64,000 nt of DNA from positions 1 through 64,000 of the forward strand of contig JAIOAT010000004.1 in assembly GCA_019873685.1 (NCBI GenBank), written 5' to 3'. The translations under genes were made by a program, and so were the position numbers. The first letter of the stretch is position 1; each line of letters starts with the position of its first letter. Below, piece after piece: positions 1 to 64,000 of this stretch. This DNA is from Chloroflexota bacterium. GTDB taxonomy: Bacteria; Chloroflexota; Anaerolineae; Aggregatilineales; Ch27. Below the pieces are notes generated by a model. The model saw only the letters and a list, made by a program, of their open reading frames with translations, was not told where the DNA came from and did no database searches.

Positions 1-1098
1 GATCAGCCGGTTGTCGGGTGTACGCGCCTCACCCCGGTAAAAACGTTCACAGACGTGCGGCAGGTCTGTCTCGCGGATGCCCACACCGGTATCTTCGACC
101 TGGATCAGGATGCGTCCCTGGCGAAGCTCACCAAAGCGAACCATGATACGCCCACCGGGCAGGGTGTAGTTGATGCTATTCTCGAGGATGTGCCCCAGCG
201 CCCAGCGCAGCCGCCGGTTATCCCCCAGGATGCGGGACTGCTCCGGGCGGATGCTCTGGACATGAATTTCCAGGCGGGCGCGCTCCCAGCGCGGTTGCAG
301 ACCGCGGATGACGCTCCAGATCACTTCGTCGAGGGCCAGTTCATCGTGGCGGACGGCGAATGTCCCGGCGCTGATCTCTGAGATATCCAGCAACTCGACG
401 ATCATCCGATCCAGCACGTCAACGTTGCGGCTGATGGTTTCCAGAAAGCGACGGTTCGGTGGACGATCGGCTGGCTGGCTGAGCAAGATGTCGCTCATGC
501 CCTTGATGGCGGTCAACGGGGTGCGCAGTTCGTGGGAAATCTGGGTGATGAAATCGTCCTTGAGCCGCTCCGCCAGCACTTCACGGGTGACATCCCGCAG
601 GACGATGACGGTGCCGATGACCTGGCCGCTGCTGTCGCCAACAGCAGCAACCTGGGCGCCCAGGATACGGTCATTGATCTGGGCGCGGATGGGCGCCCCC
701 AGCGGCTCCAGTTCGGCGGTTATCCCGCTGATATTCTGGGCCTGCTGGTGCAGACGGGCCAGCGGCCCTTCCCAGAAGGCCTTCTGGCTGCCGAGCATCT
801 GGTAGGCGGCCTTGTTCATCAGCAGGATACGGCCGGCGGAATCCTGCATGATCACGCCTTCACCCAGATTCTCCAGGACCGCCGTCAGATGCTGAGTCTG
901 GCTCTCGCGACGGTGAAGCTGATCGCCAAGCTCAGCCGGGGAATCCGCTGGAGTCAAGGTAGCCTGGCTTTGCTCCTGGTAGGATCGACGGAAAAGGCGT
1001 TCGCTGATCGTGCCAAGCGTGCGGATAAATCCGAAAATGCCGCGTGCCTCCTGCTGCTGGGCTGACAGGGCCAGTGGTTGGGGCCGGGAGTCTGTCAC
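1..1098 (-). CDS. PAS-containing sensor histidine kinase, C-terminus cut by window edge
   Basis: Reading the minus strand from a GTG at 1098 gives 366 open codons running off the window start. A GGAGAGG ribosome site precedes the GTG. I see a PAS-like sensor region (about residues 65-170), then an H-box with ISHELRTPL whose phosphoacceptor is about His189, a HisKA dimerisation helix pair, and a HATPase domain with N-box (LENSINYT) and G1 box (EDTGVGI). No transmembrane segment is visible, so it looks cytoplasmic. The G2 box and C-terminus lie outside the window. The nearest response regulator is divergent (1423), so partnership with it is only possible, not shown. Confidence 0.9.
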   Translation of the reverse strand, partial: MTDSRPQPLALSAQQQEARGIFGFIRTLGTISERLFRRSYQEQSQATLTPADSPAELGDQLHRRESQTQHLTAVLENLGEGVIMQDSAGRILLMNKAAYQMLGSQKAFWEGPLARLHQQAQNISGITAELEPLGAPIRAQINDRILGAQVAAVGDSSGQVIGTVIVLRDVTREVLAERLKDDFITQISHELRTPLTAIKGMSDILLSQPADRPPNRRFLETISRNVDVLDRMIVELLDISEISAGTFAVRHDELALDEVIWSVIRGLQPRWERARLEIHVQSIRPEQSRILGDNRRLRWALGHILENSINYTLPGGRIMVRFGELRQGRILIQVEDTGVGIRETDLPHVCERFYRGEARTPDNRLI

Positions 1099-1422
1099 CG
1101 CCACCTCTCCGGGTCAGGGTCCGGCGTTCAGATGCATGGGGCGGCGCCTGACGCCTGGGTAATGAAACGGGATATCAAAAAGTGAACAGAGGCGATTCCC
1201 CCCATGCAAACGTTCTACCAACCATACTACCAGCGCATGGCTGGAGATACAACCGGCTGGTCAAAGGAGGAATGTGTCAGAGTCGCGAAAATCCCGCCAG
1301 GGTACGGCTTGCCTCCAGAGCCATACCTCTTTATGATTGAACTAACCCGATCGTCGCCGTTGTAGACCGCTCCCCTGGAGCGGCGAAAGTTTCCGGCTGG
1401 CACGCTGGGCAAGGAGCACGCT
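1099..1422. other. Divergent intergenic region between sensor kinase and receiver gene
   Basis: This 324-base gap holds no convincing gene. It must contain the outward promoters of the kinase (minus) and the receiver (plus). A perfect 7-bp hairpin (CCGCTCC/GGAGCGG, loop of three) sits at 1367-1383, about 40 bases before the receiver start. A weak TTGAAC-17-TTGTAG promoter-like pair lies just before it. An AAGGAG ribosome site precedes the TTG start at 1423. Confidence 0.5.
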
Positions 1423-1902
1423 TTGGCTACCTGGATGGTTGTCGACGATGAGCCTGACATCTACGAGTTGCTGCTAGCCATGTTTGAATTCTGGGGGATT
1501 GATGGCGTCGCTTTCGTGGATGGCAGTGAGGCCATTGCCTGGATCGAAGATGTGGATGCCATGCGGATTCAAACTGATCTCCCTACGATGGCGATCATCG
1601 ATATCCGCCTGCCGGATATTTCGGGTATCGAAGTTGCGGCCCGCCTCCGGCAAAGCTCCATCCTGGGCAACATCGGAATTTGCCTGATCACCGCCTACCA
1701 TATGTCGCCAGCGGAAGAAGATGAAGCGATGGCTATCTCCCAGGCGGATATGCTCCTGTATAAGCCCCTGCCGCACCCGGATGAATTCAAACGTCTGCTG
1801 GAAGGGATTCTGGAGCGGCGGGCCGCGCTGGCTCAAGTGAGCGCCGATGGCACCGCCGAGATGCCACCTGCCCAGCCGGCGGATTCACCTTCCTCCCTGT
1901 AG
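1423..1902 (+). CDS. Single-domain response regulator receiver protein
   Basis: This 159-residue protein is a CheY-like receiver with a short P/A-rich tail and no output domain. Visible landmarks are the acidic pair in VVDDEPD (residues 8-9), the phosphoacceptor Asp60 in IIDIRLPD, Thr90 and the conserved Lys114 in LYKPLP. It starts at a TTG after an AAGGAG ribosome site with good spacing. It is transcribed away from the sensor kinase at 1-1098 and just before the membrane protein at 1942. With no DNA-binding domain it probably acts by protein contact or in a phosphorelay. Family assignment is firm; the target is unknown. Confidence 0.9.
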   Translation: MATWMVVDDEPDIYELLLAMFEFWGIDGVAFVDGSEAIAWIEDVDAMRIQTDLPTMAIIDIRLPDISGIEVAARLRQSSILGNIGICLITAYHMSPAEEDEAMAISQADMLLYKPLPHPDEFKRLLEGILERRAALAQVSADGTAEMPPAQPADSPSSL

Positions 1903-1941
1903 TCCCATGCCGCAGTCGCCAGCGCGAAAGGGTACCTGACG

Positions 1942-2667
1942 ATGCGGAATATCTCGCCCACTCAGGCTATGGCCCGGCAGGCCCGGCGGCTGCTGGTAGT
2001 CGGGATGCTGCTGGCCCTGTTCGGCCTGGTGATCCTCGCGGCATGGTTCCTGCTGGTGGTTGTCCCCCTGTCCAGCGCTGGCTGGTATGAGTTTCTCAAG
2101 GGCGCTGCGCTGGTAAGCGGGCTGGCTATCCTGCTGGTCGCCGGGGTGCTGATCCTGCGCGGTCTGCGCTTCCCCCGCGATAATCCTTATGCCCTGCGGA
2201 TGGCGGAGTACCTGGCCCGCTTCCTGGATTACCGCTATACCTTCATCCGCAATATCGGGCGGCGCGGGCTGGGCTATGTGGATGCTGTGCTGGTTGGCCC
2301 GCCCGGTGTCCTGGTCTTCTATTTTTTCCGCCGTACCGGCGCCTACTATTCGGAGCGTAACCTGTGGTTTGCCGACTCCGGCGGCAAACTGCAGCCAATC
2401 AGCGAAAATCCGACTCAGGAAGCCGCCCGTGATGTCAATGCTCTGCGTGTTTTCCTGGCTGAGCGCGGCATCACCAACGTGCCGGTTTACGCGGTGATCG
2501 TCGTAGTTGATCCGGACACTGCCGTGACTGTCCGCCAGCCGGTGATCCCGGTGGCGCATATGCCAAATGTCCAGGCTGCCCTGCACGACAATTACCTGGC
2601 CGCCGATCGCATCCCGCCGGATCGCGCTGTCGCCACTGTCCGGGCGATCATGGAAGGGCTGGCCTGA
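1942..2667 (+). CDS. Membrane protein with NERD-like soluble domain
   Basis: The 241-residue protein has two hydrophobic segments (about residues 18-45 and 54-72) followed by a soluble domain. That domain reads like a nuclease-related (NERD) fold: RNIGRRGLGYVDAVLVGPPG, an aromatic strand, a W with a KLQ turn, then a helix with NPTQEAARDVNALRVFL. The usual NERD acidic/Lys pattern on the core strand (E-x-K) is replaced by a YFFRR stretch, so any nuclease activity is doubtful. It follows the receiver gene after 39 bases and may be cotranscribed. The NERD assignment is by pattern only; a membrane-anchored protein of unknown role is the safe call. Confidence 0.55.
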   Translation: MRNISPTQAMARQARRLLVVGMLLALFGLVILAAWFLLVVVPLSSAGWYEFLKGAALVSGLAILLVAGVLILRGLRFPRDNPYALRMAEYLARFLDYRYTFIRNIGRRGLGYVDAVLVGPPGVLVFYFFRRTGAYYSERNLWFADSGGKLQPISENPTQEAARDVNALRVFLAERGITNVPVYAVIVVVDPDTAVTVRQPVIPVAHMPNVQAALHDNYLAADRIPPDRAVATVRAIMEGLA

Positions 2668-2691
2668 ACGGAAGGCGGGACAGGAGCCGGC

Positions 2692-3069
2692 CTAGAGCGC
2701 TTTGGTAGAGATGATGAAGGCGGCGGTGGCGGTGTTGGTAGCCAGCGGCACGTTGTGCACGTTGCAAATGCGCATCAGCCCCTGAATGTCCGGGTCGTGC
2801 GGGTGTTTGCCCAGTGGGTCGATAAAGAAGAAGACCGCCTCGATCACCCCTTCCGCCACCCGCGCGGCGATCTGGGCATCCCCTCCGCGCGGGCCGGAGA
2901 GTACGCATTCCACTTTCAAACCGCATTTTTCCGCCAACAACTGGCCGGTGGTGGCGGTGGCGACCAGTTCATAGCGGGACAGGATGTCGCGATGCTCCAG
3001 GGCAAAGGCGACCATGTCCGCCTTTTTGCCATCATGGGCGATCAGGGCCAGAGTTTTGGCTTCAGGCAT
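2692..3069 (-). CDS. mgsA: Methylglyoxal synthase
   Basis: This enzyme converts dihydroxyacetone phosphate to methylglyoxal and phosphate, a bypass of lower glycolysis when phosphate is limiting. The 125-residue protein shows the family landmarks: LIAHDGKK near the N-terminus, GPRGGDAQIAA in the phosphate-binding region, and FFIDPLGKHPHDPDIQGLMR with the catalytic Asp/His region, ending NVPLATNTATA. Two in-frame ATGs lie at 3078 and 3069. The GGAGGAG ribosome site almost touches the first and is about 10 bases from the second, so I prefer 3069. The gene converges on the NERD-like gene with only 24 bases between. Confidence 0.96.
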   Translation of the reverse strand: MPEAKTLALIAHDGKKADMVAFALEHRDILSRYELVATATTGQLLAEKCGLKVECVLSGPRGGDAQIAARVAEGVIEAVFFFIDPLGKHPHDPDIQGLMRICNVHNVPLATNTATAAFIISTKAL

Positions 3070-3341
3070 GGCAATCATTCTCCTCCCGGTTGATGTTATG
3101 ACCAGCGCGGCAGCGGGTTGAGATGAGCCGTACAGGGTACAGCGCGTGTCTGTTAAATGCTGCGCACCACGAACCGAAAATCATTGTATAATACAGATAG
3201 AAGCGCCGGGCATTCGGGGCTATTCGAACCAACACCAATTGATAGGGTCATGTCGTTTCACGACTACCCACCTTGTGTTATGTGGTTCAAGGCCTTAAGC
3301 TCCGGCGCTTCGTTGTTGCCCCACTAGTTCCTCAAGCTCGA
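3070..3341. other. Non-coding gap between GT4 gene end and mgsA
   Basis: The 272 bases carry no convincing ORF. An AT-rich patch at 3181-3196 contains TATAAT (plus strand, 3187-3192) and TATTAT (minus strand), which is the likely -10 area for mgsA, though no good -35 accompanies either. A T-arm-like GGTTCGAAT lies on the minus strand near 3220-3230 but no tRNA can be folded around it. Confidence 0.4.
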
Positions 3342-4619
3342 TCAAGCAGTTGGTTGACGCGCCCTCAGGAATCGCCGCCAGCGCCTGTTAAGCTGCACCG
3401 CATGGGCGTAGTAGCCTTCCAGCTGGGCCATGATCCGTTCCCATGGGCGTGCCTCGGCATAGACGCGCGCACCCGCGGCCAGTCGACGGCGCAACGCCGG
3501 CTGATCGCGTAACAGACGCACCGCAGCAGCGAAAGCCTCTGCCGTCGGCGAACAGATGATGCCCGTCTCGCCGGGAACGGCCAGGTCCGTAACGCCGCCG
3601 CTGGCGGGGACGACCACCGGCAGCCCGGAGGCCAGCGCTTCCAGTACTACCTGGCCGAAGGTCTCCCGAGTGCCGGGGAAGACAAAGATATCGGCGCTGG
3701 CGTAGGCGGCGGCCAGTTCGTCGCCGAACAGATAGCCGGTGAAGACTGTTCCTGTACCGGCAAACAGGCTCTCGATCTCAGGACGGGCCGGTCCATCGCC
3801 TACGATGGCCAGCGCGACACCGCGCAGTTCCGCCACCTGCCGCAGCAGGTCAAGGTGTTTTTCCCTGGCCAGGCGGCCAACATACAGGCAGACCAGCGAC
3901 TCAGCCGGGCGCTGGCCCAGCAGGCGGCGGCGAGCTTCGGCGCTGCGTCTGGCCGGGTGAAAGCGGCGGCTGTTGACGCCACGCCCCCAGTAACGGACGC
4001 GGTGGAACCCCCACGCACGCAACTGGCGGATGGTGTCCTGTGAAGGCGCCAGCGTCAGGTGGCACAGGTTATGGGTGATGCGCAGCCATTCACGGATCGG
4101 CGTAGTCAGGAACGGGTAGCCGTATTCCTCGCTGTAGCCCGGCAGGTCGGTCTGGTAGGTGGCAACGATGGGGATGCCGCGGTCCCAGCCAGCGAGGGCA
4201 GCCGTAAGCGAGAACAACGCCGGGCTGAACAGATGGATGAGATCGGGCTGGAAGTCGTCCAGATACTGGCGCAATCCCAGGTTGGGCAGGGCGACCCGCG
4301 ATTCCGGGTAAAACGGCATGCCCAGGGAAGGCACCGGGATCACCGTCGTCGGGCCAATCGCGCTGGGGGCTGTATCCGGGGCGAAGATCAGCGCCTCCCG
4401 TCCGGTCAGCTGCAGATGGCGCAGGGTCATCAGCACCGTCTTGGATACGCCGTCAAATTTGGGCAGGAAGGCTTCGGCTACCAGGATCACCCGGTGCACC
4501 GGAGCAAGCGCTACTTCCGGGCCGGGCGGGGCCAGTTTGAATTCCTCGCCGAGCTGCGGGATCGCCGGGGAGGAATCGGTGCGATCACTGGATGGAGATA
4601 ACGCATTCAGGAAGTCCAT
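3342..4619 (-). CDS. GT4-family glycosyltransferase (MgtA/SqdX-like)
   Basis: The 425-residue protein is a GT-B retaining glycosyltransferase. The N-terminal domain (about 40-215) starts VILVAEAFLPKFDGVSKTV, the acceptor-side GGVxxH-like loop, and the C-terminal domain contains YVGRLAREKHLDLL and FPGTRETFGQVVLEA, the EX7E motif that binds the nucleotide-sugar. The overall pattern resembles GDP-mannose-dependent mannosyltransferases and SqdX sulfoquinovosyl or glycolipid synthases. No signal or TM segment is seen; it probably works on the inner membrane face to build glycolipid. The first 40 residues are a poorly conserved extension, and only a weak ribosome site precedes the ATG at 4619. Substrate is not deducible. 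Confidence 0.88.
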   Translation of the reverse strand: MDFLNALSPSSDRTDSSPAIPQLGEEFKLAPPGPEVALAPVHRVILVAEAFLPKFDGVSKTVLMTLRHLQLTGREALIFAPDTAPSAIGPTTVIPVPSLGMPFYPESRVALPNLGLRQYLDDFQPDLIHLFSPALFSLTAALAGWDRGIPIVATYQTDLPGYSEEYGYPFLTTPIREWLRITHNLCHLTLAPSQDTIRQLRAWGFHRVRYWGRGVNSRRFHPARRSAEARRRLLGQRPAESLVCLYVGRLAREKHLDLLRQVAELRGVALAIVGDGPARPEIESLFAGTGTVFTGYLFGDELAAAYASADIFVFPGTRETFGQVVLEALASGLPVVVPASGGVTDLAVPGETGIICSPTAEAFAAAVRLLRDQPALRRRLAAGARVYAEARPWERIMAQLEGYYAHAVQLNRRWRRFLRARQPTA

Positions 4620-4702
4620 AGCTATCCCGGTCAGCGCCTGCTACGCCGCTGCCTGCCTCTATGCTAACATAACGCGGACTGTCTGGATGCAGCGCAGTGG
4701 CG

Positions 4703-4732
4703 TTAGCCCTGCAGGCGCAATTTGCCTATAAT
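4703..4732 (+). promoter_or_regulatory. Putative promoter of the PPC-domain gene
   Basis: A perfect TATAAT lies at 4727-4732 with a weak TTAGCC -35 18 bases upstream. Transcription from it would begin near 4739, so translation must start downstream, which supports ATG 4791 rather than the in-frame TTG at 4722 that sits in this box. Confidence 0.5.
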
Positions 4733-4790
4733 GCGCCATAACGAGGGTGTCGCTGCTCTGGCTGGCGACTCAATCGAAAGGCATAATCCG

Positions 4791-6281
4791 ATGACTGATT
4801 CGATGGAACTTTTGCGCCGGGCTGCCGAACTGATCAAGACCAACCGGCGCGCTGAGGCAGTGCAGGTGCTGCTGCCGGTGCTCAAGGCCAATGAGCAGGA
4901 CGCCAACGCCTGGTGGCTGATGGCCAACGCTCTGACCGATCCCAATGACGCCCGCGAGGCGCTGGAAACTCTGTTGCGGCTGCGTCCTGACCACGAGAAG
5001 GCGCAGCGGATGCTGGCCCGCATCAACGAGTTGTATCCGCGCCCGGCCCCTGAACCTGAGCCAGAGCCGGAACCCGAACCCGGCGAGTTTGGCTCCGGGG
5101 ATTCGGCTTCTGATCCGTTCGCCGGGGCTGATCCGTTTGCTGCGCCGGAGGTGAGCGCGCCGCCGGTGGAGTCGTATGCGCTGGCGGATCAGGAAGTAGA
5201 GGAGGATCCGTTTGCCTTTGCACCGGCGACGCCAGAACGTGAAACAGCTGCTCCAGCCTACGATCCCTTTGGGTCGGCGCAGACCTTTGGCGCACCCGTT
5301 GCAGGTGAGGAAGACCCATTTGCGTTCCCGCCTCCGGCGGCGGAACGACAGGCTGCCGCCCCTGCCTACGATCCGTTTGGACCAGCCAAGACCTTTGGCC
5401 CATCGGCGGCGGAGACAGAAGAAGATCCGTTTGCTGTGAAAAGCGCGGCGGGGCAACCCGCGGCGGAGGCGCCGCGCCGCAAGGCCCGTCCGCGCCCGAC
5501 GGAGGGCGATCCCTTCGGGACGGCAGCGGGGACAGGCTCCCGACCAGCCGCCAGAACGTCACAGCCGCGCCAGGGGACACAGCGCTCCGCGGCTACAGCT
5601 GCGCGGACGGCAACCCGGAAAGGTACGAACCCGCTCGTTATCCTGCTGGCAGTGCTGGGCGGGCTGGTCTTGCTGGTGTGTCTGGGATGCCTGGCGCTGA
5701 CGTATGTGCTCCCGGCCATCGGCGTCAATGTCGCTCAGCAGGTGATCAGTCAGATCGATACGTCAGGGGTCATGGCGACTTTGCAAGCCGAGGGTTTCCC
5801 CATCGACGAGTCGGTCATGGGAACGCTGCAGGCGGGCGGACTGTCCGAGATGGTCGGGACGCTTGAGGCAGGCGGCGTGCCACCGGTGCTGCAGACTCTG
5901 GACGCCAGCGGCGTGCTGAGCTTTGAGGCAATCGGTTCGCCGTTACCGTCCGGCGTGATCGGGCGCGGCAGCCTGGGCTATGGCGAATCGCGGCGGGATA
6001 CGCTTGACGCCGGTCAGCAACATGGCTGGACCTTCAGTGGCGGCGGCGGGGATCAGGTGGTGATTGAACTGGTGGCCAGCGACGCCGGGAGCGGCTTTGA
6101 CCCGGTGGTGGCGCTGTACGATCCGCGGAACCTGCAGATTGCCTATAACGACGACGGCTTCAGCGACGGCTACGACTCGCGGCTGGAATTCACGTTGCCC
6201 GGCAGTGGCACATATACCATCCTGGTACGGGAGTTCGCCTACAATGGCGGGAAGTACGAATTGCGCCTGAACCGGCGCTAG
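4791..6281 (+). CDS. TPR-like membrane-anchored protein with C-terminal PPC domain
   Basis: The 496-residue protein has four parts. An N-terminal helical TPR-like segment (about 1-80) ends in a PE-dipeptide run. A long low-complexity region (about 95-260) has imperfect repeats built on EEDPFAF...AAPAYDPFG.A.TFG. One strong transmembrane helix lies near residue 280-310. The exported C-terminus carries a bacterial pre-peptidase C-terminal (PPC) beta-sandwich, visible as a GSLGYGES start, a DPVVALYDP strand, NDDGF and GTYTILVREF. The topology puts TPR and repeats in the cytoplasm and PPC outside. ATG 4791 has a GAAAGG site nine bases upstream and lies after a TATAAT box. Function unknown; a scaffold or envelope sensor is a guess. 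Confidence 0.8.
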   Translation: MTDSMELLRRAAELIKTNRRAEAVQVLLPVLKANEQDANAWWLMANALTDPNDAREALETLLRLRPDHEKAQRMLARINELYPRPAPEPEPEPEPEPGEFGSGDSASDPFAGADPFAAPEVSAPPVESYALADQEVEEDPFAFAPATPERETAAPAYDPFGSAQTFGAPVAGEEDPFAFPPPAAERQAAAPAYDPFGPAKTFGPSAAETEEDPFAVKSAAGQPAAEAPRRKARPRPTEGDPFGTAAGTGSRPAARTSQPRQGTQRSAATAARTATRKGTNPLVILLAVLGGLVLLVCLGCLALTYVLPAIGVNVAQQVISQIDTSGVMATLQAEGFPIDESVMGTLQAGGLSEMVGTLEAGGVPPVLQTLDASGVLSFEAIGSPLPSGVIGRGSLGYGESRRDTLDAGQQHGWTFSGGGGDQVVIELVASDAGSGFDPVVALYDPRNLQIAYNDDGFSDGYDSRLEFTLPGSGTYTILVREFAYNGGKYELRLNRR

Positions 6282-6314
6282 CCGTTCGCCTCTGCCAAAT
6301 CGAGACGGGCTACG

Positions 6315-6350
6315 AGGGCGCGGTGGGACAAAGCCGCGCCCTGTTTTGTT
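6315..6350 (+). terminator. Rho-independent terminator after PPC-domain gene
   Basis: A perfect 9-bp stem AGGGCGCGG/CCGCGCCCT (6315-6323 with 6334-6342) is followed by GTTTTGTTG. It lies 33 bases after the stop of the PPC gene and just before the end of the convergent vanZ-like gene. Confidence 0.85.
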
Positions 6351-6354
6351 GCGC

Positions 6355-6804
6355 TCAGGACAGCGGGGGCTTCCTGCGGACAAAATGCCCCACAACCATG
6401 AACAGAGACGCCCCGGCTGCGTCCAGTCCGATGTCCGTCAGCGAGGCATGGCGGCCCGGTACAAGCGCCTGGTGCGCTTCATCCAGCAGGGCGTAGGCAA
6501 GGGTCAGCAAGACGGCCAGGATTGCCGCCCGGCGGGCGGTCACGCCCCAGGCAACCAGCGCCCGCGCCAGCAGCAAGGCGAGGATGCCGTAGGCAATCAT
6601 ATGGGCGCTTTTCTTGATCAGGAATTCCCAAAGGCCGGGGAAGACCGGCAAAACGCCGGAGAAATAGACCGTAAACGGGCTGGCCCCCGGCGGTGGGCCA
6701 TACTTGGGCTGAGCGGAGGCGACGAACATCACCAGCATGGCCGCCAGCACCGGCCCCCAGTGCCACACAAAGAGCCTGAGATAGCGCCGCGTGATGTACC
6801 ACAT
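6355..6804 (-). CDS. VanZ-family membrane protein
   Basis: The 149-residue protein has about four hydrophobic segments and the VanZ pattern: a first TM with FVASAQP, a polar loop with KKSAHMIAYGILALLLARAL, then LLTLAYALLDEAHQALVPGRHASLTDIGLDAAGA, the conserved DE.HQ.f.pGR..s..Di..D...G signature. VanZ homologues contribute modestly to lipoglycopeptide resistance and cell-envelope traits; the molecular role is unknown. An upstream in-frame extension exists, but a GGAGGGAG ribosome site nine bases before ATG 6804 (MWYITRR) decides the start. It ends opposite the PPC gene and shares the terminator zone. Confidence 0.85.
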   Translation of the reverse strand: MWYITRRYLRLFVWHWGPVLAAMLVMFVASAQPKYGPPPGASPFTVYFSGVLPVFPGLWEFLIKKSAHMIAYGILALLLARALVAWGVTARRAAILAVLLTLAYALLDEAHQALVPGRHASLTDIGLDAAGASLFMVVGHFVRRKPPLS

Positions 6805-6938
6805 TCCGCTGTTCTCCCTCCGGTGCAGCCCGGCTGGTTGCCGGGTCTTCCTGGCTGACCTGAGGGTAGCATGCGCCCGGCAGCGGTTCAATCGGCGCTA
6901 TGGCGCTGACATCCTGATAAGCGCCTGACGGCGGCCTT

Positions 6939-6969
6939 ACGGGGCGCATCCGGGCCTGACGCGCCCCGT
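6939..6969 (-). terminator. 9-bp inverted repeat after acetyl-CoA synthetase gene
   Basis: A perfect stem ACGGGGCGC/GCGCCCCGT (6939-6947 with 6961-6969) has a 13-base loop and lies 18 bases past the acs stop codon. There is no T-run, so it is either a weak terminator or an mRNA 3'-end stabilising hairpin. Confidence 0.5.
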
Positions 6970-6987
6970 TCCGGCGGACAAACGCTT

Positions 6988-8892
<1,905 letters not shown>

Positions 8893-8995
8893 CTTGGAGC
8901 ACTCCGGGGCATCAAAAGAACACAATAACGATATTCATATGTATTATATGGACATTATCCAAAATTGACGATTCAGGGATGGGATGTGCAGGCAG

Positions 8996-9030
8996 GCAAA
9001 AAGAAACCCTGCCTCAGATTGAGACAGGGT
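8996..9030 (-). terminator. Rho-independent terminator of the cytochrome c gene
   Basis: On the minus strand ACCCTG-T-CTCA pairs with TGAG-G-CAGGGT (9006-9030) and is followed by TTTCTTTTT. It sits 40 bases after the cytochrome c stop and upstream of the acs promoter area. Confidence 0.85.
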
Positions 9031-9069
9031 GGGGACGAGTCTGACAGGCTATGGACAGCCGTCGGCAGG

Positions 9070-9720
9070 TTACTTGAGCGACAGCATGTAGGCGATCAGG
9101 TCGTTGACATCCTGCTCGGTCAGGTAGTCGGCATATTGTTGGAACATCAGACTGTTGCCACCGGCGGCGAAGATGTTGGTCGGCGTGTCCGGTACGAGGT
9201 AGGCATTCGGCTCCAGGATGGATTGCCGCAGATATTCCTCGGCGCTCTCGCCTTCGACGCGGGTAGCCGCCCGCGCAGCAATGCCCACCATGGACGGGCC
9301 GATCAGGATGGTGTCCTGCTCGATCATGTGGCAGGTGACGCAGGCGGGCGCAGCCGCCTTGCCATTACGGAATAGCGCCTCCCCGTTGACAGGGTCGCCG
9401 ATGCTGGCTGGCGTCGCTGTGGGCGGGATGGGCGTTGGCGTACTGGTAGCGGTAGCGGTGGCTGTTGGCGGCACGGCGGTTGGCGTTGCCGTTGGCGGTA
9501 GCTCGGTTGGCGGGAGTTCGGTGGGGGCGGTCGTCGGTTGCTGGCTGATTGCCGCGCTTTCCGCCGGTTGAGTCATGCGCTGGAGGACGGCCGGGGCCAG
9601 GGTGACCGGTTCGCGGGTGGGCTGCACCTCGCTCACCGGCGTAGCGAAAGTGCCACACCCCGTCAGGGCCAGGGCGATCATCACGAGGATAAGGACACGG
9701 CTGAAGGGCTGAAAGGGCAT
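9070..9720 (-). CDS. Lipoprotein c-type cytochrome
   Basis: The 216-residue precursor has a signal peptide ending in a lipobox LTGC (lipidated Cys22), then a long flexible linker rich in PT/PPTATPT (about residues 55-105). A monohaem cytochrome c domain follows, with CVTCH haem attachment, a probable axial Met in NSLMFQQYADYLT, and the terminal helix DVNDLIAYMLSLK. The build is that of a membrane-tethered small electron carrier on the outer face. No oxidase, reductase or other cytochrome gene is nearby, so its partner is unknown. It is a single-gene unit with its own terminator (8996-9030). Confidence 0.9.
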   Translation of the reverse strand: MPFQPFSRVLILVMIALALTGCGTFATPVSEVQPTREPVTLAPAVLQRMTQPAESAAISQQPTTAPTELPPTELPPTATPTAVPPTATATATSTPTPIPPTATPASIGDPVNGEALFRNGKAAAPACVTCHMIEQDTILIGPSMVGIAARAATRVEGESAEEYLRQSILEPNAYLVPDTPTNIFAAGGNSLMFQQYADYLTEQDVNDLIAYMLSLK

Positions 9721-9849
9721 AGCTGGACCCCCGCTTGTTCATCGCATCATAAGGAAGTACACGCGGGGAGTGTATCGCTTTCCGACCAAAACAGCCAGCA
9801 TTATTCGTTGGAGGAGAGCAGGTAGAACCTGGCAGCGCTTCGACGGCAG

Positions 9850-9910
9850 CCTCACCCCTGGTCCCCCGCGTTGTCCTTGGTCATGAGATGCGGAAGGGTC
9901 AGGGGTGAGG
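9850..9910. repeat. 11-bp perfect inverted repeat with 39-base loop
   Basis: CCTCACCCCTG at 9850-9860 is exactly complementary to CAGGGGTGAGG at 9900-9910. It lies between the arsM stop (9963, minus) and the cytochrome c start (9720, minus). It may be a transcript-end structure for arsM or a protein-binding site; no T-run follows. Confidence 0.5.
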
Positions 9911-9962
9911 TGGCCGATAATGCGACAGGCGGGCGGCTATCCGGTCGCCAGTCGCATGAGCA

Positions 9963-10748
9963 TCAGGCCGGTTTACGCGCGGTGATCCGCGCGCTCAGGA
10001 TGCGCGGCGTCCCCGGCGCGGGGGTAACAATCGCGTCCGCATCCGCCTTATCGACGACCGTGATCTCGACGAAGCCCGCGGAACGCATCAGGTCGGTGTA
10101 GTCCCCAACATCGATCGCGCCGGTCACACAGCCAGCCCACTGGTCAAGCTGCGCTCGCTGCTCAGCGCTGAAGTCGCCCACCGTCACGATGTCGCTGATC
10201 GCAATCCGACCGCCGGGCTTGAGCACCCGGAAGGCTTCCCGGAAGACGGCGGCCTTGTCCGGCGATAGATTGATCACGCAGTTGGACATGATCACGTCGA
10301 CGGTGGCGTTCTCCACCGGCAGGGCCTCGATCTGGCCCCGGCGGAATTCGACATTAGCCATCCCCAGCCGGATCCGGTTGGCTTCGGCTCGCTCCAGCAT
10401 CTCCGGCGTCATGTCGACGCCGATTACGCGCCCCTGTGGCCCGACCTGCCGGGCGGCCAGGAAGCAGTCGATCCCGCCGCCGCTGCCGAGGTCCAGCACG
10501 GTCTCGCCGGGTCTGAGGGCGGCAATGGTGACCGGGTCGCCACAACCGAGGGAGAGGTCGGTGACGCTGGCAGGCAGATTCTGCAGCAGAGCCGGGTCAT
10601 ACACGGTTGAGTTACAGCTGCAACTGGCTGCTGATGAATCACCGCAGCAGCTCGCCGCGCTCAGTTTTAGCTCCGGGTCAGCCTGGCGGGCGATCCCGGC
10701 GTAATGATCGCGAACGGCGTTGTGGATGGCGCTGCGCTGGTCGGTCAT
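9963..10748 (-). CDS. arsM: Arsenite S-adenosylmethionine methyltransferase
   Basis: ArsM methylates As(III) with SAM to mono-, di- and trimethyl arsenicals. The 261-residue protein has the SAM-binding motif [17 protein letters not shown], a [11 protein letters not shown] acidic loop, and the cysteines typical of ArsM: an N-terminal Cys34-Cys35 pair plus Cys43 and Cys45, [11 protein letters not shown] in mid-domain, and [10 protein letters not shown] frame extension upstream is spurious: GGAGGA lies five bases before ATG 10748, and the longer form would overlap arsR. The gene follows arsR with a 67-base gap that carries a second copy of the ArsR operator-like site. No arsenite pump or arsenate reductase is in the window, so the visible route is methylation only. 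Confidence 0.93.
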
Positions 10749-10763
10749 TCTATCCTCCAATGC

Positions 10764-10779
10764 ATAGATGATTGTCAAT
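10764..10779 (-). promoter_or_regulatory. ArsR operator-like site 2, before arsM
   Basis: The 16 bases ATAGATGATTGTCAAT (plus-strand reading) match the site upstream of arsR (11167-11182) with one mismatch. It contains TTGACA on the minus strand, which could also be a -35 box, although no good -10 follows before the arsM ribosome site. Confidence 0.6.
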
Positions 10780-10815
10780 GCTTTCCGCCAAAAAAGAGAG
10801 GCTGGCGGTTTCCTC

Positions 10816-11154
10816 TCACGAGTCAGCGTCTGGCCCCACGATCGTGTCAGGGCGGATGGCCGGCGCTTCTCCAGCGTAATCCGGGGCAAAGGTGCGCAGC
10901 AGGGTGCCACAGCACACCGTGAGCCGCGCCTGGTTGAGCGTGTAGAAGCGCTGGCGGCCTTCCTGCCGGACGAGCACCAGATCGGCTTCCTGCAGGATTT
11001 TGAGGTGGTGGCTAACGGTAGGCTGGCTGACCCGCCCACCCAGTCGCTCCACCACATCATTCACGCTCAGCCAGACGCAGCACAGGTGTCCCATAATTTC
11101 CTGCCGCGTCTCGTCGGCGATCGCTTTGGCGAAAAGCACTGATTCATGGCTCAT
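10816..11154 (-). CDS. arsR: ArsR/SmtB-family metalloregulator
   Basis: The 112-residue winged-helix repressor has a helix-turn-helix with [18 protein letters not shown] and a wing with [11 protein letters not shown]. Two vicinal cysteine pairs are visible, Cys25-Cys26 near the N-terminal helix and Cys81-Cys82 in the last helix, consistent with thiol sensing of As(III) or a soft metal. It precedes arsM and is expected to repress itself and arsM until metalloid binds. Longer in-frame starts at 11163 and 11181 lie within the promoter described at 11162-11189, so ATG 11154 is preferred. That start has no ribosome site and lies where transcription should begin. Confidence 0.92.
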
Positions 11155-11161
11155 AGCCGAC

Positions 11162-11189
11162 ATTATATAGACGATTGTCAATATGTCAA
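11162..11189 (-). promoter_or_regulatory. arsR promoter with operator in the spacer
   Basis: On the minus strand, TTGACA (11189-11184) and TATAAT (11167-11162) are separated by 16 bases, a consensus sigma70-type promoter. The ArsR-like site (11167-11182) fills the spacer, so bound repressor would block polymerase. The -10 ends seven bases before ATG 11154, predicting a leaderless transcript. Confidence 0.8.
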
Positions 11190-11209
11190 GGAGTTGAGCT
11201 GTGAATCGC

Positions 11210-11971
11210 TCAGCTATCCTGCAGTGTGATGTCCCAGGCAGCCAGGTCGGCGATGAAGCGATGAGCGGTCAGGTCCAGGTGCAGGGGCGTCAGGCTGGCG
11301 TAGCCATTATGGACAGCCCACAGATCGGTGCCTTCTTGGTTGTAGACGCCGGTAGGCACTTCCCCGACGATCTGGAAGATGTTGCCATCGCGGGAGAGGG
11401 CATCGCGGTAGATGCGGATGCCCTGGCGGGTCAGCCGCAGGCCCCGGACGGTAGGGCCGTCCGGCACATTAAGGTTGAGAATGGTCAGCGGCGGCAGTCC
11501 TTTTTCCAGTACACGGGCAGCGACCCTGACAGCGATGGCTGCGGCAGGCCGGTAGTCTTCCACGCTGTCGGCGCGGTGGTTATCCAGCGAGACGGCGATG
11601 GCCGGGACGCCGTGAATCACGGATTCGAAGGCGGCGGTGACCGTACCGCTGTAGGTGATGTCCTGGGCCATGTTAGGGCCACGATTGATCCCGGAGACGA
11701 CCAGGTCGGGCGGCCAGGGTGTTGCGCCCAGGGCGCAGATGGCGATGCAATCGGCAGGAGAGCCGCCCACCGCATAGGCCGGGGTGCCGTCGGCCAGGGC
11801 GGTTTCGTGCATGGGGATGTCCTGGAAGAGTGTCTTCTTGTGGCCGATGGCGCTCTGATTGACGGCGGGGGCGACGATCTGGACGGTGCCCAGCGTCTTT
11901 AGCGCCTGAACCAGCGCCAGCAAGCCGGGGGCCTGGACGCCATCATCATTGGTGACGAAGATGTGAGCCAT
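11210..11971 (-). CDS. surE: 5'/3'-nucleotidase SurE
   Basis: SurE is a metal-dependent survival phosphatase that dephosphorylates nucleoside monophosphates. The 253-residue protein starts HIFVTNDDGVQAPG, carrying the metal-binding NDDG, followed by VVAP-type strand IVAPAVNQSAIG, GGSPADCI, and SGINRGPNMAQDITYSGTVTAAFE, the conserved SG.N.G.N.....YSGTV.AA.E block. All metal ligands appear intact. A GGGAGA ribosome site precedes ATG 11971. The arsR promoter begins 20 bases downstream of its stop, so read-through from surE into arsR-arsM is possible. Confidence 0.95.
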   Translation of the reverse strand: MAHIFVTNDDGVQAPGLLALVQALKTLGTVQIVAPAVNQSAIGHKKTLFQDIPMHETALADGTPAYAVGGSPADCIAICALGATPWPPDLVVSGINRGPNMAQDITYSGTVTAAFESVIHGVPAIAVSLDNHRADSVEDYRPAAAIAVRVAARVLEKGLPPLTILNLNVPDGPTVRGLRLTRQGIRIYRDALSRDGNIFQIVGEVPTGVYNQEGTDLWAVHNGYASLTPLHLDLTAHRFIADLAAWDITLQDS

Positions 11972-12104
11972 GGCGGTTGAATCTCCCGCGAAGGTAAGTC
12001 TTATCGGTACAATGCGGGTCGTAGGATACCATCATCGCCACTGATAGGATAGACTCAATCGCCAGCCAGCTGCGCCGGCGAACATCCCTGCCAGGAGTAT
12101 GCCT

Positions 12105-12938
12105 GTGAGCGATATCGCTGCCGTTGTGATCATCGGGGACTCCGAATGGCGGGAGGAACTTGCCGCTGTTGAAGTCTCCTGCCGGGTGGTGCGCTATCCG
12201 CCGACCGGTGATGTGGCAGGGTATGTCAGGCGGTTGGCCGGGGATTTGCCGGCGGTGATTGTGGTGGATGGCTCGCATAGCGACTGGCGCCGGTGGGTCG
12301 CAGCGTCTAAGGCCAGCCCGGCTACGCGGCGCATCCCTGTGGCGCTGGTGACCGCTGATCCGACCCTGATCGCTGTGGGGCGCGACGCCGGTGCGGACGA
12401 GGTATTGCCGCCAGCACTACTGGGTCAGGAGCTATCCCGTTTGCTGGCGCGCCGGGAGCAGAGACGGCGGTACATCAATACGACGCTGGCGGATCAGTGT
12501 GGGGAGCCGTTGCCGCCGGAGGCGCTGGAAGGCATCCGCCGCTTCAACGCCGGTGAATACTACCGGCAGCATGACCTCTTTGAGGCGCTGTGGATGGCGG
12601 AACGCGGGCCAGTGCGCGATCTCTACCGGGCGATTTTGCAGGTCGGTGTGGCCTACTACCAGATTACACGGGGCAATCATCGCGGGGCGCTGAAGATGCT
12701 CCTGCGCAGCCTGCAGTGGCTTGCGCCGCTGCCGGATGTTTGCCGGGGGGTAGATGTGGCCGGGCTGCGCACGGACGCGGCGCAGGTTCGGGCGGCGCTG
12801 GAGAGCATGGACCCGGCGGAGATCGCCCATTTTGACCGCAGTCTGCTGCGACCGGTGCGGCTGGTCAGCGGGGCAGGGCAGGGTAATTCCATCGTGGAAG
12901 CGAAGGACGCTGAAGAGGAAAGCAGTAATGGGGGTTGA
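12105..12938 (+). CDS. DUF309 protein with N-terminal degenerate receiver-like domain
   Basis: The C-terminal half carries the DUF309 signature: FNAGEYYRQHDLFEALW, then GPVRDLYRAILQVGVAYYQITRGNHRGALKML. The N-terminal 120 residues look like a CheY fold: alternating strands, VIVVDGS where the phosphoacceptor would be, PVALVTAD, and GADEVL, but without the conserved lysine and with only one N-terminal acid. This is therefore probably a non-phosphorylated pseudo-receiver. An AGGAG site touches the ATG at 12099 but is seven bases from GTG 12105, so I prefer the GTG. The 3' end overlaps the next gene by 11 bases, which implies translational coupling. The function of DUF309 is unknown. Confidence 0.8.
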   Translation: MSDIAAVVIIGDSEWREELAAVEVSCRVVRYPPTGDVAGYVRRLAGDLPAVIVVDGSHSDWRRWVAASKASPATRRIPVALVTADPTLIAVGRDAGADEVLPPALLGQELSRLLARREQRRRYINTTLADQCGEPLPPEALEGIRRFNAGEYYRQHDLFEALWMAERGPVRDLYRAILQVGVAYYQITRGNHRGALKMLLRSLQWLAPLPDVCRGVDVAGLRTDAAQVRAALESMDPAEIAHFDRSLLRPVRLVSGAGQGNSIVEAKDAEEESSNGG

Positions 12939-13461
12939 AGGGCAAATTCTGGGCGCGCTGGGAATCTTCGCCCTGCGCATTCTGGGAGTGTCGATTTCCA
13001 CCGTGCGGATGCTGATCACGGTGCGGGGCCGCCGGTTGCTGTCGTCGGTGCTGGGCTTCTTTGAGGCGTTGATTTTTGCGGTGGCGCTGGGCAGCGTGGT
13101 CAGCCAGCTGGATAACCTTTGGAACCTGACGGCCTATTGCCTGGGTTTCGCTGTTGGGACGTACATCGGGATGCTGCTGGAAGAGCGTTTCGTGACCAAC
13201 TTTGCGACGGTGAACGTAGTGTCTGCTCATCACGCCCACCAGATCGCCGAGCAGGTGCGCCGGGCCGGGTTTGGCGCGACCGAGTCGCTGGGCCAGGGTG
13301 TCAGCGGGGTGGTCGGTTCCGTGCGGATCGTGGTCAGGCACCGGGACATCCAGCGCGTCATCGACTGTGTGAATAACGTTGATCCGGGCGCTTTCATCAC
13401 GCTGGATGAGACGCGGGCGGTGCGCCGTGGCTACCTGCCCGACGGGCGCAGCCGCATCTGA
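12928..13461 (+). CDS. UPF0316-type membrane protein (DUF5698/DUF2179)
   Basis: The 177-residue protein has three hydrophobic segments in its first 85 residues (GALGIFALRILGVSISTVRML, a second with FFEALIFAVALGSVVS, a third with YCLGFAVGTYIGMLLEE). A soluble C-terminal domain of DUF2179 type (VNVVSAHHAHQIAEQVRRAG to DPGAFITLDETRAVRRGYLP) follows. The start ATG 12928 lies inside the end of the DUF309 gene, so the two are cotranscribed and probably act together. UPF0316 proteins are conserved but uncharacterised; the C-terminal domain resembles small-ligand or nucleotide-binding DUF2179 modules. Confidence 0.85.
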   Translation: MGVEGQILGALGIFALRILGVSISTVRMLITVRGRRLLSSVLGFFEALIFAVALGSVVSQLDNLWNLTAYCLGFAVGTYIGMLLEERFVTNFATVNVVSAHHAHQIAEQVRRAGFGATESLGQGVSGVVGSVRIVVRHRDIQRVIDCVNNVDPGAFITLDETRAVRRGYLPDGRSRI

Positions 13462-13468
13462 AAGACAG

Positions 13469-13501
13469 CGCGGGCGTCAACCTCTCTGGCTGACGCCCGC
13501 G
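13469..13501. terminator. Bidirectional hairpin between convergent genes
   Basis: An 11-bp perfect stem CGCGGGCGTCA/TGACGCCCGCG (13469-13479 with 13491-13501) lies between the UPF0316 gene and the convergent phosphohexomutase. No long T-run is present on either side. Confidence 0.65.
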
Positions 13502-13522
13502 GTTGCAACCATTACGCAGGCG

Positions 13523-14941
13523 CTAGCTGTAGGCGGCGATCAGTTCTTCCAGCTTGGTGCGGTCAACCTGCGGGTGAGCCTTGAGCATATCGTTGAACAG
13601 ATTCATATAGCGGACGATCTCCGGTTTGGTGTAAGCCTCAAAGCGCAGCGTGATCGCCGGTTGCGTATTACTGGCTCGCACCAGTCCCCAGCCCTGTTCA
13701 AAGATTGCCCGCGCCCCATCTACATCCACGACTTCGTACTTCTCCTTGAGCTTAGCTGCCAGCGCGCTGATAACGCGCCACTTGTCAGCGTCCGGCGTGC
13801 TCAAGATGATCTCCGGCGTGGCAACCAGGCTGGGCATCCCGGCCAGCAGTTCGGAGAAGCTTTGATCGCTCTTGCTGAGGATTTCCAGCACTTTGAGCGA
13901 CACCAGCGGCGCATCATCGAAGCCGTAGTAGTCTTCGCCAATGAAGATGTGCCCGCTGACCTCACCGCCCAGTGGAGAGCCGATCTCGTTCATCTTGGCT
14001 TTCATCAGGCTGTGGCCGGCCATCCACATGACCGGGTGGCCGCCGTGCTTCTTGATCTCGTCAGCCAGCGCCTGGGATGATTTGACATCAAAGACGATGC
14101 TGGAGCCGGGGCGACGGCTGAGCAGGTCACGGGCCAGCAGGGCCAGCAGACGATCCGCCGCGACATGGTGGCCGCGCTCGTCGATCGTGCCGCAGCGGTC
14201 AGCGTCGCCATCGAAGCCGATGCCGATGTCCGCGCCGTGCGCGACCACGGCGGCTTCAAGGTCTTTGGTCAACTCCGGGTCCTCGGGGTTGGGCAGGTGG
14301 TTAGGGAAGGTGCCATCCGGTTCGCAGAACAGGCAGATCACTTCCACGCCCAGCGATTCCATGATTGCCGGCATGTACGCGCCACTCAGACCGTTACCGG
14401 CGTCCACGACCGCCTTGATCTTGCGGCTGCCCAGCTTGACCTTGCTCTTGACCGTTTCCAGATGGCGGTGGATCATGCTGAAGTCTTCGGTGATCCGCCC
14501 GTTGCCGGAATTGAAGTCGTCGGCTTCGATCATCTCGCGCAACGTTTGAATCTGGTCGCCATAGAGCGCCAGCTTGCCATGGGCCAGCTTGATCCCGTTA
14601 TAGTCTGTATTGAGGTGGCTGCCGGTGATCATCACCCCGCCGGAACGCGGGCCGTGAGAAGCGGTGGCGAAGTAGACGGTTGGCGTCAGCACCTGGCCGA
14701 TGTCGGTGACGTCGACGCCGCTGGCGGCGACGCCCTCGATCAGGGCAGCGCGCAGGGCAGGGGAGCTTTCGCGGTTATCGCTGCCGACGTAAACGCGCTC
14801 AATATCATGGTGGCGCTTCATGTAGGTGCCGTAGGCCCTGCCGACCAGCCGGGCGAAATCCGGGGTCAGGTCAGGATCGGCGCCGGTGACAAGGCCGCGA
14901 ATATCATACTTGCGGAAGACATGGCTCTTGACCTGGGTCAT
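13523..14941 (-). CDS. Phosphomannomutase/phosphoglucomutase
   Basis: The 472-residue alpha-D-phosphohexomutase begins VFRKYDIRGLV, then carries the phosphoserine loop GVMITGSHLNTDYNGIKL, the metal loop GFDGDADRCGTID, the sugar loop GGEVSGHIFIGEDYYGFDDA, and a C-terminal phosphate-binding RASNTQPAITLRFEA. The GE(V/M)SGH loop is of the PMM/PGM type, so it likely interconverts mannose or glucose 1- and 6-phosphates for glycan precursors. The reactive-serine loop is TGSHL where most relatives have ASHNP. ATG 14941 (MTQVKSH) is preferred: the longer frame would run into glmM. It lies 22 bases after glmM, forming an operon. Confidence 0.9.
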   Translation of the reverse strand: MTQVKSHVFRKYDIRGLVTGADPDLTPDFARLVGRAYGTYMKRHHDIERVYVGSDNRESSPALRAALIEGVAASGVDVTDIGQVLTPTVYFATASHGPRSGGVMITGSHLNTDYNGIKLAHGKLALYGDQIQTLREMIEADDFNSGNGRITEDFSMIHRHLETVKSKVKLGSRKIKAVVDAGNGLSGAYMPAIMESLGVEVICLFCEPDGTFPNHLPNPEDPELTKDLEAAVVAHGADIGIGFDGDADRCGTIDERGHHVAADRLLALLARDLLSRRPGSSIVFDVKSSQALADEIKKHGGHPVMWMAGHSLMKAKMNEIGSPLGGEVSGHIFIGEDYYGFDDAPLVSLKVLEILSKSDQSFSELLAGMPSLVATPEIILSTPDADKWRVISALAAKLKEKYEVVDVDGARAIFEQGWGLVRASNTQPAITLRFEAYTKPEIVRYMNLFNDMLKAHPQVDRTKLEELIAAYS

Positions 14942-14963
14942 GCTCTGCCCTTTCCTGGTGCGC

Positions 14964-16406
14964 TCAGCGGTATTTGTTGGCGTCAATTTTAGCACCTGTT
15001 GCGCAGTCGACGATATCGATCTGGGCCGAATCACTCTGACCGGCCTGGATGACCAGCTGGCATAACGCCAACGCCCGCTCGATCACTTCGTCCATTGACG
15101 ATCGTGGCCCACCTTCCACCATTGCCCGCAGCAGGTTCGGCTCCGTGCCGCTGTAGCGCATGTTGACGCGTCCCTGGTGATCAAAGGCGGCCAGGGTCTC
15201 GTCCACCAGCGGCTGCAACGCCGGGATGCCTTCCAGCGGGACCTGGCGGGCCAGATGGGTAGAGACGATCACCTGTGGGTAGCGGGGCATGGCGCGGGCG
15301 ATATCTTCCAGCAGGGTACGCTGGCGGGCGATCAGCGCCGCCACCTGCAGGCCAATGTAGATGCCATCCCCGGCGGTGTGTTCGTCGTCGAGCAGGATGA
15401 TGTGCCCGGCCTGCTCGCCACCCAGCCGGTAGCCGCCAGCGCGCATGCGCTCCATCACGTAGCGGTCGCCGACTTTGGTGCGCTCCAGGGTGATCCCCCG
15501 CTGACGCAGATAGTGCTCCAGGCCGCTGTTGCTCATGGTCGTGGCGACCACGGTCAGGCCGGGCAGGTCGCCGCGCTGCAGGAGGTGATCCGCCAGCAGC
15601 GCCAGGATGTGATCACCATCGATCAGCGTGCCGCCCGGAGTCAGGAAGACCACGCGATCCGCGTCGCCATCAAAGGCAATGCCTACGTCGGCGCCGCTGT
15701 CGGCGATCATCGCTCGCAGTGTCTCGCTGTGTCGCCGGACATGCTCGCTGCCGCTGCGCACGTTAATGTTGTCGCCGGTCGGCGCCGTCCCGAGCGCTGT
15801 GACGGCGGCTCCCAGCCGGGCGAAGGCTTCCGGCGCGATGGCGTAAGACGCCCCATTAGCACAGTCCAGCACCACAGAAAGGCCCTGTAGCGTGTCCGGC
15901 GCCAGGCCGGTCAGGAGGTGCTGCAGGTAGCGGCTGCGGTGCTGTTCGGCGCGATGCACCCGGCCAAACCCACTGGAGGCGGGTGGGTCGGCCAGGTAGC
16001 GCATGATCAGGGTTTCTATAGCTGCTTCCGCGTCGTCGCTGAGCTTGAAGCCGTCGCTGCCAATCACCTTGATCCCGTTCTGATCGGCAGGGTTGTGGCT
16101 GGCAGAGATCACGATGCCCAGGCTGTAACCCAGGGCGCGGGTCAGGTAGGCGATGCCGGGCGTGGTCATCACGCCAACATCATCGGCGGCCACGCCTTCG
16201 GCGGTTAGCCCGGCCAGCAGGGCATGGGTAATTTGCTCGCCGCTGGGGCGGGTATCCCGACCGATGACGGCTGTTGGTGCAGCGGCATTCTCCCGCAACC
16301 AGCGGCCGATCGCCCTGCCGGTCGCCAGCACGGCCTCCGGCGAAAGGGGATAAGTCCCGGCGACGCCGCGAATGCCGTCCGTTCCGAATTCGATAGGACT
16401 GTCCAT
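14964..16406 (-). CDS. glmM: Phosphoglucosamine mutase
   Basis: GlmM converts glucosamine-6-phosphate to glucosamine-1-phosphate for UDP-GlcNAc and peptidoglycan synthesis. The 480-residue protein starts IEFGTDGIRGVAGTYPL and has the phosphoserine loop VISASHNPADQNGIKV, metal loop FDGDADRVVF, sugar loop GGEQAGHIIL (the GEQ.GH form typical of GlmM), and phosphate loop RYSGTEPNLLRAMVEG. The ribosome site GAGGA five bases before ATG 16406 decides for MDSPIEF over the upstream ATG 16418. It is the first gene of a two-gene mutase operon. Tandem GlmM plus PMM/PGM covers both amino-sugar and hexose precursor branches. Confidence 0.93.
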   Translation of the reverse strand: MDSPIEFGTDGIRGVAGTYPLSPEAVLATGRAIGRWLRENAAAPTAVIGRDTRPSGEQITHALLAGLTAEGVAADDVGVMTTPGIAYLTRALGYSLGIVISASHNPADQNGIKVIGSDGFKLSDDAEAAIETLIMRYLADPPASSGFGRVHRAEQHRSRYLQHLLTGLAPDTLQGLSVVLDCANGASYAIAPEAFARLGAAVTALGTAPTGDNINVRSGSEHVRRHSETLRAMIADSGADVGIAFDGDADRVVFLTPGGTLIDGDHILALLADHLLQRGDLPGLTVVATTMSNSGLEHYLRQRGITLERTKVGDRYVMERMRAGGYRLGGEQAGHIILLDDEHTAGDGIYIGLQVAALIARQRTLLEDIARAMPRYPQVIVSTHLARQVPLEGIPALQPLVDETLAAFDHQGRVNMRYSGTEPNLLRAMVEGGPRSSMDEVIERALALCQLVIQAGQSDSAQIDIVDCATGAKIDANKYR

Positions 16407-16524
16407 CACGTTCCTCATGGTGATAAAGCCGGCTGAATGCAGCAGGATAATAGCGCTGATCGAGCAGCGCCTTCTGCTAACGGCTACAGCTTAACTGCAA
16501 CGGTAGATCGCGCGCAAGCGCGGA

Positions 16525-18780
16525 TCAGGTCTGCTCCGGCGCGGCAGTCTTGAAGATCAGGCCGTTCTTGCCCGCCGTGATGTGAATGGCCGTGCCGGGG
16601 GCGGGATTCTCCTTGAGCAGGAAGTCGGCCAGCGGCTCGCGCAGGTGCTGGCGGATAATGCGGCGCAGCGGGCGCGCACCCCATTCGGGATGATCGTTCT
16701 GGTCAAGCATCCAGCGCCGGGCGCGATCGGTGAATTCCAGGATCAGGCCCCGTGTGGCGGCCAGGCGCGCTTCAGCGTTGAGCAACAGGTCAAGAATCTG
16801 CGCCAGGTGCTCCGCGCTCAGCGGGTGGAAGATCACGATCTCGTCCAGCCGGTTGAGGAACTCCGGGCGGAAGTGGGCGTGCACTTCCTCCATCACCGCC
16901 TCACGGACTTCCTCTGTGATCTCAGGCACGGCCAGGTGTTCCGCGCCCAGATTGCTGGTCATGATGATCACGGTTTCGCTGAAGTTGGCGGTGTTGCCAC
17001 GTCCATCGGTCAACCGGCCTTCTTCCAGCACCTGAAGCAGGATGTCCAGCACGCGGGGATGGGCCTTTTCCACCTCGTCGAAGAGCACGATCAGGTAAGG
17101 CTGCTGGCGGACGCGCTCGGTGAGCTGGCCGCCTGCTTCGCTATCCACATAGCCAGAGGGGGAACCGATCAGGCGGTTGACCGTAGACTCGTTCTGGAAC
17201 TCACTCATGTCGAGCTGGAGCATGGCATCTTCGCTGCCGAACATGAATTCGGCCAGGGCTTTGGCCAGTTCGGTCTTGCCGACGCCAGTCGGACCCAGGA
17301 AGAGGAAGCCGCCGATGGGGCGTTTCTTATCCTTGAGACCGACGCGGGCAGTCTTGACGGCGCGGCTGACGGCCAGCACGGCCTCCTCCTGGCCGATGAT
17401 GCGCTCGTGCAGGTGCTCGACCATCCGGGCGTAGCGGTTGCGCTCGTCCTCTCCCAGCTTGCTGACGGGAATGCCGGTCATCTGGCTGGCGGCCAGGGTG
17501 ACATCTTCGGCGTCCAGGGTGCTGTCAAAACCGTTTTCCTTCTCCGGCTTGAAGGCGATGTGCTGCTGGCTGCCCATGTTGACCAGCGCAGCGGCGCGGT
17601 GGAGCAGGTTTTCCGCGCTGCGCGGGAGGGGCGTGCCAGACATGTAACGGTTGGCCAGCGCGGCGGCCATACTCAGCGCGTCGTCGGTGATGGTGATGTC
17701 GTAATCAGCGGCGAGTTGCGGCTTGAGCGTCTGCAGGATGAGCACGGTTTCCTTTTCGTCCGGCGCGGGGACGCGCAGGCGCTGGCTGTGCTCGTGTATC
17801 GCCGGGATGGCCGCCAGCACTTCATTGTAGGTCGCTTCGGTGGTTGTCCCGATAATCACGGGGTCGCTGCTCAGGAAGGCTTTCTGCAGGTCGGCGGGCA
17901 CTTTGGGCTGGCGCAGACGCGTTTGCTGGTCGAAGAACCGATCGATCTGCGGGATGAACAGGATGCCGCCAGTCGCCTTGTTGATCCCGGCGCGGATGGC
18001 CCGCACCGGGTCATCGAGCAGGGCGGTTTCGTCGATCTGCACCAGCCGATCCAGCCCAAGCGGGCCTTTGCCCTCGGCGATCAGGAGGGCCAGGCTATAC
18101 GCCAGGGTGCGCTTGCCGACGCCTTCCTGCCCGATCAGGATGACATGCCGGTTGACCCGCTGGGCGAGCATGTTGATCAACTCGGTCAACAATGCCTGTC
18201 GGTAATGGACGGGGCGCTTCTCCCCGGCGCGGGCCAGCGCCACGTAGTCTACAGCGGTGCCGCCCATCTGCCGGGCGACGGCTGAAGCGCTGGCGGGCTT
18301 GGCCGGGCTGCCGCCGATCAGGCTGAGCATTGCTTCCGGGGTGATGCCATACTGGGCCAGGATGCCGCCCGTGCCCAGCCGCTTCTGGCTCATGGCGGCC
18401 AGCAGGTGGTCGGTGCGCACGTAGACTTCGTTGCTCTGCTCGGCATAGGTCAGGGCGTCGTCGATGGCAATGATCATCTGGCGGGAAAGCTGCACTGCCT
18501 TGTTATCCCGGGTAATGAAGACCAGGTCGCCGGGGAGATCGCGGCGGCTCTCCACAGCCAGGCGGGTCTGGCGAGCCAGGCGGGTCAGATCGACGTTATT
18601 GCTGGCGGCAAACCGTTGCAGCAAGGCATGGCCCGGGGTGTCCTTAGCCTCGATCAGCGCCAGCAATGCCATTTCCGGGAAGATGTTGTTCTTGCGGTAG
18701 CGGTCCATCAGGGCCGCAGTGTCATTCAGCAGGGCGGCGGTATCTGGCGCCAGCAGGTTAGGGTTGAGCGTTGCTCCCAT
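16525..18780 (-). CDS. ClpA/ClpB-family AAA+ ATPase with degenerate first ATPase domain
   Basis: The 751-residue protein has a Clp N-domain (about 1-150), D1 (about 190-430) and D2 (about 455-740). D2 is intact: Walker A GPTGVGKT with Lys502, Walker B VLFDEVEKAHP, pore loop SGYVD, arginine finger FLNRLDE and sensor-2 GARPLRR. D1 is not. Its Walker A reads GQEGVGKR (Lys223, Arg224 instead of Ser/Thr), Walker B reads ILFIPQID (Pro277-Gln278 for Asp-Glu), and the KYRGEFEER pore loop and RRF arginine-finger region are replaced. No ClpB-type coiled-coil middle domain and no clear ClpP-docking tripeptide are seen. It probably works as a protein remodeller powered by D2 only. GAGAGG precedes ATG 18780. 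Confidence 0.9.
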   Translation of the reverse strand: MGATLNPNLLAPDTAALLNDTAALMDRYRKNNIFPEMALLALIEAKDTPGHALLQRFAASNNVDLTRLARQTRLAVESRRDLPGDLVFITRDNKAVQLSRQMIIAIDDALTYAEQSNEVYVRTDHLLAAMSQKRLGTGGILAQYGITPEAMLSLIGGSPAKPASASAVARQMGGTAVDYVALARAGEKRPVHYRQALLTELINMLAQRVNRHVILIGQEGVGKRTLAYSLALLIAEGKGPLGLDRLVQIDETALLDDPVRAIRAGINKATGGILFIPQIDRFFDQQTRLRQPKVPADLQKAFLSSDPVIIGTTTEATYNEVLAAIPAIHEHSQRLRVPAPDEKETVLILQTLKPQLAADYDITITDDALSMAAALANRYMSGTPLPRSAENLLHRAAALVNMGSQQHIAFKPEKENGFDSTLDAEDVTLAASQMTGIPVSKLGEDERNRYARMVEHLHERIIGQEEAVLAVSRAVKTARVGLKDKKRPIGGFLFLGPTGVGKTELAKALAEFMFGSEDAMLQLDMSEFQNESTVNRLIGSPSGYVDSEAGGQLTERVRQQPYLIVLFDEVEKAHPRVLDILLQVLEEGRLTDGRGNTANFSETVIIMTSNLGAEHLAVPEITEEVREAVMEEVHAHFRPEFLNRLDEIVIFHPLSAEHLAQILDLLLNAEARLAATRGLILEFTDRARRWMLDQNDHPEWGARPLRRIIRQHLREPLADFLLKENPAPGTAIHITAGKNGLIFKTAAPEQT

Positions 18781-18953
18781 GTGTTGAACCTCTCAAGTGC
18801 CGGGGCACGGATCTGTCCGGAGGGTGGCGCTGTAGCGCCGCGAATCAATACGCCGCAATCGGCCAAAAGTCGCTGCGGGAGCGAATCACCGGTCAGGCGA
18901 GCAGCCCTGCCAGGAGACGCCTCGCCTCAGGAGTATAACATAGCCTGCCGGAC

Positions 18954-20675
18954 TCAGGGCAGGCGAAGGCCGCTGCCAGCCATGAGAGTCGGGCTGAGGT
19001 GCACTGGCAGTATGCCCGTGACCGGCCTGGCGCCGAACAGGGCCGCGCAGGCAGCGTCAATGGCTGCGGGCAGGGGGGTGTAAACGGCCATATACGCGGC
19101 AACATCCGGGAACTGTTGCCAGTCGTAGGGAGAGCGGAGCGCCACAGCGATGGTCTTCTCCGGAGGCAGGGCGCGGACCAGCGCCTGCAGCTCGGGGTTC
19201 TGCGCCGCGTCGATGGTGAAGACGATGGCGATTTCCGCCGCCTGCGCGGCCTCGACCGCCCAGCTGCGCTCTTCTGCTGTTGGTCCCAGCGAGACGCCGA
19301 CAAAGCGCAGGGCGGGATGATAGGCTTCACACGTGCGGGCGATGCTCGGCAGGGTAGCCGGGTAGATCAGGGCCACCTGTCGCTCTGCACTCAGCGGGAT
19401 GGCCCCCGTCCGGTCGTAGGCCAGGGTCACCGCGGCGGCGAGCAGCTGCGATACCAGTTGTTCATGGGCATCGCGGTTGATCCGCTGGCGGGCCGTGACC
19501 GGCTCCAGCGGCGACCAGTCCAGCACGTCGAACTGTGCCTTCAGGCGTAGAATGCGGCGGGCAGATTCCTCAATCCGTTCCAGCGGAATGGCGCCGTTTT
19601 CTACCGCCCGGATGATCGCCTCGATGGCCGCCTGCTGGGTTTCCAGGCTGACGTGCGGTCCCGGCGTGATCAGGTCTACGCCGGCCTGGAGCGCCAGCAG
19701 AGCGGCCTGGGCCAGGCTGTAGCGCCGGTCAATGGCGTCCATGTCCAGCGCATCGGTCATGATCAGGCCGTCATAGCCGAGTTCCTGGCGCAGCAGCCCG
19801 CTGATGATCGGCGCCGATAGACTGGCCGGGGTTTCCGGCGCCGGGTCAAGAGCAGGATAGGCGACATGGGCGACGAGAATCGCCCCTACATCGGCGGCAA
19901 TGGCCTGCCGGAACGGAGCCAGTTCCACGGCCTCCAGGCGAGCGCGATCGTGTAGGACGACCGGCAGGGTGAGGTGTGAGTCTTCGCTGGTGTCGCCATG
20001 GCCGGGGAAGTGCTTGGCGGTGGCCAGCACACCGCCCGCCTGCAACCCCCGGATCATTGCGGCGGCCATGGCGCCTGTCAGGGCGGGGTCGGCGCTGAAG
20101 GCCCGGCGAAAGAGAACAGGGTTATCCGGGTTGGTCTCCACATCAGCAACCGGGGCCAGGTTCATGGTGATGCCAACAGCGCGCAATTCCTCGGCCATCG
20201 CCAGGCCGATGCTTTGCGCATAGGCTGGATCGCCGGTCGCCGTTACGGCCATGCTGACCGGGAAAGCTGTGAAGGCATTGGCCTCCGCGTTAGCCAGCCG
20301 GGAAACCGGACCGCCTTCCTGGTCAATAGCGATCCAGGCCGGGGCCGCGCCCGGCTGGGCGACGATCGCGGCCTGGATGTCATTGGTCAGGCGGGTGATC
20401 TGTTCCGGTGTGCTGGTGTTATAGCCGAACAGGATGACGCCGCCGGGCTGGTAGCGGGCCAGGAAGGCGGCGCTGTCCAGGGTGAGCACTTCCCCCCACA
20501 GGCTGACCATGAACAACTGGGCAACCTTCTGCGTGGTGGACATCCCGGCGAGCAGACGATCAACCTCGTCGGTCTGCGCATGGACAGGCAGCACGCGGAG
20601 CCACGGCAGGATCAGCAACCCTACCAGCAACAAGACGCCCGGCGCAGGTGGCCAGCGTCCGGGTCGGGGCGGCAT
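18954..20675 (-). CDS. Exported glycoside hydrolase family 3 (beta-N-acetylhexosaminidase-like)
   Basis: The 573-residue protein has a signal peptide (hydrophobic core about residues 13-32, cleavage after VHAQ). The GH3 barrel has the NagZ-like motifs IAIDQEGGPVSRL, KHFPGHGDTSEDSH with the catalytic Asp/His pair, and GLIMTDALDMDAI holding the nucleophile Asp. A C-terminal alpha/beta region (about 400-570) resembles the second GH3 domain. It likely removes N-acetylglucosamine from peptidoglycan fragments or other glycans outside the membrane. Its ATG is two bases after the stop of the upstream response regulator, so the two are an operon and the enzyme may answer to that regulator. Confidence 0.9.
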   Translation of the reverse strand: MPPRPGRWPPAPGVLLLVGLLILPWLRVLPVHAQTDEVDRLLAGMSTTQKVAQLFMVSLWGEVLTLDSAAFLARYQPGGVILFGYNTSTPEQITRLTNDIQAAIVAQPGAAPAWIAIDQEGGPVSRLANAEANAFTAFPVSMAVTATGDPAYAQSIGLAMAEELRAVGITMNLAPVADVETNPDNPVLFRRAFSADPALTGAMAAAMIRGLQAGGVLATAKHFPGHGDTSEDSHLTLPVVLHDRARLEAVELAPFRQAIAADVGAILVAHVAYPALDPAPETPASLSAPIISGLLRQELGYDGLIMTDALDMDAIDRRYSLAQAALLALQAGVDLITPGPHVSLETQQAAIEAIIRAVENGAIPLERIEESARRILRLKAQFDVLDWSPLEPVTARQRINRDAHEQLVSQLLAAAVTLAYDRTGAIPLSAERQVALIYPATLPSIARTCEAYHPALRFVGVSLGPTAEERSWAVEAAQAAEIAIVFTIDAAQNPELQALVRALPPEKTIAVALRSPYDWQQFPDVAAYMAVYTPLPAAIDAACAALFGARPVTGILPVHLSPTLMAGSGLRLP

Positions 20676-20677
20676 CG

Positions 20678-21529
20678 CTAATCCTGCATGCCGGGCAGAT
20701 CGGCCAGGCGGTAGCCAATCCCGCGAATGTTCACTACCAGGTCAGGGTCCTGGCCGGCGTTCTTCAGCTTGCGGCGCAGGTTGCTGATGTGAGGGCGGAT
20801 GACTTCCCGCGCTTCCGGCTCGTCAATGGAATAGCCCCGCACCTCACGCACCAGCTCGTGGCAGGGGACGACCCGTCCACGGTGCACGGCCAGGTACAGC
20901 AGCAGGTCAAACTCGGTGGGGGTCAGGTCGATAGGCTGCTCGCCGATGGCGATCTGGTAGCGACCGGGGAAGATGGTCAGCGGACCCAGAGTCATGGTGT
21001 TGATCGGCGTGGCAATCGGCGTGACAGGGGCGGGCGCCGGTTCAACCGGTGTTTCGCGGGCAGCGGGCGACTTGGCCTCGGCGACATTGGCAAGTTCAGC
21101 CACATTGTTCTGGATGGCGTCCAGCAGGGCGCGCCGCCGCTTGAGGTTGCGGGAGCGCTCAATACCACGGGCCACGCTGTCACGGATGTCCTGGCTGGAG
21201 CTGGGCTTGATCAGGTAGTCATGCGCGCCCAGCCGCAGGCTTTCCACGGCGGTGTCCAGGCTGGCGTAGCCGGTAAGCAGGATGACAATGGCCTCCGGCG
21301 CGCTTTCCCGGACGCGGGCCAGCAGCTCCACGCCGCTGATGCCGGGCATGCGGATGTCGGTCAGAATGACATCATAGTTCTGCCGGGCAATCATCTCCAA
21401 CGCTTCTTCGCCGCTGGCTGCGGAGTCAACCTGGTAGCCGACACGCTGCAGCGTCTTGGTGATGGAGTAGCGGATGGCGCTTTCGTCATCTACGACCAGA
21501 ACATGGGCGGTTTCGTTATCTGTAGTCAT
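20678..21529 (-). CDS. OmpR-type response regulator with winged-helix output
   Basis: The 283-residue protein has a receiver (residues 8-125: VLVVDDES, phosphoacceptor Asp58 in ILTDIRMPG, LLTGYAS, YLIKPSS). A 60-residue P/A-rich linker follows, then a C-terminal Trans_Reg_C winged helix (LTPTEFDLLLYLAVHRGRVV, recognition region REVIRPHISNLRRKL, wing IRGIGYRL). No kinase is next to it. ATG 21529 is preferred because the alternative start at 21577 lies in the -35 box of a TTGACG-17-TAATTC promoter. It is the first gene of an operon with the GH3 enzyme. Confidence 0.92.
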   Translation of the reverse strand: MTTDNETAHVLVVDDESAIRYSITKTLQRVGYQVDSAASGEEALEMIARQNYDVILTDIRMPGISGVELLARVRESAPEAIVILLTGYASLDTAVESLRLGAHDYLIKPSSSQDIRDSVARGIERSRNLKRRRALLDAIQNNVAELANVAEAKSPAARETPVEPAPAPVTPIATPINTMTLGPLTIFPGRYQIAIGEQPIDLTPTEFDLLLYLAVHRGRVVPCHELVREVRGYSIDEPEAREVIRPHISNLRRKLKNAGQDPDLVVNIRGIGYRLADLPGMQD

Positions 21530-21548
21530 GGGTTCTCGGCGTCTTTTT

Positions 21549-21577
21549 GAATTAGTCGCTAATATACAGGTCGTCAA
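21549..21577 (-). promoter_or_regulatory. Promoter of response regulator-GH3 operon
   Basis: TTGACG (21577-21572) and TAATTC (21554-21549) are spaced 17 bases apart on the minus strand, predicting a start near 21542, about 13 bases before ATG 21529. Confidence 0.6.
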
Positions 21578-21650
21578 GGGTACCTTAACTATACTTCATT
21601 TTGCCTATGACTGCAAATTAGTGGGTTTATTTAGGAGAGCTTATTAGCTT

Positions 21651-23138
21651 TTAGAATCGTTCCCAGTGCAGCAGGAGCGCTGCCTGAGCGCGATCGCTAA
21701 GCGCATACGGCTGGGCGATCCGACTATGCGGTCCGGCAACCACCCAGGCGATCGCATCACCGGCGATTAGCAGCGGCAAGCGGTCGCGGACACCAGCCGG
21801 CACATGAGCGTTGATCAGGAAGTCCTTGACTTTCTGAGTCTGCCCGGCCAGTCCAAACGGCTGGAAGCGATCGCCCGGCTTCCGCGTACGCAGAATCAGT
21901 GAAGTTTCTGGCGGGACAGCCAGCGTAGCGACCAGCGGCTGGCCGTGGAAGGCTGCCGGATTCTCATCGGGGGTCAGCCAGCGGGCCTCCAGCGCCCAGG
22001 GGCAATCCAGCAGCGCAGTGTAACCGGGTACAGTCACCGGTAAGACCGTTCCCGGCTGAAGTAGCGGCCAGTCAGGGAGGGCGATCGCAGCATCTGCCCG
22101 TTGCAGAATCAGGCGGTCGTACTCGATGCGCAGCAGGAAGCCGCCCGGCAGGTCAGCCTGCTGGCCGGTGACGCCCTGGCGGGCCACCTGGAGCGCTTTT
22201 TCCAGCGCCGCAAAGCTGATGTCTCCACCGGCAGGGGCCAGGTGCCGCAGCGCCAGCCGTAACATCCCGCGCTGGACGCCCACCAGGTATCTGTCGCTGC
22301 GGAAGCGGCTCAGCCGAAGGACGATGCGGTCAGCCCGGCGGCTGAGCAGGCAGGTAGCCAGCGCCGCGCTGATTTGCGCTTCAAGCGCCGCATAGTCCGC
22401 GGCAAGGATTTCAGCAGTCTGGGCCAGCCGTTCCCGAATGCCGGGAGTCAAGCGTTCCAGCAGGGGGACGGCCTCATGGCGGATCCGGTTGCGGAAGTAG
22501 GTCAGGTCGGCATTGGTGTCATCCTGGCGGGCGGGCAGGCCAAAGGTGTCGCAATACGCCTGAGTAGCAGCGCGGGGGATGCCCAGCAGCGGACGGAGCA
22601 GCGTCACGCCGGACGGCGGGCTATCGTCGGGCAGCAGGTGGGCGGCGGTCAACGGCGTCGCCGGTTGCATGCCACGCAGGCCGGTCAGGCCGCTGCCACG
22701 AAGCAGATGCATGAGGAGGGTTTCCGCCTGATCGTCGGCGGTATGGCCCAGCGCAATGGCCGCCGCGCCTGTGGCCACGGCAACACGAGCCAGGAATGAG
22801 TAGCGGGCGCGACGGGCGGCTTCCTCAGTGCTCAGGTTGTACAGGGCAGCCAGCGCGGCGACGTCGACACGTTCGCACGTCACCGGCAGGCCCCAGGCTG
22901 CCGCGGTCTGCGCCACGAATTCGGCGTCAGCGCGGCTGGCTTCGCCGCGTAGACCGTGATCAAGGGTGGCGACATGCAGCCGCAGGCCCAGCTCTGAGCT
23001 GGCGCGGTGGAGCAGGTGCAGCAGGCACAGCGAGTCCGCGCCGCCGGAGACGGCAACGACCAGCGGGCGGCCTGTCGTCATATAGGGGAGCAGATGATGG
23101 CGTGTCAGCGCCTTCAAGAATTCAGAAAGCAGGTCCAT
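21651..23138 (-). CDS. tilS: tRNA(Ile)-lysidine synthase
   Basis: TilS modifies the wobble C of the tRNA-Ile CAU anticodon to lysidine. The 495-residue protein has the N-type ATP pyrophosphatase loop VVAVSGGADSLCLLHLL, DHGLRGEASRADAEFV, and ALGHTADDQAETLLMHLLRGSGLTGLRGM, all TilS hallmarks. The C-terminal domain contains LRTRKPGDRFQPFGLAGQTQKVKDFL, the TilS_C signature. Start ATG 23138 (MDLLSEF) has no ribosome site and lies six bases after a TATACT -10 box, so the transcript may be leaderless. It is divergent from the mreB cluster. Confidence 0.94.
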   Translation of the reverse strand: MDLLSEFLKALTRHHLLPYMTTGRPLVVAVSGGADSLCLLHLLHRASSELGLRLHVATLDHGLRGEASRADAEFVAQTAAAWGLPVTCERVDVAALAALYNLSTEEAARRARYSFLARVAVATGAAAIALGHTADDQAETLLMHLLRGSGLTGLRGMQPATPLTAAHLLPDDSPPSGVTLLRPLLGIPRAATQAYCDTFGLPARQDDTNADLTYFRNRIRHEAVPLLERLTPGIRERLAQTAEILAADYAALEAQISAALATCLLSRRADRIVLRLSRFRSDRYLVGVQRGMLRLALRHLAPAGGDISFAALEKALQVARQGVTGQQADLPGGFLLRIEYDRLILQRADAAIALPDWPLLQPGTVLPVTVPGYTALLDCPWALEARWLTPDENPAAFHGQPLVATLAVPPETSLILRTRKPGDRFQPFGLAGQTQKVKDFLINAHVPAGVRDRLPLLIAGDAIAWVVAGPHSRIAQPYALSDRAQAALLLHWERF

Positions 23139-23144
23139 GGCTTC

Positions 23145-23173
23145 AGTATAGTGCACGGGCAGGGGGAGGTCGA
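23145..23173 (-). promoter_or_regulatory. Putative leaderless promoter of tilS
   Basis: TCGACC (23173-23168), a 17-base spacer and TATACT (23150-23145) lie on the minus strand. The -10 ends six bases before the tilS ATG, and no ribosome site is present. Confidence 0.5.
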
Positions 23174-23309
23174 GACCGGCTTGCACGAGGCGAGGAAGCT
23201 ATTTGGGGGGCTAAAACGGGATAGAATCGTGACTGTTGCTGAAGATGAAAGGATGCTTAAATTGAAGGGCGCGGCGGTGAGCGCAGTAGTTGGGCCGTGA
23301 TCCGTATGC

Positions 23310-23315
23310 TATAAT
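23310..23315 (+). promoter_or_regulatory. -10 box of the mreB cluster
   Basis: A perfect TATAAT lies 46 bases before the mreB start with no strong -35. It overlaps in-frame ATG 23314, excluding that start. Confidence 0.5.
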
Positions 23316-23361
23316 GCCCAGTCGTGTCTTCCTGCACGACGTGAAGGAGACTAAACCGACT

Positions 23362-24423
23362 GTGTTGAGTCCATTGGATTGGCTACTCGGCCTTTTCTCC
23401 CTCGATATAGGCATTGACCTGGGCACGGCAAACACCCTGGTCAGTGTGCGGGGGAAGGGCATTGTCATTAACGAACCATCCTACGTTGCCATTGAGAAGA
23501 AAACACGCCGTCCCCTGGCCATCGGACGCGAAGCCAAGGAGATGGTTGGCAAGACCCCGGCCAATATCGTCGCTATCCGCCCGCTGCGTGATGGCGTGAT
23601 CAGTGAGTTCGATATCACCGAGGCCATGCTTGACTACTTCATCCGCAAGGCCCACGAGCAGACCTGGGTGCCGGTGCCCCGTCCGCGGGTGGTCGTGGGG
23701 ATTCCCAGCGGCGTGACCGAGGTGGAAAAGCGGGCCGTCTACGACGCGACGATGAGCGCCGGCGCGCGGGAAGCCTTCCTGATTGAGGAGCCGGTAGCCG
23801 CGGCGATTGGCGCCGGGCTGCCGATTACCGAGACGCACGGCTCCATGGTTGTGGATATCGGCGGCGGCACTACCGAAGTGGCCGTGTTCTCGCTTGGCGG
23901 GATTGTGATCAGCCGCTCGATCCGGGTGGCGGGCGATGAGCTGGACGAGGATATCGTGCAGTACATGCGCAACAAGTACAACCTGCTGATCGGCGACCGC
24001 ACGGCAGAGCGGGCCAAGATTGAGATCGGCTCAGCCTATCCGTTGCCGGAAGAACGCACGATCACGCTGCGGGGCCGCAATCTGGTCACCGGTCTGCCGG
24101 AAGCGATCGAAGTCAGCTCGATCGAATTGCGGGAGGCGCTGGCTGGTTCGGTGAGTATCATTGTCAACACGATCAAAGAGGCGCTCGATGCGACGCCGCC
24201 CGAACTGGTGGCCGACCTCATGGAGTCCGGCATCTGCATGGCGGGCGGTGGAAGCCAGCTCAAGAGCCTGACGGAACGGGTGGCCGAGGAGACGAACATC
24301 AAGGTCTGGCTGGCCGACGATCCGATGACCTGTGTGGCGCGTGGCGCCGGGCGTATCCTGGAAGACTACGACAACCTGCGGCGGTTGCTGGTCGGCCTGG
24401 AGCGTGGCAGCACGCAGCACTGA
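23362..24423 (+). CDS. mreB: Rod shape-determining protein MreB
   Basis: MreB is the bacterial actin that guides lateral wall synthesis. The ATPase phosphate loops are clear: IGIDLGTANTLVSV, VVDIGGGTTEVAVFSLGG, and MAGGGSQLKSL, with IEEPVAAAIGAGLP between them. I take GTG 23362 (MLSPLDWLLGLFS, an amphipathic membrane-binding N-terminus), giving 353 residues. An AAGGAG site lies 12 bases upstream, and the longer frame starts inside the TATAAT box. It heads the mreBCD-PBP2-minCDE-rodA cluster. Confidence 0.95.
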   Translation: MLSPLDWLLGLFSLDIGIDLGTANTLVSVRGKGIVINEPSYVAIEKKTRRPLAIGREAKEMVGKTPANIVAIRPLRDGVISEFDITEAMLDYFIRKAHEQTWVPVPRPRVVVGIPSGVTEVEKRAVYDATMSAGAREAFLIEEPVAAAIGAGLPITETHGSMVVDIGGGTTEVAVFSLGGIVISRSIRVAGDELDEDIVQYMRNKYNLLIGDRTAERAKIEIGSAYPLPEERTITLRGRNLVTGLPEAIEVSSIELREALAGSVSIIVNTIKEALDATPPELVADLMESGICMAGGGSQLKSLTERVAEETNIKVWLADDPMTCVARGAGRILEDYDNLRRLLVGLERGSTQH

Positions 24424-24523
24424 TTGTGGCGCGGCCTCGCTCGCCGGTTAGCAGCCGTCAGCGTGGCTGAGGCTGGCCGCAGGCGACACCGGATCGTGTA
24501 CCGGGGTTCCACTGGCAGAGTCT

Positions 24524-25357
24524 ATGTACCGTTCAAACCGCCTGCTGCTGTTTGTGATCAGCGTTATCCTGTGCGGAATCCTGATTGCGCTGAGCGTGGC
24601 AGGCCTGACCGCCCCGATAGGCAATTTGCTGGCGGTTCCGCTCCAGTGGGTGGAAGGCGTCGCCAACGGCCTGGTGATGCGCACCACCGGGCTGGCGGAA
24701 GATATCCTGACCATCCAGCAGCTTGAGGAGCGTAACCGCAGCCTGGAAGCGGCGCTGGCGGCGTACCAGGCGGAGATCGTGGAACTGCGCGAGATCCGCC
24801 ACGACTACGACCGTATCGCCGCCCTGCTGGAATACACCCGCGCTCGCCAGAACGAGGAGTACCTGGTGGCTGATGTCATTGGCCGTGACATCAGCGCTTT
24901 CACCCGTGTGATCTTCATCAACCGCGGCGCCCGCGATGGCGTGACCGAAGGGATGCCGGTCGTTACCGAGAAGGGGCTGGTGGGCAGGGTGACGCAGGTC
25001 AGCGCGAATGCCGCCCCGGTGCTGCTGATCACGGATCCGATCAGCGCCGTCAACGCGCGTCTGCTGAATTCCCGCGCCGAGGGCAGTGTGCTGGGGCAGG
25101 CGGGCGGCCTGCGGATGACCTATATCGACCTGAACGCGACGCTGCAGGAAGGCGACACGGCGGTGACCTCCGGCCTGGGCGGGAACTTCCCGGAGGGGAT
25201 CATCATCGGCCAGGTGACCAGCATTCGCCAGTTCCAGTTTGAGTTGTTTCAGGAAGCAGAAATTCGCAGCCTGAACGACTTTGACCGCCTGGAGACGGTA
25301 CTGGTCATCACCAACTTCCAGCCCGTAGACCTGTCTGTGTTCGAAAGACCGGGTTAG
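24524..25357 (+). CDS. mreC: Rod shape-determining protein MreC
   Basis: MreC is the periplasm-side scaffold that activates PBP2-RodA. The 277-residue protein has one N-terminal TM (about residues 6-30), a coiled coil (about 62-100, QQLEERNRSLEAALAAYQAE), then the two beta-barrel domains: VIGRDISAFTRVIFINRGARDGV, GMPVVTEKGLVGRV, VLLITDPISAVNARLL, and GDTAVTSGLGGNFPEGIIIGQV. These are standard MreC landmarks. A 100-base gap from mreB contains a GCGGCC/GGCCGC inverted repeat but no obvious terminator. Confidence 0.94.
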   Translation: MYRSNRLLLFVISVILCGILIALSVAGLTAPIGNLLAVPLQWVEGVANGLVMRTTGLAEDILTIQQLEERNRSLEAALAAYQAEIVELREIRHDYDRIAALLEYTRARQNEEYLVADVIGRDISAFTRVIFINRGARDGVTEGMPVVTEKGLVGRVTQVSANAAPVLLITDPISAVNARLLNSRAEGSVLGQAGGLRMTYIDLNATLQEGDTAVTSGLGGNFPEGIIIGQVTSIRQFQFELFQEAEIRSLNDFDRLETVLVITNFQPVDLSVFERPG

Positions 25358-25378
25358 ACCCCCAGCGGGAGCCGATCG

Positions 25379-25894
25379 ATGGGCGGGTATCTGAGCATTC
25401 CCGTGCTGGCGCTGGCCGTGGTGATTCAGGCCACGGTGTTGCCGGAGTTGCGCATTGCTGGCGGAGCGCCGGATCTGCTGCTCCTGCTCGTCTTGGGATA
25501 TAGTCTGCTACAGGGCTTTGAACGCGGCGTTGTGTGGGCCATTGTGGGAGGCCTGCTGCATGACCTGATCTCCGCCGTGCCGGAAGGGGTGACCTCGCTG
25601 GCGCTGGTGGCGACGATCGGCGCAGCGGCGCTGGTTGTTGGGCGGAATACGCCGCGTAACCTGGTGATTCCGCCGCTGCTGGCCGCCGGTGCTACGGTGC
25701 TATATCACATCGTCGTGCTGGTGGCGTTGCTGGTGGTCGGGCGACCACTGCCGATTCCGGCCCTGCTGATGTACGTGACTGTGCCTACGGCGGTTTATAA
25801 TCTGGTGGTGATGGTTCCGGTCTATCACCTGCTGGCGGTTTTTTCACCGGTGCGGCGTCCGCGTCCGCTGGACGACCGCCAGCGGCGGTTGTAA
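25379..25894 (+). CDS. mreD: Rod shape-determining protein MreD
   Basis: The 171-residue integral membrane protein has about five hydrophobic helices, and the MreD pattern is visible in PDLLLLLVLGYSLLQGFERGVVWAIVGGLLHDLIS. It sits 21 bases after mreC with a GGGAG ribosome site before ATG 25379. It anchors the elongasome in the membrane; sequence conservation in this family is low, so order between mreC and PBP2 is strong supporting evidence. Confidence 0.9.
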   Translation: MGGYLSIPVLALAVVIQATVLPELRIAGGAPDLLLLLVLGYSLLQGFERGVVWAIVGGLLHDLISAVPEGVTSLALVATIGAAALVVGRNTPRNLVIPPLLAAGATVLYHIVVLVALLVVGRPLPIPALLMYVTVPTAVYNLVVMVPVYHLLAVFSPVRRPRPLDDRQRRL

Positions 25895-25925
25895 GGGTGA
25901 TAGCCGGACCGCTGGAGCCTGTGCT

Positions 25926-28160
25926 ATGCGAAGGATTATCCTGCCGTTTCAGGGTTGGCGGCTGACCTTTTTTGGTGCGGTTGTTTTCTTCTCCTTTCTG
26001 ATTCTGCTGATCCGGCTCTATGATCTGCAGTTTGTGCAGGCGGAAATCTGGACGCTGCAGGCGGAGGAGAACCGTCTTCAACTGCTGCCTATCCCCGCGT
26101 CCCGCGGCGTGATTTATGACCGCAACGGGACGCCGCTGGCTCTCAACGTGCCTGCCTTCAATGTCACGATCGTCCCGGCGGCGATTCCTGAGGATGATGA
26201 GGCGGCGCTGGCTATCTATAACCGGCTATCCGCTCTGATCGATGTGCCTCCGACGCGCGCCGCTGCTGAGGCAACCGGCCGGTTCAACCAGCGCAGCCTG
26301 GAAGGAATGGTCCAGGAAGGCGCTGGCATTGAGCCATACCGGCCAGTCATCGTGGCGCAGGACGTGCCGCGTAATGTCGCGCTGCGCATCCTGGAGGATC
26401 GCCTGTTGTTGCCCGGTGTGGGGATCGAAGTCGCGGCGGTGCGCGAGTATCCCTCCGGGGCGACCACTTCGCAGATCATTGGCTATCTGGGGCCAATCCC
26501 GGCGGAGGAAGCGGAGGCGTTACAGGAGCAGGGCTACAACCCGGCCTTCGACCGTATCGGGTATGCCGGGGTGGAGTACTTCCTGGAAAACGAGCTGGCC
26601 GGGCGGCGGGGCAGCCGCCTGCGGGAGGTTGATGTCGCCGGGCTGCCGTTGCGCGTGGTTCAGCAGGAAGATCCAATTCCGGGCCGTAACGTCCGGCTGA
26701 CGCTTGACCTGGAGTTACAGCAGGCCGCGGAAGAGGCACTCACCCGCCGCATCAATATTGTCAACAGTGAAGCGGGCAAGGTGATCACGCAATCAGGTGC
26801 GGTGATCGCGATGAATCCGCAGACAGGCGAGGTGCTGGCCATGGTCAGCTGGCCCTCGTATGATAACCAGCGCTTTGCGCGGAGTATTGACGGGGAGTAC
26901 TACTTTCAGCTGGTCGATGACCCCCTGTTGCCGCTGATCAACCATGCCATCCAGTCCCTGTACCCGCCCGGTTCCGTCTGGAAGTTGATCACAGCAGTTG
27001 GTGCTCTGGAAGAAGACGTTATCGATGTCAACACCGAACTCTCCGATCCCGGGCGGCTGGTGCTGCCGAACAGCTACGCCCCCAACGATCCGGCGGCCTC
27101 GCAGACCTTTGTGTGCTGGCTGCGCTCCGGTCACGGGCGGCTGGCCATGGTGCAGGCCATTGCCCAGAGTTGTGACGTGTACTTCTACCAGGTCGGCGGC
27201 GGCAACCCGGAAGTTTCGCCGGCGGCGCTCAAACCCGGTGGTCTGGGGATCGATAATCTGTACCGTTACGCTACTGCCTTCGGTATTGGCTCCGAGTTGG
27301 GTATCGAGTTGCCCGGTGAGATCGCTGGCCGGATGCCCGATCGTGACTGGAAGCGCCGCACCTACGGCGAGAACTGGTCAACTGGCGATACCTATAACGC
27401 GGCCTTCGGGCAGGGGTACGTGGTGACGTCGGTGTTGCAGCTGGTCAACGCTGTGGCGGCAATCGCCAATGGCGGGACGGTCTACCAGCCGACGATCGTC
27501 CACAGCTTTCTGGATGGCGAGGGCAATGTGCTGGAAGGCTTCACGCCGCACGTCAACCGTACACTGGTTAAGCCACCTCCCGGCCAGGACGCCGTGCTGT
27601 TCATGCAGGAAGACATGATCATCCAGGGGGAGAACAGCCTGGTCTGCCGGTGTGAGCCGGATAGCCCCTTCTACGATCCTGCCCGCTGCGACCCGCAGAA
27701 CTACCGGGCCACGCTTGACTGGCAGGGTGAAACGATCCCGTACACGGTCAATGTACCGCGCAACTATGTGTTCAACGGCGGCGTTTGTGACCGCACGCAG
27801 TTCAAGCCGGATTACCTGCCGCCGTTTGTCAGCCTGGAGACCCTGCAGATCGTTCAGCGGGGCATGCGTGAGACAGTCATCAATGGCACGGGTATGAAGG
27901 CCGCGCTGCCGTATGTGGAAGTAGCGGGCAAGACCGGCACGGCGGAATACTGTGACGATATTGCCCGCCCGTTGGGACTGTGTGTCCCCGGCAACTGGCC
28001 GGCGCACGCCTGGTTTGTGGCTTATGCGCCCTACGAAAACCCGGAGGTGATCATCATCGCCTTTGTCTACAACGGCGGCGAAGGATCGCTGGTGGCATTG
28101 CCGGTTGTGCGCGACACAATGGAGGCGTACTTCCGGTTGAAGCAGGCGCGCGGCTCATAA
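25926..28160 (+). CDS. mrdA: Penicillin-binding protein 2 (class B transpeptidase)
   Basis: This is the elongation-specific peptidoglycan transpeptidase partnered with RodA. The 744-residue protein has an N-terminal TM (about 12-32), the pedestal domain starting ASRGVIYDRNGTPLA, and a transpeptidase domain. The active Ser350 is in the SVWK tetrad, an SCD triad (415-417) stands in the SxN place, and KTGT begins at Lys669. The stretch of about 250 residues between the last two motifs is unusually long and contains several cysteines (VCRC, RCD, GVCD), followed by EYCDD and GLC after KTGT. These may form disulfides outside the cell. It lies between mreD and minC. Confidence 0.94.
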   Translation: MRRIILPFQGWRLTFFGAVVFFSFLILLIRLYDLQFVQAEIWTLQAEENRLQLLPIPASRGVIYDRNGTPLALNVPAFNVTIVPAAIPEDDEAALAIYNRLSALIDVPPTRAAAEATGRFNQRSLEGMVQEGAGIEPYRPVIVAQDVPRNVALRILEDRLLLPGVGIEVAAVREYPSGATTSQIIGYLGPIPAEEAEALQEQGYNPAFDRIGYAGVEYFLENELAGRRGSRLREVDVAGLPLRVVQQEDPIPGRNVRLTLDLELQQAAEEALTRRINIVNSEAGKVITQSGAVIAMNPQTGEVLAMVSWPSYDNQRFARSIDGEYYFQLVDDPLLPLINHAIQSLYPPGSVWKLITAVGALEEDVIDVNTELSDPGRLVLPNSYAPNDPAASQTFVCWLRSGHGRLAMVQAIAQSCDVYFYQVGGGNPEVSPAALKPGGLGIDNLYRYATAFGIGSELGIELPGEIAGRMPDRDWKRRTYGENWSTGDTYNAAFGQGYVVTSVLQLVNAVAAIANGGTVYQPTIVHSFLDGEGNVLEGFTPHVNRTLVKPPPGQDAVLFMQEDMIIQGENSLVCRCEPDSPFYDPARCDPQNYRATLDWQGETIPYTVNVPRNYVFNGGVCDRTQFKPDYLPPFVSLETLQIVQRGMRETVINGTGMKAALPYVEVAGKTGTAEYCDDIARPLGLCVPGNWPAHAWFVAYAPYENPEVIIIAFVYNGGEGSLVALPVVRDTMEAYFRLKQARGS

Positions 28161-28261
28161 TGCCCGTGGCGCAGGAACCAAAAATGAGTATAGTAGTGGG
28201 CAGTATCGGAACCTGAGTTGGTGTGATTCCGGCTGACTGCGCGACTGATACAGGTGGTGGC

Positions 28262-29005
28262 ATGTCAGGCAACAAACCCTTCGAAATTAAGGGTACACGG
28301 GATGGGCTTGTCGTTCACGTGTCTCCCGAAGCGGCATGGGATGAAGTGGCTCGCCAGCTGGCCGGTGTTATCGATCGGCAGCGCGACTTTTTCCGTGGGG
28401 CGCGTCTGGCGATCGATGTCGGCGAGCGCTCGGTACGCCGGCAGGAATTGAGTCTGCTGCAACATGTGCTGGCGGATCGTGAAGTGAGCCTGTGGGCGGT
28501 GCTGAGCGGCAGCCTGACCACCCTGACGACGGCGCGCAAGCTGGGGGTAGCGACAACCTTGGAAGCCTCTGCTCCGGGGCAATTATCCGGTGAGCGGCTT
28601 CCCGCTGGAATCGCTGAGACTCTGCTGCGTGTTGAGGAGGATGATGGCGCTCCGCCGCCGATCAACCCGGAAGAGGTGGGCACGATCGGCGTGCTGTTCA
28701 AGCGGACGCTACGTAGCGGGCGCACGATTCACAGTGACGGGCATGTGGTGGTGCTTGGAGATGTCAACCCCGGCGCGGAGATCATTGCCGGGGGCGATGT
28801 GATTGTCTGGGGACGCTTGCGCGGGGTGGTTCACGCCGGAGCGCAGGGCGACGAGGGCGCAACGGTTTGCGCCCTGGATATGACCCCGATGCAACTGCGG
28901 ATCGCCGGGTATATCGCCACATCACCCAAAGAACAACGGCGGGAACCCCGCCCCGAGAGCGCCAGAATTCGGGGCAACCGCATTGTGGTGGAAGCGTGGA
29001 ATTGA
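28262..29005 (+). CDS. minC: Septum site-determining protein MinC
   Basis: MinC inhibits FtsZ ring assembly away from midcell. The 247-residue protein has a variable N-terminal domain (about 1-115, beginning FEIKGTRDGLVVHV) and the typical C-terminal beta-helix: RSGRTIHSDGHVVVLGDVNPGAEIIAGGDVIVWGRLRGVVHAGAQGD and the MinD-binding DMTPMQLRIAGYI. An in-frame extension to 28223 exists, but the G-rich AGGTGGTGG just before ATG 28262 favours the shorter form. A 101-base gap separates it from PBP2. That gap contains a 10-codon mini-ORF (28185-28217) with AGGA upstream, whose reality is uncertain. Confidence 0.93.
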   Translation: MSGNKPFEIKGTRDGLVVHVSPEAAWDEVARQLAGVIDRQRDFFRGARLAIDVGERSVRRQELSLLQHVLADREVSLWAVLSGSLTTLTTARKLGVATTLEASAPGQLSGERLPAGIAETLLRVEEDDGAPPPINPEEVGTIGVLFKRTLRSGRTIHSDGHVVVLGDVNPGAEIIAGGDVIVWGRLRGVVHAGAQGDEGATVCALDMTPMQLRIAGYIATSPKEQRREPRPESARIRGNRIVVEAWN

Positions 29006-29039
29006 GCCAGGACTCATCTAAGGAACTGATGGAGAGCCT

Positions 29040-29852
29040 ATGGGCGCACGAGTGATAACCGTTACATCTGGCAAGGGCGGTGTGGGCAAAACCACAGTTA
29101 CGGCGAACCTCAGTGTCGCCCTGGCCGCGCTCAACAAGAAGGTGGTGGCGATTGACGCCGATATTGGCCTGCGCAACCTGGATGTCATCCTGGGGCTGGA
29201 AAATCGTATCGTCTATGACCTGGTGGATGTCGTTGAAGGACGCTGCAAACTGCGCCAGGCCATGATCAAGCACAAGTCCTATCCGGACCTGTACCTGATC
29301 CCCGCCGCGCAGACCCGCGACAAGACGGCAATCAGCCCGGCGGACATGGTGGACATTGCGCAGAAACTGCGGGAGGACTACGATTTTATCTTGATCGACT
29401 CGCCCGCCGGGATTGAGCGCGGCTTCCGCAATGCGGTGGCTCCGGCTGATGAGGTGCTGATTGTGACCAACCCCGAGGTCTCCGCCGTGCGCGACGCCGA
29501 CCGGATCATCGGCCTGCTGGAAGCCGAGGAGAAAGGCCCCGGCCAGCTTATCCTCAACCGGCTCAAAATGGATCTGGTCAAGCGCGGGGAGATGCTCTCC
29601 ACTAATGATGTGGTGGAAATCCTGTCGATCAAGATCATCGGGGTTGTGCCGGAAGATGAAACCGTGCTAACCTCATCGAACAAGGGTGAACCGGCAGCCG
29701 GAGATCCGAACTCCAAGGCCGGGCAGGCGTTCCGCAACATCGCCCGTCGCCTGCTGGGCGAGGATGTCCCGCTGATGGCATTGGATCAGGAGCAGTCTTT
29801 CCTGAAGCGGTTGTCACGGCTGTTTAGCGGCAATTCGGCAGGCATGGGATAG
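29040..29852 (+). CDS. minD: Septum site-determining ATPase MinD
   Basis: MinD is the membrane-cycling ParA/MinD ATPase that recruits MinC. The 270-residue protein has the deviant Walker A SGKGGVGKTT at residues 10-19, IDADIGLRNLDVILGLENR, and ILIDSPAGIERGF. A C-terminal amphipathic membrane helix carries FLKRLSRLF. GGAG lies just before ATG 29040. It lies between minC and minE, spaced by 34 and 15 bases, so a single minCDE message is likely. Confidence 0.97.
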   Translation: MGARVITVTSGKGGVGKTTVTANLSVALAALNKKVVAIDADIGLRNLDVILGLENRIVYDLVDVVEGRCKLRQAMIKHKSYPDLYLIPAAQTRDKTAISPADMVDIAQKLREDYDFILIDSPAGIERGFRNAVAPADEVLIVTNPEVSAVRDADRIIGLLEAEEKGPGQLILNRLKMDLVKRGEMLSTNDVVEILSIKIIGVVPEDETVLTSSNKGEPAAGDPNSKAGQAFRNIARRLLGEDVPLMALDQEQSFLKRLSRLFSGNSAGMG

Positions 29853-29867
29853 CAGGAGATAGCGTCC

Positions 29868-30134
29868 ATGAGCAGCCTAATCGATCGCCTGCTGGGGCGG
29901 AGCAGTACCGGTTCCGCAAAGATTGCCAAGGAGCGCTTGCAGCTGGTGCTGGTGCACGATCGCCTGGATCTTTCTCCTGAGAAGCTCAAGGAGATGGAGG
30001 AGGAAATCCTGGCGGTAATCTCCAAGTATGTGCAGATTGACCGCGAAAACGTGGAGATCACCGTGGAACAGCGCAAGCGCGATAGCTGGCTGGTGGCTGA
30101 CATCCCGCTGGCCGTCGATGACTCGCGCGGGTAG
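29868..30134 (+). CDS. minE: Cell division topological specificity factor MinE
   Basis: The 88-residue protein matches MinE in length and order. It has an N-terminal amphipathic membrane-targeting stretch (LIDRLLG), the anti-MinCD segment AKERLQLVLVHDRLDLSPEKLKEMEEEILAVISKY, and a C-terminal dimerisation strand ENVEITVEQRKRDSWLVADIPL. Presence of MinE predicts an oscillating or E. coli-type Min system rather than DivIVA-anchored MinCD. Confidence 0.95.
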   Translation: MSSLIDRLLGRSSTGSAKIAKERLQLVLVHDRLDLSPEKLKEMEEEILAVISKYVQIDRENVEITVEQRKRDSWLVADIPLAVDDSRG

Positions 30135-30206
30135 GCGATGGTGTAGGCCGCGTGCGGGCGCGGTCGTGTTGCTCTTGACAGGAGTCCGCAAGTTGGGGAA
30201 GCTTGG

Positions 30207-30237
30207 GGGCGGCGTCCTAGACGCGGCCCTTTTGTTT
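30207..30237 (+). terminator. Terminator-like hairpin between minE and rodA
   Basis: GGGC-G-GCGTC pairs with GACGC-G-GCCC (30207-30229, one G:G mismatch, three-base loop) followed by TTTTGTTTG. It may end most minCDE transcripts or attenuate read-through into rodA. Confidence 0.65.
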
Positions 30238-30294
30238 GACGCAAGGCAGGATTGTGGTTCGATCTGGTATCTGCCGGGATAGGGTTCAGGTGGT

Positions 30295-31398
30295 ATGAAC
30301 GGCACCGGGGTAAGCATCTGGCGACGGTTTGACTTCATTTTGTTCAGCGCGGTTGTGCTGCTGGTCATCTACGGCGTGCTGATGATCCGCAGCGCTACCC
30401 TGGATGCGATCGATCCTGATCTGATCAACCGCGTACCGCGGCAAATCCAGTATGCGGTAGTCGGCTTTGCCGTGCTGTTGATCATGACCGCGATTGATTA
30501 CCGGCTGGTTGGCGCACTGTACCAGTGGATATATGCGCTCGTCCTGATCTTTCTGGGGCTGGTGGCTTTTTTCGGGCTGGTGGGCGCGGCAGGGGCACAA
30601 CGCTGGCTGAATGTCGGCATCCCCATCCAGCCCTCGGAGATCAGCAAGGTGCTGCTGGTGATCGCCCTGGGCCAGCACCTGAGCAACAATTACACCCGCT
30701 TTGGCGATCTCAAGACGGTGTTTGTCTCGCTGCTATACATTGGTATTCCGGCGTTGTTGGTCTTCCTGCAGCCATCGCTGGGCGTTACTGTGGTGATTAT
30801 GACCACGTGGATGGTGATGGCCTGGGCGGCAGGTCTGCGCTTGAAGCACATTTTGATCTTCGCCCTGGTAGTGTTGATCCTGCTACCAGTGCTATGGGTC
30901 AACATGGAAGACTACCAGCGCCAGCGGATCATCAACTTCGTCAACCCGGAAGCCGATCCGAGCGGGCAGTACAACATCAATCAGGCGCTGATCAGCATCG
31001 GTTCCGGCGGATTGCTGGGGAAAGGTTACGCCCAGGGTACGCAGACTCAGTTACGCTTCCTGCGGGTGCGGCATACAGACTTCATTTTCAGCGTCATAGC
31101 CGAGGAACTGGGTTTTGCCGGGGCGGTGCTGGCGCTCGGCCTGATCGGAATCGTGCTGTGGCGCATCCTGTATACGGCAAGGGTCGCCGCCGATCCCTTT
31201 GGCAGCCTGCTGTGTTACGGCGTGGCTAACCTGATCTTCTTCCAGACCTTTGTCTCGGTAGGCATGAATCTCAATCTGTTGCCCGTCACCGGCCTGACCC
31301 TGCCGTTCATCAGCTCGGGCGGTAGCTCCCTGTTGACCCTGCTGCTGGGCATCGGGCTGGTGGAGAGCGTGTACGTCCGGCGGCCGCTGCGCGGCTGA
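30295..31398 (+). CDS. rodA: Peptidoglycan polymerase RodA (SEDS family)
   Basis: RodA polymerises lipid II into glycan strands during elongation together with PBP2. The 367-residue protein has about ten hydrophobic helices. SEDS signatures are AAGAQRWLNVGIPIQPSEISKV, QPSLGVTVVI, YNINQALISIGSGGLLGKGY, RHTDFIFSVIAEELGF with the catalytic Asp in HTD, and GLTLPFISSGGSSLL. An AGGTGG ribosome site precedes ATG 30295. It is separated from minE by 160 bases holding a terminator-like hairpin, so part of its expression may be independent. Confidence 0.96.
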   Translation: MNGTGVSIWRRFDFILFSAVVLLVIYGVLMIRSATLDAIDPDLINRVPRQIQYAVVGFAVLLIMTAIDYRLVGALYQWIYALVLIFLGLVAFFGLVGAAGAQRWLNVGIPIQPSEISKVLLVIALGQHLSNNYTRFGDLKTVFVSLLYIGIPALLVFLQPSLGVTVVIMTTWMVMAWAAGLRLKHILIFALVVLILLPVLWVNMEDYQRQRIINFVNPEADPSGQYNINQALISIGSGGLLGKGYAQGTQTQLRFLRVRHTDFIFSVIAEELGFAGAVLALGLIGIVLWRILYTARVAADPFGSLLCYGVANLIFFQTFVSVGMNLNLLPVTGLTLPFISSGGSSLLTLLLGIGLVESVYVRRPLRG

Positions 31399-31427
31399 GC
31401 GTGGCCCCCAACCGCCCTTCAACGATC

Positions 31428-31456
31428 TTGACAGTCCCCTATACCCGCCCTATAAT
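31428..31456 (+). promoter_or_regulatory. Consensus promoter of tRNA-Gly
   Basis: TTGACA (31428-31433), a 17-base spacer and TATAAT (31451-31456) match both boxes perfectly. The tRNA begins 12 bases downstream of the -10. Confidence 0.9.
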
Positions 31457-31468
31457 CACGGTCAATCG

Positions 31469-31543
31469 GCGGGTATAGTTCAGCGGTAGAACGTCAGCTT
31501 CCCAAGCTGAATGTCACGGGTTCGAATCCCGTTACCCGCTCCA
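31469..31543 (+). tRNA. tRNA-Gly (anticodon CCC)
   Basis: The cloverleaf folds fully: acceptor GCGGGTA/TACCCGC, D-arm with AGCGGTA, anticodon stem TCAGC/GCTGA around loop TTCCCAA (anticodon CCC, reading GGG), and T-arm ACGGG-TTCGAAT-CCCGT. The discriminator is T and CCA is encoded. It has its own consensus promoter and sits downstream of rodA. Confidence 0.97.
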
Positions 31544-31683
31544 GACGGGGGGCGCGCGGCGTCCCCCGTTGTGATTCCCGCGCTTGCCTTGACAGGCCAT
31601 CCCCTTCGTGGGACAGTAGTGAGGGCGTACGGCCTGTCGTGCGCGGTAAAACCGGATCATCGAATAGAAAGCAAAGCCATCTC

Positions 31684-32427
31684 ATGGCCGAAAATCATGC
31701 CGTCCTGCGCACAGAAGATCTGCGTAAGGACTTCAGGACGGGCGAGGTCATCGTCCATGCTCTACGCGGCGTGACCATGACCGTCAGCCGGGGTGAGTTT
31801 CTGGCCATCAGCGGGCCATCTGGCAGCGGCAAGTCCACTCTCCTGGGCCTGATCGGCGGGCTGGACACGCCCAGCAGCGGACGGGTGTTCATTGACGGTG
31901 TCGATATCACCCATCTGAGCGAAAGCGCGCTGACCCGCATCCGCAACGAGAAGATCGGTTTTGTTTTCCAGTCCTTCAATCTGATCCCCACCCTGACCGC
32001 CCTGGAAAACGTGGCGCTGCCGATCCAGTTTGCCCGTCAGCGCCGTTTTGACCCGCGCCGCCGCGCGCGGGAAATCCTGACTTTGCTCGGTCTTGGCGAC
32101 CGCGTCAATCATCGCCCGGCGCAGCTGTCCGGTGGGGAGCAACAGCGTGTCGCCATCGCCCGCGCCCTGGCCAATAACCCTCCTTTGCTGCTGGCTGACG
32201 AACCAACCGGCAACCTGGATACCGTTTCCAGTCAGGTTGTCCTGGAGGCGCTCCACAATGTGCGGGAGAGCACGGGCACCACCATCATCGTGGTCACCCA
32301 TGCGCCGCATATTGCCGCCCAGGCCGACCGCCGCATCATCCTGGTTGATGGCTGCATCGCTGAAGACGCGCTCAACGGCGCTGTAGCGCAGGGTCTGCAG
32401 CCCACCAGCGAGCAGGCACACCCATGA
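31684..32427 (+). CDS. ABC transporter ATP-binding protein (MacB/LolD type)
   Basis: The 247-residue ATPase has Walker [21 protein letters not shown]-loop [16 protein letters not shown], signature [19 protein letters not shown], Walker [13 protein letters not shown] and the switch His in VVTHAPH. The spacing and GLD/NLD variants are those of the MacB/LolD/FtsE branch that drives lipoprotein or peptide export without a channel. ATG 31684 (MAENHAV) is chosen by homology length; the ribosome site is weak. It overlaps the permease by four bases (ATGA), so the two form a complex. Confidence 0.95.
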
Positions 32428-35126
32428 TCGAACGCCTGCGGTTTGCTTTTGCCTACGCGCTACGCAATATCGTCCGCGACCGGCGCCGGGCTGCCTTCAC
32501 CCTGCTTTCGGTGGCTGTCGGCGTAGCCTCCGTGGTCGCCCTGCGCGCCCTGGGGTTGATGCTCACGGACGCCCTCACCAGCAACGCGCAGGCGTTTCTG
32601 CGCGGTGACCTGCGAGTGACCGACACGGGTATGGATGGCGGCTTCGTGATGAGCATCTTCAATTCCCAAGAGCGGAGCCACCCCTTCAGCGCGGAGAACA
32701 TCCCGGCCATCGAAGCATGGGCTGCCGAACGTAACATCGCGATCACCTTCACGCTCAACGGCGAGTTGATGCAGGTCGCCGTGATCGGAGAATATGGTCG
32801 CGCCGGGCCGCCTGCTCTGACCATGAGCGTTTTTGTCGATCCGGCAGTCTACCCGTTTTACGATACCATCCGGGCCGATAAGCCAGCCCGTGCACTCTTG
32901 GGCGACCTGTTCACAACCCCCAACGCCGCTGTGTTGAGCCAGCGCCTGGCCAGCCAGATCGGCGCGGAAGTCGGCGATCAGGTGCGCGTCGGTTCGGCTA
33001 ATGTCTACTTCACGGTCACCGGTATCGTGCCGGATACCGCCGAAAGCTCCCTGGCTAGCCCGCAAAATCTGTTATTCAGTTTTATCTACCTGAATCGCGC
33101 TGAGCAGTCATTGTTCGGCCTGGACGATCTGGCCGATCGCGCTTACCTCAAGCTGCCCCCTGAGGTCAATCCTCAGGCGGTCGAAGACGAGATCGCCAAC
33201 TGGCCGCGGCGATCGGACCGTCAGCGCTACAGCCACTGGTCGACTGTCTCCGCCAGTGAAGTGCTGGAGGAAAATGTCGAGATTGCGGACGCGATCTCGC
33301 GTTTCGTGCTGGTATTGAGTCTGGTCGGGCTGGTCATCGGCGGCGTAGGCATCATCAATACGATGGTTGTGGCGATCAACCGTCGCTCGCTGGAAATCGC
33401 CGTGCTCAAGACTCTTGGCCTGCACAGCCTGGACATTTCTCTGCTGGTGCTGGCGGAGGCGGCGCTGGCAGGCTTCTTCGGCAGCCTGCTGGGCGCTGTG
33501 CTCGGCATGCTGCTGAGTTATGTGGCCCGTGACCTGGGGCAGCAGGCCTTTGCCATCGGCTTGCCCTGGCGCCCCTACCTTGACCCGATCCTGATCGGGA
33601 CAGCGCTGGGTCTGGTGGTCACGCTGTTCTTCAGCCTGTTGCCGATGATCACTGCCGCGCGTGTCCGTCCCAAGCTGGTGCTGCGGGAAGATGATGTTCC
33701 TATGCTACGCGCCGGCGCACTGTGGACGATCATCAGTTTCATCGTGCTGATCGTCGGCTTCGGCCTGCTGATTGACCTGATCGTGGGCAGCTATCGCTTT
33801 GCGCGTTACCTGCGGTTGCCGCCGCCGCTGACGCCTGGCATCACTGCCACGCTGGGGACCTTTATTTTCCTGGCTGTGCTGTTCGCCCTCAACTGGGTGC
33901 TGGTCTGGCTGCTGAGCAAGTTGCCCAGCTTCCGCAACGCTAACCTGCAACTGGCCATCCGCGGTCTGGCGACTCACCGCACCCGCACCGCCTTCAGCCT
34001 GCTGGCCCTGATCATCGGCATGACGGCGCTCAGCGGCACACTGATCATGACCCGCAGCATCAACATCCTGCTGTATACCAGCATCAGCCAGCCGCTTGGC
34101 GGCAATGTGGTGATCCTGCCTCTCTCGCTCGTCCAGGGGACGGTGCGCAGCCGGCTGGATTCGATCCCTGCGGTCAACGGCTACCGGGAGATCCGTTTCC
34201 CCGGCAGGCTTGAGCTGGAGGCTATCGACGGTGTGCGCGACTACGAACGGTGGTTCGCCCTCGCACGGGATGATGCGCAATCAAGCATGCGCCGTGCCAG
34301 CCTGAACCTGGTGCTGGGCGTCAACACCTATGGCAACCCGCCGCGCGGTCAGCTGGTTGCCGGGCGTTTCATCGGCCCGGAAGACGCCGGGCAGGCCGTG
34401 ATTACCATCCCTTACCTGCCGGAACTGGAAGCGCATGGCGTGACGATCGGCTCACAGATCACGCTGCGCATTGGCGGACGGGTGCAAGACTTCGAGGTTG
34501 TGGGCATTGTTGCCCCGGGGCCGTCCACCGGCCTGATCCCCTTCAGTCTGAATGACAGCGCCCTGCAGGTTCCGCTGGATATGATGCCGCGCCAGAATAT
34601 CCCCTTCGACTTCGTCATTGTGGATGTCCAGCCGGAGGCGGTGCGCGAGGTCATGGCGGCGGTTGGCGCTATCCCCGGTGTGTTCATCTTCGATGTCGCC
34701 ATATTCGACTCGATCATCAGCCGCCTGATGAACCAGATGGCAGCGCTTCCGCTGCTCGTCGCTGGGCTGAGTCTGTTTGCCGCCAGCGCCCTGATCGCCA
34801 CCACCGTCGCCCTGGCGACCATGGAACGCCGTCGGCAGATTGCCATCCTCAAGGCCATTGGCGTCAGCCGCTGGCAGGCGCTGGGCCAGTTGCTGGCGGA
34901 AAACAGCCTGGTTGGCATCGCCGGCGGTGTGATCAGCCTGTTGCCCACGCTGCTTATCCTGGCGCTCGTTCCCGCTCTGACTGAGGGGATAGTTCACATG
35001 CCCCTGCCTACTGACCTGGTGATTCTGATGCTGGCGCTGGCAGTGCTGGTGACGATCGCCGCCACCCTGATCACGGCCTGGCCAGCCGCTACGGAAAAAC
35101 CGTTGAACGCCCTGCGCTATGAATAA
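32424..35126 (+). CDS. FtsX-family ABC permease with two FtsX modules
   Basis: The 900-residue protein starts with a TM and a MacB-type periplasmic domain (about 30-285). A first FtsX triple-TM module follows with VGLVIGGVGIINTMVVAINRRSLEIAVLKTLGL, then a middle TM region, a second periplasmic domain (about 560-760), and a final FtsX module with ATMERRRQIAILKAIGVSRWQ. This duplicated layout (like YbbP/LolC-related permeases) suggests a mechanotransmission exporter or lipoprotein-release machine on the outer face. Its start overlaps the ATPase stop. Substrate unknown. Confidence 0.92.
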   Translation: MIERLRFAFAYALRNIVRDRRRAAFTLLSVAVGVASVVALRALGLMLTDALTSNAQAFLRGDLRVTDTGMDGGFVMSIFNSQERSHPFSAENIPAIEAWAAERNIAITFTLNGELMQVAVIGEYGRAGPPALTMSVFVDPAVYPFYDTIRADKPARALLGDLFTTPNAAVLSQRLASQIGAEVGDQVRVGSANVYFTVTGIVPDTAESSLASPQNLLFSFIYLNRAEQSLFGLDDLADRAYLKLPPEVNPQAVEDEIANWPRRSDRQRYSHWSTVSASEVLEENVEIADAISRFVLVLSLVGLVIGGVGIINTMVVAINRRSLEIAVLKTLGLHSLDISLLVLAEAALAGFFGSLLGAVLGMLLSYVARDLGQQAFAIGLPWRPYLDPILIGTALGLVVTLFFSLLPMITAARVRPKLVLREDDVPMLRAGALWTIISFIVLIVGFGLLIDLIVGSYRFARYLRLPPPLTPGITATLGTFIFLAVLFALNWVLVWLLSKLPSFRNANLQLAIRGLATHRTRTAFSLLALIIGMTALSGTLIMTRSINILLYTSISQPLGGNVVILPLSLVQGTVRSRLDSIPAVNGYREIRFPGRLELEAIDGVRDYERWFALARDDAQSSMRRASLNLVLGVNTYGNPPRGQLVAGRFIGPEDAGQAVITIPYLPELEAHGVTIGSQITLRIGGRVQDFEVVGIVAPGPSTGLIPFSLNDSALQVPLDMMPRQNIPFDFVIVDVQPEAVREVMAAVGAIPGVFIFDVAIFDSIISRLMNQMAALPLLVAGLSLFAASALIATTVALATMERRRQIAILKAIGVSRWQALGQLLAENSLVGIAGGVISLLPTLLILALVPALTEGIVHMPLPTDLVILMLALAVLVTIAATLITAWPAATEKPLNALRYE

Positions 35127-35157
35127 AGCGCCCGCACCGGAAAGCGGCGCGGGCGCT
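35127..35157. terminator. Bidirectional hairpin between permease and PFK
   Basis: The 9-bp perfect stem AGCGCCCGC/GCGGGCGCT (35127-35135 with 35149-35157) begins just after the permease stop codon and precedes the end of the convergent PFK gene. No T-run is present. Confidence 0.65.
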
Positions 35158-35179
35158 GAACCTGCCAGACGTCTGCAAG

Positions 35180-37405
35180 CTATTGCGTTCTGGGCCGGGC
35201 GAGGATGCTGGCAATCGGCCTCATGCTCAGCCACCACTGCTCCTTGGGCCGGCCAAATTCGCTATCAAGCAGGCGCGGCAAATCGCCCAGGCTGGTGAAG
35301 GTCACCTGTCCGGCCTGCAGACCGATGAACGCCCCGGCTGGCGAAACCCGCCCCGCCTCAGCAATCAGGAACTCCATGCAACGAGCGGCCAGGCGTGTTG
35401 CCTGAATCCGGTCGAAGGGCGAAGGATCGCCGCCCTGCTGCACATGCCCCAGGATGGTCTGCCGCACGTTGAACAGCCCGCCGCCTTCTTTCTCAAACAG
35501 CGAAGCGATGAACGATGTCGTATAGAACGGATCGACATCTTCGTTGCGGATGATCAGGCCCAGCCGCATATCTTGCTCAAATCCCTTGACCAGACTGGCC
35601 AGGTCGTCCTGCAAATCCTTGAGCGTTAGCCCTTCCTCATGCAGGTAGATTCGCTCCGCGCCTGTCGCCAGGCCGCTCATCAGTGCCAGATAGCCGCAAT
35701 AGCGCCCCATGACCTCGACCACAAAGCAGCGCCGGGAAGCCACCGCGGACTGCTTGATCTTGTCCACGTCCATCACAATGCTGTTGAGGGCAGTATCCGC
35801 GCCGATGCTGTGCTCGGAGCCGGGCAGATTGTTGTTGATCGACGCCGGCATGCAGATGATCGGGATGTTGAAGGCCGGATACTGGTTGCTGTGGGTGAAC
35901 AGCAGATGAGCCGCCTGATAGCCGGAGAGACCGCCGATGATCAGCAGGCCCTGAACGCCATGCGCTTCCAGAACCTGGGCGATCTTGGGCAGGTCGCTTT
36001 CCGCAGGGATTTTGCGGCTGGTGCCCAGCTCAGCCCCACCGCGGGAAACCCAGCCGCTGACGCTCATCCAGTCCATCTCGCTGATGTCGTCGCGCAGCAG
36101 GCCGCGGAAGCCATTACGCGCGCCCAGCATGATATGGCCTTTGTCCAGCCCCAGCCGGACGGCAGCGCGGACAGCCGTATTCATCCCCGGGGCGGGACCG
36201 CCGCAATTCATGACCAGGAAGCGCAGCCGTTTCTGGCCTGGTTCCGGCTTGCGTGGATACGCTTGCACCAGCGTGCGGAAGGTGCGCAGTGCATCCTTGA
36301 AGCTTCCGCCGCGCAGGGACATCGCCCGGTTGTAGTCGTGCGCTTCGATGGCCCGCGCAACTTCCTGAGTCGCCTCGACGCAGGCCATCAGCGGCGCATG
36401 AACCAGCCGGTTCTCGCGGATGCCGATGAGCAGGGGTTCCCGCGCCTCTTCGGAGACGATGCATTCCACTGCTGCGTAGCCCATCAGCGTGCCCAGGTTG
36501 CGGTCAAAGGCGCTCGGCGCGCCGCCGCGCTGGACATGCCCCAGGATGGTGACGCGCACTTCCTCCCCCAGCCGTTCTTCCAGCGCCTTCTGGACGTACT
36601 GGCTGGTGATGGGATTGCCAAAGCGGTCCTGAGCGCCCTCCGCCACGATGACGATGCTGTGGCGGCGGCCGGTTTCACGCCCGGCCCGCAGCGCCCGGCA
36701 CATTTCGTCTTCCCAGTCATCCACCTCTGGCGGGCTTTCCGGGATCAGCACCCAGTTGGCGGCGGTTGCCAGGGCGCTCATCAGTGCCAGATAACCGCAG
36801 TGCCGCCCCATGACCTCGATCACGAACACGCGCTGGTGGCTGGCCGCGGTGCTGGCGATAGCATCGACCGCTGCCGTGATCCGGTGCAGCGCGGTATCCG
36901 CGCCGATGGTCATATCCGTGCCGACCATATCGTTGTCGATCGATCCCACCAGGCCCACCAGCCGCAACTCGCGATGCGCATCGGCTTTCTTGCGGCTCAG
37001 CTCACCCCGTTGCACCAGCTCCTCAAGCAGCTCCGGCCACTCCTGCCGGAAGATGTTCGCGCCCGTCAGGCTGCCATCGCCGCCGATCACAATCAGGCTG
37101 TCGATGCCGTGCTCCAGCAGGTTGCGGGCTGCCTGCCGCCGCCCGTCGCGGGTGCGAAACGCAGCGCAGCGCGCCGTGCCGATTACCGTGCCGCCCTGGT
37201 GCATGATGCCGCCCACGGACCCCCAGGTCATCCGGCGGATGAAATTGCCGCCATCCACCATGCCCTGGTACCCTTCGTAGATCGCATAGACATCATGCCC
37301 CAGGTTGATCGCTGTGCGGACGATCGCCCGCACCGCCGCATTCATCCCGGGGGCGTCACCACCGCTGGTGAGTACCCCGATGCTTCTCCTGGAATGCCCT
37401 GACAT
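35180..37405 (-). CDS. Double-length 6-phosphofructokinase, C-terminal half degenerate
   Basis: The 741-residue protein is two PFK domains in tandem, about 1-390 and 400-741. The N-half keeps the catalytic set: TSGGDAPGMN, IGGDGS (108-112, Gly form typical of ATP use), GSIDND with catalytic Asp157, GTDMTIGADTAL, and MGRHCGYLAL. The C-half reads CGGPAPGMN, GGLSG (491-495) and SINNN (Asn524 where the catalytic Asp belongs), but keeps GADTAL and MGRYCGYLAL. This split, an active N-half with an altered C-half, mirrors eukaryotic PFK-1, where the second half is regulatory. It likely phosphorylates fructose-6-phosphate with ATP. A TTGACG-17-TAAAAC promoter lies about 95 bases upstream. Confidence 0.92.
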   Translation of the reverse strand: MSGHSRRSIGVLTSGGDAPGMNAAVRAIVRTAINLGHDVYAIYEGYQGMVDGGNFIRRMTWGSVGGIMHQGGTVIGTARCAAFRTRDGRRQAARNLLEHGIDSLIVIGGDGSLTGANIFRQEWPELLEELVQRGELSRKKADAHRELRLVGLVGSIDNDMVGTDMTIGADTALHRITAAVDAIASTAASHQRVFVIEVMGRHCGYLALMSALATAANWVLIPESPPEVDDWEDEMCRALRAGRETGRRHSIVIVAEGAQDRFGNPITSQYVQKALEERLGEEVRVTILGHVQRGGAPSAFDRNLGTLMGYAAVECIVSEEAREPLLIGIRENRLVHAPLMACVEATQEVARAIEAHDYNRAMSLRGGSFKDALRTFRTLVQAYPRKPEPGQKRLRFLVMNCGGPAPGMNTAVRAAVRLGLDKGHIMLGARNGFRGLLRDDISEMDWMSVSGWVSRGGAELGTSRKIPAESDLPKIAQVLEAHGVQGLLIIGGLSGYQAAHLLFTHSNQYPAFNIPIICMPASINNNLPGSEHSIGADTALNSIVMDVDKIKQSAVASRRCFVVEVMGRYCGYLALMSGLATGAERIYLHEEGLTLKDLQDDLASLVKGFEQDMRLGLIIRNEDVDPFYTTSFIASLFEKEGGGLFNVRQTILGHVQQGGDPSPFDRIQATRLAARCMEFLIAEAGRVSPAGAFIGLQAGQVTFTSLGDLPRLLDSEFGRPKEQWWLSMRPIASILARPRTQ

Positions 37406-37739
37406 ATCGGCTTACCCTTTGTTGGCCATTTTCGAACTGTTGTCTTCAACAAAAGGGGTGGGTCGTGCCTGTAGACTACCTTCAGCCACCCGGTCTATTG
37501 TTTTAGTATCGCACACGCCGGACGTCAACGACAAACCATACAAGAATTGATGGAAGTTCTGAAGGAAACCGTTCTCAGTACGGGGCCCGGGCGACCTATT
37601 CCAACCATAGGTAACCGGACAAATGTGATAGGCTTCACTTACCAGATTGTCGCCCTTCGCCTATGGTAGTAGAAGACTGCGACCACCAGCCTGATCAGGC
37701 CTGTTGTGATCGGGTACTCACGGGAGGATGAACACGTCC
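37406..37739. other. Divergent control region between PFK and GltD-like genes
   Basis: About 330 bases without a gene. It holds the PFK promoter (37500-37528) and an 8-bp inverted repeat ACCATAGG/CCTATGGT (37604-37611 with 37660-37667). A GGGAGG ribosome site at 37722-37727 precedes the oxidoreductase. No known riboswitch fold was recognised. Confidence 0.5.
37500..37528 (-). promoter_or_regulatory. Putative promoter of the PFK gene
   Basis: TTGACG (37528-37523) and TAAAAC (37505-37500) are 17 bases apart on the minus strand, giving a leader of about 90 bases. Confidence 0.55.
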
Positions 37740-39197
37740 ATGGCAGACCGCCGAGCCGATCTGAACATCGACCGCAAATCGCGTGCCTACCAGCCCATGC
37801 AGCCCGTTGCCAAACAGGACGCCAGCCAGCGCCTTGAGCATTTTAACGAGATTTATCTCAACTACGAAGCGGAGATTGCCTGCATTGAGGCCGGGCGTTG
37901 CATCCAGTGCCCCGATCCGGCGCCCTGTCAGCAAGCGTGCCCGCTGGGGAATGACATCCCGACCGTCATGCGTCTGGTGGAAAACGGCCGTTTCATCGAA
38001 GCGGCCAACGTCTACCGCCAGACCAGCCCGATGCCCGAGATTTGTTCCCGCGTGTGCCCACAGGAACGGCTGTGCGAAGGCTCGTGTACGCATGGCGGCG
38101 GCACCAGCGGCGAACCGGTGCGCATCGGCAAGATCGAGAAGTTCGTGATCGATTACCAGATCGCCACCGAGGGCATTCCCCTCGGCACTGTCGCCCTGGA
38201 TACCGGCAAGCGCGTGGCGATCGTGGGCGGCGGCCCGTCAGGACTGGCTGCCGCGGAGAGCCTGCGGCGTAAAGGCCACGCTGTGACGGTCTATGACGCC
38301 AATCCTTTCCCCGGCGGTCTGCTCATCTACGGCATCCCCGCGTTCAAGCTCAGCAAGGATCGCGTCGCCGCCAAAGTCAAACAGCTGGAGACAATCGGCG
38401 TCCGCTTTGTGCCCAACACCCGGATTGGTCGGGACATCCCGCTCAGTCAGCTTACGGCGGAGTATGACGCGGTCTACGTTGCGGTAGGCGCCAACAAGGA
38501 AGTGCCAGCCAACTGGGAAGGCGCCAACCTCAAAGGTGTCTACCAGGCCGGGGAATTCCTGATCCGGGCTAATGTCCCGCGCCCGCTGCAGCCGCCGCAT
38601 CTGGCCGAGAGCGGCAGGCCGGTTGTCGGGCGGCGGGTCTTCGTGATCGGCGGCGGCGATACCGCCATGGACTGTGTCCGCACCGCCCTGCGGCTGCAAA
38701 AGGCCCAGGGTTACAAGCTGGATGTCACCTGCGCTTACCGCCGTACCGAGGCGGAGATGCCCGGTTGTCGGGTAGAACGCGCTAACGCCCGCGAAGAGGG
38801 CGCCCGTTTTGAGTGGCTGACCGCACCCAAGCGCTTCATCGGCGACAAAGACGGCAACCTGATCGGCATCGAATTCATCCGCATGCGCCTGGGCGAACCA
38901 GATTCGAGCGGTCGGCGCCGGCCGGTGCCCATCGAAGGCTCGGAGTACATGGAACCGGCGGATACGGTGGCGTTGGCGCTGGGCTACTGGCCGGACGCCA
39001 CCCTGGGCGAGCAGAACCCCGAACTGCAAACGCACGACTGGGGCCTGATCGTCGCCGACCCACAAACCGGCAAGACCACTATGACCAACGTCTGGGCTGG
39101 CGGCGACGCCGTCACCGGGCCGGACCTGGTTGTGACCGCTATCCGCGCCGGGCTACACGCCGCCGAGTCTATTCACCTGTACCTCAGTCAGTCTTAA
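37740..39197 (+). CDS. gltD: Glutamate synthase small-subunit-like NAD(P)H oxidoreductase
   Basis: The 485-residue flavoprotein has the N-terminal two [4Fe-4S] cluster domain (CIQCPDPAPCQQACP and CSRVCPQERLCEGSC). An FAD-binding fold follows (VAIVGGGPSGLAAAESLRRKGHAVTVYDA, GGLLIYGIPAFKL), then an NAD(P)H fold (VFVIGGGDTAMDC) and the final FAD contact NVWAGGDAVTGPDLVVTAIRAG. It is the electron-input subunit of the GltBD/NfnB/sulfide dehydrogenase type. No gltB large subunit is adjacent, so the acceptor is unclear. ATG 37728 touches the GGGAGG site; ATG 37740 is 12 bases from it and preferred. Confidence 0.9.
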   Translation: MADRRADLNIDRKSRAYQPMQPVAKQDASQRLEHFNEIYLNYEAEIACIEAGRCIQCPDPAPCQQACPLGNDIPTVMRLVENGRFIEAANVYRQTSPMPEICSRVCPQERLCEGSCTHGGGTSGEPVRIGKIEKFVIDYQIATEGIPLGTVALDTGKRVAIVGGGPSGLAAAESLRRKGHAVTVYDANPFPGGLLIYGIPAFKLSKDRVAAKVKQLETIGVRFVPNTRIGRDIPLSQLTAEYDAVYVAVGANKEVPANWEGANLKGVYQAGEFLIRANVPRPLQPPHLAESGRPVVGRRVFVIGGGDTAMDCVRTALRLQKAQGYKLDVTCAYRRTEAEMPGCRVERANAREEGARFEWLTAPKRFIGDKDGNLIGIEFIRMRLGEPDSSGRRRPVPIEGSEYMEPADTVALALGYWPDATLGEQNPELQTHDWGLIVADPQTGKTTMTNVWAGGDAVTGPDLVVTAIRAGLHAAESIHLYLSQS

Positions 39198-39215
39198 GCG
39201 TGTCGGAAAATCTGC

Positions 39216-39253
39216 AACGGGGACGGTCTCCTGGCGGGCCGTCCCCGTTTTTT
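39216..39253. terminator. Strong bidirectional Rho-independent terminator
   Basis: The 11-bp perfect stem AACGGGGACGG/CCGTCCCCGTT (39216-39226 with 39239-39249) is followed by TTTTTT for the plus-strand oxidoreductase. It also serves the convergent L,D-transpeptidase. Confidence 0.92.
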
Positions 39254-39284
39254 CGGGGGGGGCTGCCTGGGCGGGGCAACGCCG

Positions 39285-40997
39285 TTACGGCGTGATCTCC
39301 ACCACGACGCCCTCCTGCGCCCAGTTATAGAGCAGTTCCGCGTTGCGGGTGCTGATCAGGATGCAGCCGTAAGTCACGCGATGCCCCAGGCTGTTCGTCC
39401 ACAGGAGCTGGCTGCCGCCGCGCGTGGGGAAGCCGTGAAAGCCGTTGGTGAAGTCCGCCCCGGGGATGGGCCGGTAGACCCCCAGAAAATACGGCATGTA
39501 CAGATTCCAGTTCGCCGCATAGGCATTGGGGACGTGGGAGATGATCTGGTAGATGCCCGGCCAGGTGGGACTGTCGGCGATGCCAGTGCTGGCAGGCCAG
39601 TCCCACAGCAACGCGCCGCCCTCGTAGACGCGCACGCGCTGCTGGCTGATGCTGACTTCGATGCGCTTGTCAGGCACCACGGGGAATTCCAGGAAGGTGT
39701 CCGGTGAGGGGATGGTGATCGTCTGCCCGGCGGAGACCTCGGTCAGGCCGCCATTGGCCTGCTGAATCCAGGGGTAAGGCACGCCATAATCCCAGGCAAT
39801 GCTGATCAGCGTCTCGCCGGGCTGGACAGTATGTTGCCGGTCGTGGTGATACACGCGGGCATCCGCGGCAGGCTGCCCGTTCGCCAGTCCTGCCTGTACT
39901 GCCGCCACGACCTCCTCAACCTGGAGATAACGCGACGAGTCCAGAGCAGCGGCGGCCTGCGCTCGCAGGTAATCCGCCAGCGCCCCTTCATGCAGGCTGA
40001 GCGCCAGGCCAGTTGGTTGGCCCGGATCAGGCACGGCTGCCAGCCATGCCCCCCACTGTTCAGGCGGCAGCGTCCAGTGGACGATGTCGCCGGTCACCGG
40101 ATCATAGAGCCGGATGTCCAGCGGCTGGCTCAGCAGGCGCTGGGCCGCTGCGACCAGGGGGGCAGCGTCAACCACTTCGGGTGCGACCGGCTGCATGGCC
40201 AGCGCCAGCGTACCATCAGCCAGCGCGCTATCAGCCGTCAGGCGCTGCAATGTCGCCTCAACGTCCAGAGCGCGGCCCTCCTGTGCCGGAGTCGGTTCCA
40301 CGCGGCCAGCCACCAGGCGCACGCCGGCGTTGACCGGGGCCTGGGCTACCTGCGGCGCCAGCGAGGCCAGGCCAGCGCGGGCAACCGCCTCATCCACGAT
40401 CAGCACAGGAGCAACATTTGCCGGACGAAGCAAGCCGTCCAGCCGTCCGCCACGTCCACGCCCATGCGCCAGAGCGCGGGCCGCCGTCGCCTCCGCGTCG
40501 AGCGTCACGCCCAGCGTCGCAGCATCAACCGACCAGGCGCGCTCACCATCGCGTAGCAGCACTGTTCCCCAGGCGCTGCTGAGCGTCCGGGCGGCTTCCG
40601 CCTGTGTCAGGCCGCCTACCGGGATGCCCGCCGCGGTTACCTGCGGGAAGACCCGTCCTGAGTAGGCCAGGGTCAGCCCCAGCCCCAGCAGCAGCACAGA
40701 CATGATCACCAGGGCCGGGATCGCCACCAGGGGCGCAGCAACGCCCCACAGCAGCCAGCGGCGCGAGCGGCGGGCACGGGGTGGGCTGCGCCGGGCGAGG
40801 GCAGGGCTGTGGGCATAACCGGCAGGTGATCGGCCACGTGTATCTGCATGCCGGGGAGAGGGTTGCCGCCCGTAGGGCAGCGGGCGCGGCTGGATGATGC
40901 TGGCAGGCGGCGGAGTCCGCCGGCGTTGGGGATGTGGCGGCGGCACCCGGACGGGGCCAGAGGACTGCGGGGCATGAGAGCGACGCTGGCGGATCAT
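39285..40997 (-). CDS. Membrane-anchored L,D-transpeptidase with LysM domain
   Basis: The 570-residue protein has a basic, proline-rich cytoplasmic tail (1-85), one TM (about 88-112), and peptidoglycan-binding repeats of PG_binding_4 type beginning VTAAGIPVGGLTQAEAARTL. A LysM module (HTVQPGETLISIAWDYGVP ... SAGQTITIPS) follows, then a C-terminal YkuD domain with FHGFPTRGG and VTYGCILIS, catalytic Cys545. The usual S-H-G-C motif is T-Y-G-C here. It should make 3-3 peptidoglycan cross-links or attach proteins outside the membrane. An AAGGAG site precedes ATG 40997. A TATAAT at 41030-41035 (minus) is the probable -10. Confidence 0.9.
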   Translation of the reverse strand: MIRQRRSHAPQSSGPVRVPPPHPQRRRTPPPASIIQPRPLPYGRQPSPRHADTRGRSPAGYAHSPALARRSPPRARRSRRWLLWGVAAPLVAIPALVIMSVLLLGLGLTLAYSGRVFPQVTAAGIPVGGLTQAEAARTLSSAWGTVLLRDGERAWSVDAATLGVTLDAEATAARALAHGRGRGGRLDGLLRPANVAPVLIVDEAVARAGLASLAPQVAQAPVNAGVRLVAGRVEPTPAQEGRALDVEATLQRLTADSALADGTLALAMQPVAPEVVDAAPLVAAAQRLLSQPLDIRLYDPVTGDIVHWTLPPEQWGAWLAAVPDPGQPTGLALSLHEGALADYLRAQAAAALDSSRYLQVEEVVAAVQAGLANGQPAADARVYHHDRQHTVQPGETLISIAWDYGVPYPWIQQANGGLTEVSAGQTITIPSPDTFLEFPVVPDKRIEVSISQQRVRVYEGGALLWDWPASTGIADSPTWPGIYQIISHVPNAYAANWNLYMPYFLGVYRPIPGADFTNGFHGFPTRGGSQLLWTNSLGHRVTYGCILISTRNAELLYNWAQEGVVVEITP

Positions 40998-41140
40998 AGA
41001 CAGGTGCACTCCTTGGCGGTTTTGTCCTCATTATAGCAGAGGCCTGTTTGCACCCGTCCCACCGCCAGCCCGGCGGCTGCCCTGCGTTTGACCTGTGCAG
41101 CGGTTCACTCAGCCACGAGGCATTTGTCGGTCAACCTCAT

Positions 41141-42061
41141 TTAGAGCCTGCTCAGCACCACGGTCACCAGCCAGCCGATCATCAGCCACAGCCCAAAGCG
41201 CCCGTGCAGACGGGCGGTTCGTCCCTGACCCTGGTGCAATAGCGCTGTGTCGGTACTGGTCGTGAAGATGCGGATCAGGCGGTAGGCTTCCGGCGCGGTC
41301 ACCAGCACAATCAGGGTCGGCCAGGGCATCACCCCGGCGATGACCATCACCGCCACCATCACATACGACCCGGCGACCAGCAGAATGTACTCGGCCCGCG
41401 CCACGCGTAGCCCGAAGATCACTGCCAGCGTGCGCTTGTTAACGGCGCGGTCAGCATCCATATCGCGGATGTTGTTGGCGTGCAGGATCGCCGCCACCAT
41501 GAATCCGATCGGCAACCCGGCCAGCAACGGGGTCAGGCTGGTCTGGCCGCCAGACATGGCGTAATACGCGCCAAGCACCATCAGCGGCCCCATGAAGACA
41601 AACACCGCTGCTTCTCCCAGGCCGTGATACGCCAGCGGGAATGGCCCGGCGGTATAGGTGATCACCACCAGCACGCCCCCTAAGCCAATCCACAGCAACA
41701 ACGGGCCGCTCTGAAACAGCAGCACAAGGCCAATGATCACCCCGGCAGCCGTCGTTAGGATGGCTCCACATAATACTTCACGCGGGGTCAGCACCCGCTG
41801 CTTGATCACCATGCCCTGGCCGGCCTGCTTGAGCGCATCCGCCCCGTGCCGGTAGTCGGCATATTCGTTGATCAGGTTCGCCGCGATCTGCAGGAAAAGC
41901 GCCCCGATCAGCGCCAGCGCAAAGCGCCCGGCATCAAAAACGCGATCATCCAGGGCGATGGCTGCCGCCAGTCCCAGTGGGGCATAGGTGGCGGTCAGTG
42001 TGCGCGGGCGGCTGGCGCGGTACCACGCGGCCAGATAAGGATGTGTTACCAGAGTTCCCAT
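41141..42061 (-). CDS. menA: UbiA-family prenyltransferase, probably 1,4-dihydroxy-2-naphthoate polyprenyltransferase
   Basis: The 306-residue integral membrane enzyme shows the two Asp-rich prenyl-diphosphate sites, NLINEYADYRHGAD and NNIRDMDADRAVNKRTLAVIFG, in the spacing and wording typical of MenA, which makes demethylmenaquinone. About eight hydrophobic helices are visible. An upstream frame extension is spurious; GAGGG seven bases before ATG 42061 sets the start. It follows the CinA-like fusion gene by 10 bases, so they are cotranscribed. No other men gene is nearby. Confidence 0.9.
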   Translation of the reverse strand: MGTLVTHPYLAAWYRASRPRTLTATYAPLGLAAAIALDDRVFDAGRFALALIGALFLQIAANLINEYADYRHGADALKQAGQGMVIKQRVLTPREVLCGAILTTAAGVIIGLVLLFQSGPLLLWIGLGGVLVVITYTAGPFPLAYHGLGEAAVFVFMGPLMVLGAYYAMSGGQTSLTPLLAGLPIGFMVAAILHANNIRDMDADRAVNKRTLAVIFGLRVARAEYILLVAGSYVMVAVMVIAGVMPWPTLIVLVTAPEAYRLIRIFTTSTDTALLHQGQGRTARLHGRFGLWLMIGWLVTVVLSRL

Positions 42062-42071
42062 CACTTTTCCC

Positions 42072-43220
42072 TCATAGCCCGCCGCTGGCCTGCTCACGCA
42101 GCGCGGTCGACGAAATGTCCACGCGGAAAACCTCCGCCGGAATCGCCGAGAACATCCCGGCGAATTCTTCAGGCACCGGCACATCGTCCAGCGTATGCAG
42201 CCGTCCCTCAAAGAGACGCCCGGCAACCAGGAAGCGGCATCCCCTGGCGCGGATCGATTCCAGCGCGGCCAGCATCGCGCCTGTGTCGCCGCCGTAATAG
42301 CGCGGGCTGACCAGGCGGGTGGCTGTATCATAGCCAACCACGAACACGCTGCCGGGGAAGAGCCGCGCCTTCTGTTCAAACAGGGGTGTGGTTGTTAAGG
42401 CTATGGCGCCGTGACCGTAGAACTGCTCCAGCCGCTGGCGAACGTCCGCTTCCAGCAGCGGCGGTTTGTCCACATTCAGCACCGAAAGCTCAAAGATCAC
42501 CCGCCGCCCGGTCATCTGCCCGGCTACATGCGCCAGCTGCGTATGGCCGCCATGAAGCGGGTTGAATGCGCCTGGCAGCACGGCCACGTCACGCGGCAAC
42601 TCAGTGCTGACCTGGCCGGTCAGTTCGATCAGGATGGCGGGCACTTCTCCCCGCAACACCTTGAGCACCGGGTCCGGCGCGTCTTCATAGCTGACTTCAA
42701 CATGCTCAGAGGGTAGCAGGGGAAGCGTCACCGCCTGAGCGCATCCACAGGCTTCGGCCAGCGCACGGATCACCAGCCGGCTGACGACATCTTCCTCCTC
42801 GGCGCGGTCGCGGCTGCCTTTTTCCAGCACCAGCGTATAGGTGGTGATCCGGCGCTCGTCGCGCACCGCAACATGGCAGCGATTCTCGCCGCGCCGGGGC
42901 CGGTCGGTGACCAGCGCCGCCGTGCAGGCCAGCCCGATCGCCGGCGTGCCTTCCGGGGCCAGGATCCGCGCTCGTCGGTAGGCGACAGCAGCCATCTGTA
43001 TTGCCGTCTCCCGCGCCACAAAGTGCGCCGGGCGCATCCCCAGGAATCGCTCAAACGACGGGTGGCTGTAGGGCAGTGTGACCTCCAGCACGGTGCGGGT
43101 GGCTCCCGGCACGCTCATCAGCCAGGCCAGTGCCTGGCTGCCGCCGCCGCTCGCCACCAGAACCGCCTGCACGGGCGAATCGTGGATGTAGTGGATGATA
43201 TCGCTGATCTGTTGATCCAT
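42072..43220 (-). CDS. CinA-C-like domain fused to NadD-like nucleotidyltransferase
   Basis: The 382-residue protein joins two modules. Residues 1-170 resemble the CinA C-terminal (nicotinamide-nucleotide amidase) fold: VLVASGGGSQALAWLMSVPG, TVLEVTLPYSHPSFERFLG, GLACTAALVTDRPRRGENR. Residues 185-382 are a nucleotidyltransferase with LPGAFNPLHGGHTQLA (His223-Gly-Gly-His226), FVVGYDTATRL and a C-terminal ISSTALRE, as in NadD/NMNAT or cytidylyltransferases. Together they suggest pyridine-nucleotide salvage or damage control, but activity is not proven. From memory, plants and fungi carry a similar uncharacterised architecture. The start is ATG 43220; a longer frame lies upstream of the promoter. 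menA follows by 10 bases. Confidence 0.8.
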   Translation of the reverse strand: MDQQISDIIHYIHDSPVQAVLVASGGGSQALAWLMSVPGATRTVLEVTLPYSHPSFERFLGMRPAHFVARETAIQMAAVAYRRARILAPEGTPAIGLACTAALVTDRPRRGENRCHVAVRDERRITTYTLVLEKGSRDRAEEEDVVSRLVIRALAEACGCAQAVTLPLLPSEHVEVSYEDAPDPVLKVLRGEVPAILIELTGQVSTELPRDVAVLPGAFNPLHGGHTQLAHVAGQMTGRRVIFELSVLNVDKPPLLEADVRQRLEQFYGHGAIALTTTPLFEQKARLFPGSVFVVGYDTATRLVSPRYYGGDTGAMLAALESIRARGCRFLVAGRLFEGRLHTLDDVPVPEEFAGMFSAIPAEVFRVDISSTALREQASGGL

Positions 43221-43259
43221 GTTGCCGCCTGAGTCTCCCGGTGTTTCGCTCTGCGGTGA

Positions 43260-43288
43260 AGTATAACCAGCCTGCGGGCGCTTGGCAG
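43260..43288 (-). promoter_or_regulatory. Putative promoter of CinA-like fusion-menA operon
   Basis: CTGCCA (43288-43283) and TATACT (43265-43260) are 17 bases apart on the minus strand, predicting a start near 43253, some 33 bases before ATG 43220. Confidence 0.5.
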
Positions 43289-43329
43289 CGGGCGCTTGAA
43301 AGCGGGCGCTTGAAAGCAGGCGTCCTGAT
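43274..43329. repeat. Tandem 14-bp repeats overlapping a promoter
   Basis: Units GCGGGCGCTTGGCA, GCGGGCGCTTGAAA, GCGGGCGCTTGAAA and a degenerate GCAGGCGTCCTGAT follow head to tail. The first unit covers the spacer and part of the -35 box of the fusion gene promoter. They may be binding sites or simple replication slippage. Confidence 0.7.
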
Positions 43330-43805
43330 TGCAGCCAGTCAAAGCCAGTTGTGGCTTGCTCCGCCCGGCGCCATCGCCGCAAGACACGACCCCCAACCGG
43401 CCATTGACGGCAGGCCAGCCGATCGTTAGAATGGCGTGGTCAGGCCAGCGGCTGATCACCGGACATGCTTCCTGCGCGTCACGGACGGCGGCCATGGCCA
43501 GCGCTGGATAGCGCCAGCAAAGACGTCAAACCCCAGGCCGAAACCGTGTTCCCGGTACACTGCGGCTCACTCCGCTGCGGCTGCGCCTGTTGACCGGGGC
43601 GAGCTGCCCCGCCGTCCGGCCCAGCCGAATCCGGCCAGCGTGTCCGGTAGCTATGGCTCCTGCTGACCCGCCACCCGGCGGCCCCAGCATGAGCGGCCTG
43701 TATGTACGGCCCGCCCATCCGGAGCGGGACCGTCTGGCATCCGATTGACCCGGAACACGTGGTTACACAGGCAGCAGAACACTCTGCAGGGAGAGAAGCA
43801 AAACC

Positions 43806-44456
43806 ATGACCGAAATTATCACTCTGGAAGCCCAGCCCCGGACGATCACCGGCAAGAAGGTTAAACAACTGCGGGCTATGGACTGGATCCCCGCGGTGAT
43901 CTACGGGCAGAAGCTGGAGCAGGCCGTCAATATCCAGGTGCCTGTTGACAACCTGCGCGCTGTGCTCCGCCAGGCTGGCGGCACCGGCCTGATCGAGATC
44001 ACCGTCGGCGCAGATAAGCACACCGTGCTCGTCCGTGAAGTGCAGCGGGATGTGCTGAGCAATGACATCCTGCACGTCGACTTCCATGCCGTGTCTCTGG
44101 ACACCCAGATCCGCACCGAGGTGCCCTTTGTCACCGTCGGCACGCCTGAGATGGTCCGCACTGGCGAAGCGATCGTGGCTACGGAAAGCATCCTGATCGA
44201 GATCGAGGCGCTGCCGACCAACATTCCCGCCCACCTGGAACTGAATGTGGCGCGGCTGGCGGAGATCGGTGACTTCCTGACGGTGGCTGACCTAGAGGTT
44301 CCCGAAGGCGTGGCAGTCCTGACAGAGCCAACCGAAGTGCTGGTTCGTCTGGAGTACGCTACACGTCCGGAGGAGGAAGAACTGGAAGGCCCCGTGGAGG
44401 CCGCTGGCGAGGTGGAAGTCATCCGCCGCGGCAAGGAGGAAGAGGAGGAAGAATAG
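43806..44456 (+). CDS. rplY: Ribosomal protein L25/TL5 (general stress protein Ctc)
   Basis: The 216-residue protein is the long two-domain L25 form that binds 5S rRNA. The N-terminal domain shows ITLEAQPRTITGKKVKQLRAMDWIPAVIYG, and the TL5 C-terminal domain shows VREVQRDVLSNDILHVDFHAV, EVPFVTVGTPE and LTEPTEVLVRLE. An acidic tail of repeated glutamates ends it. A GGGAGAG site precedes ATG 43806. It is a single-gene unit ending at a hairpin (44489-44519). Confidence 0.95.
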   Translation: MTEIITLEAQPRTITGKKVKQLRAMDWIPAVIYGQKLEQAVNIQVPVDNLRAVLRQAGGTGLIEITVGADKHTVLVREVQRDVLSNDILHVDFHAVSLDTQIRTEVPFVTVGTPEMVRTGEAIVATESILIEIEALPTNIPAHLELNVARLAEIGDFLTVADLEVPEGVAVLTEPTEVLVRLEYATRPEEEELEGPVEAAGEVEVIRRGKEEEEEE

Positions 44457-44488
44457 CCCTTCCCCTCTCACAGTTATCGCAACAGCAG

Positions 44489-44519
44489 ACAGCGGGTGGT
44501 CAGTCAGGCCACCCGCTGT
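44489..44519. terminator. Bidirectional hairpin between rplY and trmI
   Basis: An 11-bp perfect stem ACAGCGGGTGG/CCACCCGCTGT (44489-44499 with 44509-44519) lies between the convergent gene ends. No T-run follows. Confidence 0.65.
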
Positions 44520-44541
44520 ACGTTCTCAGCTTGCCGCGAGT

Positions 44542-45390
44542 CTACTCATCTGCGGCCCGGCTATCGTCCCACAGGTCGATTTCTTCTGGCCCTTCCCCGT
44601 CATCGGCCCCGGTGATCGCCCGCGCGAAGACCAGGAAACCTGTGTGCCCGACCATCTGCTCATCCGGGCGGACACGCCGGGGCAGTGTCTTGTACTGGCG
44701 CAGGAGCAATTCCTCCACTTCTACCAGGAACCACAGCCGGCTGTGCAGGGCCTGATTCAGCTCGACAACCTGGTTCAGCGTCGGGACGATACAGCCCAGG
44801 AAACCACCCCCTCGCAGCGCCGCGTGAGCCTGCGCCAGGTACATCCAGGGATCATGGACATCCAGAAAGACCGCCTGCACCCCCTGCTGGTCAAACCCCT
44901 CGGCGATATCGCGCTCGATCAGGGTGACCCGATCCAGCAGGCCCAGCCGTTCCAGATTCTGGCGGGCCAGGTGCTGCATCCGGGCGCGCCGCTCATAGCT
45001 GTAAACCCGTCCTGTCGGCCCGACCATGATCGCCAGCGCGGTAGTCAGCCCGCCGCTGCCGGTGCCCGCCTCAATCACCTGCACGCCGGGGTGAATTCCC
45101 AGCTTGAGCAGGATGTATCCCAGGTCTTTGGGGAAGATGATCTGCGTCTCGCGGCGCATATAGCGGATCAGGTCGTCGATATTCGGCGCCAGCATCCAGA
45201 TGTCCTGGTCAAGGTGCGTCTTCAAGCGGCTGCCAAAGGGCAGCCCGATCACGGAATCAAAGTCGATAAATCCGTAATGCGTCTGCAGTCGTCCTCCCGG
45301 CGTCAGCAGGCGCAGGAATGTCTTGCGGTCTTTGCTCACAAACAGCACCACATCGCCGTAAGCGACCGTCGTTCGTTCCGCGTCAATCAT
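44542..45390 (-). CDS. trmI: tRNA (adenine-58-N1)-methyltransferase
   Basis: TrmI methylates A58 in the tRNA T-loop. The 282-residue protein has the N-terminal small domain (GDVVLFVSKDRKTFLRLLTPGGRLQTHYG) and GSRLKTH. RRETQIIFPKDLGYILLKLGIHPGVQVIEAGTGSGGLTTALA carries SAM motif I, YSYERRARMQHLARQNL follows, and FLDVHDPWMYL contains the catalytic-region Asp. It ends with an acidic tail. A strong AGGAGG site precedes ATG 45390. It is convergent to rplY. Confidence 0.94.
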   Translation of the reverse strand: MIDAERTTVAYGDVVLFVSKDRKTFLRLLTPGGRLQTHYGFIDFDSVIGLPFGSRLKTHLDQDIWMLAPNIDDLIRYMRRETQIIFPKDLGYILLKLGIHPGVQVIEAGTGSGGLTTALAIMVGPTGRVYSYERRARMQHLARQNLERLGLLDRVTLIERDIAEGFDQQGVQAVFLDVHDPWMYLAQAHAALRGGGFLGCIVPTLNQVVELNQALHSRLWFLVEVEELLLRQYKTLPRRVRPDEQMVGHTGFLVFARAITGADDGEGPEEIDLWDDSRAADE

Positions 45391-45584
45391 GCCAACCTCC
45401 TGATGATTCGCCTGTGCCCGGCGGGGCTATGCCTGCTGATGGACAGGACGTTAACTTAAGAATTCCTAAAATCACACCACCTGGCCCACCGGGGCGGTTT
45501 GCAAAGGTTGCGAAGAATGCTAAACTAGACCCAGCAGCGGTGATGGAATTCCTCAACGTCGCCACAGGAAGGGAGACATCGGGG

Positions 45585-45965
45585 ATGAAGCATATTCTGG
45601 TGGTAGACGATGAGATCGGCGCTCTAACTTTGATCGGTATTATGCTTGAGCGCGGCGGTTTCAACGTCATTAAGGCCAAAGATGCCAATGCCGCACTGGC
45701 TGAACTGGAAAAAGCAACGCCCGATTTGATTATTCTTGATGTGATGATGCCCGGCATGGATGGCATTGAACTTTGCCGTGTCATCCGCAACCGTGCCGCC
45801 ACCCGGTCTACCCCAGTGCTCATCCTCTCCGCACGCGGCGACGCTGAGAGTGTCATGCGTGGCATGGATGCTGGCGCCAACGACTACCTGCCCAAGCCCA
45901 TTTTGCACCACGACCTGGTGGACAAAGTCCGCAAAATGCTGGACATGAATATTGTCACCGAATGA
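45585..45965 (+). CDS. Single-domain response regulator receiver protein
   Basis: The 126-residue protein is a stand-alone receiver: ILVVDDEIGAL, phosphoacceptor Asp52 in IILDVMMPGMDG, ILSARG, and YLPKPI with the conserved Lys. There is no output domain. GGAAGGGAG precedes ATG 45585 by nine bases; a longer in-frame extension to 45318 overlaps trmI and is not credible. A TTGCAA-16-TAAACT pair just upstream is a possible promoter. It ends at a strong terminator and has no neighbouring kinase. Confidence 0.92.
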   Translation: MKHILVVDDEIGALTLIGIMLERGGFNVIKAKDANAALAELEKATPDLIILDVMMPGMDGIELCRVIRNRAATRSTPVLILSARGDAESVMRGMDAGANDYLPKPILHHDLVDKVRKMLDMNIVTE

Positions 45966-45990
45966 ACTTCTTTGACCGCCAGACAAAAGT

Positions 45991-46017
45991 CCGGTCCCCA
46001 GCGGGGGCCGGCTTTTT
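45991..46017 (+). terminator. Rho-independent terminator after receiver gene
   Basis: CCGGTCCCC pairs with GGGGGCCGG (45991-45999 with 46003-46011, one G:T pair) and is followed by TTTTT. AAAAG upstream lets it serve the convergent transglycosylase gene too. Confidence 0.9.
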
Positions 46018-46037
46018 GTTATCTCCCGTCAACAATC

Positions 46038-48458
46038 TCATCCCGCCCCGTAGAGCTGGCGGTAGACGTGATAGTGCTCATAGAGCCGGCGCACATACGT
46101 CCGGGTGCCTTCAAAGCCGATGCCCTCGATGAATACGTCCGGGTCGCTGCCGCTGGCCTCCAGCCATGAGGCCGCGTTCCCCGGCCCGGCGTTGTACGCC
46201 GCCAGCCCGACCGGGATATTGAAGCCGAAGCGATTCAACTGCTCCCACAGGTAGTACGCACCAAACGCGATACTGGCGTAAGGCCGGAACAGATCGCTGT
46301 GGTCGTAGTCCGGCCAGTTCAGCCGGGTGGCGATGTAATCGCCCGTACCCGGAATCACCTGCGTCAGGCCCTTCTCTCCGGCGGCGGCGGTTGCGTAGCG
46401 GTCAAACAGGCTTTCCTGCCGGATCAGGGCAAAGAGCAGCAGGGGATCAAAGCCGTAGCGCTGCGCCTCCGGGATCACCAAATCGCTGTAGAAGATCGGG
46501 TAGCGCATCCGCGCCAGGTAGGGCGGCGCAGCCAGCGTGGGAATGTTGGCTTTCTTGAGGATATTTGCCACGCCGGTGATCGAATGCGGATACGCGCCGA
46601 TGCCGCGCAGCCAGATAGCTAGCTGGTAGCTGGCCAGCGGATCATCTTTGTACTCGTCCAGCAGGCTGTAGAATTCCTCGCTGGCTTCGCTGACTGCCAG
46701 CACTGCCCAAAGCTCCCGCCCGGCGATCAGGCGCGGATCGGCAGCCAGACGCTCCGAAAGCGGCCACAGCGCCTCGGTCTGGGTGATGCCGAAAGTCGCC
46801 CGCAACCAGTCTTCCGCCTGGCCAAGCTCGACCTGGTTTTCAAACTCGAAGCGGTAACTGGGCGGTGGCTCAAAAGCTCCGCGCCCGGCCAGCAGGTCCT
46901 CAGCGCGGATGCTGAAGTATCCGCCCGGATCGGCTGCCGCCGCTGCCCGGAAGGCGCTTTCCGCCTGGGCAGTGTTGCCGTTCTGCCGGGCCAGGCGTCC
47001 CAACCACAGGTAAGCCGCTGCAACATCCTGGCCGGTGCCTGTCGCCCCCAGTGCGGCCAGCACCCGCTCCGCCGTGGCCAAGTCATTCTGTTTGAGCGCA
47101 ATGGTCGCTGCCCGCAGCAGACCATTCATCGCCCACTGATTGCCGGGATAGCTCTTCCCGAGGCGCTCAAATATCGCCAGCGCCTCTGCCGCCTGGGCTT
47201 GCGCGTCATACAGGTAGCCGATCCGCCACAGTGCCTCCGCCGCTTCCGGCAGTTGCGGGTAAGTCTCCGCCAGGTAGCGGTAACGCTCAATTGCGCCCGC
47301 TGTATCACCAGCCACAAAGCGCGTCCGACCCTGTTCCAGCAGGGCAACGCCGAACTCCGGGCTGGTGGGCGCCAGATCGATCACGGTCTGGAAGGCCGTC
47401 CAGGCGGCGCTAAAGTTACCGACCTCCCGGTAGGCGCGGCCCAGGGTCAGGTGCACGGCAGGGGGAATCTCGCTCAAGGGCGTTTGACTGGTGTACTGGT
47501 GCAGCGCCGTAATCGCGCTGTTGTAGTCCCCGGCGGCAAAGCTGATCCGGCCCCACAGCGCCGGGTCAACCGTCTGGCCGGCTTCCTGGAGCGCCTGCAA
47601 TGCCTGGTAGGCGTACGGTGTATCCGGATAGTCCGCCATCACCTGACGATAGCGGACAAAAGCCCCGGCCTGATCGCCGCCGAGCGCCAGCGCCTGGCCC
47701 GCCAGGAACAGGATTTCGGCGCGGTAACCGGCATTGCGGGCCACGCCCAGAATGGCATCATAGTGGGTCACCGCTGCTGCCGTCTGACCGGCATTGGCGT
47801 AGATCTGGGCCACCTTCTCCCGCAGCGCCAGTAGCGGAACCAGCGCCCGCCCCGCCTGGACCGCCTGCTCATACTGCGCCAGAGCTTCCGCCGTCTGCCC
47901 CTGCGCCAGCAGAATATCGCCCAGGCGCTCGTAAACGTAGCTATCGATGATGCCGGGGCGCAGCTGCCGGTATTGCTGAAAATCGGCGGCAGCAGCCTGC
48001 CATTGCCCCAGCCCCATCAGAGCGTCCGCGCGCAGGAAGTACGCCCAGGGGGCGCGCTCATCCGCGGGATAACGTGCCAGGAACAGCGTCAGGGCGTTGA
48101 CCGCCGCTTCGAATTGTCCCGCTCGCAGCGCCGCCTCACCCTGTCCGTAGGCCGCAGCGGCCAGCAGATCGGCTCCAGCCTGCGGCTGATCGAGTAACGT
48201 CTGGTACGTGGTGATGGCCTGCTCATACTGCCCGTTGCGTAGCTGCGCCTCAGCGATGCGCAGGGTCACATCCGGTGTGTCCGTCGGAGTAGGGATCGGC
48301 GTTGGGGGGAGGGTCGGGCTCGCAGTAGGAAGCGGCTCTTCCGGCGTAGCAGTGATGTAGATCGGCTGTGGCGGCGGGGCGATCAGGTCGCAGCCAGCCA
48401 GCAGGGCGCCGGTGAATACCAGCAGCAGGCCCATCGTGAGGAAAACAGGTCGGCTCAT
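46038..48458 (-). CDS. Lipoprotein TPR-containing lytic transglycosylase (Slt-type)
   Basis: The 806-residue protein has a lipoprotein signal (LLAGC, Cys23) and a short PT-rich linker. A very long alpha-solenoid of TPR-like repeats follows (about 65-560, e.g. ALMGLGQWQAAAADFQQYRQLRP). The C-terminal SLT domain has FALIRQESLFDRYATAAAGEKGLTQVIPGTG with the catalytic Glu, then FGAYYLWEQLNRFG, GLAAYNAGPGNA and TRTYVRRLYEHYHVY. It cleaves peptidoglycan glycan strands outside the membrane to 1,6-anhydromuropeptides. The start is ATG 48458, lacking a ribosome site but seven bases from a CATAAT -10 box; the upstream ATG 48494 is in the -35. Confidence 0.93.
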   Translation of the reverse strand: MSRPVFLTMGLLLVFTGALLAGCDLIAPPPQPIYITATPEEPLPTASPTLPPTPIPTPTDTPDVTLRIAEAQLRNGQYEQAITTYQTLLDQPQAGADLLAAAAYGQGEAALRAGQFEAAVNALTLFLARYPADERAPWAYFLRADALMGLGQWQAAAADFQQYRQLRPGIIDSYVYERLGDILLAQGQTAEALAQYEQAVQAGRALVPLLALREKVAQIYANAGQTAAAVTHYDAILGVARNAGYRAEILFLAGQALALGGDQAGAFVRYRQVMADYPDTPYAYQALQALQEAGQTVDPALWGRISFAAGDYNSAITALHQYTSQTPLSEIPPAVHLTLGRAYREVGNFSAAWTAFQTVIDLAPTSPEFGVALLEQGRTRFVAGDTAGAIERYRYLAETYPQLPEAAEALWRIGYLYDAQAQAAEALAIFERLGKSYPGNQWAMNGLLRAATIALKQNDLATAERVLAALGATGTGQDVAAAYLWLGRLARQNGNTAQAESAFRAAAAADPGGYFSIRAEDLLAGRGAFEPPPSYRFEFENQVELGQAEDWLRATFGITQTEALWPLSERLAADPRLIAGRELWAVLAVSEASEEFYSLLDEYKDDPLASYQLAIWLRGIGAYPHSITGVANILKKANIPTLAAPPYLARMRYPIFYSDLVIPEAQRYGFDPLLLFALIRQESLFDRYATAAAGEKGLTQVIPGTGDYIATRLNWPDYDHSDLFRPYASIAFGAYYLWEQLNRFGFNIPVGLAAYNAGPGNAASWLEASGSDPDVFIEGIGFEGTRTYVRRLYEHYHVYRQLYGAG

Positions 48459-48465
48459 GGGCGGG

Positions 48466-48494
48466 ATTATGGCGGGGCTGGCGCGGTCTGTCAA
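48466..48494 (-). promoter_or_regulatory. Leaderless promoter of the transglycosylase gene
   Basis: TTGACA (48494-48489), a 17-base spacer and CATAAT (48471-48466) lie on the minus strand, with exactly seven bases between the -10 and ATG 48458. Transcription should begin at or next to the start codon. Confidence 0.75.
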
Positions 48495-48649
48495 CCGCTC
48501 GACGGCCTATGCGGGTTGGGGGGTAGAACGGTCGTGACTGGAGTGACGAAGTGACGAAACGGAAAGAAAGAGGGGGAGGCAAGAATCAGGAGATGGGAGG
48601 GCAGAAAAACGAGGCACCGGGTGCGGGCCGTAAACCCTGCCACAAGATC

Positions 48650-48678
48650 AAAAAAGCCCTCCGGACGGGAAGGCTTTT
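48650..48678 (-). terminator. Rho-independent terminator of tRNA-Gln
   Basis: On the minus strand AAAAGCCTTCC pairs with GGAGGGCTTTT (48668-48678 with 48652-48662, one wobble), followed by a T-run. It lies six bases after the tRNA 3' end. Confidence 0.9.
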
Positions 48679-48683
48679 ACAGG

Positions 48684-48755
48684 CTGGGGGACCTGGACTC
48701 GAACCAAGACTAACTGGGCCAGAACCAGTCGTTCTGCCAATTAAACTATCCCCCA
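48684..48755 (-). tRNA. tRNA-Gln (anticodon CTG)
   Basis: The minus strand folds as acceptor TGGGGGA/TCCCCCA with discriminator G, D-arm AATTGGCA, anticodon stem ACTGG/CCAGT around TTCTGGC (anticodon CTG, reading CAG), and T-arm CTTGG-TTCGAGT-CCAGG. The T1:A72 pair is typical of tRNA-Gln. CCA is not encoded. It has its own promoter (48768-48795) and terminator and is divergent from glnS. Confidence 0.96.
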
Positions 48756-48767
48756 TCAACGCTGCCT

Positions 48768-48795
48768 ATTCTAGCAAGCCCGGCCTGAATGTCAA
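48768..48795 (-). promoter_or_regulatory. Promoter of tRNA-Gln
   Basis: TTGACA (48795-48790) and TAGAAT (48773-48768) are 16 bases apart on the minus strand; the tRNA begins 12 bases downstream of the -10. Confidence 0.8.
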
Positions 48796-48896
48796 GGCTG
48801 CAAAAAGCGGCCTGACAATGTATGATCGTACAAACTGCGGCGCGAATGAGCTACACTCATGGGCAGGCCTGCAACCCGCCATCCAAGGTGATGACT

Positions 48897-50630
48897 ATGA
48901 CCACGTCTGAGAATGAACGCGACAGCAACCCTCCTTTGCCCCCCGCGGAAATCCCTGCGCCGGGCGCGACTAACTTCATCCACGAGATTATCGAGGCCGA
49001 TCTACGCGCCGGCAAGAACGGCGGGCGTGTCCATACCCGCTTTCCTCCGGAGCCAAACGGCTACCTGCACATCGGCCATGCCAAGTCGATCTGCCTGAAC
49101 TATGGCATCGCCAAGAAGTACAATGGCAAGTTCAACCTGCGCTTCGATGACACCAATCCGACCAAAGAGGATCAGGAGTACATCGATTCGATCATTGAAG
49201 ATGTGCGCTGGCTTGGCGCGGACTGGGAAGATCGGCTCTTCTATGCTTCTGACTACTTTGAACAGCTTTACGAATTCGCCATCAAGCTGATCAAGAAGGG
49301 CAAAGCCTACGTTGATCATCTGAGCGCCGAGGAGATCCGTGAATATCGCGGTACGCTGACCGAACCCGGACGGGAAAGCCCCTATCGTAACCGCTCAGTG
49401 GAGGAGAACCTGGCCCTCTTTGAGCAAATGCGTCGCGGCGATTTTCCGGATGGTACGTGCGTGTTGCGGGCCAAGATCGATATGGCCTCGCCCAATCTCA
49501 ATATGCGCGACCCGGTGCTTTACCGCATCCTTCACGCCGAGCATCACCGCACCGGCAATACCTGGTGCATCTACCCGATGTACGACTTCGCTCACGGGCA
49601 GTCGGACTCGATCGAGGGGATCACGCATTCCATCTGCACCCTGGAGTTTGAGGATCACCGTCCCCTGTACGACTGGTTCCTGGACGAGCTGGAGATCTAT
49701 CATCCGCAGCAGATCGAATTTGCCCGTCTGAACCTGACCAACACGGTGCTCAGCAAGCGCAAACTGCTACGCCTGGTTCGCGATGGTCACGTTCGCGGCT
49801 GGGATGATCCGCGCATGCCGACCATCTCCGGTTTGCGCCGGCGCGGCTACACCCCGGAAGCTATCCGCGACTTTTGCGAGCGTATTGGCGTTTCCAAGAG
49901 CAACAGTATCGTGGACATTGCCCTGCTGGAGCACTGCCTGCGCCAGGACCTTAACCTGCGCGTGCCGCGGGTGATGGCGGTGCTGCGCCCCCTCCGCGTG
50001 GTTATTGAGAACTATCCGGAGGGTCAGGTCGAGTACATGGAGGCGGTGAACAACCCGGAAGACCCGGCGATGGGGACCCGCCAGGTGCCGTTCTCCCGCG
50101 TGCTGTACATCGAACAGGACGACTTTATGGAAGACCCGCCCGCCAAGTTCTACCGCCTGGCGCCGGGGCGGGAAGTTCGCCTGCGCTACGCCTATTTCAT
50201 CAAGTGCGTGGATGTCGTCAAGGATGCCCGGGGGCAGGTCGTGGAGCTGCGCTGCACTTACGACCCGGCGACGCGCGGCGGCGATGCGCCGGATGGCCGC
50301 AAGGTCAAAGCGACATTGCACTGGGTTTCCGCCGCCCATGCCCTCCAGGCGGAGGCCCGGCTGTACGATCACCTGTTCCTCAAGGCCAACCCGGATGACG
50401 TGGAAGAAGGCCAGGACTTCACGGCCAACCTGAACCCGAACTCGCTAGAAATCGTGCCTAACTGCTGGGTGGAGCCGAGTGTGGCCGGCGCTGCGCCCGG
50501 CACTCGTTACCAGTTCGAGCGCATAGCCTATTTCTGCGTCGATCCCGATTCGACGCCGGAAAAGCTGGTCTTCAATCGCACAGTATCCCTGCGCGACAAG
50601 TGGGCCAAGATCGCCGCCAAAGGCGAATAG
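48897..50630 (+). CDS. glnS: Glutaminyl-tRNA synthetase
   Basis: GlnRS charges tRNA-Gln directly. The 577-residue class I enzyme has [19 protein letters not shown] with the HIGH box, [47 protein letters not shown] (GlnRS-specific), VLSKRKL as the KMSKS equivalent, [23 protein letters not shown], and two C-terminal anticodon-binding beta-barrels. A ribosome site AAGGTG six bases before ATG 48897 favours MTTSENE over earlier ATGs. It stands beside its substrate tRNA-Gln, transcribed in the opposite direction, and converges on gltX. Confidence 0.96.
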
Positions 50631-50647
50631 CCGCCGGTCTGTAAACG

Positions 50648-50687
50648 AAAACACCCCTTCACGCATATGCCGGTGAAGGGGTGTTTT
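50648..50687. terminator. Bidirectional terminator between glnS and gltX
   Basis: A 15-bp perfect stem (50648-50662 with 50673-50687), core ACACCCCTTCAC/GTGAAGGGGTGT, has A-rich left and T-rich right ends, so it works in both directions. Confidence 0.92.
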
Positions 50688-50720
50688 GATGTCCTCAACA
50701 GGCAGGCGCGGCGCTGACCC

Positions 50721-52196
50721 TCAAGCTGGTGTATCGACGAGCAGCGCCTGTGCCGCAGCGATCCGGGCCAGTGTCGTCTCCCGGCCCAGGATGGCCATTG
50801 TCTCGAACAGCGGCGGCGCGACCGCCTGAGCGGTCACCGCCACACGCAGGACACCGAACAACTGGCGCGGTTTGAGCGCCAGCGTCCCGGCGAGCGCACG
50901 CAACGCTGTTTCGATGGCCGCGGTCTCAAAGACTGGCAGACCGGCCAGAACGCTATAAGCCGCTTCCAGGGCTGCCCGTGTGCTGGCGGCGTCCATCTGT
51001 TCCTGAATCAGATCCTCCGCTGTGGGCGTCACCGTCTCCGCAAAGAAGAAGCCGGCTTTCTCCACCACGTCATTAAGCGAGTGCAGGCGCGGCTGGATCA
51101 GCGGGATCGCCTGCCGCAGCACCTCATCGCGCACGGTATACCCCGCTGCCTCCAGGCGCTCGCGCAGCAACGGCAACAGGTCGTCGGCTGACTTCTGCCG
51201 GATATACACGCCGTTGAGCCAGTCGAGCTTTTCCAGAGGGAACTTGCTGCCCGCCGGGTTGACCCGCGACAGATCAAAACGGGCGATTGTCTCTTCCACA
51301 CTGAAGACTTCACGATCTTCGCCAAAGCTCCAGCCAATGTTGGTCAGGAAGTTGACCAGCGCTTCCGGCAGGTAGCCCGCCTCACGGAACTCGTGCAGGA
51401 GCACGGGCACCCGCCGCCCATCCGGCAGCCGTCCGGCGGAGCGCTTGCTGAGCTTCCCCCGTCCACTGGGATTCAGGATTACGGGCAGGTGGGCAATGCG
51501 CGGCATCTCCCAGCCAAAAGCCTCATAGAGCTGGCGGTGAACTGGCGCGGTGGGGATCCATTCCTCGGCGCGCATGATATGCGTGATGGCCATGAAGTGA
51601 TCGTCGACCACGTTCGCCAGGTGGTACGTGGGGAAGCCATCTGACTTCAGCAGCACCAGATCGGTCAGCGTAGCATTGTCCACCACAATGTTGCCGCGAA
51701 TCTCGTCGAAGACGGTGGTCGTGCCTTCCAGCGGCATCTTGAAGCGAATGACAAAGGGATCCCCCTGCGCTTCATGGGCTGCCCGTTCCTCCGGTGTCAG
51801 GTAGCGGCAATGGCGGTCATAGCCGGAGGGATTCGACTTGCGGATCGCGTTCAGGCGTTCCGCCGTGCAGTAGCAACGGTAGGCCTTATCGTTCGCTACT
51901 AGCCAGTTGGCCCATTCCCGGTAAAGCTCCGTGCGCTGGGACTGGAAGTACGGGCCATAAGGGCCGTCCACTTCCGGGCCTTCGTCCCAGTTCAGGCCCA
52001 GCCAGCGCAGCCCCTCGATGATCTGTTCCAGCGAGCCGGCTTTGTAGCGACGGCGATCAGTATCTTCAATCCGCAGGATAAAGCTGCCCCCGTGATGACG
52101 GGCGAACAGCCAGTTGAACAGCGCCGTTCGCGCTCCACCGATGTGCAATGGGCCGGTGGGGCTGGGCGCAAAACGGACACGAACTGGACGATCCAC
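50721..52196 (-). CDS. gltX: Glutamyl-tRNA synthetase
   Basis: The 491-residue class I synthetase has VRFAPSPTGPLHIGGARTALFNWLFAR with the HIGG form of HIGH, FILRIEDTDRRR, YRCYCTAERL, TYHLANVVDDHFMAITHIMRAEEW, and GKLSKRSAG as KMSKS. A helical anticodon-binding C-domain follows. GluRS also feeds tetrapyrrole synthesis through Glu-tRNA. GGAGG nine bases before GTG 52196 sets the start; the longer frame has no ribosome site. A promoter at 52320-52348 predicts a leader of about 117 bases that holds an attenuator-like hairpin. Confidence 0.95.
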   Translation of the reverse strand: MDRPVRVRFAPSPTGPLHIGGARTALFNWLFARHHGGSFILRIEDTDRRRYKAGSLEQIIEGLRWLGLNWDEGPEVDGPYGPYFQSQRTELYREWANWLVANDKAYRCYCTAERLNAIRKSNPSGYDRHCRYLTPEERAAHEAQGDPFVIRFKMPLEGTTTVFDEIRGNIVVDNATLTDLVLLKSDGFPTYHLANVVDDHFMAITHIMRAEEWIPTAPVHRQLYEAFGWEMPRIAHLPVILNPSGRGKLSKRSAGRLPDGRRVPVLLHEFREAGYLPEALVNFLTNIGWSFGEDREVFSVEETIARFDLSRVNPAGSKFPLEKLDWLNGVYIRQKSADDLLPLLRERLEAAGYTVRDEVLRQAIPLIQPRLHSLNDVVEKAGFFFAETVTPTAEDLIQEQMDAASTRAALEAAYSVLAGLPVFETAAIETALRALAGTLALKPRQLFGVLRVAVTAQAVAPPLFETMAILGRETTLARIAAAQALLVDTPA

Positions 52197-52228
52197 GATG
52201 GCGTTCCTCCGATCAGGCCAGTCTGGAC

Positions 52229-52266
52229 AAAAAACGGCCCGGATTGCGCAGGATGTTGGCAACCCG
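52229..52266 (-). promoter_or_regulatory. Attenuator-like hairpin in the gltX leader
   Basis: On the minus strand CGGGTTGC (52266-52259) pairs with GCAATCCG (52247-52240), one G:U, loop 11. Five bases later comes TTTTTT (52234-52229), 33 bases before the GTG. No T-box AGGGTGGNACCGCG element is present. Confidence 0.45.
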
Positions 52267-52319
52267 CCGGGTGGCAGGAAACACTCCGGTAACACCGTTC
52301 GCTGGAATTAGCAGGGATG

Positions 52320-52348
52320 ATTATACCGCCGGGCGGGGGTGCTGTCAG
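52320..52348 (-). promoter_or_regulatory. Promoter of gltX
   Basis: CTGACA (52348-52343), 17-base spacer, TATAAT (52325-52320) on the minus strand. Confidence 0.8.
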
Positions 52349-52655
52349 CGGTGAGAAAGGCGGGGCGGGGTCGTCGATGATCGGGTCACGGGGATGGCAG
52401 TGGGAAGGTAAAGATGCAGGAGTTCGTCAAGAAGCCGGCTGCCAGGCAGGAAAATACCCGGCCACTCGCCCCGGCGTTCTCCCGGCCTCTTCTCGCTATT
52501 GGCGCGCTGTACAGTGTCAGCGAGTTCTTCCTGTATCGGGGGGCGGATATAGTGAGGCTTCCGCGTGGCAGGCGTGTATTGCATTGGGTATGCACCCGGC
52601 GGAGCCGCGGCATTGGATTGGCTCAGTTCGTCTTCGATGTGTAGCGCCGGCGTGT
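52349..52655. other. Gap upstream of glycan locus with a doubtful small ORF
   Basis: About 300 bases lie between the divergent gltX promoter and the glycan-locus promoter. One plus-strand ORF of 76 codons (52414-52644, MQEFVKKPAARQ...) has a GGAAGG ribosome-like site five bases before its ATG and GC-rich third positions, but no recognised homology or domain. I cannot decide whether it is translated. Confidence 0.3.
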
Positions 52656-52661
52656 TATAAT
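52656..52661 (+). promoter_or_regulatory. -10 box of the glycan locus
   Basis: A perfect TATAAT with no good -35, 31 bases before ATG 52693. The in-frame ATG 52660 overlaps the box and is excluded as a start. Confidence 0.5.
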
Positions 52662-52692
52662 GGTGCGTCGTTTTGTCGGGAACAGGTGTCCG

Positions 52693-53718
52693 ATGCGCCA
52701 GCGCACGACCATCGTGATTGGCCTGTTTGTCAGCGCCGCCCTGATCGGGGCGGTGCTTTCTGGCGTTGATCTGGGGCGTGTGCAGAGCGCGCTTTCCGGC
52801 GCTCGTTACGAGTACGTCTTCCCGGCGGTGGCTCTGCTGGGTGTGGGGCTGCTGACGCGCGCCATGCGCTGGCGGGTGTTGCTCCACGAACGGCTGCCGC
52901 TGGGGCATGCCTTTCACATCCTGAACATCAGCTACCTGTTCAACGGGGCGCTGCCGTTCCGGCTGGGTGAACTGGCGCGTATCTTTCTGGTGACACGCGT
53001 TCCGCAGGCTGTGCCCGCTTTCACCACGTTGAGCACGATTCTGGTCGAACGTCTGCTTGATCTGCTGGTGGTGACAGGGATGCTGGGGCTGGTTCTGGCG
53101 CTGATGGATGTTCCGGAAACGGTGGCTTCCGCCGGGCTGATCCTGGGTCTGGGGGCGCTGGCCGGACTGGCCGCGCTGGCGGCGCTGGCTCATCGACCGG
53201 CGTGGGTCTTTCAACTGGTGAGTCGGCTACAGCAGGCAGCGCCGGGGTTGGCTCGCTGGCACGTGCAGGAGGCGCTGAACCGGTTTGTTGACGGTCTGGC
53301 TCCGCTGGCAGGCCGACGTGGGTTGACCCTGGCGGTGGTCTGGTCGCTGGCTTCCTGGGTGCTGTCGGTGGCGGCGGGCTTTGTGCTGATGTATGCCTTC
53401 TTCCCGACGGCGAGCTGGATCGCCACGCTGCTTTTCATTGCTCTGGCGTCACTGGCGGTTTCCGTGCCATACGCGCCGGGGGCGGTAGGGCCGTATGAAG
53501 CCGGTGTCGTCCTGGCGCTGAGCCTGACCGGTTACGATCAGCCGGAAGGCGCGGCGGTGGCTTTTGCCATTGTGCTGCATGTGGTGAACACCGGTGTATT
53601 CGTCCTGATGGGGACACTGGGCCTCTTGCAGGAGGGGATCAGCCTGGGGCAGGTGATGCGCGGCGCACGGCAGGTGAATGGCGCGGAAGCGCCATCTGCG
53701 CCGGGGATTGTTGAGTAG
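52693..53718 (+). CDS. Lysylphosphatidylglycerol synthase TM-region (UPF0104) membrane protein
   Basis: The 341-residue protein has about eight hydrophobic helices with the UPF0104/AglD-like pattern: LLTRAMRWRVLLHE, the FNGALPFRLGELARIFLV block, TILVERLLDLL, and PYAPGAVGPYEAGVVLALSLTGY. There is no C-terminal lysyl-transferase domain, so it is not MprF itself. Relatives occur in glycan and lipid-linked sugar loci and are thought to move or handle lipid intermediates. It is the first gene of a plus-strand run with GT4, methyltransferase and GT39 genes, consistent with such a role. Confidence 0.85.
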   Translation: MRQRTTIVIGLFVSAALIGAVLSGVDLGRVQSALSGARYEYVFPAVALLGVGLLTRAMRWRVLLHERLPLGHAFHILNISYLFNGALPFRLGELARIFLVTRVPQAVPAFTTLSTILVERLLDLLVVTGMLGLVLALMDVPETVASAGLILGLGALAGLAALAALAHRPAWVFQLVSRLQQAAPGLARWHVQEALNRFVDGLAPLAGRRGLTLAVVWSLASWVLSVAAGFVLMYAFFPTASWIATLLFIALASLAVSVPYAPGAVGPYEAGVVLALSLTGYDQPEGAAVAFAIVLHVVNTGVFVLMGTLGLLQEGISLGQVMRGARQVNGAEAPSAPGIVE

Positions 53719-53748
53719 CCGACAGGGCAACGAAGGACTGCGGTATTC

Positions 53749-54924
53749 GTGGTGAACGAGGGCAAACATCCCGATCGATTGAAGATACTGATTGCGCTGC
53801 TGTACTACGTCCCGCATCGCACCGGTCTGACGTTGCACGTGCAGCGTGTAGCTGAGGAGTTGGTCCGGCGCGGGCATGAGGTGACCGTGCTGACCGCCCG
53901 CTACCGGATGGATTTACCCCGCGATGAGACGGTGGTCAACGGGGTGCGGGTGGTGCGTCTGTGGGCGCCGCTGCGTATGAGCCGGGGCATGATCATGCCC
54001 GCGTATCCGTGGGCTGCCTGGGGCTTGATCCGCCAGCATGACGTCGTCTGGGTCAATGTGCCCTTGCTGGAGACAGCGCTGATCGCTTTCCTGGCTGAGC
54101 GGCTGGGCAAGAAGATCGTGGCTACCCATCACGGCGACCTGATCCTGCCGCGCAGCCTGCTCAACGCCGTGATCACCTGGACAATGTACCGGTTCTATCG
54201 CTACATGGCCCGGAGGGCAGGGCGGCTGATCGGCTACAGTCATGATTACGCCGATGTCTCCTACTACCTGATGCCCTTCCGCGACAAGGTGTCGATCATC
54301 TACCCGCCGGTGCAAATCCCCGAACCGCAGCCGGAAAAGGTGGCCGCTTTGCGTGCAGCGTGGAATCCCGGCGGCGGGCCGATCATCGGCTATGCCGGGC
54401 GATTCGTGGAAGAAAAACGTCCTGACCTGCTCATCCGGGCGCTGGACACGATCAACCGGCAGTATCCCGACGCGCGGGTGGTCTTCGCCGGGGAATACGA
54501 CATCCCGTATGAATCCACCTGGCAGCGCCAGCAGGCACTTGTCCAGCAGTACCGCGACCAGCTTATCTTCCTGGGCCTGATCGACAACATGCAGGATATG
54601 GCCAACTTCTATGCCGCCTGCGATGTGCTGGTGCTGCCCAGCGGCACGGAATGCTTTGGACTGGTGCAGGTGGAAGCGATGCTGTGCGGCACACCGGTGG
54701 TGATGACCGACATCCCCGGCGCGCGGGTTGTCGTGCGGGAGACGGGGATGGGGCGTATCGTGCCGCCCGGCGATGCTGCCGCTATCGGGCGGGCTGTGCT
54801 GGAAATCCTGGCCGACCCGGCGGCGTACCTCAAGCCGCGCCAGGAGATCGAGCGTAAATTCAGCTTCGCCGAGACGGTTGACCGCTATGAACGGCACTTC
54901 CGCGCCAACGCGGTCAGGAGCTAG
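53749..54924 (+). CDS. GT4-family glycosyltransferase
   Basis: The 391-residue GT-B enzyme begins ILIALLYYVPHRTGLTLHVQRVAEELVRRGHEVTVLTA, has GYAGRFVEEKRPDLLIRAL at the donor-domain start, and LPSGTECFGLVQVEAMLCGTPVV as the EX7E motif. It probably adds a sugar to a lipid-linked or protein-linked glycan on the cytoplasmic side. GTG 53749 or GTG 53752 starts it; AAGGA lies about 12 bases upstream. Three bases separate it from the methyltransferase gene. Confidence 0.9.
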   Translation: MVNEGKHPDRLKILIALLYYVPHRTGLTLHVQRVAEELVRRGHEVTVLTARYRMDLPRDETVVNGVRVVRLWAPLRMSRGMIMPAYPWAAWGLIRQHDVVWVNVPLLETALIAFLAERLGKKIVATHHGDLILPRSLLNAVITWTMYRFYRYMARRAGRLIGYSHDYADVSYYLMPFRDKVSIIYPPVQIPEPQPEKVAALRAAWNPGGGPIIGYAGRFVEEKRPDLLIRALDTINRQYPDARVVFAGEYDIPYESTWQRQQALVQQYRDQLIFLGLIDNMQDMANFYAACDVLVLPSGTECFGLVQVEAMLCGTPVVMTDIPGARVVVRETGMGRIVPPGDAAAIGRAVLEILADPAAYLKPRQEIERKFSFAETVDRYERHFRANAVRS

Positions 54925-54927
54925 AGG

Positions 54928-55776
54928 ATGGTCGACGAAGCGACGCTGGCCCTGATGACCCGTAACGAGGCCGACATGGCTTTCAAGCGGCGGGTGCGCA
55001 CGATCTTTGAGTGGATCGATCCGCAGGATGATCATATCATCCTGGATTGCGCCTGCGGGCGTGGCTTCTACCTGAACATGCTTCGCTTTGCTGGCAAGGC
55101 CCGCCTGGTGGGGCTGGAGCTCGAAGGGGCAATCGTCCGCCGGGCGCAGAGCAATGTCGGTCATCTGGATGACATCCTGCTCACGCAGGGGGATATCTAC
55201 CATCTGCCTTTCCGGGATGACACATTCGATTCGGTGATCCTCTCGGAGATTCTGGAACATGTCACCGACGACCTGGCCGGTCTGCGCGAGGTGTACCGTG
55301 TCCTCAAGCCGGGCGGGGTGGTAGCGATTACCGTGCCTAACGCCAACTATCCGTTCCTGTGGGACCCGATCAACAAAACGCTGGAAACACTGTTCGGCGT
55401 GCATATTCAACACGGGCCGCTGGCAGGCATCTGGGCTAACCACGTCCGCCTGTACGAGCGTGATCGGCTGCGGGCGGTGGTGGAGAAGGCGGGCTTCCTG
55501 GTGGAGGCTGAGCGCGCTTTCACTCATTACAGCTTTCCGTTCATTCACAATATCGTCTATGGGCTGGGTAAGCCGCTGCTGGAAAGCGGATTGCTGCCGG
55601 AGCAGCTGGCTGTAGCCGCCGACCGCACGACGTTCACGCGGAATACCGGCAGCCTGCTCAACCCGATTAACCTGGGTCTGGCGATCTTCAATGCTATCGA
55701 TCGGCTGAACCGCACCAATGAACCAGAGGGCCGGTCGACGGTCAATCTGTGTATCAAGGGACGCAAACCGGCATGA
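54928..55776 (+). CDS. SAM-dependent class I methyltransferase
   Basis: The 282-residue protein has SAM motif I ILDCACGRGFYL, VGLELEGAIVRRAQ, DIYHLPFRDDTFDSVILSEILEHV and VLKPGGVVAITVPN, a Methyltransf_11/25-type fold. Its place between glycosyltransferases suggests methylation of a sugar or a lipid-linked intermediate. AGGAG lies seven bases before ATG 54928. The stop overlaps the next ATG (ATGA), so translation is coupled. Confidence 0.88.
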   Translation: MVDEATLALMTRNEADMAFKRRVRTIFEWIDPQDDHIILDCACGRGFYLNMLRFAGKARLVGLELEGAIVRRAQSNVGHLDDILLTQGDIYHLPFRDDTFDSVILSEILEHVTDDLAGLREVYRVLKPGGVVAITVPNANYPFLWDPINKTLETLFGVHIQHGPLAGIWANHVRLYERDRLRAVVEKAGFLVEAERAFTHYSFPFIHNIVYGLGKPLLESGLLPEQLAVAADRTTFTRNTGSLLNPINLGLAIFNAIDRLNRTNEPEGRSTVNLCIKGRKPA

Positions 55777-58289
55777 GCGCGATTCCGCCCGAAGAGAGCA
55801 CCACGGGGGAAGCGACATCAGTGTCGCCTGAAGTTCCCGGCGCCACCTCTGACTTCGCCGATCTGACGCTGCTGGATGTGCTGGCAGCAGCCCGGCGCGC
55901 GCCGCGTCTGACCTGGCGACGCTTCTGGGAGGCGCTGAACACGCCGCAAGCCCCGGCTCCTGTGCCGATTCCCATCTCTACAGGGAACACGCCCGGGGAA
56001 GCAGAGGCGATTGTGCGCAGGCCGACGCCCGCCGTTCCGTTGTTCGATGCGGCGCGGGCGCTGCCGCTGGCGCTGATGGCGGCGGGGGTTATTCTGGGGC
56101 TGCTGGGATCGGCGATCATGGCCTCGGGGACCAGCCGCGCTGAGACGCGCGAACTGTACCGGGGCGCGCCATGGCTGCTGGCCGGGTTTGTTCTGTGGCT
56201 GGCGGCAGGCGGGGCGCTATACCGGTACGAGCTGGCCCGCTGGTGGACACGCCGCCGCGAAGGACGCGCTGCAGCGGCAGTCTCGGCTGCTGACTCAGGG
56301 GCGGTACGAACGGGCCTGTCGCTGGCGGCCTGGGCGGATGCCCATGCGGGTCGGTTAGCGCTGGCAGCGGTAGGCCTGGTGCTCAGCCTGGCGACGTACC
56401 TGTTCAATGGCGGCAACACGTTCACCCTGCCGGGGGTGATCGCCTGGGCAGCCAGTATCGTCATCTGGCTGGCGGCGCTGGCGCCGGAGGGTTTCTCGGC
56501 GCGGCGGTGGCTGGCCGGGCAGTTCAGCCGCTGGCGCGGGCTGTTACGGCTGGAATGGCGCATCCGGCTTTCGTGGACGGCGCTGGCGCTGCTGGGCATC
56601 CTGGCGGTGGGGGCTTACTTCCGGCTGGCAGCGCTGGACAGCGTTCCGCCGGAGATGACCAGCGACCATGTGGAGAAGCTGCTGGATGCCCAGCGTGTGC
56701 TGGATGGCACGCATCAGGTGTTCTTCCCCAACAACGGCGGGCGCGAACCGCTGCAGATGTACCTGGTGGCGATCTTCTCTGTGATCAGCGGGCTGGGGAT
56801 GCAGTTCCTGACCCTCAAGTGGGTGTCGGCGCTGGAAGGGCTGATCACGCTGCCGATCCTGTGGTGGATGGGACGGGAGATCATCGGGGAGGAGCAACCG
56901 CGGCTGGGCAATGCCGTCGGCCTGTTGCTGGCGGCGCTGGTAGCGGTCAGCTACTGGCATGTGGCGCTCTCCCGGCTGGCCTTGCGCATCGTGCTGACGC
57001 CGCTGGTGATGGCGCTGGTGCTGATCTTCCTAGCGCGGGCGATGCGGCACAATCGCCGGGCGGACTTCCTGAAGGCGGGCGTGGCGCTGGGCGTAGGGGT
57101 GTACTGCTATCAGGCCGTGCGGATGGTGCCGGTGGTGGTGGCGCTCGGCGTGGCCCTGGCACTGATCTTCCGGCTGCGGCGATGGGCGGATCGGCGCCGG
57201 ATGCTCGGCAACCTGGCGGCGCTGGCGATCATCTCGGTGGTGATTTTCGTACCGCTGGGCCGCTTCATGGTCGAATACCCGAACCTGTTCTGGATGCGGA
57301 CGGCGGGGCGGTTATTCGGCGACGACGTGATTATGGAGACTAACCCCGAAACCGGCGTGATCACGGAGCGCAATGCTACGCTGGAAGACCGGCTGAACGC
57401 CTTTAACGCCAATCTACCCGTGCTCGGCCAGAATATCCGCAACGCCCTTTTGATGTTCAACTGGAAAGGGGATGTGGCCTGGATCAACGGCGCGCCGAAT
57501 GAACCGGCAATGGACCCGGTCGCCGGGACGTTTTTGATCCTGGGGCTGGCGGCCTGGACGGTGCGCCTGTTCCGGCGGCGGGATGTGGTCGACTGGCTGA
57601 TCGTGCCCGCGTTGTTTATCATGCTGCTGCCGTCGGCGCTTTCGATCGCCTTCCCGGTGGAAAATCCCAGTGCGACGCGCACCAGCGGGGCGCTGCCGCT
57701 GGCCTACCTGCTGGTTGCCTATGGCATGGCGGCGCTCCTGACCCTGTTGCCGCGCGCGGTGCAAAGACCCTGGGCGCGGACGCTCAGCGTGGGCCTGGCG
57801 ATCGTCTTCCTGGCGGCGAGCTTCAGCGCCAACAGCAGCCTGTACTTCGGCGAATACCGCGAACGGTATGATGTTGCCGCCCAGCCCTACAAATTGACGG
57901 GGCGGATTCTGCGCGGTTTCGCCGAGAGCAGCGGCAGTTACGGCAACGCCTTCATGGTGGCGTACCCGTACTGGTTTGACCACCGGGCGATGGGCATCGA
58001 AGCCGGGCGAATCGATTGGCCGAACGGCCTGCTAGCCATTGACAACCTGGCGCAGAAGATTCGCGAGAACGCTGGCGGACCATACGCCTTTGACCCGGAG
58101 CGGGCAGTGCTGTTCTTCACTAACGCTGCTGACGCGGCGACACTGGCTACCCTGCAGGAGTGGTTCCCGGAAGGGATCAGCATCCTGCAGACGACGGACT
58201 ACCCGGCCAAGGATTTCTACACGTTCACTGCGCCGCCGCCGGGCGAGGCGTGGCTGGCCGATTTCCTGGCCGCCCATCCTGTTGAATAG
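55773..58289 (+). CDS. GT39-like polytopic glycosyltransferase
   Basis: The 838-residue protein has a disordered N-terminus (about 1-90), two or more helices, then a GT-C core (about 280-800). That core opens VPPEMTSDHVEKLLDAQRVLDG, with an acidic D..E pair in the first external loop, then PFNN-like loop FFPNNGGREPLQMYLVA and SYWHVALSRLALRIVLTPL. This is the layout of GT39/GT83 (PMT/ArnT-like) enzymes that take sugar from polyprenyl phosphate outside the membrane. A final soluble domain (about 690-838) follows. It overlaps the methyltransferase gene by four bases. Confidence 0.85.
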   Translation: MSAIPPEESTTGEATSVSPEVPGATSDFADLTLLDVLAAARRAPRLTWRRFWEALNTPQAPAPVPIPISTGNTPGEAEAIVRRPTPAVPLFDAARALPLALMAAGVILGLLGSAIMASGTSRAETRELYRGAPWLLAGFVLWLAAGGALYRYELARWWTRRREGRAAAAVSAADSGAVRTGLSLAAWADAHAGRLALAAVGLVLSLATYLFNGGNTFTLPGVIAWAASIVIWLAALAPEGFSARRWLAGQFSRWRGLLRLEWRIRLSWTALALLGILAVGAYFRLAALDSVPPEMTSDHVEKLLDAQRVLDGTHQVFFPNNGGREPLQMYLVAIFSVISGLGMQFLTLKWVSALEGLITLPILWWMGREIIGEEQPRLGNAVGLLLAALVAVSYWHVALSRLALRIVLTPLVMALVLIFLARAMRHNRRADFLKAGVALGVGVYCYQAVRMVPVVVALGVALALIFRLRRWADRRRMLGNLAALAIISVVIFVPLGRFMVEYPNLFWMRTAGRLFGDDVIMETNPETGVITERNATLEDRLNAFNANLPVLGQNIRNALLMFNWKGDVAWINGAPNEPAMDPVAGTFLILGLAAWTVRLFRRRDVVDWLIVPALFIMLLPSALSIAFPVENPSATRTSGALPLAYLLVAYGMAALLTLLPRAVQRPWARTLSVGLAIVFLAASFSANSSLYFGEYRERYDVAAQPYKLTGRILRGFAESSGSYGNAFMVAYPYWFDHRAMGIEAGRIDWPNGLLAIDNLAQKIRENAGGPYAFDPERAVLFFTNAADAATLATLQEWFPEGISILQTTDYPAKDFYTFTAPPPGEAWLADFLAAHPVE

Positions 58290-58372
58290 TGCGTGATGTT
58301 CACCGGCGTGCTGAGGAATCAGGCTGCTCATGGTGTAAGTGAGCATGATCACTGGATGCTGACGAGCGACTT

Positions 58373-61300
58373 ATGACTGAATACCCGACGGTATCGGCTC
58401 TGTCTCCTGAACCGCCTGCTGTACCACGCCAGGCAGCCCGACAGCTTGACTGGCAGGGTGTGTTGATTTCACTGTTGCTCCTGCTGGTGATGGGGTCGGG
58501 CGCTTATTTCCGTTTCATCGGCCAGAACTGGGACGACTTCACCCATCTGCATCCGGATGAGCGCTTCCTGACCCAGGTGGTGACCAGCATCGCGCCGGTC
58601 TCGGGCATCGGCGAATACTTCAATACTGCGGAAAGCAGCCTGAATCCCAATAATCGCGGGGCGGGCTTTTATGTCTATGGCACGTTGCCGCTGTTTATCG
58701 TCAAGGCGGCGGCAGGGATAGTGGCCCAGGCTACTGGCGATTATTCGTGGGTCGGCTATAACGGCGCGCATCTGGTAGGCCGGACGGTCTCGGCGGTCGC
58801 CGACCTGCTGACCATTCTGTTTGTGTTCCTGATCGGGCGGCGGCTGTATGACCGCTGGATCGGCTTGCTGGCGGCGGCGCTGTATGCCTGGGCCGTGCTG
58901 CCGATCCAGCTGGCGCACTTCTGGACGATGGACGCCTTCACCGGCCTCGCAGTGACGGTAGCGGTCTGGCTGGGCGTCCGCATTCTCGATGACGGCGGCT
59001 GGGGCAATTACGCCGGGTTTGGCCTGGCGCTGGGTGCGGCGGTCGCCAGCCGGATCAATGTTGCGCCGCTGGCGATTGTTGCGGCGCTGGCCGCGCTGGT
59101 GCGGGCGCTGCCAGCATTTGAGGAGGATCATCCCCTGCTGAGTCGCCGGGGCCTGCTGGTCCGCGAGGGTGGGGGGCTGGTGCTGGCCGCATTCGTCAGC
59201 GTGGTCGTATTCCGGTTGGCGCAGCCCTATGCCTTCGCCGGGCCATCGATCTTTGGCATCCTGCCCAACATGGACTGGTGGCGGCAGATGCAGGAGGTCA
59301 ACCGCCAGGTTTCCGGGCAGGCGGACTTCCCGCCGAATCACCAGTGGGCGTCACGCATCCCTTACCTGTTTTCCTGGCAAAACATGGTGCTGTGGGGCAT
59401 GGGGCTGCCGCTGGGTCTGGCGGCGTGGGTTGGCTGGGCTGCCGCCGGCTGGCAGATCCTGCGCGGGCGTCGCCGGTGGGTGCGGCACCTGTTGCCGTTC
59501 TGCTGGGTGCTGGTGTACTACGGCTGGCAGGGCGGCGGCTGGGTGATGACCATGCGTTACTACATGCCCCTGTACCCGCTGCTGGCGCTGTTTGCGGCGT
59601 GGGCGCTAATCACGCTGGTGCGCTGGGCGTGGGCGCGGCGCGGATCGGCGCTGCTGGCGCGGGGCGGGGCGCTGGCGCTGCTGAGCCTGGTGACCGTTTT
59701 CACGCTGGTGTGGGCTTTCGGCTTCACCCGGATCTACACGCGCCAGCTCACCCGGGTGCAGGCTTCACACTGGATTCTGCAGAACATCCCGGCGGACTTC
59801 TCCTTCACGATCATGGCTGAAGATGGGCGGACGCGGATGATTAACGTTGGTCTGCCCAACGACAGCGTGACGAATGTCAATGCGCTGGTTGCCAACGCGA
59901 CGCGCTACTTCATGGATGGCGACGCACAGACAGGGCGGTTCATCATCCCGGATGGTTTCAGTGGGACGGTGACGCACATTCACGCCGAGCACCTGGGCGA
60001 CCCCAACCGGGATTCCGGGGACGAGACGCTGTGGGTGGGCATTGTCGATGTGCTGGCCGACGAGGTGGTGGCGGAAGGCCGGATCACCGCCGACTTCAGC
60101 CAGGGTGAATCCCCGCTGGGCGAAGCTTATGACATCCTCCTGGATAGTCCGGTAACGCTGACTGCCGGGCGCATGTACGAACTGCGCAGCCGGGCGGAAG
60201 CCGGAGCGCCGATCATCGTGGCCGGGGCAGCCATCGCCACGGAAGGCCCCTGGGATGACCCCATTCCGTGGAAGGTGTGCGCCCTGCCGGGTCAGATGAC
60301 CTGGTCGCCGGAGCTGCCGCCGGGGCTGGTCAGCCTGCAGGAGTGCGTGGGGATCGATGGGTTCGGCATGGGCTACTACCAGGGCCTGGAACTGTACATG
60401 GCCGCCGAGGACAACGAGCAGAAGCGGGCGACCATGCAGGAGGTGCTGGACGGCGCTGACTACCTGACGATCAGCAGTAACCGCTTCTACGACTCGCTTT
60501 CGCGCTTGCCGATGCGCTTCCCGATGAGCCTGCGTTATTACCGGGCGCTGTTCAGCGGGGAACTGGGCTTTGAACTGGTCCGAACATTCGAGTCAACATT
60601 CACGTTTGGCGATCTGGTTGTCTCCGATCAGGTACTGCCCACCTATGATGTGCCAGCCTGGCTGAACGAATTCGAGGCGGAGGAAGCCTTCCATGTCTAC
60701 GATCACCCGGTTGTGTTTGTCTTCCGCAAGACGGAGAACTACGATCCGGCGGTGGTCGCGCGGGTGCTCAACGAAGTCTCCCTGGCTTCATCTGCTGACC
60801 AGAGCGCCTGGCTGGACCCGACCCGCCCGGTCGGGGTGATCCAGTGGAATGCTAAACAGGCCAGCGCCGCGCCCACGGCGCTGATGTTCACCGACACCAT
60901 GCGGGAGATTCAGTATTCCGGCGGGACGTGGTCGGAGCTGTATAACGCGGACGCGATGATTAACCGCAGTCAGCTGGCGGCAGTGGTGGTGTGGTGGGGA
61001 CTGCTGGTTGTCATCGGCTGGGCGACCTGGCCGCTGCTGTTTGCGCTGCTCCCGGCGTTGCCAGATCGGGCCTTTCCGCTGGCGAAGGTGGCGGGGCTGC
61101 TGCTGGTGTCATGGCTGGCCTGGCTGGGCGCCAGCCTGCGCTTGCCCACCTGGTCGCGGGGCGGGTTACTGCTGGCGCTGCTGCTGGTGCTGATTGCCAG
61201 TGCGGCGTTGGGCTGGCGGCGGCGGACGGCGCTGGTTGCCTACGTACAGGCACACTGGCGGCAGATGCTGATCCTTGAGGGTCTGGCCCTGCTGCTCTTC

Positions 61301-63505
61301 ATAGGCTTTCTGGGCGTGCGGCTGGGCAACCCGGATCTGTGGCATCCCAACTTCGGCGGCGAACGCCCGATGGATTTCGCCTACCTCAACGGCGTGCTGC
61401 GTAGCACGATCTTCCCGCCGATCAACCCCTGGTTCTCCGGGGGATACATCAACTACTACTATTACGGTTTCGTGCTGGTGGGCGCGCCGATCAAACTGCT
61501 GGGCCTCTTCCCGTCAGTGGCCTTTAACCTGATCCTGGCGACGCTATTCTCCCTGACCGGGATGGCCGCGTTCTCTGCTGCTTTCAACCTGGTCGGGAGC
61601 TGGCGGAAGCGTGCTGAGGATGGCCAGCCTGGCACGCTCTGGGGCAACCCCTGGGTGGCAGGCGGCGCGGCCATGCTGCTGGCAGTGGTGCTGGGCAATC
61701 TGGACGACATCCGCCTGATCATCACCGCGCTGGCACGGACGGGCGGCTGGCGACCGATCACCGGCGAGGAATTCCTGCCGCCGCTTGGCGCGATTCTGGG
61801 CGGGATCGGCAACCTGCTCAGCGGCCAGCCGCTCAATTTCAGCACGCACTGGTGGTACTGGAATCCGACGCGGGTGATGGCCCATACCGGAAACGCGATC
61901 ACGGAAATCCCGTACTTCACATTTCTGTACGGCGATCCGCACGCGCACGCTATCGCCATGCCGCTGACGCTGCTGGTCGTGGGCTGGCTGATTCACGAGG
62001 TACTGGTAGCCGGGCAGACAGGCGCGCGTTCCCGACTAGAGAGCGGGCTGGCGCTGGCCTTCGGCGCCCTGGCGGTGGGTATCCTGCAGGCGACTAACTT
62101 CGCCGACTGGGTGACATACCTGGTGCTATCGCTGTTCATGTTGAGCGTTGCGCACTACCTGGCGCTGCGCGCCGCGCACAGCAACCCCGGCGGGGTGGAC
62201 GCCATCCCGGAGCCGGGGAGTGGCTGGCGGGCGCTGGGGATGGTGGGCGGTGCGCCGTTGTACCTGGCCTGGCAGGCTGTGCGCCACTGGCCGCTGAGCT
62301 GGGCGGATGTGGGCCGCTGGGCTGTACGGCTGGGGGCGTTTGTGGCGCTGGGCGCGCTGTTCCTGGCCCCCTACACGTACTGGTATGCCACCGCCGACGC
62401 TGTGCCTGAACTGTGGCAGGGTCCGCGGACTCCGCTGTGGGCGTATCTTGACATGAACGGCCTGTTTCTGTTCCTGGTGGTTTCCCTGTTGATCTGGGAT
62501 ACGGCGCGTTGGCTGCGCACGATTCATGTGCGGGACCTGGCCGGGCGGCCAGGGCTGATCCTGATCGTGCTTGCCGGGCTGGGCTGGGCCGGTTTGATCA
62601 TCGTCGTTGCGGCGCTGCTGGGCTATACGATCGCGCTGATCGCATTGCCAGTGGCGCTCTGGGCGGCAATCCTTTTCTTCAGGCCGGGGCAGGCGACGGC
62701 GATGCGAGTGGTCTGGGCGCTGGTCGTACTGGCAGTCGGGTTGACTTTTGTGGTGGATGTGGTCGTCTGGGCCGGCGACATCGGTCGGCAGAACACCGTT
62801 TTTAAGTTTTACATGCAGGTGTGGCTGTTGCTGAGCGTGGTCGGCGGGGCAGCGCTGGCCTGGCTGTTGCGCTCCAGCGCGGGCTGGCCGGTAGGACGGC
62901 AGGGCGTCTGGCGCGGGGTGGCGCTGGTGCTGCTGACCATCGCCATGATGTATCCCCTGCTGGCGACGCAGGCCAAGTTTATCGACCGGATGGCTCCAGA
63001 AGCGCCGCACACGCTGGATGGCATGGCCTTCATGCCCTATGCCACGCAGGGCGAGCATGGCGCGTGGTTCTCCCTGGCGGAGGATTACGACCTGATTCGC
63101 TGGATGCAGGCTAACATCAAGGGCACGCCGGTGGTGCTGGAGGGCCAGAGCGAGCGCGAATACCTGTGGGGCGGGCGGATCTCGGTCTATACCGGCCTGC
63201 CGACGATCATCGGGTACAATTTCCACCAGCGCCAGCAGCGCACGCTGGAGCCGTTGTCGCGGCTGGTCGGTCAGCGCATCCTGCAGGTCAATACGATCTA
63301 CGATACGACCGATACAGCTCTGGCCTGGCGATTGCTGCAGGTGTTCGATGTCTCTTACATCGTGGTTGGCCAGCTGGAGCGGGCGTACTACCTACCAGCG
63401 GGTCTGGACAAATTTGAGCAGATGGCGGAGGCCGGGCTGCTGGAACTGGTTTATCAGACAGGCGACACACGGCTGTATGCCGTGCGGCGGGATGCTGCGC
63501 TGTGA
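58373..63505 (+). CDS. Giant membrane protein: GT39-like domain fused to DUF2298 domain
   Basis: The 1710-residue protein joins two polytopic modules. Residues 1-820 look like a GT-C enzyme: FRFIGQNWDDFTHLHPDERFL with acidic residues after TM1, GRTVSAVADLLTILFVFLIGRRLYD, QLAHFWTMDAFTGL, ASRINVAPLA, MRYYMPLYPL, then a soluble domain (about 470-800). Residues 860-1710 carry DUF2298 (YYY-type) features: HPNFGGERPMDFAYLNGVLRST, PPINPWFSGGYINYYYYGFVL, FLYGDPHAHAIAMPL, ATNFADWVTY, and WAGDIGRQNTVFKFYMQVW. The ribosome site is weak. Its task is probably lipid-linked sugar transfer to an external glycan; DUF2298 has no proven function known to me. Confidence 0.85.
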   Translation: MTEYPTVSALSPEPPAVPRQAARQLDWQGVLISLLLLLVMGSGAYFRFIGQNWDDFTHLHPDERFLTQVVTSIAPVSGIGEYFNTAESSLNPNNRGAGFYVYGTLPLFIVKAAAGIVAQATGDYSWVGYNGAHLVGRTVSAVADLLTILFVFLIGRRLYDRWIGLLAAALYAWAVLPIQLAHFWTMDAFTGLAVTVAVWLGVRILDDGGWGNYAGFGLALGAAVASRINVAPLAIVAALAALVRALPAFEEDHPLLSRRGLLVREGGGLVLAAFVSVVVFRLAQPYAFAGPSIFGILPNMDWWRQMQEVNRQVSGQADFPPNHQWASRIPYLFSWQNMVLWGMGLPLGLAAWVGWAAAGWQILRGRRRWVRHLLPFCWVLVYYGWQGGGWVMTMRYYMPLYPLLALFAAWALITLVRWAWARRGSALLARGGALALLSLVTVFTLVWAFGFTRIYTRQLTRVQASHWILQNIPADFSFTIMAEDGRTRMINVGLPNDSVTNVNALVANATRYFMDGDAQTGRFIIPDGFSGTVTHIHAEHLGDPNRDSGDETLWVGIVDVLADEVVAEGRITADFSQGESPLGEAYDILLDSPVTLTAGRMYELRSRAEAGAPIIVAGAAIATEGPWDDPIPWKVCALPGQMTWSPELPPGLVSLQECVGIDGFGMGYYQGLELYMAAEDNEQKRATMQEVLDGADYLTISSNRFYDSLSRLPMRFPMSLRYYRALFSGELGFELVRTFESTFTFGDLVVSDQVLPTYDVPAWLNEFEAEEAFHVYDHPVVFVFRKTENYDPAVVARVLNEVSLASSADQSAWLDPTRPVGVIQWNAKQASAAPTALMFTDTMREIQYSGGTWSELYNADAMINRSQLAAVVVWWGLLVVIGWATWPLLFALLPALPDRAFPLAKVAGLLLVSWLAWLGASLRLPTWSRGGLLLALLLVLIASAALGWRRRTALVAYVQAHWRQMLILEGLALLLFIGFLGVRLGNPDLWHPNFGGERPMDFAYLNGVLRSTIFPPINPWFSGGYINYYYYGFVLVGAPIKLLGLFPSVAFNLILATLFSLTGMAAFSAAFNLVGSWRKRAEDGQPGTLWGNPWVAGGAAMLLAVVLGNLDDIRLIITALARTGGWRPITGEEFLPPLGAILGGIGNLLSGQPLNFSTHWWYWNPTRVMAHTGNAITEIPYFTFLYGDPHAHAIAMPLTLLVVGWLIHEVLVAGQTGARSRLESGLALAFGALAVGILQATNFADWVTYLVLSLFMLSVAHYLALRAAHSNPGGVDAIPEPGSGWRALGMVGGAPLYLAWQAVRHWPLSWADVGRWAVRLGAFVALGALFLAPYTYWYATADAVPELWQGPRTPLWAYLDMNGLFLFLVVSLLIWDTARWLRTIHVRDLAGRPGLILIVLAGLGWAGLIIVVAALLGYTIALIALPVALWAAILFFRPGQATAMRVVWALVVLAVGLTFVVDVVVWAGDIGRQNTVFKFYMQVWLLLSVVGGAALAWLLRSSAGWPVGRQGVWRGVALVLLTIAMMYPLLATQAKFIDRMAPEAPHTLDGMAFMPYATQGEHGAWFSLAEDYDLIRWMQANIKGTPVVLEGQSEREYLWGGRISVYTGLPTIIGYNFHQRQQRTLEPLSRLVGQRILQVNTIYDTTDTALAWRLLQVFDVSYIVVGQLERAYYLPAGLDKFEQMAEAGLLELVYQTGDTRLYAVRRDAAL

Positions 63506-63539
63506 GCGGTATGGGCTTGCACCAGGGGCGTGAGGCGGC

Positions 63540-64000
63540 ATGATACAGGCAATTATCGACTGGCTGGGCCGTGAAGGAGGGCTGGTCTTTACCTGGTGGC
63601 TGCTGGTGACGCTAGCCGGGGCGGCAGCCTGGCCGCTGACCTTCCGGCTGCTGCGCGGCTTGCCCGATCGGGGGTACACGCTGGCTCGCTCAGCCGGGCT
63701 GGTAATCGTCGGGTATACCTTCTGGCTACTGGCGTCGCTGGGATTGTTGCGCAATAGCGCGGGGAGCATCGCCCTGGCTGCGCTGATTGTGCTGGCGGCT
63801 GGCCTGACAATCCTTGAGCGGGCGGCGATGGTGGAGTGGTTCCGCCGCAACTGGAAGTACGCGCTGGCGGTAGAAGTCCTGTTTGCCGGGCTGTTTTTTG
63901 GCTGGGTGGCGTTCCGGGCGCTGAACCCTGCGCTGACCGGCACCGAGAAGCCGATGGAAGTGGCCTTTACCAGCGCCATCCAGCGTAGTGCAACCTTCCC
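63540..64000 (+). CDS. Second DUF2298-like membrane protein, 3' end beyond window
   Basis: From ATG 63540 (MIQAIIDWLGREGG) 153 codons stay open to the window end. A G-rich GAGGCGG ribosome-like site lies just before it. Several TM helices are visible, with the same order as the start of the C-terminal half of the preceding protein: a WPLTFRLLRGLPDRGYTLARSAGLVI block, a short loop, then VLFAGLFFGWVAFRALNPALTGTEKPMEVAFTSAIQRS. This parallels the GNPDLWHPNFGGERPMDFAYLNGVLRS stretch of the neighbour. It is therefore a stand-alone DUF2298 paralogue, 34 bases downstream and probably cotranscribed. Confidence 0.8.
   Translation, partial: MIQAIIDWLGREGGLVFTWWLLVTLAGAAAWPLTFRLLRGLPDRGYTLARSAGLVIVGYTFWLLASLGLLRNSAGSIALAALIVLAAGLTILERAAMVEWFRRNWKYALAVEVLFAGLFFGWVAFRALNPALTGTEKPMEVAFTSAIQRSATF

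Follow-up and report, generated by a model that had tools for sequence, protein, structure and literature searches.

A CinA-like domain joined to an HxGH adenylyltransferase in Chloroflexota and large phages: a predicted NMN adenylyltransferase

The protein studied here, which joins a CinA-like domain to an HxGH adenylyltransferase domain and has relatives in Chloroflexota and in large phages, is probably an NMN adenylyltransferase whose CinA-derived domain binds NMN and has probably ceased to be catalytic. In the mechanism that we propose, the HxGH/ISSTxxR site of the C-terminal domain would catalyze the reaction of NMN with ATP, giving NAD and pyrophosphate. The N-terminal domain, which appears to descend from the NMN deamidase CinA/PncC and to have kept the phosphate- and ring-binding pocket while losing the Ser/Lys dyad, would most likely bind NMN and leave its amide group in place, serving to hold the substrate or to sense it, perhaps as a dimer like CinA. 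In Chloroflexota the protein would take over the recycling of NMN, for example of that released by NAD-dependent DNA ligase, and this direct route would replace the deamidating one (PncC, NadD and NadE); in phages the same module would act after NAMPT to take nicotinamide to NAD. We infer direct synthesis of NAD from NMN because carriers lack canonical CinA, because in some cases each domain has a gene of its own, and because the phage genes adjoin NAMPT genes. An earlier note on this DNA had suggested that the protein serves NAD salvage starting from NMN, and the exclusion of CinA and the linkage to NAMPT support this as a prediction.

Architecture of the gene product

The gene lies in the window, the whole 64,000-nucleotide stretch of a Chloroflexota contig that was analyzed, and its open reading frame starts with ATG (Table 1). 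The protein aligns over its full length with relatives at 94 to 45% identity, with a shared start at MDQ/MDS residues; a homologue in an Aggregatilineales MAG (record L011) is 69% identical. The earlier note had described a single chain with a CinA-like N-terminal and a NadD/NMNAT-like C-terminal region, and this layout was confirmed by profile-profile comparison, Pfam matches of the relatives, AlphaFold models and Foldseek. The HGGH and ISST motifs that it had read in the C-terminal region are both present.

Table 1. Features of the gene and of its downstream neighbor (positions in the window)
Feature	Position	Strand	Remarks
Whole gene, CinA-like domain and HxGH adenylyltransferase domain	42072..43220	-	382 aa plus stop
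N-terminal CinA-like domain, about residues 1-180	42681..43220	-	profiles, Pfam in relatives, models and Foldseek
Linker between both domains, about residues 181-204	42609..42680	-	
C-terminal NadD/NMNAT-like adenylyltransferase domain, about residues 205-382	42075..42608	-	Pfam, NCBIfam, Foldseek
GAFNPLHGGH motif (HxGH), residues 217-226	42543..42572	-	
DISSTALR motif (ISST), residues 368-375	42096..42119	-	
S24, aligned with CinA nucleophile AtCinA S31, unconserved	43149..43151	-	ungapped alignment
F56, aligned with CinA general base (AtCinA K63, TtCinA K301)	43053..43055	-	ungapped alignment
Y51, aligned with CinA phosphate-binding Tyr AtCinA Y58	43068..43070	-	alignment
T100 (T/S in nearly all), probable AtCinA T105 equivalent	42921..42923	-	alignment uncertain there
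R139, invariant, probable equivalent of CinA phosphate-binding Arg AtCinA R145	42804..42806	-	alignment uncertain there
menA-like prenyltransferase, 10 bases downstream	41141..42061	-	

The CinA label needed proof because a Pfam search of the 382-aa protein gave no match to PF02464 (CinA) above the cut-off. PF02464 was matched by 18 of 38 homologous N-domains, at best with 1.5e-6. When the N-domain profile was compared by hhalign with 18 Chloroflexota CinA proteins, the two aligned with 93% probability (E 2.4e-7) and ungapped across the first active-site blocks, and the profile also matches T. thermophilus CinA 4ct8 (E 0.002), ungapped from VPGAS to YS. Two AlphaFold models were used (pLDDT 84 and 90); the 20 best-ranked Foldseek matches were CinA structures, with E values as low as 4e-6 and a TM of 0.69 to the A. 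tumefaciens CinA structure 2a9s. These data bear out the proposed CinA-like N-terminal half and show that it shares the fold of CinA/PncC (PF02464; PDB 2a9s, 4ct8). As a check on its reading the earlier note had named a structure prediction, and Foldseek matches the model of pLDDT 90 to both CinA and NadD/CoaD structures. CinA-like proteins are also predicted in giant viruses (BFVD A0A3G4ZJY5 and A0A481YR20; Terrestrivirus, Marseillevirus LCMAC101).

The sole Pfam match of the 382-aa protein is PF01467 (CTP_transf_like), at 21.8 bits with a cut-off of 21, and all nine A1 members match it as well. Models of the NadD type match all 38 relatives at scores far under their cut-offs; TIGR00482 (nicotinate/nicotinamide nucleotide adenylyltransferase) is the top NCBIfam match across members, at 14-17 bits, below the curated cut-off of 112.45 bits. 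Foldseek matches of the C-domain include NadD with NaAD (5deo, TM 0.57) and CoaD. The GxFxPxHxGH and ISSTxxR motifs are both present, and the aligned bacterial sequences conserve H223, H226, K252, D298, S370, S371 and R375. PF01467, the motifs and the Foldseek matches to 5deo and CoaD support the assignment of the C-domain to the NadD/NMNAT type, with which it shares the fold, HxGH and ISSTxxR. It differs from that family (PF01467, TIGR00482; PDB 5deo) in a score far under the NadD curated cut-off (17.1 bits), in FELSxxNVDKP and RYY motifs of the fusion family's own, and in that the fusion protein occurs in addition to NadD. Enzymes of PF01467 use several acceptors, and whether NMN, NaMN or another mononucleotide is taken cannot be read from the C-domain sequence. 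Annotation pipelines label such proteins as cytidylyltransferase-like only, or not at all.

A possible relative of the C-domain, as we presume, is yeast Pof1. This NMNAT, an HxxH/SxxxxR adenylyltransferase, was reported to form NAD from NMN (PMC13191266), as we predict for the C-domain. The earlier note had suggested that plants and fungi may have proteins of like layout, which would make this a cross-kingdom enzyme. Literature searches for a CinA-NMNAT fusion and for the plant gene At2g01220 returned nothing, and a paper on a cyanobacterial NMNAT-C was set aside as a precedent since the layout differs, with an H16/H19 motif near the N-terminus. Distant C-domain-like proteins of 236-588 aa without a CinA-like part occur in records L089-L098, and the host genomes mostly keep canonical CinA; proteins of this type form a separate group of their own in the C-domain tree and were rejected as carriers of the family.

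Catalytic and binding positions of the CinA-like domain

In AtCinA the S31A and K63A variants were folded and had no detectable activity, and the substrate is bound by S48, Y58, T105 and R145 (PMC5384747); the TtCinA equivalents are given in PMC4246079. Among the 38 bacterial homologs, residue 24, aligned with the nucleophile, is Ala in 17, Thr in 14 and Ser in 7. Residue 56, aligned with the general base, is Leu, Phe, Met, Val or Ile; Lys is found there in none of the 38 and in no phage row. The earlier note had proposed that the N-domain deamidates NMN, a claim that finds no support here: it had named a lack of the CinA-C catalytic residues as refuting its reading, and at the positions of S24 and F56 the bacterial homologs and the phages lack the Ser/Lys pair. 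The positions that bind the phosphate of NMN (AtCinA G46, S48, Y58 and R145) are kept as G39, T/S41, Y51 and R139, the match of R139 being probable, and Y51 is kept in all aligned N-domains, bacterial and phage.

The simplest reading of these alignments is that the pocket would still bind NMN without deamidating it by the known mechanism. The N-domain resembles CinA/PncC in its substrate-binding positions (G, S/T, Y, T and R) and in its likely ligand, NMN, and differs from it in lacking the Ser/Lys dyad and in its partner, which is an adenylyltransferase (as a fusion or a paired gene) in place of COG1058. The COG1058-CinA (MocF-PncC) fusion likewise joins a CinA domain to a second NAD-recycling enzyme; however, its partner is an ADP-ribose pyrophosphatase and its CinA domain is often active (PMC3680494, PMC4246079).

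Occurrence in Chloroflexota and in large phages

We searched 400 Chloroflexota genomes, defining carriers by E<1e-20, and found the fusion family in 60 genomes from eight taxonomic families. Strong canonical CinA was present in none of these 60 and in 322 of the 340 genomes without the fusion family (Fisher p 1.4e-55, a naive value that overstates independence, the genomes being related and phylogenetically clustered). Six carriers show weak PF02464 matches only (E 2e-6 to 3e-4), which are taken to be the fusion family's own N-domains. The exclusion holds within family f3, of the same order, where two genomes (G013 and G024) have the fusion without CinA and three (G006, G019 and G029) the reverse. 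Such a distribution, opposite to that of CinA/PncC, is what a replacement would produce. In one genome (G009) the remaining COG1058-CinA protein (L131:1538-2824, minus strand) has a decayed deamidase motif, EAGTGQ as against ESCTGG in active enzymes; a sequence homologous to the C-domain is present in that genome as well. The N- and C-domains are separate genes in two families, adjacent in f56 and unlinked, at distant sites, in f32, which supports a functional link between the two halves that does not depend on a channel.

NAD-dependent DNA ligase is a source of NMN. The genome that contains the window encodes this ligase (LigA) and a canonical NadD; no CinA, NadR or NAPRTase/NAMPT-family gene was found in it. 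NAMPT was considered as the source of NMN in Chloroflexota and rejected, since PF18127 (NAMPT_N) occurs in only one of the 400 genomes (G102), which also has the fusion family. A search for plasmid-borne relatives found none.

Outside bacteria, tblastn identified a full fusion in a 485-kb phage (28.5% identity, 94% coverage, E 8e-30), and 27 loci were recovered from IMG/VR in a scan guided by profiles. Together with GenBank phages these loci represent about 22 distinct phage lineages, some with genomes above 400 kb. Full fusions make up most of the phage forms; in several cases adjacent genes encode the N- and C-domains, and at three loci the C-domain stands alone. In the C-domain tree, whose deep support is weak, most phage sequences fall outside the bacterial group. 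In 10 of the 22 lineages a NAMPT gene lies on the same strand no more than 2 kb away, the spacing running from an overlap of 1 base to a gap of 1890 bases, and in the other 12 none is near the gene; a PF04095 gene is present somewhere in 16 of 25 phage records. By a rough estimate, one NAMPT gene placed at random in a phage genome of 170-450 kb would be expected within 2 kb in a few percent of cases. The neighbors belong to PF04095, mostly with NAMPT_N, and could include Namat-type enzymes. Because NAMPT makes NMN, its partner should adenylate NMN, which a deamidase would divert.

This arrangement resembles the nicotinamide salvage of phages by NadV with NadM or NadR, in which a NAMPT gene likewise adjoins an NMN adenylyltransferase in large phages; the only NMN adenylyltransferases that a published survey of NAD systems in viruses lists for phages are NadM and NadR (PMC9503650). 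It differs in consisting of a CinA-like fusion or gene pair: the second domain of the phage proteins is CinA-like, neither the Nudix domain of NadM nor the kinase of NadR, and Nudix appears only as a neighboring gene in two lineages (L109:7031-8143 and L118:7011-7895), between or beside the fusion or pair and NAMPT. In PHROGs, six of seven proteins had no significant match and one had a marginal match of unknown function, and the BFVD match A0A6J5RR79 is labeled cytidyltransferase-like only. In one viral contig a Ku70/Ku80 gene (PF02735; L106:8064-8894, plus strand) lies 0.9 kb downstream of the fusion.

Alternative readings and bacterial gene neighborhood

A two-step salvage enzyme, in which a rearranged active site in the N-domain deamidated NMN and the C-domain adenylated the resulting NaMN to NaAD, would explain the CinA fold with its conserved binding residues, and exclusion of canonical CinA is expected if a functional deamidase has replaced it. 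We nevertheless judge this unlikely: both dyad positions are lost and their residues vary, Ala occupying the nucleophile position in nearly half of the bacterial homologs; beyond the binding set, few polar N-domain residues are universally conserved across bacteria and phages; the phage pairs with NAMPT need no deamidase; and NadD is already in the genome. That canonical NadD also speaks against direct adenylylation of NMN, as do the phage lineages without a nearby NAMPT gene and the phylogenetic clustering of the exclusion. Another conceivable arrangement is that the C-domain adenylates NMN while the N-domain catalyzes some other pyridine-nucleotide reaction, such as hydrolysis or repair of an abnormal form of NMN or NAD. 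The N-domain could perform chemistry with a new set of catalytic residues; bacteria and phages alike have retained it, with G25, G39, Y51 and R139 invariant, and in f32 its stand-alone gene is kept far from that of the C-domain. However, no universal acid/base or nucleophile set was seen beyond the binding positions, and we consider a second reaction improbable.

Weak profile similarity to CoaD and RibF, together with a menA gene that adjoins in the protein's own family and a ubiD gene in one other lineage, could mean that the protein is a nucleotidyltransferase from a different cofactor pathway, one related to CoaD, FAD or quinones, in which the CinA-like domain serves as a scaffold. This seems very unlikely to us, given that TIGR00482, though far under its cut-off, is the top NCBIfam match across members, that the linkage to NAMPT in phages and the exclusion of CinA each indicate NMN, and that the menA adjacency is local. 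If the protein is, as we favor, an NMN adenylyltransferase with an NMN-binding partner domain, it would account for the recycling of NMN in Chloroflexota without CinA, would represent a type of NMN adenylyltransferase overlooked by phage NAD surveys, and would be a natural case in which a catalytic domain became the ligand-binding partner of an enzyme that uses the same substrate. More tentatively, and with some doubt on our part, the family could constitute a third class of NMN adenylyltransferases, as yet undescribed, with a deamidase-derived partner that binds or senses NMN; it would stand in for the NMN deamidase route throughout entire bacterial lineages, and in large phages, which carry it with NAMPT, it might plausibly rebuild NAD after NAD-depleting defences.

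The earlier note had also coupled the gene to menA. The 10-base gap is correct, and the adjacency is kept only in the same taxonomic family (five searched genomes); no neighbor is conserved across bacterial lineages, the menA adjacency being confined to family f1. In family f94, ubiD (L078:7183-8637, plus strand) lies 5 bases downstream of the fusion, a quinone-pathway neighbor like menA and possibly a coincidence. Farther along the minus strand of the window, two more open reading frames were characterized by their sequence only: one of 574 aa (39285-41009) combines a LysM-like stretch with a C-terminal L,D-transpeptidase-like stretch, and one of 741 aa (35180-37405) reads as a pair of phosphofructokinase-like halves placed head to tail, with the motifs GGDAPGMN and GGPAPGMN, an arrangement like that of eukaryotic PFK.
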